Of a stretch of 39,262 bases of DNA, positions 1-39,262 are shown in pieces (position 1 is the first letter of the stretch; every line of letters begins with the position of its first letter). Position numbers and translations under genes: made by a program. The DNA is from a virus. The DNA is taken from positions 1 through 39,262 of IMG/VR virus record IMGVR_UViG_3300044712_001720. One strand, written 5' to 3'. The notes beneath the pieces were generated by a model. That model searched no databases. It was not told where the DNA came from and worked only from the letters and a program-made list of their open reading frames with translations.

Positions 1-127
1 ATCACATTATCCGAGGCCATATCGGTAATCCGCTGCAAAAGTTGCAAAGTATCTCCGATAGCCATTTGTGACTTCCCGGTCTGAGCTTCGAGCAAAGCAA
101 GAACCTGAGCCGTTTGCGGTGAATTTA
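1..127. repeat. Terminal direct repeat, copy 1 (circle-closing overlap)
   Basis: These 127 bases are identical to 39136-39262. The repeat lies inside the tail-fibre coding sequence, and the reading frame continues across the join. An exact length of 127 is a common assembler k-mer overlap, so this looks like the overlap of a circular contig rather than a biological terminal repeat. The unique genome length would be 39135 bp. Confidence 0.95.
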
Positions 128-197
128 CCGGGCCGTTTACTTGTAGAACACCGTTTATTGTTACTGATTTCCCTGAAAAATTTACTTGTTTATTCAT
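1..197 (-). CDS. Tail fibre / receptor-binding protein, N-terminal part (continues at 39262)
   Basis: This is the 5' end of the large tail-fibre gene whose main part is at 35784-39262. On the circle the start is ATG at 197-195. It directly abuts the TAA of the polyvalent ejection-protein gene (198-200), giving a TAAATG junction that suggests coupled translation. The first residues read MNKQVNFSGKSVTINGVLQV. Starting here adds 34 residues to the frame visible at the right edge, which otherwise begins at an unlikely TTG, and gives a 1182-residue protein. The short N-terminal segment would be expected to attach the fibre to the tail. Confidence 0.85.
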   Translation of the reverse strand, partial: MNKQVNFSGKSVTINGVLQVNGPVNSPQTAQVLALLEAQTGKSQMAIGDTLQLLQRITDMASDNV

Positions 198-3100
198 TTA
201 ACGCCTTCCTATCAGGGCTTCTGGATTGCCTGTTACCGTGAGCGCAGCCTCTTTTAATCCGGACACTGGCGCCCCAACAGCAAAACCGAAGCCTTCGCCG
301 GCGCGAATAATCGCTTTTTCCCAGTCTCCCTGGCTCAATGATGTCGCGGCTTGTATGGTTTTTTCAATTGCAGGAAACACGCTGTTTCCAGAATATGAGG
401 TTGTTTTTCCGGTAATGACTTTTTCTGCGGCCGAGGAAACAAGACTTCCCACCAAGGGAACAGAGTCCGTAAACTGAGTCACGCTATAGTAAACAAGCTT
501 TTTAAGCTTTTCCTCATCATCCCCATCGCCAAGGCCTTCACACAACGCACCGAGAGCGATCCCAGCAACGACATAACTCATCACCATTCGCACGGCCGTC
601 CCATATTCTTTATTGCGTACGGCCGTCGGCATGTCATAGCGGACATTGTTATAAATCACATTAAGCGACGTCTGGAATTGCGTAATGAGCTTGAGCGCCT
701 CCCCGCCTCCAGCCTTTCCGTTCCGGAATAATGGAGCCAGGTCAACGGCACGGCCTGACGGCTGAACGAGAACAGTAATATCGTCGGCGTACTTAATCGC
801 CTCAATCTCGATGTCTTCTGCAGATTTGACCTTTTTACGGGATGCGGACATTATCTCGCTTTCGGTTTTTAACATTTCAACGGGCAATGATTCATTTTTT
901 TTGGTAAGCCGTGCATATTCATCTTGATAAGCACTCTCGTTTGCCTTTACCAATTCGGCCGCTTTCTGCCTGTATCCGGCAAGCCAGCCAGGAGCGACGG
1001 ACGCCATATCGGCAAATTCGAGGCCTTTCATACCAATTGTTTGAATCTCGCCCCATGCGGCCGCTGTTTTGTTGATCGAAGCTTTTTGCATGTCCTTAAT
1101 CATGTTTATTACGGGATCCATAGTTCGTTTTTTCATGATCTCGGATCTCGAATTGATGAATTCCATCATGGCTGTCGGGTTTCTGGTAATATCCATAGCG
1201 GCCTTTGCATAACGAACAGGGCTGATAAACGCGAAAAATGGCGCGGGACTTGTGATAAGTTGCTTTAATACGCCGGACGTTTTCCAGCTTAAATACGCGG
1301 CCGCGACACTGCCCCGGATCGATCGAATCAACTTATCGGATCCAGTAACGGTTTTTCCCGCATCGGGATTGGCAATGACGTTTATCTGATCATCAAGATA
1401 TTGAACCGTGCTCGGACCGTAAGCGTTTGAAATTTGCTCACGCAATCCCGAGGCGTCGAGGCTTTTGTATATTCGATTAAGCTCACGCACATATGAGCCG
1501 TATGCAATCAAGTGCTCGGTGTTTTCTACACTCTTCACCCAGGTTGAGTATAATCCGAGCTCTACCGGCCGCTGATGCCCCGGATTGATCTCGATACGCT
1601 TGTTTGACATGCCCTTATCTACACCCGACTGGAAACGCCCGCCGTTCGTATTCAAAAGATCGTCGAGAACGCGGTTCTCGTTCGTCTCGCCTGATGTTCC
1701 GGAACGGTATAGTGGAACGTATTTCTCAACACGAGCGACGGGCTTATTGAATTCGCGAATCATAAACTCGTTCAGCCGATCGTATTGCGCAGCATAATCG
1801 AGCGCTATAGTGTCGGCAAGCTGTCCAAACTTTGAATTATTGGCAATTAATTCCTCAGCCTTTGCTAAAACTTGAGCGAACCGAGGTTCGGCGATATTGG
1901 TGAGTGCTCCTTCCCATTTATCCATATCATAATTGAATTTCTCGGTGGGGCCAAACTCTTCACGCTCTTCTGCGGTCGTCAGAGTTCCATACATAACCGC
2001 CTCACGGCTCATTACGTCCTCATTCGCTTTATACATATAAAGCAGGTCCTGGACCGAATAAGATTGGGTTTTCCCGTCCTGAGTGAAATTTTCAAAATCA
2101 ATCATTTCGAAAAGCTCTTTTACATCAAGTCCGATTTTTTCCATTTCAGACTTAACAAAATTATTACGTTCATCTTTTGAGCGCTCATAAACGTTATAAC
2201 AATCCCTTTCCTGAAATATTAATTTATCGTAATTAATGCCCCGTTTCCCACCGTCAAGGCGCATAGCAACTTCCATCATGCGCATAGCTGCCAATTCTGA
2301 CGATATTATCGTGTGTCGAAAGCTTCCTGCTTGTTTTTTATATTCAAGAGTTCCAGGAAGATTTTTCCGCTCGGGAGGAATGTTTACGCTCCCCATAAGC
2401 TCTCTAGCTATCTCGATGCGTATGCTTTCCGCTGCTTTCCGTTTTGCTTCATAATTAGCCTTAAATACTTCCTTCCCTTTTTTGTGCAGCGCATCAACGA
2501 TAGCGCCGAGTTCATCCATTTCGTCCAATGTCCACTCGGCAAAAGGCCTATTTTTAACACGGGTTAATACTTCCGAAGGCAAAGCTTTTTTTAATATTTC
2601 GGCAAAACCCTCGCTTGTCTCATCGAGCTGAATTTCTTCTTCTCTTTTCTTCTCGAGAACGTCAATCCCCAATTCTTTATAGAGATCCTCTTTGGGTAGA
2701 ATGGCGAGAGCCGCTTCGCGTTCGGTATTTGTCCACTCGTCAAACTTTTTATTTTGGAGAAGAGATAAGACATTTCTGTTCCCTTTAGCGCCCTTAATGG
2801 CTTCGGTAAGATCGTCTCGATATTTACTGTCAGTCTGGTACCGGGTATACACCTCACGTAGATACGGCCCTTCGGTGCCTATCCACTTATTAATACCTTT
2901 CTGTAGGGATGGACCGAACGCTTTCTGTATCGCCATTATCTGGACGCCAGTGTCATAATCGCACGAATTGAACGTAACGCGACGCATTACGGCCTTCACG
3001 GATTGGGTTTTGGCTCTCCGGATCTCCCGAATTGCGGACATTTCGCGCCGGATCGCACCGTTAATACTTTCCTGTTTAAATAGGCCGTCACGACGCTCAA

Positions 3101-6100
3101 GCATGGCGTTAATGGCTCCAATCGCCTCAGCTGATGTTTGCATATCAACCATGCGCTTATACATGGAATTGTAATCCATTCGGGTTTGTTCTACCTCAAG
3201 GCCATACTTTTGAAGGGTTTTGAAGGCCTTCCCGGTTAAACGGGCAATCTTATCGCTTTTCATTCCCTGGGCTACTTTTTCATAGCGCATATTGAGAATA
3301 TCAAGCTCGTCTTTTTTCTTGAGTAAGTTTCTGATCTGATGATCCGTGATACGCCGATCGTCGTCGGCAATCTCTTTTTTGAATGCCTCGTGGGTTTTTT
3401 CACCTTCCCGAAGTTTCTTTTCCAGGCTTGAAAGATACTGCTCGACTTTACTATCCATCGTGAGTTTTCCGGATTTTATTTCCTGTTTTATCTCATCATT
3501 TTGAATATCTGCAGCCAATTCCATTTTTTGCGCCGGCGTAAGGGTATCAACATTGACTTTACGGGATCGAAGTTTTGTTTTTATCTGCTCCCCGGTAGTA
3601 TCTGCGAGACTTACTGCCCATTCGCTCTGATCCATAATGTCCGCGTATAAACTCCGATAATCCCGCGAAGCTGCTCGAATAAGAGAAAGAAGACTTTGCC
3701 TCATGCGATCAGATAGCTCTCGGCCAGTCGAAATACGCGCTGCCTGGCTCGTCCAATATCCATGACGCATTTCAACGTTTATTCTGCTTTGTAGCCGTTT
3801 TATTTCGTTGAATCGGTCAAGTTCTTCCTGATCCGCGGGCTGATATTTCTGGTCAAAATGGGTAATTTCATAAATTGCCTCAAGGAATTCTTCCAGTTTC
3901 CCTGGCTTTGCAATTTCAACCATCCATAATGCGTCGAGAGCGTCCGGGCTACCGGTGACAATTGATTTTCGCGCGAGCTCTTCTTCGATCTCAAACGTGT
4001 TATACGATGGTTTCTGTTCAATATTCTTTGCCTGTTTCCAAAATGTTTCATACCAGTCCTGATCCGCGTCCTCGGGAATCGTTTCAATACCCCCGAGCAT
4101 GTCCCTGGTGTCCGGATCCTCGCAGAATTCCATAAACATACGCCAATCGCTGAATTGTGCAGCGTCGTCGGCGAGCTCTTGGTTGATGGTTTGGAAGAGG
4201 ATTGAATTATCGGATGAATAACTAACATTTTCATTAACTTCTACTGTTTTTATTTTACGACCTTGATCCAATCTGTTTCCAGCTACTCCGTTATCATTGC
4301 CATTTACATCACCAATTAAATAATCTTGAATATATAGGCCATTATTTATTGCTGTTTTTACTGTTTCTACAAGTTTTGAGTCTTGTTTTTTACTACACAC
4401 AAAAGCAAGATGGGCACCATATGATAATGCACTTTTAGAAAGTTTTTTATTTGCCTTATTAGTGGCCTTTTCTGATTCCAATGAATCTTCAAAAAACGAT
4501 CTCTCAAAATATTCGATTGCACATACCTTGCTGGCGGCATTAACAAACGCCACACCTATATAATTTTCATCATCTTCTACATACTCAGCCGCTTGACGTA
4601 GCGTTCCCGGCCCGGTAACTTTGATTGATTTTAATTCTTTTTTCGTTAAGCGAATTTTTTCAGTCGGATCAATTTTATTTTGAAAGCCTTCTATTTTTTC
4701 TTGTGAAAATGAAGACTCTCCTTTTGCATATAGCCCAAATTTGCCATGATCTAAAATAATATGCCCAGCAAATACGTCGCCAAACGTCATTTCTATTCTT
4801 TCAGTTACCGAAATATCTTGATAGGATGGTTCGGTTTGACCCGACGGATGATTGTGAACAACTATTATTTTTTGATTACTTTGACGGGCTTCTGTTTCTG
4901 CCCAAGATAAAAAAAGGCCAATATCTTGATTTGATGGCGCAACACCTGTTTTACCAGGCATGCGAGAAGAAACAGCTACATGTTTCTCGATTGCGCCGGT
5001 GTCTGCGTTTACATATATATATCGGAATGTTTCAAAGCTACGGTTTCGATAAACAGAAAGGGTTTCGGAAAGCTGACTCCAGCCGGTAGCTGTAAGCTTA
5101 CCGTTCTGGATATCGACAGTCTTTCCAATTATGTGGGATGTTTTATATTTTTTGAGGTCTTTGTAGACACTCCATACTCGGGGCTTGGCTCGTCCGGATC
5201 CAATCCCTTTCTCAATATTTGCAAGTCCTTTTTCGACAATTTTTTCGGTTTCTTCGTATTTTTCTTCGGAGACTGCATCATAACTTCCCTCCTTGTCTAA
5301 TATAAGTATATCGGCAAATTGTGAATTATCTAAAGCTTTTTCGAAATATTTTACATTTCTTTCAAACATCATTGCGTCCGGATTATTCTCCCAAAACTTA
5401 GCTCCGGCTTCGTCAATAATCTTCTGTGTTGCCTCGGTACGGGATACCCATTTAGCGGGCTGTGATTCAACTTTTACCGTCTCATCAGTCTGGGATGCTT
5501 CGAAGGCGTTCTCCTGATCTGCCTCAGTCGTCACGGCTGCTTTCTCTTCAACCGCTTGGGTTTTCTTCACTGCCGGCGTAATTTGTTGCGATCGGGCAAC
5601 TGCGGCCAATGGTGTTTGTCCTGCAACCAACTGGTCATATACCCGGCGAATTTCCGGGCTCACCTCAACGCGATTGGATAATGCCTGGTATATTCTCTGT
5701 AGGAATTCCGCTGCTTTGCGATAAAGATTCTCGAGCGCAGTAGTTGGGGCTTTCCCTTCCCGTAAATAATCTTCAAACCCGACGGCAAACTTTTCTTCCT
5801 GGTCGCGTGTCCACTTACCATCAGTAACCCCAAAAGCTGTTTCAGCCTCGGTGAGTAGGTCGCCAGTCATTTGAGAGCGCCAAACATGAGAAACTTCATG
5901 TACGTAGGTTGAAAAATCTGACTTTTCAGTCACATAAATGAGCGCTTTTGCCTGCCTGGAAAGGTTATCAACGGGGTATCCTACACCTCCCTTGATACCG
6001 TCAGCCTGAATTCCTTCTTTCTGTGCAGCATCAATCACATTTTGACCAACCGGTGCAAATATCTGATCATGGAATGTGTTACCAATATAGGTTTCAAGAT

Positions 6101-8096
6101 CAAGGCCTTTAGTCGCTGCTCCCGTTTCTAGTAAAGCAACGGCAACGGCGCGTTCTGTCGGATCCAGTTTTGGTAAATAGGTTTTTATCTGAGCATCAAG
6201 TTTTATTCTGCCCCGTATATTTGCCTGCTCGCTTTCATTTTCAAAATATTGCAGGCCGGCCTTTGCTCCCCTGGGATTTTCTGCAATAAGCTCAGCCTTA
6301 ATTCCCTGCAGCGTCCTTCTCTGAGGCTCCCATATAATTTCCTTCCCGGGAAATTGAGCGGAAAAATCATTGACAAATTCTTTCAGGATCCCTTTATACT
6401 GACTTCCCTGAATACGCACATCGTCGATCGTGACGGTATTTTTAGTCTCGTCGAGCGTATAGTAAATATGGCCGTAATCATTGTAATTGGTTTCCTCGTT
6501 CGGATTTCCAACGATGAATTCGCCGCTTTCGGATCCGTCTGCGTTTTGTTTTTTATTGTCAAATTGGGTATAGAGTCGATCTTCAACTCTTTGGACCTCT
6601 CCGCGCGGTGTGGTCTGAACTGCATCGTCCTGGGTAACCTCCGCGTCTCCACTAATATACTCTGCAATATCTTCGGTTTCAGCTTTTACCGCTTCCTCTC
6701 GTTTTTGTGCAGCGGCTTCCCATATTTTAGACTGTGCCTCTGTGCGTTTTTCGTCGGTCATACCTTCGAAAATATTGAATTCGGCTGTGTCCTTGATAAA
6801 CGCTTCTTTTGATGCTGTATTATCTGCGTATTCGGCAATCTGGCGAACCTCTTTAGCATCGCCTCGAATAGAAATTCCTGCTGCTGGGATACCCAAGAAG
6901 AGCGAAGCTGCAATACCTCCCTCGATATTTTTCCCAAGTTCTTTGAGAACGCCCGACATATCATCCTGTGGACCGGTGACGCCCTCGGTACCCCGCGCAC
7001 GCTCAATTGCCGTACCAATCGATTTTGTCGCAACCTCGGCGACGTACTGAATTCCTTCTTCCGATCCCTCAACCGCTGCCGTTCCAAAATAGGACAAAGC
7101 AGCCTTGAGCGCTCGTTTATTAAACAGAAAATCCTTTAAAGCTCCCTTGGTGACTTTATTGACAATACCCACACCCATGTATTCAGCAAGGCCAGCCGAT
7201 TCAATTGCTGTCTGCATGAGGCCTGAAATGCCAGAAAGAGCAAACGCGGCTTTGTCGTTTACTCCGGCCTTTATCATCTCGTCATATTGATTTCCCTGGA
7301 TAATCTTATGCATGACCTGAGCATTGTAGAGCGGAGACATGAGAAGCCATTCCAATTGAGCTATATTCTTTTCAATTGAAATTTCCCCTTGGGCGACATG
7401 GTCAAAGTTTTCCATGTCGGGAATCATAGTGATATCGCTTATGTATCCGGTAATGTCTTTCTGTGTTGGAACGGTTAAGCCCGCGGCCATATACTGCGCT
7501 GAGGACATAATTGCCGGAAGTGCGACGCCTCCAGTCCATGAAAGAATATCTTTAATAAACGGTATAGGAAGGTGAGATTCCCAGAAACCCGGGCCTGATT
7601 GCTTTGCCTCAAGATCCGCGATTTTCTTGGCAAGTTCAGGCGATTTATCATACCGCTGATCCATCCGCAGTACGCCAAGCTGATTCGCGATCATGCCGTC
7701 ATTCCAGGTATCGACAAGCATTTTTCCAAACGTTTTTTCCGGTAAAACCTTGCCATACATCGCGGTCGAGTAATTATCTATATTTGCGTACACCTCTTCC
7801 AAAGGCAATCCCTCAAGGTCCGCTATATATTTTGATGCTTGTAGCCGAGATAACTCACCAATCGGATCGTCTGATTTATCAACCAACTCCTGGAACGCGG
7901 GTAAAGATTGAGAATAATCGGTAAATATGTCCGATTTTGCAGGAAGAGTTTTATCAGGATTCGATACTTTTTCATTGGTAACGTCCGGCACGTCAAATGC
8001 CTGTGCATTTTTTTGTTGTAACTCCGGAATAATGGAAGTTTCTGAAACCGGGAACGCTTGTTTATTTTTTTCTTCAATCTGCGCTAATACTTCCAT
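198..8096 (-). CDS. Giant polyvalent internal virion (ejection) protein with metallopeptidase and RadC-like JAMM domains
   Basis: At 2632 residues this is the largest gene, following the gp14- and gp15-like genes where podoviruses encode their gp16-type ejection protein. Residues about 250-410 are hydrophobic and Ala/Gly-rich, as in large polyvalent phage proteins. HEVSH at H733-H737 is an HEXXH zinc-peptidase motif, with an acidic EEKFAVGFEDYL segment downstream as possible third ligand. Residues about 1015-1130 form a RadC-like JAB/MPN domain: E1022, then HNHPSG with H1081, H1083, S1091 and D1094, which exactly fits HxHx7SxxD. About 1500-1800 is charged and probably coiled coil. The last 450 residues resemble the conserved C-terminal region of polyvalent proteins, with membrane-active stretches. 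Inference: it is packaged in the head, ejected into the cell, and may modify host proteins or open the envelope. It starts at ATG directly after the TAA of the upstream gene. Confidence 0.85.
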   Translation of the reverse strand: MEVLAQIEEKNKQAFPVSETSIIPELQQKNAQAFDVPDVTNEKVSNPDKTLPAKSDIFTDYSQSLPAFQELVDKSDDPIGELSRLQASKYIADLEGLPLEEVYANIDNYSTAMYGKVLPEKTFGKMLVDTWNDGMIANQLGVLRMDQRYDKSPELAKKIADLEAKQSGPGFWESHLPIPFIKDILSWTGGVALPAIMSSAQYMAAGLTVPTQKDITGYISDITMIPDMENFDHVAQGEISIEKNIAQLEWLLMSPLYNAQVMHKIIQGNQYDEMIKAGVNDKAAFALSGISGLMQTAIESAGLAEYMGVGIVNKVTKGALKDFLFNKRALKAALSYFGTAAVEGSEEGIQYVAEVATKSIGTAIERARGTEGVTGPQDDMSGVLKELGKNIEGGIAASLFLGIPAAGISIRGDAKEVRQIAEYADNTASKEAFIKDTAEFNIFEGMTDEKRTEAQSKIWEAAAQKREEAVKAETEDIAEYISGDAEVTQDDAVQTTPRGEVQRVEDRLYTQFDNKKQNADGSESGEFIVGNPNEETNYNDYGHIYYTLDETKNTVTIDDVRIQGSQYKGILKEFVNDFSAQFPGKEIIWEPQRRTLQGIKAELIAENPRGAKAGLQYFENESEQANIRGRIKLDAQIKTYLPKLDPTERAVAVALLETGAATKGLDLETYIGNTFHDQIFAPVGQNVIDAAQKEGIQADGIKGGVGYPVDNLSRQAKALIYVTEKSDFSTYVHEVSHVWRSQMTGDLLTEAETAFGVTDGKWTRDQEEKFAVGFEDYLREGKAPTTALENLYRKAAEFLQRIYQALSNRVEVSPEIRRVYDQLVAGQTPLAAVARSQQITPAVKKTQAVEEKAAVTTEADQENAFEASQTDETVKVESQPAKWVSRTEATQKIIDEAGAKFWENNPDAMMFERNVKYFEKALDNSQFADILILDKEGSYDAVSEEKYEETEKIVEKGLANIEKGIGSGRAKPRVWSVYKDLKKYKTSHIIGKTVDIQNGKLTATGWSQLSETLSVYRNRSFETFRYIYVNADTGAIEKHVAVSSRMPGKTGVAPSNQDIGLFLSWAETEARQSNQKIIVVHNHPSGQTEPSYQDISVTERIEMTFGDVFAGHIILDHGKFGLYAKGESSFSQEKIEGFQNKIDPTEKIRLTKKELKSIKVTGPGTLRQAAEYVEDDENYIGVAFVNAASKVCAIEYFERSFFEDSLESEKATNKANKKLSKSALSYGAHLAFVCSKKQDSKLVETVKTAINNGLYIQDYLIGDVNGNDNGVAGNRLDQGRKIKTVEVNENVSYSSDNSILFQTINQELADDAAQFSDWRMFMEFCEDPDTRDMLGGIETIPEDADQDWYETFWKQAKNIEQKPSYNTFEIEEELARKSIVTGSPDALDALWMVEIAKPGKLEEFLEAIYEITHFDQKYQPADQEELDRFNEIKRLQSRINVEMRHGYWTSQAARISTGRELSDRMRQSLLSLIRAASRDYRSLYADIMDQSEWAVSLADTTGEQIKTKLRSRKVNVDTLTPAQKMELAADIQNDEIKQEIKSGKLTMDSKVEQYLSSLEKKLREGEKTHEAFKKEIADDDRRITDHQIRNLLKKKDELDILNMRYEKVAQGMKSDKIARLTGKAFKTLQKYGLEVEQTRMDYNSMYKRMVDMQTSAEAIGAINAMLERRDGLFKQESINGAIRREMSAIREIRRAKTQSVKAVMRRVTFNSCDYDTGVQIMAIQKAFGPSLQKGINKWIGTEGPYLREVYTRYQTDSKYRDDLTEAIKGAKGNRNVLSLLQNKKFDEWTNTEREAALAILPKEDLYKELGIDVLEKKREEEIQLDETSEGFAEILKKALPSEVLTRVKNRPFAEWTLDEMDELGAIVDALHKKGKEVFKANYEAKRKAAESIRIEIARELMGSVNIPPERKNLPGTLEYKKQAGSFRHTIISSELAAMRMMEVAMRLDGGKRGINYDKLIFQERDCYNVYERSKDERNNFVKSEMEKIGLDVKELFEMIDFENFTQDGKTQSYSVQDLLYMYKANEDVMSREAVMYGTLTTAEEREEFGPTEKFNYDMDKWEGALTNIAEPRFAQVLAKAEELIANNSKFGQLADTIALDYAAQYDRLNEFMIREFNKPVARVEKYVPLYRSGTSGETNENRVLDDLLNTNGGRFQSGVDKGMSNKRIEINPGHQRPVELGLYSTWVKSVENTEHLIAYGSYVRELNRIYKSLDASGLREQISNAYGPSTVQYLDDQINVIANPDAGKTVTGSDKLIRSIRGSVAAAYLSWKTSGVLKQLITSPAPFFAFISPVRYAKAAMDITRNPTAMMEFINSRSEIMKKRTMDPVINMIKDMQKASINKTAAAWGEIQTIGMKGLEFADMASVAPGWLAGYRQKAAELVKANESAYQDEYARLTKKNESLPVEMLKTESEIMSASRKKVKSAEDIEIEAIKYADDITVLVQPSGRAVDLAPLFRNGKAGGGEALKLITQFQTSLNVIYNNVRYDMPTAVRNKEYGTAVRMVMSYVVAGIALGALCEGLGDGDDEEKLKKLVYYSVTQFTDSVPLVGSLVSSAAEKVITGKTTSYSGNSVFPAIEKTIQAATSLSQGDWEKAIIRAGEGFGFAVGAPVSGLKEAALTVTGNPEALIGRR

Positions 8097-9995
8097 TTAT
8101 CTCGCTCCGCCTTTTATTGGGATACCTTGCTTTTCAGGCGTTGGTACTTCGGGTGCTTTTTTCACCACAGGTGCGCCTCCCCAAAATTGCCTGATAACAA
8201 TATCCCCAACTGTCCCGAAATATCTCGGCGTGCCATAACCCGGCTGACCATCAGTAGGTGTAATCTCAGCCCAGTATTCTTCATTGAGCAGCGAAGGCTT
8301 TTGACCAAACTGTATTGCGCGATCGTCGATTTCTGTTCTAAACGCGACCTGATCCTCAGCTGTCATTATGCGCATAGTGAATACTCGTGTTTTTCCGTCA
8401 TTCCCTTTGACTGCAACAACGGGCGCCTTAAGACTTTCGTCAACGGAAAAAATCGCTGATTCAACTTTATAACCGCTCTTGCGTTCAATAATTGCCATAT
8501 TGTTTACGTCTAAAATTGCCTGTTCCTCAGCCTTCTTTGCAAATTCTTTTACCATTTTATCGATCGGAGTTTTTGCCGGGATATTCCACTCAGCATAAAA
8601 TGAATCGAGAAGCCCGTTATCGCTTAATGTTTTTATCCAACCATTTTCAAGATTGCTAACCATGAGTTCAAGCTTATCTGTTTTGGTGTTCGTCGAAAAA
8701 CCTTCTTTCTGTAGACCTTTGCTAATGGTCTCGATAAACATTGGATTGCGAAGTCCGTCAACGAATTTCTTAACCTGGTCGGTTGTAACATTTTTGTTAT
8801 CTGAAACATACGCTTCAACCGCGTTCTGTAAAAAAGTCTCTTGTGTTTTTGTTATTATTTTTACCGCCTGATTTTTCCCTGGAGAAGTTGAACCAAGCTG
8901 TGAAACATAATCAAGTCCATAGCCAAGAACAGTATCTTTTTTATCCCAAAAACCTCTGGCTTTTTCAAACTCGCTTGTGTTAAACCCAAGTTCCCTGGAT
9001 ACTGCTGTCACCTCTGCAAGATATTCATCATAATTTGTAAACTGTTTTGTTGCGGCTCGTTGGGCAAGAATGAGAAGGCCCCTATCCTGTTCAAGCCGTT
9101 TATCTCCCTTTTCCTTTGCTTCCAGCTTTTCCATACCCGTAAGAAAACGATGAGCCCATCGTGATTGAATTTCGGGATCATAAATCTGTGTTTTATTTAC
9201 CATAATTAATCCCTTGGCATAATCTTCATATGCACCGGAAGCCATGGCCGCGCCTTCAAGATCCGCAAAAATCAGCGAGTTTTTATTATCACTTTCTTTT
9301 GTAAGTTGTTCATACCTCTGGTCAATATATTTCATGACTTGACCATTTTTTATATCATCCGGCAAAACTGCTCGCGTACCATCGGCAAGTAAAATAGAGA
9401 ACTCGGTTTCACGAATTGCTTTCCTGGCTCCTTCATAATCGCCCTGATCAAGAAAAGCATCGGCTGTTTTCATTGCTCCATTATAAAGAAAGGAATTTGT
9501 GGTTTCAGTTTGCAGTTTTGCATATGCTTGCGGATCCAATTGTTTTTTTAAATTGAATAAAGCGGCATTTATTGCGGCTTGATTTTGTGTTTTAATCCCT
9601 GTTTCTATTGTTTTTGAATCCAACACCAAAGCGTTAGATCGCCTATATGCTATTTCGTCCCTGGCAAAACTTGACCTGGCATCTTCTTTCAAACTACTAG
9701 CAAGATTTTTTATTTCGGGCGCGGCGTATTTATTCGTGATATTTTCATACCCTTGTGTCAAAGTACCTTTCCGCTCTTCATATGCATCATCCCATTGATC
9801 GACTGATAAAGATAAGTCTCCTTTTATCGATTCTATGAGTTTATTTTGTCTTTCTAAAATTGTTGAACGAGCTTCATCATAAATAGACTGCCCCTCTGTT
9901 CGCTTGATATTATCAACAAACCGAGCAACATCATTGGTCATGCTACTTGCCGCTTGCGTAGTTTCAATTAAATAGTCAACGCCAGTTTTTACCAT
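8097..9995 (-). CDS. Internal virion / ejection protein, T7 gp15-like position
   Basis: This 632-residue protein is almost wholly alpha-helical and charged, with no signal peptide or clear transmembrane segment. It lies between the gp14-like gene and the giant polyvalent gene, the slot of the T7 gp15 core protein that helps build the periplasmic DNA tunnel. The N terminus (about 1-130) is helical and coiled-coil-like. The C terminus (about 540-632) becomes Pro/Gly-rich and ends in a KGGAR tail. The stop TAA abuts the next ATG, so the two are probably co-translated. Function is assigned from order, size and composition; I see no catalytic motif. Confidence 0.65.
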   Translation of the reverse strand: MVKTGVDYLIETTQAASSMTNDVARFVDNIKRTEGQSIYDEARSTILERQNKLIESIKGDLSLSVDQWDDAYEERKGTLTQGYENITNKYAAPEIKNLASSLKEDARSSFARDEIAYRRSNALVLDSKTIETGIKTQNQAAINAALFNLKKQLDPQAYAKLQTETTNSFLYNGAMKTADAFLDQGDYEGARKAIRETEFSILLADGTRAVLPDDIKNGQVMKYIDQRYEQLTKESDNKNSLIFADLEGAAMASGAYEDYAKGLIMVNKTQIYDPEIQSRWAHRFLTGMEKLEAKEKGDKRLEQDRGLLILAQRAATKQFTNYDEYLAEVTAVSRELGFNTSEFEKARGFWDKKDTVLGYGLDYVSQLGSTSPGKNQAVKIITKTQETFLQNAVEAYVSDNKNVTTDQVKKFVDGLRNPMFIETISKGLQKEGFSTNTKTDKLELMVSNLENGWIKTLSDNGLLDSFYAEWNIPAKTPIDKMVKEFAKKAEEQAILDVNNMAIIERKSGYKVESAIFSVDESLKAPVVAVKGNDGKTRVFTMRIMTAEDQVAFRTEIDDRAIQFGQKPSLLNEEYWAEITPTDGQPGYGTPRYFGTVGDIVIRQFWGGAPVVKKAPEVPTPEKQGIPIKGGAR

Positions 9996-10007
9996 TGTAT
10001 TTATCCT

Positions 10008-11099
10008 TTAAGCAAATAATGAAATCGCGGATCCGGCAAAATTAATCCCAGCTTGTGCCAATTGAAAAGTGGTACTTAACATTTGATATCCTTTATATTT
10101 TTTTAATCGTTCTTGTTCTTTTTCTAATAATGCATTATTGATGTCCTTATATGCGGTACTGGCAAGAGAATCTGCGGCAACACCCTGTTTTAATGCAGAA
10201 ATATTTCCTTGATACAAATTATACGCTTGTCCACCAGCGGCATAGCTTGACCGTATTTCTGAGGCCTTTGTTAACATTGCATTTTTATCAAATATTTGAC
10301 TTTGATAATTAACATCCATTTGTTGTTGAGCACTCATAGTTCCGTTTATGGCATTATTTACTGCTGACTTGACTATATTAATATTATTTTGTTTTGCTTC
10401 ATCAGCTGCCGTTTTTGCTTGAGTTGTATATACTGCCAACGATCCACTCTGTTTTACTCCAGACATTCCTGATCGTGCTTTTGCCGTCGATACTTCTCTT
10501 TCAATTTGAGTTGCTTGAATTGATGCATCCCGATTGCCTTGAATTGATTGGTTTGCTGAATTTTGTAGGGAAGCACCGACGGCCATTTTTCCTGTAATAC
10601 GCTCTTGATCGGCTATGATTTGAGTTTGTGCGGCTTTTGTGTTGTATTCGGTAGCCAATCGCTCTGCTGCTTTTGTATCTTCCGAAAACTCAAGGGCTTT
10701 TTGCTCAAGAGATATTTTTAATAAAGCTTGTGCGTGTTCTTCATCAATGGCGAGTTTTGCATCATTAGCATCTTGTTGAGCCTTTAAAGCATCTATTTGT
10801 GCTTCGGTTGGGGCTCCTAAAAAATCTGTTACCGCTTCAGTTGTCGCGGTAAGTGCGTCACCTATTATAGTTCCTGGCGTGAGCGGGGTCGCGGAAATTG
10901 CTCCTATCTTAGCCGCGTCGTCCTTCTTTTTCTTATCGTCCTCTTTTTTTTTCTGATCGCCTCTGTTACCTTTTCCTTGATCATTCCAGTTTCCTCCAGA
11001 TCCTCCGTCTGTTGCTGAAACGCTATCAATAAATTTGTCATATCCCTTTCCTACAGCTTTCCAAAAATTATTCCATGGATTATTTTTCTTTTTTCCCAT
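10008..11099 (-). CDS. Virion core protein, T7 gp14-like
   Basis: A 363-residue protein with a lysine-rich N terminus (residues 1-75 with KKKNN and KKKEDDKKKK runs), a long Ala/Gln-rich helical centre (about 95-330) and a hydrophobic C-terminal segment (about 343-363). Small size, Ala/Gln helices and a position right after the nozzle gene match the T7 gp14 family, which ejects first and forms the outer-membrane part of the DNA channel. The upstream AGGGAGGAAGAC sequence is a good ribosome binding site for this ATG. Family membership is inferred from layout and composition. Confidence 0.6.
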   Translation of the reverse strand: MGKKKNNPWNNFWKAVGKGYDKFIDSVSATDGGSGGNWNDQGKGNRGDQKKKEDDKKKKDDAAKIGAISATPLTPGTIIGDALTATTEAVTDFLGAPTEAQIDALKAQQDANDAKLAIDEEHAQALLKISLEQKALEFSEDTKAAERLATEYNTKAAQTQIIADQERITGKMAVGASLQNSANQSIQGNRDASIQATQIEREVSTAKARSGMSGVKQSGSLAVYTTQAKTAADEAKQNNINIVKSAVNNAINGTMSAQQQMDVNYQSQIFDKNAMLTKASEIRSSYAAGGQAYNLYQGNISALKQGVAADSLASTAYKDINNALLEKEQERLKKYKGYQMLSTTFQLAQAGINFAGSAISLFA

Positions 11100-11112
11100 A
11101 GTCTTCCTCCCT

Positions 11113-13272
11113 TTATCCGTCTATCTCTGCCATTACGCCGAGAATAGTAACCGGTAATGGTTGATTTTGAGTAAAAGAAAGCCATCCATCTGACTCCCAT
11201 CCTTCACTGTTTTGAACTTCTTTATCCCCGGTGAAAGGGCCTGTTACAGTTATTGCTTCTGGCGATTTTGTTCCGGTTGTAAAAGAAAAACTTCGATAAA
11301 GCCTAAGAACACTTTTTATAAACCTTTTTCCGAATCCTTGAGACAAACCGATTTCACTGTTTGAAGTGATACGCATTGTTCTTGCTGAGCCAATAAAAGG
11401 AATTCCTAAATACAATGTAGTTCCGGTCACACCCGCGGGTACGGTAACTGATCCATCAGCGCCAACGGTAACTGAATACGCTACATTATCTGAAACAATA
11501 TAACAGGCAGTTGAGGCAAGCCAAGTTAATCCAGTAATAGTTGAAGCAGTCCAGGCTACCGTATATGGACCGATTGTTTTTGCGACTGTTTTGGTAAGTA
11601 TTACGCCCGAATCAACATGATAACCAGAAAACATTTGAGAAAGTTTTTCTATAAAACGAGAAGATCCGCGCTTAACCGTCATATAAATATCATCCCCTGT
11701 AGCGCCCGGAACAATTGCAACCGATTCAACTGCATCACCAATTATATGCCTTGACCATGCGAGTAAATCATATTGTTTGCTGTACGAAAGAAGAGCAATA
11801 TATCCATCAGAAGTAACAAACACCATCTGCGATTCTGGATTTTGCACATAATCAAAATCAACAATCCCCGATCCAAGAATATGATCCGCAAAGTAAGTAA
11901 GGTCTGGAGATTTGTATGATTCATTGTCAGTTTGATAGAAATACTCGCGTACTTTTTTAAGATCGCCCTGTACAAAAATAACTGCACTATCGTAAAGCAG
12001 ACCCTGTTTTGCAGCAGATCCTATTCTAGTTTGAAGTTGAGCCATAATATTTATTGCTGTTATGTTGTTTGGTAATGTCCACTCATCAGATACAGTGCCT
12101 ATAATCAATACTTTTGAGGATGCCATGAAATTTATATAATTATTCTGGTCTGAATTTAGTTCTATCTCAATCGCTGAACCGTCTCCAATAACATCCGTTC
12201 GTGTCGTTATATTTTCATACACTGGTATCGTTGTATCCGGCCACCAGGAAGCAGCATAATACTGTGTCCCTGCAACTAAATTCTCAGCTGATGCAACTGT
12301 TATAGAATTTACTGTCATACTTTCAATAATTGCTGTTGCCGGAACTTGAGGAACATCATTTATAACCGGTCCTGTGATATATTGGCCAACCGAGGCAAGC
12401 TCCCTGGGATCCACAAGTAAACCTGATATAGTCTTTCCTGATGCGGTACCCTTAAAATAAAAGATTGCCGGATCCTTAAGCTGTCTATTAGAGAATACCG
12501 ACACATCAAATAGTTGAAAATTCCCATATTCGAATGGCCTGCTTGCCCATATCTTTTGTGGCTCTCTAAACGATGAGGCAAACCATAAACGTCCATTGAA
12601 ATATGAGCAACATCCTGGATAATTAGTCGATGACCGAAACGGTGCAGTCTGTAAAAATCTCCAGGTTACTGTTCCGTCAACGATCGCTTGTCCGGTACCG
12701 GTCGGGGCCGTTGTACCGGATGTTCCTGCGATCAGGCTATAATAATAATTATCACCTGAATACACGATTATATCTGCTGCATACGCATGAGATGCCGCCC
12801 AAGCAGCACCATCAAGTGAAAAATCCCCAAAAGTGAACGTATCTCCAGTAGTGTAAATCAAGGCTTTTATAGGAATTGACCGATGTGTGATGATTAAAGT
12901 TTTATCAAATTGACAGAACTGCAATTCTGCGAGCATTGCTGTCGTATAAGTTGTTACCGTTTCAACTGGATTTCCTCCGGACGTTATGGGAAGTCCATTT
13001 TTCCAGTAACGAATATAATTATTTCCGAATTCAAGCACATACGAAAGGGATGAATTAATTATCATCGGATATAAATACGTTTTATTCGCCGCTGTTTTTA
13101 CCGCGCCTATTAATTCAGAGCCTGGGCGCAAAGTGATCCCGCCTTGCGCGAATGGAATGAAATTTTCTAATTTTGACATGCCTTGCCCATACACCTGGGA
13201 ATCAAATCGGCAAGACCATTTTTCCGAAAGTTCTCCTTTCAAAAAATTGGTAATCGGAATTCGCTGGTTCAT
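11113..13272 (-). CDS. Tail nozzle / stabilisation protein (T7 gp12-like, tail tubular protein B)
   Basis: About 719 residues, beta-rich. The N terminus (NFLKGELSEKW...FIPFAQGGITLRPG) is typical of podoviral tail nozzle proteins, which begin with a fold binding the adaptor ring. Residues about 155-215 carry an inserted module ending IVDGTVTWRFL that is shared with the next two upstream genes. I chose ATG at 13272-13270 because it overlaps the previous stop as ATGA. An in-frame ATG at 13287 would add five residues but has no obvious ribosome site. The protein should form the tube through which DNA and ejection proteins pass. Confidence 0.75.
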   Translation of the reverse strand: MNQRIPITNFLKGELSEKWSCRFDSQVYGQGMSKLENFIPFAQGGITLRPGSELIGAVKTAANKTYLYPMIINSSLSYVLEFGNNYIRYWKNGLPITSGGNPVETVTTYTTAMLAELQFCQFDKTLIITHRSIPIKALIYTTGDTFTFGDFSLDGAAWAASHAYAADIIVYSGDNYYYSLIAGTSGTTAPTGTGQAIVDGTVTWRFLQTAPFRSSTNYPGCCSYFNGRLWFASSFREPQKIWASRPFEYGNFQLFDVSVFSNRQLKDPAIFYFKGTASGKTISGLLVDPRELASVGQYITGPVINDVPQVPATAIIESMTVNSITVASAENLVAGTQYYAASWWPDTTIPVYENITTRTDVIGDGSAIEIELNSDQNNYINFMASSKVLIIGTVSDEWTLPNNITAINIMAQLQTRIGSAAKQGLLYDSAVIFVQGDLKKVREYFYQTDNESYKSPDLTYFADHILGSGIVDFDYVQNPESQMVFVTSDGYIALLSYSKQYDLLAWSRHIIGDAVESVAIVPGATGDDIYMTVKRGSSRFIEKLSQMFSGYHVDSGVILTKTVAKTIGPYTVAWTASTITGLTWLASTACYIVSDNVAYSVTVGADGSVTVPAGVTGTTLYLGIPFIGSARTMRITSNSEIGLSQGFGKRFIKSVLRLYRSFSFTTGTKSPEAITVTGPFTGDKEVQNSEGWESDGWLSFTQNQPLPVTILGVMAEIDG

Positions 13273-13982
13273 GGAGTATCCGTCCATAATCGAGATGAAG
13301 TGGGGTCTTCTTTTTTCTCCGCTGCTGATTCCCCGCGAGCCGCTCGAAGCGCAAGTTGGTATTCCTGAATAAGCGTCGGTACCGCTGCCGCTTGTCCAAA
13401 AGTTGGTGCCATATATTCCGCTAGTTTTAATACAATGGCTTCTTGTAATAGTGAATCAAGAACATCCACGTTAAATGGACGACGGAGTACTTTAGCTATG
13501 GCGTTTTCTTCATCGGTGTAAATGAAACGGCCGTTCACGCTGTAGGGGGTTGAACCAACGGAGATAATCTTGATCGTTCCTTCCGGGTAAATGTAGCAAT
13601 ATTCATATAGTGAATAATTTTCTGGATATTCCTCCAGTGCATCCCATGTTGCTGTGCCGTCAGTAATACCCATCGCATACGATGCCGGTCCTCCAGTTGC
13701 CGCGCTGGTACCGGACGCGGTACAACGAAAAAGAATACCTTCATTGGTTCTAAGATCACCCGATACATACGCGGTTGATCCCTCCCAAATAATATCTATG
13801 TCTTCAACCAATGCAACTTGCTTGATTAAACATGCCCAATCATAGGACCTGAGTACGCTGTCGAGCGCACCAGGGTATAGAAGATTTGCTGTCTCGACAG
13901 ATTTCCCTGGATCCGTTAAGTTTGGAATTGCTTCAACTGATATTTTACTGAAAGCACGATTAATAATATCAAGTTTTGTCAT
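13269..13982 (-). CDS. Tail adaptor protein 2 (T7 gp11-like, tail tubular protein A)
   Basis: A 237-residue protein beginning MTKLDIINRAFSKI. Its helical opening (about 1-60: LDIINRAF...LYPGALDSVLRSYDWA) is the hallmark of the gp11/gp4-type head-tail adaptor that forms a ring under the portal. The fold is interrupted at about residues 64-116 by a beta-rich module (GTSAATGG...ITDGTATW), then resumes with helices to about residue 215. It is a diverged paralogue of the preceding gene, with the insertion at the same place. The stop overlaps the nozzle start as ATGA. Confidence 0.7.
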   Translation of the reverse strand: MTKLDIINRAFSKISVEAIPNLTDPGKSVETANLLYPGALDSVLRSYDWACLIKQVALVEDIDIIWEGSTAYVSGDLRTNEGILFRCTASGTSAATGGPASYAMGITDGTATWDALEEYPENYSLYEYCYIYPEGTIKIISVGSTPYSVNGRFIYTDEENAIAKVLRRPFNVDVLDSLLQEAIVLKLAEYMAPTFGQAAAVPTLIQEYQLALRAARGESAAEKKEDPTSSRLWTDTP

Positions 13983-13984
13983 AA

Positions 13985-14746
13985 CTATTCCCTCACACTA
14001 TCTTGTCTGAGCGCTATCTGCGCGTTTGTATACAACTGCAGAATATCTATCAAATCCTCACGATCCTCGGCCGCGGCTATTTGCCTTGCAATGCTTAATG
14101 TAGTGGCGAATTCCTGATATAAAAGCTGCATAAGTTGAAGATTGGAAGTCATAATAAAACAGATTTTTGAAGCCAACCGGGAAACGACTCCCTCGACCAT
14201 AACAGCGTCCATTTCATCAACTGTTATCAGTTTGGCATATCGTAAAACTGGATTTTGAACATTGGTGTATAAAAACGGTCCTTCAATTCTATAGAGATTC
14301 TTCTTTGCTCCATCGATGTCCAATACGCGAACGCAATCAGAAGGTACGATAAAGGCATAAGTCCATCCTGAAAGATTGACAAACGTACTCGAACAGAGAA
14401 AGCGCCATACAACCGTACCGTCAGTAATGTTTCCGGTTGTTCCCGTTGGACCACCCGACGCTGCGCTCGTTCCCGCAATAGTCGATACATATAAATTCGC
14501 GCCGTTCTTCCTGGTAACACCTACGCCATATGCGGTAAAAGCTACCCAGTCAGTGGCCTCGGCTACTGGTACTGGCCTCGCCCGAACGACCGAACAGTTC
14601 CAGGGAAATATTCTGATAATTTCTAATATTGTATTTGCGAGATACGCATTACATACCCGCATAGCCTTATTATCCGTCGTGAGGTCGGCAAGTTTCATAT
14701 CCCCGAGTCTTAATAAAGCCATGTTACATACGTCAAGATCAGTCAT
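13985..14746 (-). CDS. Tail adaptor protein 1 (T7 gp11-like, tail tubular protein A)
   Basis: 253 residues, beginning MTDLDVCNMALLRLGDMKLA, a classic gp11-like opening followed by NAYLANTILEIIRIFPWNCS. The inserted module spans about residues 67-118 (GTSAASGGPTG...NITDGTVVWRF). The C-terminal helices (about 165-250) complete the adaptor fold. Two adjacent adaptor paralogues suggest either two stacked rings or division of labour between head-side and nozzle-side contacts. The upstream GAGGGGAAAT sequence is a plausible ribosome site. The gene follows a strong hairpin at 14767-14793. Confidence 0.7.
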   Translation of the reverse strand: MTDLDVCNMALLRLGDMKLADLTTDNKAMRVCNAYLANTILEIIRIFPWNCSVVRARPVPVAEATDWVAFTAYGVGVTRKNGANLYVSTIAGTSAASGGPTGTTGNITDGTVVWRFLCSSTFVNLSGWTYAFIVPSDCVRVLDIDGAKKNLYRIEGPFLYTNVQNPVLRYAKLITVDEMDAVMVEGVVSRLASKICFIMTSNLQLMQLLYQEFATTLSIARQIAAAEDREDLIDILQLYTNAQIALRQDSVRE

Positions 14747-14766
14747 ATTTCCCCTCGATTATGAAT

Positions 14767-14793
14767 AAGGAGGCGAGTTTCCCTCGCCTCCTT
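14767..14793 (-). terminator. Perfect 11-bp hairpin between head and tail genes
   Basis: AAGGAGGCGAG pairs perfectly with CTCGCCTCCTT around a 5-base loop, starting three bases after the stop of the 90-residue gene. On the transcribed (minus) strand it is followed by TTATTCATAA rather than a long T run. It may be a partial terminator lowering tail versus head expression, or an mRNA-stabilising 3' end. Confidence 0.7.
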
Positions 14794-14796
14794 AAA

Positions 14797-15069
14797 TCAG
14801 ACTTCTTCGAAATGCGGCGGGACTTCTCCGTCGACAACGGTTATCATTCCAGGCTTGAAAAGACGATTTTCAAACGTACAGATTTCAGTACATTTGATTT
14901 CTTTTGGCTTTCCCGCTTTCTTCGTCTTTTTGTCTTCCGCATTGTTTTCTTTCAGAGCTAGAGGATTCCCTTCCGAACCCGCACCGGCTGCGCCCGCCTG
15001 ATCCGGAGTTCCGTCGGGTGGTTTGTCGCCTGGTTTATTCCCAGGGGTATTATTCTTCTTTGCCATCAA
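14797..15069 (-). CDS. Small Lys/Pro-rich head-region protein, function unknown
   Basis: 90 residues. The first 50 are low-complexity (Pro, Gly, Asp, Lys), opening MAKKNNTPGNKPGDKPPDG. The last 35 form a compact beta-rich unit (KCTEICTFENRLFKPGMITVVDGEVPPHFEEV region). Such a short C-terminal module behind a disordered tail occurs in small proteins of other head operons. It lies between the cement-protein gene and a hairpin, so it may be a minor head component; that is inference from position only. Confidence 0.5.
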   Translation of the reverse strand: MMAKKNNTPGNKPGDKPPDGTPDQAGAAGAGSEGNPLALKENNAEDKKTKKAGKPKEIKCTEICTFENRLFKPGMITVVDGEVPPHFEEV

Positions 15070-15074
15070 TTACC

Positions 15075-15533
15075 TCACAACCCAACGGGCCTGATCGCGG
15101 CTGAGATTGCTCCTGCCGTAACGTCTGCGGTGATTGCGCCGATGAATAGTTTCAAGAAACGTTTTGCTCCAAGAACGCCACCAGGAACCATCTGGGTAAG
15201 AATCGGATCCTTTTTTGGCGCAAGTTCTGCCGGAAGGAACAGGTCCGACTTCCATAGGTCACGGTAAGTTCCGTCAACGGTATCGCATGTCATAAGGGCA
15301 AAGAAGGTCAGCGAGTTTGCCCCTACAAACTGGGTCGTACAGAATATATCCACAAGCAATGGAATTCCGTCCGCTTTGTCGCCACCATCCCGCGTGGTGG
15401 TTGCGGTATCGCCAAGATCAATGACGTTAGTGGCAACCTTTAAGTTGGTAACCGCTTCGTCAATTGGCAACGCATCATTATGAGTAATGGTACCTGTTGC
15501 CATCGCTTCACAAAATACTAATTTAGCATCCAT
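15075..15533 (-). CDS. Capsid cement protein, Bbp16-like
   Basis: 152 residues, immediately after the major capsid gene. It contains TNVIDLGDTATTTRDGG near residue 35-50, then a beta-sandwich-like pattern (LTFFALMTCDTVDGTYRDLW, about 75-95) and a hydrophobic end. This layout and the VIDLG motif match the Bbp16 family of trimeric decoration proteins of BPP-1-like phages, which clamp capsomers together. It begins MDAKLVFCEAMATGTI, with the GAAAAGGAAAT ribosome site upstream. Its gene follows a stable hairpin after the capsid stop. Confidence 0.75.
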   Translation of the reverse strand: MDAKLVFCEAMATGTITHNDALPIDEAVTNLKVATNVIDLGDTATTTRDGGDKADGIPLLVDIFCTTQFVGANSLTFFALMTCDTVDGTYRDLWKSDLFLPAELAPKKDPILTQMVPGGVLGAKRFLKLFIGAITADVTAGAISAAIRPVGL

Positions 15534-15560
15534 ATTGATTTCCTTTTCAAAACTAAATAA

Positions 15561-15582
15561 ACCCAGGCCATACGGCCCAGGT
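15561..15582 (-). terminator. Hairpin after the major capsid gene
   Basis: On the transcribed strand ACCTGGGCC and GGCCTGGGT form a 9-bp stem (two G-U pairs) with a 4-base GTAT loop, followed by TTATTTAG. It starts 12 bases after the capsid stop. It probably acts as a weak terminator or a 3' stabiliser that sets capsid mRNA level relative to the downstream genes. Confidence 0.65.
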
Positions 15583-15593
15583 CGTTACGTTTA

Positions 15594-16574
15594 TCAGGTG
15601 AGCAATGTCTCGGTATTAACGATCGATTCCACCTGCCGAATTCTCATGTCCTGGAACATGGTAACTTTTTTGCCCCAAGGATCGTCCGCGTAGTAACACA
15701 TATTCGATTTGGTCATTGCGTACACGTCCAAGGCTGTCTTTACTGCGCTATTGCAATAAATGACGATGTTTCCCTCTCCGGGGGGCATTTTGTTCCGCGC
15801 CGCTATGATATTGGTAAGAATTGCGAGACCAGACGGCATTGTCGCGTTTAGAATGTTCGCGACGCGTTTAATGGAATCGGGATGCCTGACCGAAAGACCA
15901 AACTGTGCGGAGAAGAACGTTCGGTAACAAGGAAGAATCGCTCCTGCTACTTTTACCGCGTCAACTTTTCCACGGAATTCACGTTTGATACCGACGCCTT
16001 CATGACCACGCGGATAGAAAAGATGAGTGAATGTCTTTCCCCATTTGACCATGAATACGCTTGTACCCGCGCCGGCTCCTGCTTTGTCGGGAGAAGTCAT
16101 GTCGAACACGCTTCCTGCAGCAAGGCTTGGCATTCGCACGGCAAGGCCGTTGATCTGAGCAAGGTCTGATGTATGGTTTCCATATATCAAGTCTTCCTGC
16201 TGGGTCAACGCCATTCCCTGGAGGAACGCTTCATCTTCCGACTGCAAGAAAGCAGCTTTGTTTGGCGAGTGATCGGCAAGATCCGCGTCAACGTCGCTAT
16301 AGTCCTCAAGCATCGAGATCATGTCTTCGATTTGCTTGGTCTGGCTGGCGTGCGGGGTGATGCCTTCATTGTACATTCTGCGCGTGCCGGTTGGCTGTGC
16401 AGTTCGCTGTGTGGTGCGGTTGATTGTGCCGTCGGACGCCTCAAAAACTGAGGCGTCGAGCAGCATTTCATTTACTTTTGCAAGATTCTCGATAACAAGA
16501 ATCGAGTCTTTATTTCCAAAACGTTTTGCTACCTCTAAAGGGGTTAGCTGATCGGCTGCAGTTAAAGTAGCCAT
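15594..16574 (-). CDS. Major capsid protein
   Basis: 326 residues beginning MATLTAADQLTPLEVAKRFG. It lies after the scaffold gene and before the cement gene, the expected slot. The N-terminal helix, the RRMYNEGITPHASQTKQIED segment (about 80-100), and the loop containing PRGHEGVGIKREFRGK (about 190-210) resemble the major capsid proteins of BPP-1-type podoviruses, which have the HK97 fold. The length fits that family, with no separate large delta domain, consistent with a separate scaffold protein. Confidence 0.85.
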   Translation of the reverse strand: MATLTAADQLTPLEVAKRFGNKDSILVIENLAKVNEMLLDASVFEASDGTINRTTQRTAQPTGTRRMYNEGITPHASQTKQIEDMISMLEDYSDVDADLADHSPNKAAFLQSEDEAFLQGMALTQQEDLIYGNHTSDLAQINGLAVRMPSLAAGSVFDMTSPDKAGAGAGTSVFMVKWGKTFTHLFYPRGHEGVGIKREFRGKVDAVKVAGAILPCYRTFFSAQFGLSVRHPDSIKRVANILNATMPSGLAILTNIIAARNKMPPGEGNIVIYCNSAVKTALDVYAMTKSNMCYYADDPWGKKVTMFQDMRIRQVESIVNTETLLT

Positions 16575-16588
16575 GATGTTATCCTGTT

Positions 16589-17398
16589 TTATAATCCCGG
16601 ATAACTGAATCCTCCAGATTCTGTATTTCCGCTACCCATCCCCACGAGCGTATCTTCTGTAGATGCATGCGCAAACAGGTTAAGCAGCTGTATGAATGGA
16701 ACAGAATTCCCAAGCCCGCTTTTCTCGATATCGGCAAACAAAGCTGGTGAAATTTTATCCGCATGAGTTTTTAAAAAACTCTTTGTGATAACGAGTTCTT
16801 CTTCCGCTTTTGCACCGAACACCTTCCGCAATTCCTTTTGGGAGGCCTCGAGTTCAGCTTTCTTTTCGGCAATTTCATCTTGCTCATTTTGAATGAGTGA
16901 TTGAATTTGTGCCTTATAAAAAGCCTCGGCTTGTTTATTGGTTAGGCCACTTTCAAAAGCAATTTGGCGATATTGTTGTAACGCCTCTTCACTATCGTAG
17001 CCCTCTGGTAATTCAATTTTCTCAAAGGAGTAATTTTCTGGTTTTTCGGGGACACCTATCTTAGTTCGATAAGCGGCCTTTTCTTCGTCTGTCGCGTCGT
17101 CCCCAGGAACGGTGATTGCAGCCCCAAGTTTCCCCTCTAATTCAAGATACGCCCTCGCCGCAAGTTCGAGTTTATCGAAACGGCTTAACGATTCATTTCC
17201 TTGAAGGTCCTTTGGTAACTGTGCGTGCCAGGTTGGCGTTACAGTTTTTCCCTCCGCAGTCTTCGGCAACGCCGGCTCTGGTGCGGGGGCTTCGGCAGAT
17301 AAAGTTTGTCCGGTGAGCAGGCTGCCGCCCGCTACTTCCGCGACTTCCGAGGTTCCAGGATTGCCCGTTGCCGGATCACTGGTAGTACCTTCCGTCAT
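16589..17398 (-). CDS. Capsid scaffolding protein
   Basis: 269 residues, acidic and mostly helical. A disordered Thr/Pro/Ala-rich N terminus (1-60) is followed by EKPENYSFEKIELPEG (about 118-134), a motif frequent in phage scaffold proteins, then a coiled coil at about 140-210 (QIQSLIQNEQDEIAEKKAEL). It lies directly upstream of the capsid gene. It should direct procapsid assembly and leave before DNA packaging. Confidence 0.8.
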   Translation of the reverse strand: MTEGTTSDPATGNPGTSEVAEVAGGSLLTGQTLSAEAPAPEPALPKTAEGKTVTPTWHAQLPKDLQGNESLSRFDKLELAARAYLELEGKLGAAITVPGDDATDEEKAAYRTKIGVPEKPENYSFEKIELPEGYDSEEALQQYRQIAFESGLTNKQAEAFYKAQIQSLIQNEQDEIAEKKAELEASQKELRKVFGAKAEEELVITKSFLKTHADKISPALFADIEKSGLGNSVPFIQLLNLFAHASTEDTLVGMGSGNTESGGFSYPGL

Positions 17399-17401
17399 AA
17401 T

Positions 17402-17668
17402 TTATGTTTCCTTCTTAATGTTCAATATTGCATCAGTGATTCCAAACGTGTCGGATACACCAAGCCGATTTTTAATTAGATACGTCCCATAATTTTTCAA
17501 TGCTTGCGTCTCTATAGTAGCACAGGTATCGAAAAAATATAAGTCCTCTAACAAAATTGTTAAGCAGATTTTTCCCTCTTCGGTAGAAAATAATTTTTGA
17601 AATCTCCGATGAATATCCTCTGCTTTTTCTTTTTCATTTTTGCAATGTTTAAATAGATTTCTAATCAT
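17402..17668 (-). CDS. Bbp19-like small structural protein
   Basis: 88 residues, helical, beginning MIRNLFKHCKNEKEKAEDIH. Its size, position between portal and scaffold, and the central RFQKLFSTEEGKICLTILLE segment followed by ...FGITDAIL match the Bbp19-like domain of BPP-1-type phages. The role of that family is not established. Only one base separates it from the portal stop, and three separate it from the scaffold start, so the head genes form one tight operon. Confidence 0.65.
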   Translation of the reverse strand: MIRNLFKHCKNEKEKAEDIHRRFQKLFSTEEGKICLTILLEDLYFFDTCATIETQALKNYGTYLIKNRLGVSDTFGITDAILNIKKET

Positions 17669-17669
17669 T

Positions 17670-19343
17670 TTATTTATTTGCTATTGCCTCCAACGGGCTT
17701 CCCGTTACTACCTTCTGATTTAACTTATCTGAATTTTGCGCAATAAGTTTTTGTTGCTCCAATTGTATAGCCTCGGCTTGTTGCTGTTGTTGTACTTGCG
17801 CTCTGTTCTGCCTGATTTTATTTACATCAGGCTGCTCGCGAATGATTGATTGGGCAAGTCCATAACCATTCATCGCATTGCGGGTAAGTTCATCCATGTC
17901 GATGTTGTCCAATATCTCAGGACTGACCTGTGATATCGGCATAAAGAATTCAAGAGCCTGAGAAATACCAGTTGTCTGAAAATATTTTTTCCTGATCTGC
18001 TCAAGAAAACCTGAATACACAATCTCAATTTTTCCACCAGCTTCAAGAAGTTCCGGAGGCGGTGGGGGCAACACGCCTCGACGATTTAATATTTTGTACG
18101 TTCTCTCGATAACCGGAGAAAGAATTTCTTGCTCAAACCTTCCAACAACACCACCGAGAACTGCAGCGCCTTCGCCTTTTCGCTCGATAACTTCCCGTGC
18201 AGTCATGTTTTTATCCTGCTGAGATACCATCAAGAAAAAATCAACATTGAAATGCCAACCAATCGTTTTCTGTAGCGACGCTTCAACGTCTTTATTGATT
18301 GGATAATTAGCTCCAACCTGTAAAGCTTGGGGTGGTTCTTGATTAGGACCAACGTAATTCATGCCGTGCGGTAAAATACGCTCATCACCTTTCATACCAT
18401 CATCGATTGCCCAGGGAGGATCACTTGTCAGCTGAGCAAGATTTAATCTGGTTCGCGCTACCTGGTTGAGCATTTTCACGTCCGTTAGTGCGTCCATACC
18501 AGGACCAACGCCGTACACTTCATCGGAATTCTTAATCCATCGCCATACGAAATAAGGCATCTCTTGATATCCTTTTTCGCTAACAAGATGATTATTTTTA
18601 ATATCGATGTAATACGATGCCCAGGGCATGTCCTTTGATAATGGACTGTTTTGCATTCGATCGCCTCGCGGTGTTACAATGTGAAGCATGATTACATATT
18701 TGTATGGTTTTAATTTTGCTTCCTCAAGCACAGTAGGATGCAATCCATCACCAAAACTTTGCTTTGCCTGCTTGTAGGTAATGCGAAATTTTCGGTAAAC
18801 AGTATCTACTACACCAAAGTTGTCTTCTTCAACCCATATTTCTTTTGGATGCCGAGCCGAGAAAAAGATTTTTTTCTTTCCAATGTTTTCCTCATTGTAA
18901 AGCGTTGCCGTTCCTGTTGCTCCGCAGTCGGGCACGAGCTCACTAAGAGACTCATAGAAGTTTGAGCTTGATAATTCCGCTGTTATTAACTGCTGAATCT
19001 GTTCAAGCCAATCGGCTACACCTGGAATAGCCATCTTAAGTTGCTCGACCTTAAGAGAAAAATATTGCTCAGTACGTGACACCATATACCCGACAAAACT
19101 TCTCGAAAGTAGTTGCAGGGCATACAGTGCATAGGTGTTAAATAATTTCACACGCGTTTTCTTTTCCGGTTCTTCCTCAAGATCCCAAGAAGATCGCCGC
19201 GGGAGAATAAAATCTGTTATCTCTTTCCATTCAGGTTCATAGGCTTCCCGACGTTCCTTCATTGTTTCGAATTTAGCCAGGAGGTCCTTAACCAACTCTT
19301 TATTTCTTTCGGTGTTTTGGGCCGCCCCAGCTGATTCGCTCAT
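17670..19343 (-). CDS. Portal (head-to-tail connecting) protein
   Basis: 557 residues of the podoviral head-to-tail connector family. Visible features are EYEPEWKEITDFILPRRSS-like text at about 35-60, FNTYALYALQLLSRSFVGYM (about 70-90), and a C-terminal Gln-rich helix (about 510-540, QVQQQQQAEAIQLEQQK) typical of the barrel end of portals. It forms the dodecameric channel through which terminase packs DNA. It overlaps the preceding gene by four bases (ATGA). Confidence 0.9.
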   Translation of the reverse strand: MSESAGAAQNTERNKELVKDLLAKFETMKERREAYEPEWKEITDFILPRRSSWDLEEEPEKKTRVKLFNTYALYALQLLSRSFVGYMVSRTEQYFSLKVEQLKMAIPGVADWLEQIQQLITAELSSSNFYESLSELVPDCGATGTATLYNEENIGKKKIFFSARHPKEIWVEEDNFGVVDTVYRKFRITYKQAKQSFGDGLHPTVLEEAKLKPYKYVIMLHIVTPRGDRMQNSPLSKDMPWASYYIDIKNNHLVSEKGYQEMPYFVWRWIKNSDEVYGVGPGMDALTDVKMLNQVARTRLNLAQLTSDPPWAIDDGMKGDERILPHGMNYVGPNQEPPQALQVGANYPINKDVEASLQKTIGWHFNVDFFLMVSQQDKNMTAREVIERKGEGAAVLGGVVGRFEQEILSPVIERTYKILNRRGVLPPPPPELLEAGGKIEIVYSGFLEQIRKKYFQTTGISQALEFFMPISQVSPEILDNIDMDELTRNAMNGYGLAQSIIREQPDVNKIRQNRAQVQQQQQAEAIQLEQQKLIAQNSDKLNQKVVTGSPLEAIANK

Positions 19344-19738
19344 ACAGACCTCGGATCCTTTGCTGAATTCCCGACCGATCGATGATAAACAGAAACAACT
19401 TCGGCATAGTTGTCAAAGTTAATTCCACCTGTATCGACTCCAGCGCTCTTGAGCCAGGACTTAATTTGTTTTTTATCAAGCATTGCCGTGTTTTCCGGCG
19501 GGATCCCCATCAGATTACGCAATTCAAGCTCTGCTTCGACCTTATCGGATCCTGCAGCGACCTGTTTGTCTACCTTTTCGCTGTAGGATCCACCCCCCAC
19601 AACGGGCTTATCGGGCTCTGGTTTCTTAAAAAACGTTTCATCAATATTTTTATTGATCTGTGCGTTTTTAGCCGAGTTATCTTCTTCCGGAAGATTCGGG
19701 TTTTTCTTTTTCTTTCGCAATCCCATACCTATTTCCAT
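19340..19738 (-). CDS. Hypothetical protein between terminase and portal
   Basis: 132 residues, not recognised. The N terminus is basic (LRKKKKNPN), the middle Lys/Asp/Pro-rich and probably disordered (20-70), and the C-terminal 60 residues (ELELRNLMGIPPENTAML...) look folded. An ATGA overlap with the portal start implies coupled expression. A role in packaging or portal assembly is possible from position alone. An internal ATG at residue 5 is an alternative start. Confidence 0.6.
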   Translation of the reverse strand: MEIGMGLRKKKKNPNLPEEDNSAKNAQINKNIDETFFKKPEPDKPVVGGGSYSEKVDKQVAAGSDKVEAELELRNLMGIPPENTAMLDKKQIKSWLKSAGVDTGGINFDNYAEVVSVYHRSVGNSAKDPRSV

Positions 19739-19757
19739 ATCATCCTCCCATACATTT

Positions 19758-21218
19758 TCATGAAGACAGCCCGTAATTGAGCGGATCGTAATCTTGCCGA
19801 GGTGTCACATGATAAGGATTCCGAGGCTTCCTTATCATTCGCGGATTGATCGCTTGCGGTGACATGCATCCATATCGAAGAGCGTCGTAAAGATGATCTT
19901 CCATCGTTGTATCAACGTCCTCGGGCTTTTTTGGATCCGAAACGAGCGCCGGTACCGTGCGAATAAACGCATTGCAGGTATTGAATACGAGAAGCATCGG
20001 CCGGCCGTCGTGCGAAGTCGTCTGCATTAACTCGTGCAGCCTCATAAGGCCGTTCACGCGGGAGTTATCAGCCTTGATCATCGTCCACCCGACTGATTCA
20101 AACTTCTGCGCGATCGTAGCGGATCCGTCTACCGTTGACCAACACGCCGGATCCGCAATCATAGTTGTGACGCCTTCCCCGACAGAATCGTTCCAGGCAG
20201 TGCTCGCAACAAGTCCCGGATCCTGTTTCAGTCCAGTGTTTGGCTCGTTCGTGCATCCGTACTTTTCCCGGTATAGAATCACTCGGCCGTCATTGCTTAC
20301 GGCAAGCCATACGATCGCATAGGGTTTTGCATATCCCCAGTCCATCGCGCAAAACTTTGTCCACTCGGGACCAATAGGGAACGGCGCAATAAGGTGTTTT
20401 TCTCTACGATACTCGGAGAAAATCTGTCCGGAAAACACATCCCAGTCGCCAAACTTAAGAGCGCGACGCTGCGCCTCGGGTAGAATATCAAGGCGTTTTT
20501 CGTATCCGGGATCGGCCTTGCATAGAATTTGATTGTCAGAAAGTTTTGAAGGGATGAAAACAATTCTATTTCCGGTTTCAAAGTCAACGTGGATGACATT
20601 CGGGTGATACGAGTCAATAAAGCGGTTCTTGAGCCACGCGTTCCCTGGACCGCCAGGGTTTGCCGTCGCCCTGATAACGCACGGGGTTCCTGCAGCGGAT
20701 CTCAGGCGGCTCATAAGATACCGATACGCGAAGTCTGTCGGATAAAGCCCAAGTTCATCCCAGCCAATCCAGCTATACTGATGGCCTTGATACAGATACA
20801 CGTCTTTATCTGACTCTATATACCTGAGCTTGAGCGTCGCTCCGTTCTTGAATGTCCATTTTTTCGATTGCTGATTGTATTTTGCGAGCCCACCGTATAA
20901 TTCATACGCGCGGGCAAGCAGCTCTTCCAGCTCGGGGAACGATCGTCTAAAAAGAACACCTCGAAAGCCATTGCCATACATCATCGCACCCTGCAGCGCG
21001 TCCGCGAGTAACCAATCAGATTTCCCGCCTCCGGCCGCTCCTCCGAAGAGCAACTCTTCTGCCGGGCACGTAATCGCCGCGAACTGCGTCGGTTGAGGCT
21101 GCCACTTGATCGGCTTCGGGATAACTTTCGGGATCGCGATTAACGGCATTGCCTCCGCGGATTCGTCATAATCCTCGTCGAGTATCTCTTCTACTGTCAC
21201 GGCCGACGATCTGCTCAC
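19758..21218 (-). CDS. terL: Terminase large subunit
   Basis: 486 residues with the full ATPase-nuclease set. Walker A is GGAAGGGKS at residues 59-67 (K66); Walker B-like WIGWDELG is near 151-158. The nuclease carries acidic residues in FCAMDWGYAKPYA (about 288-300), MIADPACW (about 344-351) and EDHLYDALRYG (about 446-456), the RNase H-like pattern of TerL. It drives DNA into the prohead and cuts concatemers. It overlaps the small-subunit gene by four bases. Eight GGATCC sites fall in 19353-20223, at this gene's 3' half and the next two genes. Confidence 0.95.
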   Translation of the reverse strand: MSRSSAVTVEEILDEDYDESAEAMPLIAIPKVIPKPIKWQPQPTQFAAITCPAEELLFGGAAGGGKSDWLLADALQGAMMYGNGFRGVLFRRSFPELEELLARAYELYGGLAKYNQQSKKWTFKNGATLKLRYIESDKDVYLYQGHQYSWIGWDELGLYPTDFAYRYLMSRLRSAAGTPCVIRATANPGGPGNAWLKNRFIDSYHPNVIHVDFETGNRIVFIPSKLSDNQILCKADPGYEKRLDILPEAQRRALKFGDWDVFSGQIFSEYRREKHLIAPFPIGPEWTKFCAMDWGYAKPYAIVWLAVSNDGRVILYREKYGCTNEPNTGLKQDPGLVASTAWNDSVGEGVTTMIADPACWSTVDGSATIAQKFESVGWTMIKADNSRVNGLMRLHELMQTTSHDGRPMLLVFNTCNAFIRTVPALVSDPKKPEDVDTTMEDHLYDALRYGCMSPQAINPRMIRKPRNPYHVTPRQDYDPLNYGLSS

Positions 21219-21841
21219 TGCTTTTCTCCTGAATACTGCTGAGCCCAGGCTTCACCAACCATCTTGACAGGCAAAAGAATTACCCCACCCATTCCATGCC
21301 CTTCATCGTCGTCGTCTTTCCCGTTAAACATTCCTTCTATCTGTCCAAGCGCTTTCAATGCTGATAATTTATCTGCTCGGGAAACGCTGAGAATTCTATC
21401 CTCATTTTCATTGTTCTTATTTTTACCTTTTTTATTTGATTTATCGTATTTTATTTCTATCTCATCAGGATCGAATGCAATTTTCTCAAACCCATTGATT
21501 ACTCGGGCTTTTCTAAGTTCCCGCCCTTTGTTCCGCTTCTCCAGGAGTCGCTCCATTTCGGCAATTACCCTAACATGCCTTAACATTCTGGAAGCCATGA
21601 CTCCGAGGGATTCTTTCGTCCCTACATATCCCGCGCGTTCTGCTGCTGCCGTGCCGTTAAAGTCGATGATATACTCAGCGGCAAACATCAGCATCTTTTC
21701 AGGTGGTTTTGTTTTGGTTTCCTTGTCTTCCGTTTTGGTCTTAGGTGCGGGTTTAGTTTTAGCCTTCGTCTTCTGTGCCGGTTTCTTTGCGGATGGTTTT
21801 ACTGTGGGCTTTTTAGGCTTAGTTATTTCTTCTTTCCGCAC
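21215..21841 (-). CDS. terS: Terminase small subunit
   Basis: 208 residues, ending four bases into the large-subunit gene. Residues 1-48 are a Lys/Pro-rich tail. Residues about 50-105 (FAAEYIIDFNGTAAAERAGY...ASRMLRHVRV) are the helix-turn-helix DNA-recognition region of the Terminase_2 type. Residues 140-160 are a Lys/Asn/Glu run, then comes an oligomerisation-like helix (SRADKLSALKALGQIEGMF). It starts at GTG with GGAG eight bases upstream. It should bind the packaging site and load TerL. Confidence 0.85.
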   Translation of the reverse strand: MRKEEITKPKKPTVKPSAKKPAQKTKAKTKPAPKTKTEDKETKTKPPEKMLMFAAEYIIDFNGTAAAERAGYVGTKESLGVMASRMLRHVRVIAEMERLLEKRNKGRELRKARVINGFEKIAFDPDEIEIKYDKSNKKGKNKNNENEDRILSVSRADKLSALKALGQIEGMFNGKDDDDEGHGMGGVILLPVKMVGEAWAQQYSGEKQ

Positions 21842-22077
21842 AATATTCTCCAGGAGTATCCGATTCTCATAAGTAAGGGTTTTCCTTGAACCAATTCCAT
21901 TGCGGACAAATATAATCTTGGGCTATTTGTTTTAAGAAAGTCGCTTATTATTTTTTCTTTGGCTTGTTCTACTTCATTAAGTAGATATGCTTTTTTTTCA
22001 TCTAAAGCCCGTTGAATAATTCTATCCCTGTATTTTGAGACCAATTTTCTGGTTTTATGACAAGATGATTCGCTCAT
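21823..22077 (-). CDS. Hypothetical helical protein upstream of terminase
   Basis: 84 residues from ATG at 22077 (MSESSCHKTRKLVSKYRDRI). A longer frame opens from GTG at 22218, but I prefer this start: it has GGAAGG seven bases upstream and overlaps the stop of the small membrane-protein gene as ATGA. The protein is basic and helical. The 3' end overlaps the terminase small-subunit start by 19 bases. Function not recognised. Confidence 0.6.
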   Translation of the reverse strand: MSESSCHKTRKLVSKYRDRIIQRALDEKKAYLLNEVEQAKEKIISDFLKTNSPRLYLSAMELVQGKPLLMRIGYSWRILCGKKK

Positions 22078-22190
22078 AGACAGCCCTTCCGGTGACTGAT
22101 ACGGGTAACGTGTATAGTCGCAAGCAATGCAACGACTATAAATGCGCTTATCTTGAGAACGTAGATTATTTTTCGAAGTATATTTCTCAT
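22074..22190 (-). CDS. Small single-span membrane protein (38 residues)
   Basis: A short frame opening MRNILRKIIYVLKISAFIVV: a basic N terminus, one hydrophobic span (about 9-26), then a basic tail. It has AGGTGG six bases before ATG, and its TGA overlaps the next ATG as ATGA. It is in a different frame from the long GTG-started alternative. Small size and topology resemble phage-encoded membrane peptides; role unknown. Confidence 0.55.
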   Translation of the reverse strand: MRNILRKIIYVLKISAFIVVALLATIHVTRISHRKGCL

Positions 22191-22208
22191 GTTTGCCACC
22201 TAATAACT

Positions 22209-22236
22209 CAAGGCCCACGTATTGCGCGAGGCCTTG
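22209..22236 (-). terminator. Hairpin after the HNH gene
   Basis: CAAGGCC (22209-22215) pairs with GGCCTTG (22230-22236), a 7-bp stem with a 14-base loop, between the HNH endonuclease and the 38-residue gene. The plus-strand side is followed by TTTT. It could be a weak terminator or processing site. Confidence 0.4.
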
Positions 22237-22342
22237 TTTTCCGAGTTATATAAATGACTTTGAGCGTTTGGAAGTAATCATTCAGTAATTAAGTGGGAGG
22301 CAAATCTCACGCAATTGCTTTATGATTGTTAGAATTGTATCA

Positions 22343-22966
22343 TTATTTTTCAATTCTCGCAATGGGTTGATTTTTTGTTACCCTTTCCATCATTCGTATC
22401 TTTACTGCTGCAATACTTTTCCCTATAACGGTCAATTCTTTATATTTTGAAATAAGCCCTTGTTTATTCATGACAGCGAGCTCCTTTCGTGAAACTAAAA
22501 TCATATTGTCAAGATCGATGTTCAGTTTGTTTTTATCAGAAAAAATCAAACAGTGACCCTCTGGTAAAGGCCCGTTTGCTTCTTCCCAAATAATTCTATG
22601 TTTCGCTTTCCATACATTTGGATCAGCAATTTTAATATCGATATAACCTTCACCGTTTATTCGTTCGGATCCGATTTCTTTATAATTATGCGGCTGATGG
22701 CCTTTTTTAAATTCACTTTCTGGACTGAGACGGATACCCCTTAAATCTTTATTGTATGGAACATGCCCTTTTTGAAATTTCTTATCACAATCATTTGTTA
22801 ATTTATTTCTTTTAAGTATTCCTTTTATTTGGTAAAAGCTCACTGACATCGAAAATTTTTTATTAAACAACTCCGTTACAGCTTGATAACTTAAGCCTTT
22901 AACATTGTTTTTAAGGAAAAGTATTTCTTCTTGTGTCCATGTATGGGGCTTAGTGCGATTCTTCAT
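22343..22966 (-). CDS. HNH endonuclease (HNH_3 / homing type)
   Basis: 207 residues. The N terminus (WTQEEILFLKNNVKGLSYQA, about 10-29) is a SANT/Myb-like DNA-binding helix set. The catalytic region runs about 105-165: HRIIWEEANGPLPEGH (H123, H138), then NKLNIDLDNMILVSR (N154), the HNH_3 pattern common in phage homing nucleases. It sits just upstream of the terminase genes and overlaps the preceding gene by four bases. It may be a freestanding homing gene, or it may assist packaging, as HNH proteins do in some cos phages. Confidence 0.85.
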   Translation of the reverse strand: MKNRTKPHTWTQEEILFLKNNVKGLSYQAVTELFNKKFSMSVSFYQIKGILKRNKLTNDCDKKFQKGHVPYNKDLRGIRLSPESEFKKGHQPHNYKEIGSERINGEGYIDIKIADPNVWKAKHRIIWEEANGPLPEGHCLIFSDKNKLNIDLDNMILVSRKELAVMNKQGLISKYKELTVIGKSIAAVKIRMMERVTKNQPIARIEK

Positions 22967-23202
22967 TTATAGCCTATGCTTTCTATTAGGAGCGGAAATT
23001 TAACAATGCCCGGCAATTCATCAGCCGCTTTTGCAGCATCTAAAATTAATTGGCCGTTCGATATAATTTCTGCTGCAACCTTGCATATCCCCTGGGCACG
23101 GAATAACTCTTCTTTAAGTTCTTCCCCTTTAAGGTCTTCGTCACCTAATCGTTCTATTTCAGCAAAAAGATGATTATTAAGATCTGTAAGTTTATTCTGC
23201 AT
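22963..23202 (-). CDS. Hypothetical small helical protein
   Basis: 79 residues, MQNKLTDLNNHLFAEIERLG, acidic and helical, with GGGGAAATGAA before the ATG. It overlaps the HNH gene by ATGA. Many phages carry a similar short helical protein (ELFRAQGICKVAAEIISNGQ) thought to be regulatory, but the function is unknown. Confidence 0.6.
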   Translation of the reverse strand: MQNKLTDLNNHLFAEIERLGDEDLKGEELKEELFRAQGICKVAAEIISNGQLILDAAKAADELPGIVKFPLLIESIGYK

Positions 23203-23217
23203 TTCATTTCCCCACGT

Positions 23218-23430
23218 TTATTCAATTATAAACTGAATCAAATCAACCGAAATATTTTTAACTGCCCCATCAGGCATTTCAACAATCGCAGTTGAAAAAT
23301 TTCCAGTACCGTATTCACACTGTTCGTAATCAATACCATACTGAATAAATAATCCTTCACCATCTTCCACTTTAGAAAAGAAGGTGTTTCCCTCCAGTCT
23401 TTCATACTTAAACGTTTTTACTTTTCGCAT
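23218..23430 (-). CDS. Hypothetical small protein
   Basis: 70 residues, MRKVKTFKYERLEGNTFFSK, probably a small beta fold. AAAGGAAATC precedes the ATG. Not recognised; part of the short-gene run between replication and packaging genes. Confidence 0.55.
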   Translation of the reverse strand: MRKVKTFKYERLEGNTFFSKVEDGEGLFIQYGIDYEQCEYGTGNFSTAIVEMPDGAVKNISVDLIQFIIE

Positions 23431-23465
23431 CTGATTTCCTTTGATTTCTCCCTGCTAACATTTGC

Positions 23466-23684
23466 TTAACCTGTAACCGCCGAAGGCGCGTTATCAGGTT
23501 GAAGCTGTTGTTCGGTGTTTTTGGCACCGTCCTGCTTGTCCATCATGTCTTTTTTCAAGGCAGTTCTAAGCGATATAACCGCATAATCAAGCGTGTCAGC
23601 TTTTACACGTGCATCTTTGGCGTCCATGTAAGCGATGTCTCTTTTTGCTTCTAAATCCTTTAAAAGCTGTTCGCAAGCTGTCAT
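23466..23684 (-). CDS. Hypothetical coiled-coil protein
   Basis: 72 residues from ATG at 23684 (MTACEQLLKDLEAKRDIAYM). GGGAGGAAG lies ideally before it; an upstream in-frame ATG at 23723 lacks such a site. One long helix with heptad-like leucines, then a polar Gln/Pro tail. Function unknown. Confidence 0.55.
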   Translation of the reverse strand: MTACEQLLKDLEAKRDIAYMDAKDARVKADTLDYAVISLRTALKKDMMDKQDGAKNTEQQLQPDNAPSAVTG

Positions 23685-23753
23685 TTTCTTCCTCCCGTAA
23701 TCTGTGCCAAAAACTTGGCGCATATCCGTCTAATAAGCGTAGCGGTTAGACGG

Positions 23754-23915
23754 TTAAAGCGTCCACCGAACAATCGATATAATGTTCAGAATAAGATGTT
23801 CACATTTCGAACACCACGACTTTATGACATACACCCCAAACATAACCCCTAAGTAAAATGTCATAAAAATTATTAGCGCAAGATTGTCATAAATAAATTG
23901 CTCTAGGAAATTCAT
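23754..23915 (-). CDS. Small membrane protein (53 residues)
   Basis: A short frame beginning MNFLEQFIYDNLALIIFMTF. One hydrophobic span covers about residues 12-31, followed by a WCSKC pair (about 34-38) and an amphipathic end. The ATG overlaps the upstream stop as TAATG, a coupling arrangement seen elsewhere in this genome. It fills most of an otherwise empty 190-base gap. Function unknown. Confidence 0.55.
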   Translation of the reverse strand: MNFLEQFIYDNLALIIFMTFYLGVMFGVYVIKSWCSKCEHLILNIISIVRWTL

Positions 23916-24391
23916 TATGCCATCACCCCTCTTTTAGCTGATGTAAGCACAGAATCAAAGCGCTCTTTATTTTCGTTTTTTTGTAATCCACGCAGCATGC
24001 CTTCAAAATCCAAAACAGGTTTTTTTCCTGCCTTTGCTAATTCGACAAATTCGCGCCATTCTTTGGGAGAATCGCTCCCAAACATATCATACCCACACCA
24101 TGGACAAATTCCCCCGGTAATATACATTTTTTTATTACAACTCGGGCAAAGATTTTCATGATTCGGTTCATCCAGCCTTTCAATTTTCAAAACCTTAATT
24201 GCGTCGGTTACGCTTTTTCGATCCGCCAGATAAGCAGCAGGTACCATACTTTTTATTTGTCGCAAAATTGCATCAAAATATTTTGGATCATAATATTCAA
24301 GTTCTTCCTGGATATCTTTTGCAACCTGCTTGTTTTTATACCCGCCATAATAAGTCTGTAGGTCTGTTATGAAAGCATCAATTTTCTGCAC
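23915..24391 (-). CDS. Zinc-ribbon protein in replication region
   Basis: 158 residues. The N-terminal 75 residues are helical (DLQTYYGGYKNKQVAKDIQE). A CPSC...CPWC zinc ribbon uses C82, C85, C96 and C99. The end is helical. It follows the DUF6291 protein gene and overlaps it by 14 bases. The helical domain plus ribbon next to a replisome-organiser-like gene suggests a DNA-binding accessory or helicase-loader partner; this is inference. No enzymatic motif seen. Confidence 0.6.
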   Translation of the reverse strand: MQKIDAFITDLQTYYGGYKNKQVAKDIQEELEYYDPKYFDAILRQIKSMVPAAYLADRKSVTDAIKVLKIERLDEPNHENLCPSCNKKMYITGGICPWCGYDMFGSDSPKEWREFVELAKAGKKPVLDFEGMLRGLQKNENKERFDSVLTSAKRGVMA

Positions 24392-25166
24392 TTATGCTCT
24401 CCTCTTCTGGTTTCCAGACAAACAAGTCTTTTTTCCCTGATGCTGAGCCTAAAGCCTTTTTCCGATACTCATTCCAGGGATCCGCCTCAGTCACAAACTT
24501 GGCAACTCCAGTTCGCATAAAGCCGGTAAACGAACGATAAGGGCTTGATACCTCATGGTCCAAACTTTTAAGTAACCCCAAATAATTCATGAGCGCGTCT
24601 TTGACTTGTGGAGGCTTAAAATGCTGAGCAGTTATACTGCACGATTTCATTTCGTCTGGATTGAATTGCAGAACAGTACGGCGTTCAATAGGCTTTGCCC
24701 CGGATTCATTCCAGCACTTGCGATCTTCTTCGATGTCTGATGATAAATTATTTTGAGTTACCCGAAATTGTGTTACTGAAAAAAGCGCCTCATTCTTTTC
24801 TTCCCGAACAGGTTCCGGATCATTTTCAGGAACAGGATCAGGATCCGGTACTGCTTGATTTGCTTCGGTTTGCTGGCAAGTGTTAGCATTTGCTTGATTT
24901 GCTTCGATTTGCTTTGTCTGTTTGATTTCTGCCCCTTTACTTCCGGCCGCAGAACGAACCTGAGATATCTTTGCGTATTTTTCTTTGTTGCGTTCAAGGG
25001 CATTGGTGATAACCATGAAAAACGCTTTCCCCATACCGTCAAGAGGTAAAATTTCTCCCCGTTTCTCATATGCGAAAATGGCCTTGAGCAACATCATCCC
25101 CTCGGAGTCGGACAACTCGTTGAAATATTCCTCGTATTCGTAGTAAAGCAGAAATGACTCTTTCAT
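24378..25166 (-). CDS. DUF6291-like replication protein (replisome-organiser type)
   Basis: 262 residues. The N-terminal 80 residues (SFLLYYEYEEYFNELSDSEG...AAGSKGAE) match the DUF6291 type found at the start of phage replication proteins. The centre (85-140) is low-complexity Gln/Asn/Pro. The C-terminal part (about 170-250) is a helical domain ending ADPWNEYRKKALGS. The order nuclease, organiser, zinc protein fits a simple initiator module recruiting host helicase and polymerase. It overlaps the HNHc gene by ATGA. Function in initiation is inferred. Confidence 0.65.
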   Translation of the reverse strand: MKESFLLYYEYEEYFNELSDSEGMMLLKAIFAYEKRGEILPLDGMGKAFFMVITNALERNKEKYAKISQVRSAAGSKGAEIKQTKQIEANQANANTCQQTEANQAVPDPDPVPENDPEPVREEKNEALFSVTQFRVTQNNLSSDIEEDRKCWNESGAKPIERRTVLQFNPDEMKSCSITAQHFKPPQVKDALMNYLGLLKSLDHEVSSPYRSFTGFMRTGVAKFVTEADPWNEYRKKALGSASGKKDLFVWKPEEESISAEN

Positions 25167-25942
25167 TCAGCAACCTCGATTCCAAGTTTTTTTGCCTTTA
25201 ACCGTGCCCGTTCATACCTGCCCCGGAGGTGAGGAAACTTATCCAAAAATGCGCCCCACCCAGCCTCATGCTGTAATCGGTGCTCGCTCGGCGTCAAGGC
25301 GATCCAGTTCCAGGGTTCTTCAATGTCGGCCTTGTCTGCCCCGCGCGACACAATGTGCGCCCGCGCAATCTGCCCGCCAAGCCCGGATGCCTCACTATAC
25401 GGATGTTTTTCCCGCCAGAAGGCTTCCGAAACATTCTGGTCAAGCGGATCTTCATTCAATCCACCACGCCAGGCAATCCATTCCGTCAAAAGTCCGCGCA
25501 CTTCGGTCTGTGGACCGAGCGGCAAATCGCACGTTTCAGACAGACAAATCATCAGCCCTTCGATAAAATGCGCAGCCGATAGAATATCAGCGGCTCGCAT
25601 GCGTACCGACCGAAGCTGTCCAGGACGAAATTTGCTCGGGACCTTATCAGCATACGCGTCAATCAAATCCTCGTATAAATCATCAAGCTCGTCCTTCGTG
25701 CCCTTTCGTTCGTTTTGACTCTGAAAAATTATCGCTGTAAGCAAACGAGCAGTTTTAATTTGATTGTACGACCTTGGCCGTTCCTGCAACTTGAAAACAC
25801 CCTGGTAAATCGTCTTGTCTCCGGCGTTACCCTTTTTCAGTAACCGGTCAAATAGATCCTCGTCCCCGCTGGTAAGCGGTTTCAAGTAATAACCATGAGT
25901 GCCGTCTATTTTTTTCATGCGATACGGACAAGTAAATTCCAT
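25163..25942 (-). CDS. Putative HNHc nuclease (phage recombination region)
   Basis: 259 residues. The C-terminal nuclease region has H196, N212, H221 and H225 in the order H-x15-N-x8-H-x3-H (AHIVSRGADKAD...NWIALTPSEHRLQH), matching putative HNHc nucleases of phage replication/recombination clusters. These proteins often lie beside SSB, as here, and may act on recombination intermediates. The N-terminal 60 residues resemble the small barrel seen in the same family. Target structure is unknown. Confidence 0.7.
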   Translation of the reverse strand: MEFTCPYRMKKIDGTHGYYLKPLTSGDEDLFDRLLKKGNAGDKTIYQGVFKLQERPRSYNQIKTARLLTAIIFQSQNERKGTKDELDDLYEDLIDAYADKVPSKFRPGQLRSVRMRAADILSAAHFIEGLMICLSETCDLPLGPQTEVRGLLTEWIAWRGGLNEDPLDQNVSEAFWREKHPYSEASGLGGQIARAHIVSRGADKADIEEPWNWIALTPSEHRLQHEAGWGAFLDKFPHLRGRYERARLKAKKLGIEVAE

Positions 25943-25953
25943 CGGTTGTGCCT

Positions 25954-26502
25954 CTAAAACGGTATATCATCCGGAAAATCCGGAGGTGTGCTCATATCAT
26001 CATCGTAGGATAGGTCACCTTGCCCCGGATTGTGATTTCCCGTAGGCGCATTTGCATCCGCATTGGCATTTTGGTGTCCAGGGCCGTTTGAAGCGCTTTG
26101 CGCCCTTCCTGATGAAGCCTGAGCGTTTTGACTATTCCCCGCGGGATTGTTTCCACCTTGACTATTGCCTGATTGGGCGTGCCCCCCAAGCAATTGAACA
26201 TTCTGTGCCATAATCTCGATTTTCGAAAATGACTGGCCGTCCTGCTCCCATCGGTTCTGGCGGAGTTCTCCCTCGATCGCGACTTGTTTTCCCTTCACCA
26301 GGTATTGTTGAAGGGTTTCCGCAGCGCGTCCCCAAAGAATGATGTCAAAAAAGCTCGCTTCCTCAACCCAAGAGTCACCTTTCTTCCGGCGACGATTAAC
26401 AGCTATGGCGAATTTGTTAACTGCCATCCCACCTGATGTGTACTTAAGTTCGCTGTCACGGGTAAGCCGGCCAATCAGAATGACGTGATTTACATCAGCC
26501 AT
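25954..26502 (-). CDS. ssb: Single-stranded DNA-binding protein
   Basis: 182 residues. The OB fold covers 1-108: VNHVILIGRLTRDSELKYTS, FFDIILWGRAAETLQQYLVKG, GELRQNRWEQDGQ. A Gly/Asn/Gln-rich linker follows, then the acidic tip DFPDDIPF that in cellular SSBs recruits partner proteins. The ADVNHV and LRQNRWEQDGQS wording is close to spirochaete SSBs as I remember them, supporting that host guess. Starts directly after the preceding TAG. Confidence 0.95.
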   Translation of the reverse strand: MADVNHVILIGRLTRDSELKYTSGGMAVNKFAIAVNRRRKKGDSWVEEASFFDIILWGRAAETLQQYLVKGKQVAIEGELRQNRWEQDGQSFSKIEIMAQNVQLLGGHAQSGNSQGGNNPAGNSQNAQASSGRAQSASNGPGHQNANADANAPTGNHNPGQGDLSYDDDMSTPPDFPDDIPF

Positions 26503-26748
26503 CTATTTTCCAACCTTCTTGAGATACGCGACCCTCGGCCAGTAGTACTTTTCCCCAACCATGACGACATAAGATTCATGATTACGCGGCTTGCCAGGAT
26601 ACCGGAGACCAGCAAGCACTCCGTCCCCCGGCCTTGTTCCTGCAGGCAGAACAACAACGATCTTTCCCTTTTTCGTTTTGATATACCCAGCCGCCTGGCT
26701 ATCCCACTTAACCTTGTCACCCAGCTCGAACGTGATTTGTTTCTTCAT
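26503..26748 (-). CDS. Conserved small phage protein, SH3-like
   Basis: 81 residues. FELGDKVKWDSQAAGYIKTK, then a KIVVVLPAG strand and RNHESYVVMVGEKYYWPRV. I recognise this as a small conserved protein found next to phage SSB and recombination genes, probably an SH3/KOW-like barrel. Biochemical function is unknown. Confidence 0.6.
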   Translation of the reverse strand: MKKQITFELGDKVKWDSQAAGYIKTKKGKIVVVLPAGTRPGDGVLAGLRYPGKPRNHESYVVMVGEKYYWPRVAYLKKVGK

Positions 26749-26787
26749 CGCCTTGTTTCTCCTTTTTGAGAATGATACAGAATCGAA

Positions 26788-27108
26788 CTAGCCCTTATAC
26801 TCGATATGATCAGCAGCAATCATGACCATGTTTTTTGAGATCCCTTCAACATTGAAAAAGAACTGCTCGATGTGCCCAATAATGCGAACGGATCGACCCG
26901 GGGTGCATTTTTCTTCAACTTCTTTAGCCATTGTGTTTTCTGCAACAACTTCAAGTTCTGATATTTTCTTCTTTCGATCGTTGCTCACGCCCCGGAACGT
27001 GGTGTTGAAAATGGTAAAGATGGTTAAAAGCCCTCCATCGGGAGTTTCGCCGGCCTCCGGATGGTCTTTTACAGTACCTTCGATCAAAAGACTGTTTAAT
27101 TGATGCAT
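26788..27108 (-). CDS. Second SSB-like (OB-fold) protein
   Basis: 106 residues beginning MHQLNSLLIEGTVKDHPEAG. The start and the GRSVRIIGHIEQF stretch (about 68-80) follow the OB-fold plan of SSB-type proteins, but the protein is shorter and has no acidic tail. GGAGCATCGTT precedes ATG. Two SSB-like genes two genes apart suggest one binds ssDNA generally while the other has a special substrate or partner (inference). Confidence 0.65.
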   Translation of the reverse strand: MHQLNSLLIEGTVKDHPEAGETPDGGLLTIFTIFNTTFRGVSNDRKKKISELEVVAENTMAKEVEEKCTPGRSVRIIGHIEQFFFNVEGISKNMVMIAADHIEYKG

Positions 27109-27119
27109 AACGATGCTCC

Positions 27120-27269
27120 TTAATTCTCGTCTATTGGGTTCTTGGTTGAATCCTCGCCCGACTGTTTATCGCGGCGTCGCGCTTCCATTGTCTCGTCGAT
27201 ATCCTTATAGAGATCTTCGTTTGTGAGTACACCAAGCGAATCTATATAAGATTCGAAATTATCGATCAT
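27120..27269 (-). CDS. Small acidic protein (49 residues)
   Basis: A short frame missed by length cut-offs: MIDNFESYIDSLGVLTNEDL, then a charged tail. GAGGA lies eight bases before ATG, and the TAA is 12 bases before the next gene's ATG. Highly charged and probably helical. Function unknown. Confidence 0.55.
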   Translation of the reverse strand: MIDNFESYIDSLGVLTNEDLYKDIDETMEARRRDKQSGEDSTKNPIDEN

Positions 27270-27299
27270 TAAAAATCCTCTTTACTAAAATTGCTGTTA

Positions 27300-27376
27300 T
27301 GGGGTCAGAAGGATTCGAACCGACGACCTGCGTTGGAATTAACTCAATCGCTGCTCTACCGCTGAGCTATAACCCC
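27300..27376 (-). tRNA. Atypical tRNA with enlarged anticodon arm
   Basis: The minus strand gives a 7-bp acceptor stem (GGGGTTA with TGACCCC, one G-U), a perfect D arm (GCTC-AGCGGTA-GAGC) and a canonical T loop TTCGAAT. Two parts are irregular. Between D arm and variable loop there are 22 bases instead of 17, giving a GCG/CGC-based stem and an enlarged loop with TAA near its centre. The T stem GTCGG/CCTTC has two mismatches. No CCA is encoded. It may be a degenerate tRNA, a frameshift-type or decoy tRNA, or need unusual folding. I do not assign an amino acid. Confidence 0.6.
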
Positions 27377-27390
27377 GGAAACCGGAAAGA

Positions 27391-27424
27391 AACCCCGCCT
27401 GTACTTGCCCAGTCAAGCGGGGTT
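27391..27424 (-). terminator. Hairpin immediately upstream of the tRNA
   Basis: AACCCCGC (27391-27398) and GCGGGGTT (27417-27424) form a perfect 8-bp stem; CTTG/CAAG can pair inside. On the minus strand it is followed by TCTTTCC. It lies between the 71-residue membrane-protein gene and the tRNA, so it may terminate that mRNA or mark a processing site. Confidence 0.55.
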
Positions 27425-27453
27425 AGAATGACCACAATTGCTAAGATCTTTCG

Positions 27454-27669
27454 CTAAGCAATGCCGCCAGTCGCAGAACACGGACGTTTATCAAAGATGT
27501 ATTTCACACCAAAGATTTGCGCGCCTGCCTCGCCAATCATGCGAACAATGTTCAGACCAGGGTCATATTTTGCGGGGCTTAAAAGTGCCGTAGCAATTTT
27601 AACCACGAAAGAAATAAAACCGCTGAACAGGCCGGCCAGGTTGACCAGAAACAGAAGAATGGTTTTCAT
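27454..27669 (-). CDS. Small membrane protein
   Basis: 71 residues, MKTILLFLVNLAGLFSGFIS, hydrophobic through about residue 30, then a short soluble end (VRMIGEAGAQIFGVKYIF). AGGAGGTAAAAGTCT precedes ATG, an excellent ribosome site. It lies between the two tRNA-like elements, and 3' hairpin 27391-27424 follows it. Function unknown. Confidence 0.6.
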   Translation of the reverse strand: MKTILLFLVNLAGLFSGFISFVVKIATALLSPAKYDPGLNIVRMIGEAGAQIFGVKYIFDKRPCSATGGIA

Positions 27670-27767
27670 AGACTTTTACCTCCTTTTTTAAGATTTCGAC
27701 CCAATGTGGTATAATGACGTCCGGTAGATCATAGCCGGATTACTGAGAGGTTTTCGTCGTAACCTCT

Positions 27768-27873
27768 TGGAAGCTGCGGGAGTCGAACCCGCTCATGTTA
27801 AGACCCTGAGTAATTGCACAAGAACGCAGTGTCTTGCGGTTTTCACAGGTGCGTACCGTTACGCCTCGCCCCC
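27768..27873 (-). ncRNA. tRNA-like RNA element with perfect T arm
   Basis: The 3' end on the minus strand has a perfect 5-bp T arm (GCGGG-TTCGACT-CCCGC, 27776-27792) and AGCTTCC plus A as an acceptor 3' half. This can pair with GGGGGCG (27867-27873), with two G-U pairs and one mismatch. A D-like arm GCGT...ACGC follows. About 57 bases separate it from the T arm, too many for normal anticodon and variable arms, and contain a 7-bp hairpin. A further stem (27744-27766, AGAGGTT with AACCTCT) lies just downstream. It may be a tRNA with an insertion, a decayed tRNA or a tRNA mimic. Confidence 0.4.
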
Positions 27874-27879
27874 GATTTT

Positions 27880-28089
27880 TCAAGAAGGCTTTATAATTAA
27901 ATCCTTCAACCTTACAATCTGATCATGAACCTCTAATTGCATACGTGTGTGCATAATCAAATGATATTCCAGCGAGCTTGCCATCAATTCCATGAGAAGC
28001 ATTTCGGGAGATAAAAGTCCATCTGTGGATGATTCCCGAGCCTTTTCCACGGAATTTCTGGCGCGAATGATAAGCTCCCTGGTTGTCAT
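27880..28089 (-). CDS. Hypothetical helical protein
   Basis: 69 residues from ATG at 28089 (MTTRELIIRARNSVEKARES), which overlaps the upstream stop as ATGA; I prefer this to the longer in-frame start at 28116. Mostly helical and Leu/Met-rich. Not recognised. Confidence 0.55.
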   Translation of the reverse strand: MTTRELIIRARNSVEKARESSTDGLLSPEMLLMELMASSLEYHLIMHTRMQLEVHDQIVRLKDLIIKPS

Positions 28090-28268
28090 TTTTGATAGAC
28101 CCCTTGAGCCTTGCAATTTGAGGGATTACAATTACCCCTCTGTGCGCAGGATTTACATGAAGCAGGTCTGTCGGTCGGAGTAATAAGCTCGAAAGCTACG
28201 CCGGCGACAAATAAAGCAAGAAATAGAATTGAAAGCGTCAGCGCAGCATTAACGAGCTTTTTACTCAT
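28086..28268 (-). CDS. Small Cys-rich membrane protein
   Basis: 60 residues from ATG at 28268 (MSKKLVNAALTLSILFLALF), overlapping the preceding stop as ATGA. One span at about 8-28, then a tail with four cysteines (SCKSCAQRGNCNPSNC), as for a disulfide knot or metal site. With an N-terminal span, the tail would face the periplasm if it is N-in. Function unknown. Confidence 0.6.
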   Translation of the reverse strand: MSKKLVNAALTLSILFLALFVAGVAFELITPTDRPASCKSCAQRGNCNPSNCKAQGVYQK

Positions 28269-28987
28269 GCGAGTATCCTTACTGCCGGAAGTCGCGCTGC
28301 AATAAAAGCGGCAATGCCTTCGATCGCGGCGTGGATCCACTTCCCTCCGTCCGCTTCAAATAACGCAACCTTGGGAGCATCGTTTAAATCAAGGCGTATT
28401 CTGAAAAGAAATTCGCTTTCAGGCTGAGTAATTTCCCGGAATGTTCGATAGGGCGAAAGCTTGACAATCGGCTTTGAAGCAGCTTCGTCCTTCTTTGCCC
28501 CGGATAACCCACGTTTCACCTGGACAACTTGAGTAATCCCGTCGTCTTCTGCGCCGATTGTGGTTCCGCCAACTAACGACGAGGCAAACGAAAGCACATA
28601 TTCTGAATCGTCGCCGTCCTTGCGTTCAAACTGAGAGCGGAAACGAATTGCGAATTCTTCCTGGCTTAAAAATGTTCCGAATGGGAACGTTTCTAGTCGA
28701 CTGTCAATAATTGCAGTCACGGGCGATTCGCGTTTACGATCGGCGCCAAACACGGGAGTAATAAACTGGACGTTTTTATTGTCTATTATGTGAACGAATT
28801 CATTGGTGACGATGCTATTTGAAATAAAGTCACATAATCCCGAAAGGGTATGAACTACGATCGTATCCACCAAAGGATTAAAAACGATCGGTTTCAGTTG
28901 TACCGGAGAGAATTTTTGCCCGCCTATATCGAGAAGGGTTTTTTCATTAACCAATTGCTCGATCTTGTCTATTACTGGCTTATCCAT
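28265..28987 (-). CDS. Conserved phage protein of early/replication region
   Basis: 240 residues. I recognise the family by TIVVHTLSGLCDFI (about 42-55), the SYRTF-like LSPYRTFREITQPESEFLFR (about 178-197) and the ALFEADGGKWIHAAIE end. These occur in phages of several bacterial phyla, near recombination and SSB genes. No enzyme motif is visible. AAGGAATTAATTA precedes the ATG. It is followed by a small membrane gene through an ATGA overlap. Confidence 0.6.
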   Translation of the reverse strand: MDKPVIDKIEQLVNEKTLLDIGGQKFSPVQLKPIVFNPLVDTIVVHTLSGLCDFISNSIVTNEFVHIIDNKNVQFITPVFGADRKRESPVTAIIDSRLETFPFGTFLSQEEFAIRFRSQFERKDGDDSEYVLSFASSLVGGTTIGAEDDGITQVVQVKRGLSGAKKDEAASKPIVKLSPYRTFREITQPESEFLFRIRLDLNDAPKVALFEADGGKWIHAAIEGIAAFIAARLPAVRILA

Positions 28988-28998
28988 TAATTAATTCC

Positions 28999-29325
28999 TT
29001 ATTCTGCTTTTTGTTCCGGGAATTGAAGTTCCGGACCGGGTTCGTCTTCAAGCGCGACGAGTTTGCCGTCCACGCGATCGAAGAACATAAACGATGCTTG
29101 CGGTTTTGTATGCGCAAGCTTTGACGTTACTTTTAGCGTTACCTCAGCATTGCGCCGGGTTTTATCGGGCTTGATCGATAGCTCAATGGTCACTTTTCTG
29201 ACTGCTGCGGGATCCGTGTTGATATCCGCTATGTTTGCGATAACGGCTTTCATTTCATCATCAAACAGGTCAAGCACCGCGCCATGCTGAAAAGTGTCAA
29301 GCGTCACTTCTTTCATTTTGTCCAT
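28999..29325 (-). CDS. Conserved phage protein, partner of the next gene
   Basis: 108 residues. The pattern LDLFDDEMKAVIANIADINT then RKVTIELSIKPDKTRRNAEV and a beta-rich end with a DGKLVALE segment is common in phage early regions, usually just upstream of the YRTF/ALFEADGG family, as here. The two may form a complex (inference). GGGGAGG precedes ATG. Confidence 0.6.
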   Translation of the reverse strand: MDKMKEVTLDTFQHGAVLDLFDDEMKAVIANIADINTDPAAVRKVTIELSIKPDKTRRNAEVTLKVTSKLAHTKPQASFMFFDRVDGKLVALEDEPGPELQFPEQKAE

Positions 29326-29473
29326 ATTTTTTTGCCTCCCCGAAACGAGCGATTATCCCAAACATAAGGGATATAAAACCTTCCAAACACCCGAAGCCTT
29401 CTTCCTCGGTTTCCGGTATTTCCAGCCCCGGAAGGCCGTATTATGAATTAGCGCGACGCGCTAAGATGCCAAT

Positions 29474-29812
29474 TTATTTAGCCTGTTCAGCCTCGTCCTC
29501 GACGTCAAATTCTGCAAACATTTTCACGGCCTGTCGATGAACAGCTTCGACAAGGGCCTCGGCCTCTTCTTCTTCGCGTTCCAGGTTTGCGAGCTGCTTG
29601 AAAATGGAAATTGCATCATCCTCATTGACAGCATTTGCGAGAGATAGTTCGAGCTTCTCGCGTTTCAAGGCGAGCTCGATACTTTTTGATTCAAGGTCAT
29701 CGCCAACACGCTCCGCGGCTCTCTTGATCATTCTGATACGAACAGGCTTCTGCATGACTTTAACAGCCGTTTCACAAGCCCCATACAATTTGTCAAAAAG
29801 CGATTTTTTCAT
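29474..29812 (-). CDS. Hypothetical coiled-coil protein
   Basis: 112 residues from ATG at 29812 (MKKSLFDKLYGACETAVKVM). GTGGAGGAACAC is its ribosome site; a GTG-started frame would swallow that site. Residues 35-105 are one long acidic coiled coil (ANLEREEEEAEALVE). Function unknown. The 148 bases downstream (29326-29473) hold no convincing gene. Confidence 0.55.
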   Translation of the reverse strand: MKKSLFDKLYGACETAVKVMQKPVRIRMIKRAAERVGDDLESKSIELALKREKLELSLANAVNEDDAISIFKQLANLEREEEEAEALVEAVHRQAVKMFAEFDVEDEAEQAK

Positions 29813-29839
29813 GTGTTCCTCCACAATATTTATGCCCGC

Positions 29840-30424
29840 TTATACAAGAGGCATTTTTATTCCAAGCAATCTGGCGCGAATTGATTTTCGGGATTCGAGT
29901 GTTTCCGAGCATCTTCCAGCCACATAATTTTCTAAACGCTCTGCATAATCTTTATCTAAACAAGGGTTTTTAAGATTTGACATTTTATCGAGATATTTAC
30001 TGGCACTATCAATATCAATTATTAATGAACTGGGGCTACTAAGCAGAGCTTCTACAGTTTGGCGTGGAGAGCCTTTCAAGCCGTCTGAAATAGACCGCGC
30101 ATCATTCATATATGATTCAAACCTTTTACGCATGGTTTCTAAAGGTGTAAAACGAGAGCTATTTAATTCAAGATCTATTGCTAAAGCTTCTGACGCTGTT
30201 ATGGGTTTTCTGTCCTGTTTTGCTGATTCAACAAACAGTAAAAAAGAAGCAGGCCACGCATGTTGCTGTAAATCAATATCAAGGGCATATACTATGCCAA
30301 AAGTAATGTCAGGTCTGGAACGCAAAATTCGTGATTCATGGCCTGCAAAACATTTCATAGAGGCCGGAGTGTTTTGGTCTTCTCTTATAGTTTCGCTTAT
30401 ATAAACTAGATCACCGACTTCCAC
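29840..30424 (-). CDS. Hypothetical early protein
   Basis: 194 residues beginning at GTG, VEVGDLVYISETIREDQNTP; the first 60 residues look like a small SH3/KOW-like barrel. The rest is helical, with a C-terminal basic helix RKSIRARLLGIKMPLV. No family recognised. Its start overlaps the small membrane-linked gene before it, so the two are probably co-translated. Confidence 0.55.
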   Translation of the reverse strand: MEVGDLVYISETIREDQNTPASMKCFAGHESRILRSRPDITFGIVYALDIDLQQHAWPASFLLFVESAKQDRKPITASEALAIDLELNSSRFTPLETMRKRFESYMNDARSISDGLKGSPRQTVEALLSSPSSLIIDIDSASKYLDKMSNLKNPCLDKDYAERLENYVAGRCSETLESRKSIRARLLGIKMPLV

Positions 30425-30575
30425 GATCCACCCCCGAAAGCTTCCCGTTCACGATCGCCGCGTCGATCCCCTGGATCACATCCTTGGCAGTCGTGAAAAT
30501 ACCCGCGATCCCGAGCGCCGGGACAAACCAGGACCGGTTGTATGTCTTTACCGCACGAATACCCCTATAAAGCAT
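30411..30575 (-). CDS. Small protein (54 residues), probably membrane-associated
   Basis: A short frame, MLYRGIRAVKTYNRSWFVPA, with a moderately hydrophobic stretch at about 15-31 and an amphipathic tail. GAGGAGGCAAAAATA is a very strong ribosome site, and the ATG overlaps the previous stop as TAATG. It fills the only gap between the HTH gene and the 194-residue gene. Function unknown. Confidence 0.6.
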   Translation of the reverse strand: MLYRGIRAVKTYNRSWFVPALGIAGIFTTAKDVIQGIDAAIVNGKLSGVDRGSR

Positions 30576-30859
30576 TATTTTTGCCTCCTCTGTTTATGTC
30601 CGCTTATAATTGCATCAGCCTGCTCGGATAACTCGTAACTGGCTGAAATCCGGACAGTGTTGCGTTCCATGTATTTCTCAAGGTCTTCCCGGGAATACCA
30701 GAGTTTGTTTCCCATCTTAAAGTGAGGAATTTCATGAGCGTGATTTTTCTGGTAAAGGGTTTTCAGGGAGTAGCCGAGGAACTCGGCTGCTTCCTGGACA
30801 GACATGCGCTGAGAGATAGCGCTAATCCCTGGGTTGATGGTTGCGATTGAGTCAGTCAT
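30575..30859 (-). CDS. Excisionase-like helix-turn-helix protein
   Basis: 94 residues. MSVQEAAEFLGYSLKTLYQKNHA...IPHFKMGNKLWYSREDLEKYM (about 19-65) is the MerR/HTH_17 winged-helix pattern of excisionases and early regulators. It is the second gene after the leftward switch promoter. Likely roles are excisionase for the integrase or an early transcription regulator; the sequence does not decide between them. Confidence 0.75.
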   Translation of the reverse strand: MTDSIATINPGISAISQRMSVQEAAEFLGYSLKTLYQKNHAHEIPHFKMGNKLWYSREDLEKYMERNTVRISASYELSEQADAIISGHKQRRQK

Positions 30860-31040
30860 GGGATGCCTCAGAGCTAGATTTTTCCGTGTGACTCATCGCT
30901 TCAATTGCAAGAATACGGAAATAAGGTCCGGCTTTTCGACCTGTCTCATTCAAATAATTTTTCCATGACGAACGCTCTTCTTGGGTCTTCCACGGAATTT
31001 TGACGTTTTCACTTAGTAATGTGTCGTTTGGTACACTCAT
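30852..31040 (-). CDS. First gene of the early operon, hypothetical
   Basis: 62 residues from ATG at 31040 (MSVPNDTLLSENVKIPWKTQ). A longer frame could start at TTG 31076, but that codon lies in the TTGACA -35 box, so it cannot be on the same transcript. The ATG lies six bases after the -10 box, so the mRNA is probably leaderless. Helical, charged, not recognised; position suggests an early Cro- or antirepressor-like role, without sequence proof. Confidence 0.55.
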   Translation of the reverse strand: MSVPNDTLLSENVKIPWKTQEERSSWKNYLNETGRKAGPYFRILAIEAMSHTEKSSSEASHD

Positions 31041-31046
31041 AGGAGC

Positions 31047-31076
31047 ATTATTGGGGTATAAACGCCACTTTGTCAA
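31047..31076 (-). promoter_or_regulatory. Early leftward promoter
   Basis: TTGACA (31076-31071) and AATAAT (31052-31047) are separated by 18 bases, near the sigma-70 consensus. The predicted start falls on or next to the ATG at 31040, giving a leaderless transcript. It lies beside the operator-like palindromes and opposes the repressor gene, so it is the expected lytic promoter under repressor control. Confidence 0.7.
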
Positions 31077-31084
31077 GTAAAAAA

Positions 31085-31108
31085 GTGTTAATTTTTACAC
31101 AATTTGTG
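31085..31108. promoter_or_regulatory. Putative repressor operator palindromes
   Basis: GTGTTAATTTTTACAC (31085-31100) has inverted GTGT/ACAC ends, and CACAATTTGTG (31098-31108) is a perfect 5+1+5 palindrome sharing its edge. Both lie between the two divergent starts, as operators in a phage switch should. Confidence 0.55.
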
Positions 31109-31125
31109 ATAAAATATACGATAAT

Positions 31126-31605
31126 ATGAGTATGACCTTTTTTGATCGCGTAAAACGCGAAGTAAAATACAAAAAAAACATGTCTATCGAGGATTGGCTT
31201 GATAGCGTGTTCTCCGGCGAGGTTAACCGGGACGCATATAATGGCTGGAGAAAAAGAAACCTACTTCCCCGACTAGATATAGCTGTGCGAATGGCTCGAG
31301 ATTTTGGAACAACAGTTAAATATCTGCTCGATGGAATAGATCCTAATCTTACAAAAGAAGATCACGAAATACTTTCCTTGGCGCGAAAATACAAACCTAT
31401 TCTTTACGACCTTGAAAATCTCATCCCCGAAACACTACAAACCATTCAAACTATGATTCACGCTGCAGCGATGTCCCAGGTAAAAAAAAACGAACCTCAA
31501 TTAAATGAACTTCCTGAAGGATCCGTCGTCAGGATTCCGCCAGTAAAAGGCGAAAAGCTCGAAATAAATCAAAATATCCATAATTCTGCCGAAAATATAG
31601 TATAA
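31126..31605 (+). CDS. CI-type phage repressor
   Basis: 159 residues. The N-terminal domain (1-70: SIEDWLDSVF...NRDAYNGWRKRNLLPRLDIAVRMARDFGTTVKYLLDG) is the Phage_CI_repr helix-turn-helix. The C terminus is short (about 85 residues, helical then polar) and lacks the Ser-Lys peptidase domain of LexA-like repressors, so induction by self-cleavage is unlikely. No Shine-Dalgarno sequence precedes ATG; a GATAAT box lies just before it and a second ATG at 31132 could be the real leaderless start. It should hold the leftward early promoter off in the lysogen. Confidence 0.8.
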   Translation: MSMTFFDRVKREVKYKKNMSIEDWLDSVFSGEVNRDAYNGWRKRNLLPRLDIAVRMARDFGTTVKYLLDGIDPNLTKEDHEILSLARKYKPILYDLENLIPETLQTIQTMIHAAAMSQVKKNEPQLNELPEGSVVRIPPVKGEKLEINQNIHNSAENIV

Positions 31606-31634
31606 AATTTATCTATAAAAAAGGCATATCCAAA

Positions 31635-31895
31635 ATGAAAACTCTTTCTTTTTCACGCCCTGATGATGTCAACATGGTGAGAATCGTTCTAGTTAATGAG
31701 AAAACATTCAAACTTATCGCGGAAATTTCTGAAAAGACTTTTGATACAATGAATGAAGGCGCAATTCTTTCAGAAACGCCCACCCTGGATCACGTTTTTA
31801 GAATGGCAGCACGACGCTATCGCTCGGCAAGGTCGCGAATGGAATCGAGAAAAAGCAAGAAATCTTCGGTTTTTTCAATCCATCCTTTCCAATAA
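31635..31895 (+). CDS. Hypothetical protein downstream of repressor
   Basis: 86 residues, MKTLSFSRPDDVNMVRIVLV, with a basic tail (RRYRSARSRMESRKSKKS). It follows the repressor by 29 bases, so probably shares its transcript. The ribosome site is weak (AAGGC). Its last 79 bases overlap an opposing small gene. A lysogenic accessory role is possible; unrecognised. Confidence 0.5.
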   Translation: MKTLSFSRPDDVNMVRIVLVNEKTFKLIAEISEKTFDTMNEGAILSETPTLDHVFRMAARRYRSARSRMESRKSKKSSVFSIHPFQ

Positions 31896-31996
31896 GCCGC
31901 TTGTATAAATTTCTTTTGTTTTCGGGCTATTCGCATTTTGTTTGCAGCATAGAGGAGATCATTCCGGAGTTCTTCTCTTTTTTCATCAAGATCCAC
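31817..31996 (-). CDS. Small helical protein (59 residues)
   Basis: GTG-started frame reading VDLDEKREELRNDLLYAANK, then a helical end FLLFLDSIRDLAER. TGAGGAACGAA before GTG is a good ribosome site, and it follows the HTH gene by 18 bases, so the two form a leftward pair. It overlaps the end of the 86-residue plus-strand gene; both may be real. Confidence 0.45.
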   Translation of the reverse strand: MDLDEKREELRNDLLYAANKMRIARKQKKFIQAAYWKGWIEKTEDFLLFLDSIRDLAER

Positions 31997-32014
31997 TTCG
32001 TTCCTCAGTGCAGA

Positions 32015-32203
32015 TTAAGCTCGAAAATCCTCCGGTTTTACCTCGCCATTTACGAGAAGAAGTACTCTCAATGCTGGGATTGGAAACTCTCCCGTTCTTG
32101 CGAGCCATTTTTCCGCAGTTTTTTCCAGCACACCGGTTGTATAAGCAATTGTTGCGGCGTCAAGTGAATACTTTTCTTTCAGTTCCTCAATTTCCATGTA
32201 CAT
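32015..32203 (-). CDS. Small helix-turn-helix protein
   Basis: 62 residues, MYMEIEELKEKYSLDAATIA, followed by TTGVLEKTAEKWLARTGEFP, which reads as an XRE-like helix-turn-helix. GGGGAG lies six bases before ATG. It is transcribed opposite to the repressor operon and leads the 59-residue gene. Possible roles are second regulator or antitoxin-type partner; undecided. Confidence 0.55.
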   Translation of the reverse strand: MYMEIEELKEKYSLDAATIAYTTGVLEKTAEKWLARTGEFPIPALRVLLLVNGEVKPEDFRA

Positions 32204-32301
32204 ATACTGCTCCCCTTGAAGGAAGCTGTTTTTCGTACAAGACTGGGCAACCGCTTAAGGCCATAAGTACTATATCATGAAAAATGAAATAATATTTAAG
32301 C

Positions 32302-32329
32302 TTGACGAAAAAAAAAACAGGATTATACT
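32302..32329 (+). promoter_or_regulatory. Promoter of the lipoprotein gene
   Basis: TTGACG (32302-32307), a 16-base A-rich spacer and TATACT (32324-32329) form a near-consensus sigma-70 promoter. GGAG lies at 32339-32342 before the ATG at 32350. This gives the lipoprotein expression independent of the lytic operon. Confidence 0.75.
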
Positions 32330-32349
32330 AAGCTCATTGGAGAACATAT

Positions 32350-32739
32350 ATGAAAAAAATATTATTAATTTGTATTGCAGTTTTTACAGTCATACTTTTC
32401 TCGTCCTGTAATTTTACTGTAGACTCGGAATCCAACAAACCAAAAATATCCGTTAGATTTCAGAATCTGCTTTACAATAACGAAATTGAGTTTAATTTTG
32501 CACATGGAATAAAACTTGGAAACGCTAAATATGAAGGCACTCTTTTATTTGGACATGTTACGGATTACATCAATTGTTCATCTGGAGAAAAATCTTTGCA
32601 ATTTAAAACAATTAATGGCGACTGGTTGACTGTAAGTACTAGAGCAATAAATATACCTGATAAAAGCGCGAAATATTCCTTGGTTATGACTGGCGATCTG
32701 AGTGGTGCTTGGTATTATGAATTGATAAAGGACGAGTAA
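32350..32739 (+). CDS. Lipoprotein, candidate lysogenic-conversion (moron) gene
   Basis: 129 residues: MKK basic start, hydrophobic span, then a lipobox LFSSC with Cys20. Phe at -3 and Ser at -1 are unusual in E. coli but typical of the relaxed spirochaete lipobox. The mature part (about 109 residues) is beta-rich and Asn/Lys/Tyr-rich. It has its own promoter, reads opposite to most of the genome, and ends one base from the integrase stop. Such lipoproteins expressed from prophages often alter the cell surface or block superinfection; that role is inferred. AT-rich compared with neighbours. Confidence 0.75.
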   Translation: MKKILLICIAVFTVILFSSCNFTVDSESNKPKISVRFQNLLYNNEIEFNFAHGIKLGNAKYEGTLLFGHVTDYINCSSGEKSLQFKTINGDWLTVSTRAINIPDKSAKYSLVMTGDLSGAWYYELIKDE

Positions 32740-32740
32740 A

Positions 32741-33811
32741 TTACTTTTTAACTTCAAACCCATATTCTGGCAACGCATCAACCGCAGCCTTTTTCTTTCT
32801 ACTCGTTACTGCCGCATAGCTCATAGTCGTCTCAATTTTCGAATGTCCCAGGAGCTTCATGACCGTATACACGTCAGCGCCGGATTCAAGCAGGTCCGTC
32901 GCGTTGGTATGCCTGGCTATGTGCCAGCCAATCGCTTTGGTCAGTCCCGCATCCACTCCCCATTTATGTAAATAGGGATTTGTATTTTCAATGTTCTTCA
33001 CTGCGGCAATTCGTGGGAAAACAAAATCACCAGGGCTATGTTTTATACCGTCGTCAATTAATGCCCATCCCTCGGCTTTTATAGGGATAGATACATCCTC
33101 GTCGGTTTTAATTTGACCTTTTAGAATTTTGCGGGCAACAACGTCAATGTCTCCCCACTTGAGGGACCGAAGATCAGAAACACGCAAGCCGGTAACGAGT
33201 CCAAAAAACCACGCCTGCCGGATCGCCGGACCGATGCCGGTTTTCTGTCCACCGATCGGTGTCTCGATCAACTTTTGAATTTCCCAGTCTTCCAGGAAAG
33301 GCTTCATTTTCTTTTTGACTTTGATATGCTTCACGCCCTCGCCCGGATCATTAGCAATTATTTTATCTCGGTACATTCTTTTAAATTGCGCCCTGAGTGA
33401 ATTGCAGTAATGCTCGCACGTTTGAGCGGTCACGCCGGCGACGGATAAAAGCTCTTCCTGGAATCGCTCCATCCAGGCAGTGTTCAGGTCTTCAAGACGC
33501 GTCCCTGGGCGCAACGTCTTCACCCAATGAACAACTTTGTGAATGGCGTATTGCGTAGATTTTCCTTTTACAGATTCTTCCAGGTATTGATATAAGAGAC
33601 CCTTGCCGGCCGTCGGATCCAATACGTTATTTTGACGCGCGACAATGGACATTTCTTTTTTTGTGCGGATCGTCTCGGCAAGTCGGAATACTTCCTTGGC
33701 GAGCTGCTTGTCCGCGGGAATGGTCAAGCCAGTTGACTCCCACCATCTTTTGCCATGATAATAAAAATCGAGATAAATCTTACCTTTTGACTCTCGAATC
33801 TTTACCCCCAC
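32741..33811 (-). CDS. int: Tyrosine integrase
   Basis: 356 residues. The N-terminal arm-type domain (about 1-60, KIYLDFYYHGKRWWESTG) and core-binding domain (about 75-165) precede the catalytic domain. Catalytic residues are R210 (TGLRVSDL), H297 and R300 (HIAR), H323 (LLGH) and the nucleophile Y332 (TTMSYA). A full-length integrase makes the phage temperate by site-specific insertion. The gene faces the lipoprotein gene tail to tail, and 3' sequences of the lysis operon lie upstream. The attachment site is probably just upstream (33812-34120). Confidence 0.95.
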   Translation of the reverse strand: MGVKIRESKGKIYLDFYYHGKRWWESTGLTIPADKQLAKEVFRLAETIRTKKEMSIVARQNNVLDPTAGKGLLYQYLEESVKGKSTQYAIHKVVHWVKTLRPGTRLEDLNTAWMERFQEELLSVAGVTAQTCEHYCNSLRAQFKRMYRDKIIANDPGEGVKHIKVKKKMKPFLEDWEIQKLIETPIGGQKTGIGPAIRQAWFFGLVTGLRVSDLRSLKWGDIDVVARKILKGQIKTDEDVSIPIKAEGWALIDDGIKHSPGDFVFPRIAAVKNIENTNPYLHKWGVDAGLTKAIGWHIARHTNATDLLESGADVYTVMKLLGHSKIETTMSYAAVTSRKKKAAVDALPEYGFEVKK

Positions 33812-33854
33812 CTGAAAACCTCCTATAAAAAAGCCAACACATAGGTTACATATA

Positions 33855-34118
33855 GCCTACAAATAAATATAAAAACACTTTAATTTATACAAATCAGATA
33901 AAACAAATATAAACGATTACACAGTGAATAATAACATGAAATTGATATAAAGCAAGGAAATATGAGCTAAAACAATAAAAAAAGCCCTCCTGGTAAAGAA
34001 GGGCTTAACACTTAGCGGCAATGGGGCTTTTTTCTATTGATTGCGCAAGACATACATAAGTTCTTTCTATACAAAGAAATAAAACTCATATGTTTATTTC
34101 GCCTACAAACAGCCTACA
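33855..34118. other. Candidate attP region with integrase arm-site repeats
   Basis: The AT-rich non-coding stretch upstream of int holds three direct GCCTACA copies: 33855-33861 and 34101-34107 (both extended as GCCTACAAA) and 34112-34118. They flank a terminator. Spaced short direct repeats on both sides of a core beside int are what arm-type integrase sites look like. The core itself cannot be fixed without the bacterial attB. Confidence 0.5.
33982..34006 (-). terminator. Rho-independent terminator
   Basis: AAGCCCT (33982-33988) pairs with AGGGCTT (34000-34006), 11-base loop. On the minus strand the stem is followed by a run of seven T. It lies after the lysis operon and before int, and insulates integrase expression from late transcription. 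Confidence 0.75.
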
Positions 34119-34124
34119 TGAGAA

Positions 34125-34146
34125 AGCCCCGAATTTCTTCGGGGCT
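34125..34146 (-). terminator. Terminator of the late/lysis operon
   Basis: AGCCCCGAA (34125-34133) and TTCGGGGCT (34138-34146) form a perfect 9-bp stem with a GAAA tetraloop on the transcribed strand. It lies 40 bases after the stop of the spanin-like gene. The T tail is short (TTCTC), so the second terminator downstream acts as backup. Confidence 0.8.
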
Positions 34147-34185
34147 CCTTCCAACTCAAAGTCATTTTCCCTGGTGTCCTCCTTT

Positions 34186-34689
34186 TTATTTTTTGAACAA
34201 ACCGAAATTCAGAAACTTACTTTTAAATTTCACATATAAAAGCATTGTACCCAAAACAAATAAAACGATTAGAATGCTCCACAGAATGGTATTTTGGTTT
34301 TCAACACGTTGACGCTTAGCGATCTCTTCTTGCTTGAGCTCAGTCTGGCGGTTTATTTCGTTTTGTTTTGAAGTCATAATTTTCAAGTTTTCGGCTTCGT
34401 ATCGCTCGTAGGATTCTCTCAAGGTCTTGGTCCGCGTCCGTTCCGCTGATAATTGCTCGTTCAAGGTCGTCGAGGTCTTCTGCAATTGCATTACTTTGTC
34501 CTGCAATTTGCTCACCTGTAATAGCGATATCTGCCTGTCCTTCGGATACTGCTGAGATATTTGCTCGAGTCTCGCGAGCTCCGCTTCCGGGATCAAGTAC
34601 CATATCTCGGCCGACAGTTCGGCAAGCTGAAAAAGAAACAAAAAACAGAATACACAAAAGAGAAACATAGATTTTTGTTTGTATGCCAT
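34186..34689 (-). CDS. Spanin-like inner protein: signal peptide, coiled coil, C-terminal membrane anchor
   Basis: 167 residues: an N-terminal signal-like hydrophobic stretch (about 8-26, FLFCVFCFLFLFQ), a long charged coiled coil (about 35-135) and a C-terminal span (about 138-157, TILWSILIVLFVLGTMLLYV) with a basic tail. An envelope-spanning coiled coil after the endolysin gene suggests the inner-membrane spanin, although classical Rz has an N-terminal anchor. The ATG at 34689 directly follows the TGA of the upstream gene and lies four bases after the start of the overprinted lipoprotein. Confidence 0.65.
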   Translation of the reverse strand: MAYKQKSMFLFCVFCFLFLFQLAELSAEIWYLIPEAELARLEQISQQYPKDRQISLLQVSKLQDKVMQLQKTSTTLNEQLSAERTRTKTLRESYERYEAENLKIMTSKQNEINRQTELKQEEIAKRQRVENQNTILWSILIVLFVLGTMLLYVKFKSKFLNFGLFKK

Positions 34690-34693
34690 TCAT
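34340..34693 (-). CDS. Outer-membrane spanin-like lipoprotein, overprinted on the spanin gene
   Basis: 117 residues. The signal peptide ends in a lipobox-like VSFSAC with Cys24; the mature part is polar and helical, ending NYDFKTKRNKPPD. It lies in the +1 frame within the 167-residue gene for almost its whole length, as in lambda Rz1 inside Rz. The ATG at 34693 overlaps the TGA of the 70-residue gene as ATGA. Phe at -3 of the lipobox fits spirochaete rules better than enterobacterial ones. Likely role: fusion of the outer membrane at lysis. Confidence 0.65.
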   Translation of the reverse strand: MNGIQTKIYVSLLCILFFVSFSACRTVGRDMVLDPGSGARETRANISAVSEGQADIAITGEQIAGQSNAIAEDLDDLERAIISGTDADQDLERILRAIRSRKLENYDFKTKRNKPPD

Positions 34694-34902
34694 CTTACCC
34701 GCCTTTTTGTTCTTCGAACAACGTGTTTTTCTTCTTCTGGATCACACTCGATCCCGCTAAGTCCAATTTTTTTAACTCGTGCATAATGAAAAAAAAGAAT
34801 AGCCATTAAGATGATGATTACCACCGCCCCAACAACAGCGCCAATGATAATTATCAAATCGACTGTGGTTTTTTCCAATAATTTTGTTGTTACATCATTC
34901 AT
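34690..34902 (-). CDS. Small single-span protein, candidate holin or pinholin
   Basis: 70 residues. One strong hydrophobic span (about 15-41, VDLIIIIGAVVGAVVIIILM) is followed by a basic C-terminal tail (VVRRTKRRVR). It lies between the endolysin and spanin genes. A single-span class-III-like holin is plausible; a structural membrane protein is the alternative. Its TGA sits between the two overlapping spanin starts, implying re-initiation. Confidence 0.55.
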   Translation of the reverse strand: MNDVTTKLLEKTTVDLIIIIGAVVGAVVIIILMAILFFHYARVKKIGLSGIECDPEEEKHVVRRTKRRVR

Positions 34903-34911
34903 ATACCCTCC

Positions 34912-35406
34912 CTATGGTAATTGATAATGTGGATAATCAACCATGTCCTCATCGTCGTCGCCGTCAAGTTTGGTTAATCCGTCTCTATCCCAATCGCCTC
35001 CCCAGGTGAATCCTTGAGCAATGAACGCAGCTGCTATCTTTTTCCAACGCGGATCCGATTCGGGAGGCCAAATAGCCCGACCATTTTCCAGAGGAACGAC
35101 ATCAAGCGCCCGGCCGGTCTGATGAGCGCTTCTTCCGGTGCCGCCTTCTGATATTCGCGTTCCATCACAATTGGTAACCGTATATTTATTTTCACGCTCA
35201 GTAAGCTCATATAAACCAGCCTTACGACGTTCAGCATTAACAAAGGCAAGCGGCTTTCTTCCCTGGCACCAAAGGGCATACTGCTCTTGCTTTTCACGTT
35301 TGGTATACATAACAACACAAGGCATATTTTTTTTCAGTAAATTTCCAAGAGCTTTTGCTGCAGCCAATCGTGTGTCGTCAGTAAGGTCTTTTAAATCTTT
35401 ACTCAT
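34912..35406 (-). CDS. Endolysin, M15-family peptidoglycan peptidase
   Basis: 164 residues. SAHQTGRALD (93-102) is the SxHxxGxAxD zinc motif with H95 and D102; HYQ (H160) near the C terminus supplies the last ligand. This is the VanY/L-Ala-D-Glu peptidase plan seen in T5-type endolysins. No signal peptide, so a holin is needed for release. It overlaps the preceding gene by four bases (ATGA). It should cut the peptide bridges of the host cell wall. Confidence 0.9.
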   Translation of the reverse strand: MSKDLKDLTDDTRLAAAKALGNLLKKNMPCVVMYTKREKQEQYALWCQGRKPLAFVNAERRKAGLYELTERENKYTVTNCDGTRISEGGTGRSAHQTGRALDVVPLENGRAIWPPESDPRWKKIAAAFIAQGFTWGGDWDRDGLTKLDGDDDEDMVDYPHYQLP

Positions 35407-35765
35407 ATTGCATCCTTTTTCATTTCCCCAAGTTTGGAACAGTTATCTTTGAAAAATAACCCGCTTATATATTTATCTGATTCTTTTTTAGCTTCCGACA
35501 TTATTTCAATTGCCTCTGCAGCCTCTCCGTTTACCTTGCCGTTTTTCAGGGCTCCAAATACCTGGATAGTAGCGCCGTCCTGTGCATCGAGCCTTTTAAA
35601 CTGATACATGGAAAGCTGCTTCATTTCCTGAATGTCGCATCTCATTTCAGGTATTTGATTCAAGAGCAAAAGAATCTTTTTTAATCGCGACATGATCCAC
35701 AAAATAATCGAGATAATTAGAACAGTTGCAACTCCCGGCGCGATGTTAATTAAAAAATCTTTCAT
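35403..35765 (-). CDS. Membrane protein upstream of endolysin, candidate holin
   Basis: 120 residues. One span at about 5-30 (INIAPGVATVLIISIILWIM), then a helical region to about 60 and a soluble tail. It precedes the endolysin with an ATGA overlap, the usual holin place, but has one span and a large tail, so it may instead be an anchor or antiholin. Two membrane candidates flank the endolysin. Confidence 0.55.
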   Translation of the reverse strand: MKDFLINIAPGVATVLIISIILWIMSRLKKILLLLNQIPEMRCDIQEMKQLSMYQFKRLDAQDGATIQVFGALKNGKVNGEAAEAIEIMSEAKKESDKYISGLFFKDNCSKLGEMKKDAI

Positions 35766-35783
35766 TTCGTTTGCTCCTTATAG

Positions 35784-38700
35784 TTAATCGTCTGTTGGGT
35801 AAGAAAATGTTATCATCACATCTGCTCCATTTGAAAAATTTGCATGAGTCATTTGGGCGCCTCCCTGCAAATTGAGATATAAATTGTTTGAATTTGGTAT
35901 AGTATAGAAGGTTGCAGGGCCGGATAATGAAACACCCGCTCCTGTATAGATACCGCCAGTACAATAAGAACTTGAAATATTTGCTGTTTTAAAAGGTAAT
36001 GCTGAGATTACAGCATTACCTATAGAGGTACCTTTTTGATTGAGATAATAATAAATTGATAGAAAGCATCTGTTTTTTGTCTTCTCATAATAAATTACTC
36101 TATCATAATAAGTCATTCCACCTGCATAACCTCCAAATGTCAAACCACATCGAGTGTCCGCAGTAGAGGTTGCAGCAACAGAAAAATATTCACTTATAAC
36201 ATTCCCAACACTGTCTACATAGACAATAAAATTTAAACTTGGTGATTTTATAGTATATGCCGTGCTTGCAATCGGAACCACCACATTCTCTTTCCCGCTC
36301 ACCCCCGTCGTAATGGTCAGTGTAAACGGCCCGCCACTCGACGCGACGAGATATTCTTTCGGAATAATGCAGGTGTACACTGCCTCGCCTTCTGGGATGG
36401 TGTATACCGTGTTTGCGGATACAGTTCCGGTAAGTGGCCGAATAATTTCACAGAACTGAACGGATTTAAGCCTAAGTTTTCCATTATTTAACTCAAACAC
36501 TTCGGTACCAGCAGAATCCTGTACAGAAATAGCCTTTTGCTGTCCCTGAGAGAATTCCCAAAGATCATCGAGGATGTGTTCGTTTTCAGTTACAAATTGG
36601 AAAGTGATATCGTATCCTGTGAGCTCATACGTATAGTTTGCATATAGCGGGAGGTCGGCACTCCAGGCTCCGGTTATTTCGCGCCAGGCAAATAGTTGGG
36701 GGGTAAATAAATACGCTTTTTTATCTCCTGCTCCTGCAAGAAAGCCGCTATCTCCATATGTAAATCCATAAATTCCAGGGGGTAAAGTTTGTCTTTTTGT
36801 CCAAACATATTCATCTACAGATGTAAATATATCTCCATTGGCACAACCTATAATTAATAGAGAATCGCTTTTATCATATTCAAATGCAACCGATCCAATA
36901 TTTTGTCTTTGAGTCCACGTAATTCCATCAGGTGATGTATATAAAGTATTGACTGTAGCTATATGAAAAAGTGTTTTCCCAAAAAAAAGCCTATATTTAG
37001 TTATGGTAAAAACTTGTTCTGTCCAAGTAAGTGCATCTGAAGATGTATATATTTTACTCGCAACACTAACAACAAAAACATTATTACCAAATGCCACAAA
37101 AACTTGTGAACTTCCCGCTAGACTAAGTCTTTCTGTAAAAGTAATTAAATTAGTAGATGTATAAATTTTATTATTATTTAATCCAAACACATAGATTGCT
37201 TTTTCGTAAATTATTGATGAGCATTGCACTCCAAAGTTATGTTTTTCAGTCCAATATATACCATCTGAAGAGGTATATATTTTATAATCAGGATATGATG
37301 TAGCTAATATAAATATATTATTCTGAAATACTAAACAACTCGAATAAGACGGGAAAGTCGCTCGTTCTGTCCAGGTGATTGCATCAGGGGATGTATAAAC
37401 TTTATTATCATCACAAGACACTACATATATGGAATTTCCAAAAGCGGCGTCCGAGACATACTCATAAAATTCATGGGCTTCCGTCCATTCCTGTGGTGCA
37501 GATTTTATTTTTACCTCAAAATCTCCCTCTACCGCACCATCCGTTAAAATGTTTAAATCATTAACGCCAGTGCCTGTGAATGTTACTGCAGCAACCCCTA
37601 CATTTTCTTTAATTTTTAATCGAGTATTTTGTTGACTACTTGAGCCAATATTTAATGAAGTCGATATCTTTGTTGATCCATCTGATGGATCAACATCTAA
37701 ATCGGGATCCGCTGAGGAAGTAGACTTAACTTGAAAACGTCCAACAATCACAGAAGCAATAGCCGTAACAAAAAAGCTTTGTAATTTTATTGCAAGTTTC
37801 CATAAACCATTTTCTCGCCAGCGCCTGAAAAATGATGTGTCTTCCGGAGCGTCTCCTGATCCGTCTGATCCAAGCAAGAAGGTCCCTTCCGGATCAGGAT
37901 CCCCGGTTCCTGGACTCATAATAAGCTTATAATCTGGCGTATCACCATTGATAGTTCCCAGTTTGGCATTAATAGCCGCAAGATTCTCGGCAAGCAGAGT
38001 ATGCGCAACAACAGCCCCCTCGGCTATTTGCGCAGCGCCTATTGCCTGGGCAACAATATCAACAGTTCCTGTTGGTCTTGCGAGAACAGAAACACCGGCC
38101 GACCAGGTGCCGAGTAGTGTCCTGGTGAGGTTAGTCGAGAGCGGAACGATTGAAACGCCTCGGACACGATAATAAAATTTTGTGTCTTTTGGAGTGCTAA
38201 CTGTTTGGTCTTTTAACGGTAATGTTTGTGAAATCTGTTCAACAGGAGTAAAATAAACGCCGGTTGTTCCATCAGTATAATTATTTTCATTTGCCCGAGC
38301 ATCGAGAGTTATATCAGGCTTAAGCCATTCGTCCTCGCTTGGTAAAGTATCTTTTTTGAAAACCTGTACGTCATAGCCGAATTTGCCATATTGATTCCCA
38401 TTATTCCAGTTAATTACCGCTTCGCGTCCATTACAATACGGAACTAGTACCGGAACAGGAGGAATCCAGGTACCGTAATTTGTTACATCAACGATTTTTC
38501 CGGTAGCTGATGGGCCATAAGTTTCTGCCTGATATCCGTAAATATTTTCTGGCCTTACACGGAAACGATATTTACTTAAGGGTATCGGCCCCGGAACGGT
38601 TACAGTGTTTTTTTCAGGATATCCATCAACAGCACGATCAAAAATATACGTGTAGGTTGGGTTTCCGGTACTGACAAAACGCGTCCAGGTATCTCCCTCG

Positions 38701-39262
38701 TCGTATGATACATCAATCAAATGCCGTGCAATTTTATTTTTTAAACTCACTAACGGCCATGCCCAGGTGATAACGATAGAATCTCTCGTCGCAACCGGGA
38801 ATATATCGACTATACTATCAGGCTTCGCAACCGACGGATCCACTGGCGCGCGTAATCCTCCGAGCGCAACAGCTTCGCGGGCAACAAAGTATTCCTTGAA
38901 AACGAGCCGCACCTCGTCCCCAATCCCTTCCCATTCTGATTTCACGGTCATATCATCAAATAACGGTTTTGGATTAGTCCCGCCAATTCCATAGAGATAT
39001 AAAAGCAAGGCCGCATATTTGGCCATATACGCAATTTCTTCTGAACTCTCTTCCGTCGCTTGCGCCAAAACGGTTGAATATTCTGCCGTGATAATATCCC
39101 ATTCACGTTTTAATTCGCGCTTTTCTTCGGGCATAATCACATTATCCGAGGCCATATCGGTAATCCGCTGCAAAAGTTGCAAAGTATCTCCGATAGCCAT
39201 TTGTGACTTCCCGGTCTGAGCTTCGAGCAAAGCAAGAACCTGAGCCGTTTGCGGTGAATTTA
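35784..39262 (-). CDS. Tail fibre / receptor-binding protein with beta-propeller (continues at 1-197)
   Basis: Complete protein of 1182 residues across the circle junction. Numbering from ATG 197: helical start (1-140); two fibronectin-III-like domains (about 155-300 and 305-430, ending YYRVRGVS); a helical trimer-stalk-like stretch (IAEGAVVAHTLLAENLAAIN, about 440-460); then a propeller from about 615 to 870. Six Asp-box-like repeats KxYTSxDxxxWTxR, the first at residue 644 and the sixth at 834, are spaced about 38 residues, with a weaker seventh after them. The last 160 residues (FGGYAGGMTYYDRV...SALPFKT) resemble C-terminal jelly-roll tips of fibres. It should bind the host surface. TAA at 35784 precedes the lysis cassette. 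Confidence 0.8.
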   Translation of the reverse strand, partial: NSPQTAQVLALLEAQTGKSQMAIGDTLQLLQRITDMASDNVIMPEEKRELKREWDIITAEYSTVLAQATEESSEEIAYMAKYAALLLYLYGIGGTNPKPLFDDMTVKSEWEGIGDEVRLVFKEYFVAREAVALGGLRAPVDPSVAKPDSIVDIFPVATRDSIVITWAWPLVSLKNKIARHLIDVSYDEGDTWTRFVSTGNPTYTYIFDRAVDGYPEKNTVTVPGPIPLSKYRFRVRPENIYGYQAETYGPSATGKIVDVTNYGTWIPPVPVLVPYCNGREAVINWNNGNQYGKFGYDVQVFKKDTLPSEDEWLKPDITLDARANENNYTDGTTGVYFTPVEQISQTLPLKDQTVSTPKDTKFYYRVRGVSIVPLSTNLTRTLLGTWSAGVSVLARPTGTVDIVAQAIGAAQIAEGAVVAHTLLAENLAAINAKLGTINGDTPDYKLIMSPGTGDPDPEGTFLLGSDGSGDAPEDTSFFRRWRENGLWKLAIKLQSFFVTAIASVIVGRFQVKSTSSADPDLDVDPSDGSTKISTSLNIGSSSQQNTRLKIKENVGVAAVTFTGTGVNDLNILTDGAVEGDFEVKIKSAPQEWTEAHEFYEYVSDAAFGNSIYVVSCDDNKVYTSPDAITWTERATFPSYSSCLVFQNNIFILATSYPDYKIYTSSDGIYWTEKHNFGVQCSSIIYEKAIYVFGLNNNKIYTSTNLITFTERLSLAGSSQVFVAFGNNVFVVSVASKIYTSSDALTWTEQVFTITKYRLFFGKTLFHIATVNTLYTSPDGITWTQRQNIGSVAFEYDKSDSLLIIGCANGDIFTSVDEYVWTKRQTLPPGIYGFTYGDSGFLAGAGDKKAYLFTPQLFAWREITGAWSADLPLYANYTYELTGYDITFQFVTENEHILDDLWEFSQGQQKAISVQDSAGTEVFELNNGKLRLKSVQFCEIIRPLTGTVSANTVYTIPEGEAVYTCIIPKEYLVASSGGPFTLTITTGVSGKENVVVPIASTAYTIKSPSLNFIVYVDSVGNVISEYFSVAATSTADTRCGLTFGGYAGGMTYYDRVIYYEKTKNRCFLSIYYYLNQKGTSIGNAVISALPFKTANISSSYCTGGIYTGAGVSLSGPATFYTIPNSNNLYLNLQGGAQMTHANFSNGADVMITFSYPTDD
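39136..39262. repeat. Terminal direct repeat, copy 2 (circle-closing overlap)
   Basis: Exact second copy of bases 1-127. Joining 39262 to base 128 restores the 5' end of the tail-fibre gene, so the window should be read as a circle. Confidence 0.95.

Follow-up and report, generated by a model that had tools for sequence, protein, structure and literature searches.

Does a genuine RadC-type JAMM metal site lie within a giant phage protein, and what might such an enzyme do for an infecting phage? The stretch of viral DNA analysed here (the window; 39,262 nucleotides, positions 1 to 39,262 of IMG/VR record IMGVR_UViG_3300044712_001720) encodes a portal, capsid protein, terminase, tail proteins, integrase, repressor and endolysin, and is a temperate podovirus-like genome in which a giant open reading frame (ORF) adjoins the tail genes on their downstream side. 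The features that bear on the first part of the question are as follows, in window coordinates.

198..8096, (-) strand: giant protein of phage polyvalent type, 2632 aa (ORF; colinear orthologues in Treponemataceae prophages and viral contigs; effector domains of its siblings)
11113..13287, (-) strand: tail protein upstream of the giant ORF, phrog_376 (E 6.6e-112)
17670..19343, (-) strand: portal or head-tail connector, phrog_332 (E 2.5e-124)
4707..5099, (-) strand: predicted catalytic RadC-type JAB/JAMM domain, about residues 1000-1130 (Pfam RadC, AlphaFold2 model, Foldseek)
5031..5033, (-) strand: E1022, the JAMM glutamate (sequence; conservation)
4815..4856, (-) strand: zinc-site motif H1081-x-H1083-x7-S1091-x2-D1094 (pattern search; conservation in relatives)
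4290..4643, (-) strand: second, degenerate JAB unit, residues 1152-1269, with no JAMM residues (hhalign; strand and helix order of the AlphaFold2 model)

The original prediction placed an exact HxHx7SxxD motif at residues 1081-1094, with a RadC-like glutamate upstream at 1022. We find that the pattern H.H.{7}S..D occurs once in the 2632-aa protein, at precisely those residues (HNHPSGQTEPSYQD), and that residue 1022 is a glutamate. Across 75 modules (74 homologues and the window), H1081, N1082, H1083, P1084 and D1094 never vary, and E1022 and S1091 each reach 99% conservation. Pfam RadC (PF04002) matches the giant protein at 35 bits (cut-off 22.1; E 1.5e-8) and phrog_10276 (DNA repair protein) at E 6e-8; two NCBIfam RadC models do so at E 4e-9 and 8e-9, with scores under their full-length cut-offs because the alignment covers the core alone. 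Each of the 65 sequences in our module alignment, A2, has a Pfam RadC match at E up to 0.1, and a profile of A2 matches the RadC structure 2qlc at E 5.7e-15. At the level of sequence, these results confirm a genuine RadC-type JAMM site, beyond chance, made up of residues 1081-1094 and E1022; with its predicted zinc site complete, the proposed RadC-like JAMM domain within the giant protein holds. The conserved module is wider than earlier described, at about residues 970-1262. It shares the JAMM residues, the HNHPSG signature and the predicted fold of the RadC family (PF04002; 2qlc), but differs in being fused into a giant phage protein and followed by a degenerate second JAB.

An AlphaFold2 model of residues 960-1300, which carries no zinc, contains two successive alpha/beta units (pLDDT 81.9, pTM 0.77). 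Its best PDB match by Foldseek is RadC 2qlc (E 1.6e-5, target TM about 0.7), followed at E about 1e-3 or weaker by BubCD of a bacterial ubiquitin-like system (E 1e-3), PfJAMM1 and other JAMM proteins; the comparison with RadC and JAMM deubiquitinases proposed at the outset thus returns a predicted RadC fold. Matches among viral models include a "RadC-like JAB domain containing protein" of uncultured Caudovirales phages, and automatic annotation therefore already flags such domains. The two halves of A2 align with each other in hhalign (probability 94.6%, E 6.5e-8). The Glu and HxH zinc ligands are missing from the second unit; from alignment and model together, the module is a tandem pair in which a predicted active JAB precedes a degenerate one. 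Active and inactive MPN proteins pair in Rpn11-Rpn8, CSN5-CSN6 and BRCC36-KIAA0157. By analogy, the window module likewise would join an active JAMM unit to a degenerate partner, but those pairs are formed by separate chains, whereas both units here share one.

What kind of protein carries this module? Sibling giant ORFs pair RadC with ART-PolyVal, ddrB-ParB or LPD23, the polyvalent-protein domain set, so that the family shows several unrelated effector domains per chain, and the gene is sited among phage structural genes. In 50 sampled viral records holding giant RadC ORFs, a podovirus portal of the phrog_332 type is found in at least 20, and the phrog_376 tail protein in 9. The polyvalent proteins of Iyer et al. 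2017 have the same giant multidomain plan beside late genes, a zincin motif and interchangeable effectors, of which ART-PolyVal, ddrB-ParB, PBECR and LPD domains recur in the siblings of the window protein (PMC5512222). That survey (PMC5512222) lists RadC only in polyvalent proteins of conjugative elements, whereas here it is found in a phage protein; with the present data, RadC as a polyvalent-protein payload extends to phages. The giant protein fits an injected phage polyvalent protein and probably enters the cell with the phage DNA. Its earlier designation as a virion ejection protein is a putative one, based on gene order and homology. Judged from relatives only, the host would be a member of the Treponemataceae.

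The arrangement of the chain is best seen by comparison with orthologues, and involves four further features.

5567..6269, (-) strand: zincin-like metallopeptidase region, about residues 610-843, with HEVSH at 733-737 and E768 (motif conservation; podovirus relatives)
4191..5294, (-) strand: exchangeable payload cassette with RadC/JAMM, about residues 935-1302, left edge approximate (slot between scaffolds; other payloads in orthologues)
4191..4202, (-) strand: seam motif ILFQ, residues 1299-1302, at the cassette end directly before the C-terminal scaffold (motif comparison)
201..4190, (-) strand: conserved C-terminal scaffold, residues 1303-2632 (orthologues 31-36% identical across about 1300 aa; phrog_9880)

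Orthologues in four Treponemataceae prophages (L187-L190), each with a tail gene upstream of the giant gene as in the window, align to window residues of about 54-932 and 1278-2632 at 28-39% identity, the two parts of the L190 alignment starting at residues 268 and 1348. The slot between these parts holds RadC in the window, and ART-PolyVal (ADP-ribosyltransferase), LPD23, the PBECR nucleases PBECR5 and PBECR1, LPD3 and MuF_C in differing sets in the prophages. A scan with the zincin region yields about a dozen more viral contigs with the same protein plan, and the RadC cassette of one of these, L211, is 40% identical to that of the window. These alignments show the putative RadC/JAMM enzyme to be one of several interchangeable payloads between a fixed N-terminal scaffold, which bears the zincin motif, and a fixed C-terminal one. 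A PDB profile search with the C-terminal scaffold gives no match, its sole identity being phrog_9880 (function unknown). The zincin region has BPP-1 Bbp10 and further podovirus proteins as relatives, and its HExxH...E residues, the pattern expected of the Zincin MPTase motif, are invariant in 28 sequences; a PDB profile search did not recover the zincin fold, and an AlphaFold2 model of the region (pLDDT 66.9) has no Foldseek match in the PDB at E 0.001. Processing by the MPTase (zincin) and injection have been proposed for polyvalent proteins by Iyer et al. 2017 (PMC5512222).

The ILFQ that ends the window cassette belongs to a recurring pattern. In 14 proteins of this plan, [ILMV][LIY][FY]Q is found 49 times in the slots, where shuffles predict 1.57, and once in the scaffolds, where they predict 4.01; since the pattern was picked post hoc from these sequences and the proteins are related, the counts represent a strong regularity rather than a p-value, and the 49 seams are not independent events. 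The motif closes nearly every cassette of the lineage, including the unrelated folds LPD23, PBECR5, LPD3 and RadC, and also abuts the start of the C-terminal scaffold, as it does in the window protein; the RadC cassette of L211 directly follows VLFQ, and that of locus L018 lies between LLFQ and ILYQ. The Leu, Phe and Gln codons of the seams vary synonymously, which points to selection at the protein level, and from this we infer a processing site. The window protein has a single seam: near residue 932, at the left cassette edge, it has ADILIL in place of the DMLFQ that follows the zincin region in orthologues, which would fit a left seam that has decayed or that went missing in a swap. The terms "LFQ" and "linker" are absent from the text of Iyer et al. 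2017 (PMC5512222).

Two other accounts of the seams have to be weighed. They may be recombination joints, or C-terminal strands intrinsic to the folds, with the payload acting while tethered, and the repeated ending of ART cassettes in NPNILFQ, seen in many of them and perhaps structural in origin, is in keeping with this. So is the pair of prophages L187 and L188, whose giant proteins are about 97-98% identical and differ in their last cassettes (PBECR5 versus a second ART-like domain), a difference that falls exactly at a seam and is possibly a recent swap. The synonymous codon variation and the sharing of one motif by unrelated folds argue the other way, and we regard this account as possible but doubtful. 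The RadC domain, as a predicted metallohydrolase in cis with the seam, might itself be the maturation protease for the ILFQ seams of its own polyprotein, but orthologues without a RadC domain bear 2-6 seams, more than the window protein, and giant RadC proteins of other phages are not enriched in them, which makes this role highly improbable. We also considered LFQ seams as a universal feature of giant RadC proteins and rejected it: in 64 other ORFs, 25 are observed and 23.4 expected, which limits the seam model to this lineage.

Relatives of the module extend well beyond phages. Scans of viral contigs with the whole protein or a single sequence found none, and alignment queries alone recovered some. 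In tblastn searches of plasmids, residues 960-1300 match Treponema succinifaciens pTRESU01 (E 2e-32), T. bryantii pTB1 (E 5e-30) and a conjugative Nitrosomonas plasmid (E 9e-8), with homology that spans about 233 residues and thus reaches beyond the motif. The pTRESU01 and pTB1 modules are 35% and 30% identical to that of the window over this length and have the same double-JAB layout, but their partners are SNF2/methylase or a separate 836-aa protein, whereas the partner in the window is a phage scaffold. An alignment query of IMG/VR gives 234 relatives, of which 80 were kept; at most of these loci the module lies within ORFs of about 2000-6000 aa, and the giant-ORF modules, including that of a Treponema metagenome-assembled genome (MAG) locus, L086 (Treponemataceae), keep the JAMM residues at 99-100%. 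In a tree, the window cassette shares a clade (support 99/97) with 17 Treponemataceae modules that carry a conjugative label and 3 loci with a phage label, labels given from gene context that was seen in part for several loci, and the polyvalent RadC modules stand apart from sampled chromosomal RadC (support 100/100). This shows kinship, and phages and conjugative elements would appear to draw RadC modules from a shared pool. Separately, the minor capsid protein of Streptococcus phage MissF (OL799250.1; L005:3897-5471) ends in a JAB-like domain, IHNHPSGYPPSLSDF; it is also a phage head-module protein with a JAB, here C-terminal, that bears HNHPSG, but it is only 524 aa long and the match is weak (tblastn E 0.06).

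As to the chemistry of the domain, the literature examined demonstrates no substrate for any member of the RadC family. We know of no biochemical demonstration that RadC processes nucleic acids or nucleotides. Such an activity, protecting or preparing incoming DNA, is nonetheless the view of RadC argued by Iyer et al. 2017 (PMC5512222), and copies of the module in conjugative elements adjoin SNF2/methylase, ArdC and partition genes, which favours that view; against it, a DALI search in a 2025 review places RadC-like folds closest to ubiquitin-like-protein metalloproteases and finds them unlike nucleases (PMC11981726). We consider a nucleic-acid or nucleotide substrate a tentative option, on the unlikely side. 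The original prediction raised, as speculation, the removal of ubiquitin-like tags by a counter-defence deubiquitinase-like enzyme, one that cleaves the ubiquitin-like modifiers which bacterial systems attach to phage or host proteins, and we find no specific support for it. The JAMM site is complete, the weaker fold matches past RadC are BubCD (E 1e-3) and PfJAMM1, and the module is present in two kinds of invading element; however, the nearest family is RadC rather than the Cap3/BubD/AfJAMM type, and Iyer et al. 2017 argue that RadC JABs have no groove to take a ubiquitin tail (PMC5512222), whereas the 2025 review puts RadC-like folds nearest to ubiquitin-like-protein metalloproteases (PMC11981726). 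A search of 274 Treponemataceae genomes, the likely host family, for the bacterial ubiquitin-like E2 family PF14461 of such conjugation systems gave no match, and its control search was equally silent. A deubiquitinase-like role strikes us as improbable.

The reading that we prefer, with a probability of roughly 0.5, is that of an injected, processed polyvalent protein that carries the RadC JAMM hydrolase as an exchangeable cassette, freed at the seam and acting early on a host target. The giant protein would be packaged in or with the podovirus head and enter the cell together with the DNA, the chain would be cut after the ILFQ seam at the cassette end, most simply by the resident zincin, and the freed RadC module would act in the cytoplasm as infection begins, its target in the host being one that incoming conjugative plasmids meet too. 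RadC is optional, being found in 2 proteins of the examined lineage with the window counted; this speaks for an accessory function inside the host cell rather than one in virion maturation. An early-entry role, in counter-defence or takeover, is plausible because the same module sits in polyvalent proteins of conjugative elements. With slightly less confidence than an even bet would warrant, we extend this to the lineage: a temperate podovirus group with relatives in Treponemataceae genomes may encode its injected effectors as a polyprotein, composed of a two-part scaffold and variable cassettes that each end in an (I/L)L(F/Y)Q cleavage signal; its payloads could then be traded with other phages and with conjugative elements, and each be released as a protein of its own. 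RadC is found in most bacteria and has no known substrate, and its occurrence among both phage and conjugative payloads hints at a target of importance to incoming DNA of any kind. For proteins whose processing had only been assumed, the recurring seam supplies a specific cutting rule that can be put to the test, and with its help cassette borders can be read from sequence data.

Elsewhere in the window, two neighbouring genes at 13269-14746 each match the phrog_394 tail family, as though a tail-tube gene had been duplicated in tandem. At 35784-39230, a 1148-aa protein with a weak tail-protein match contains repeated DUF6242 segments (5 stretches), and is perhaps a beta-propeller receptor-binding part.
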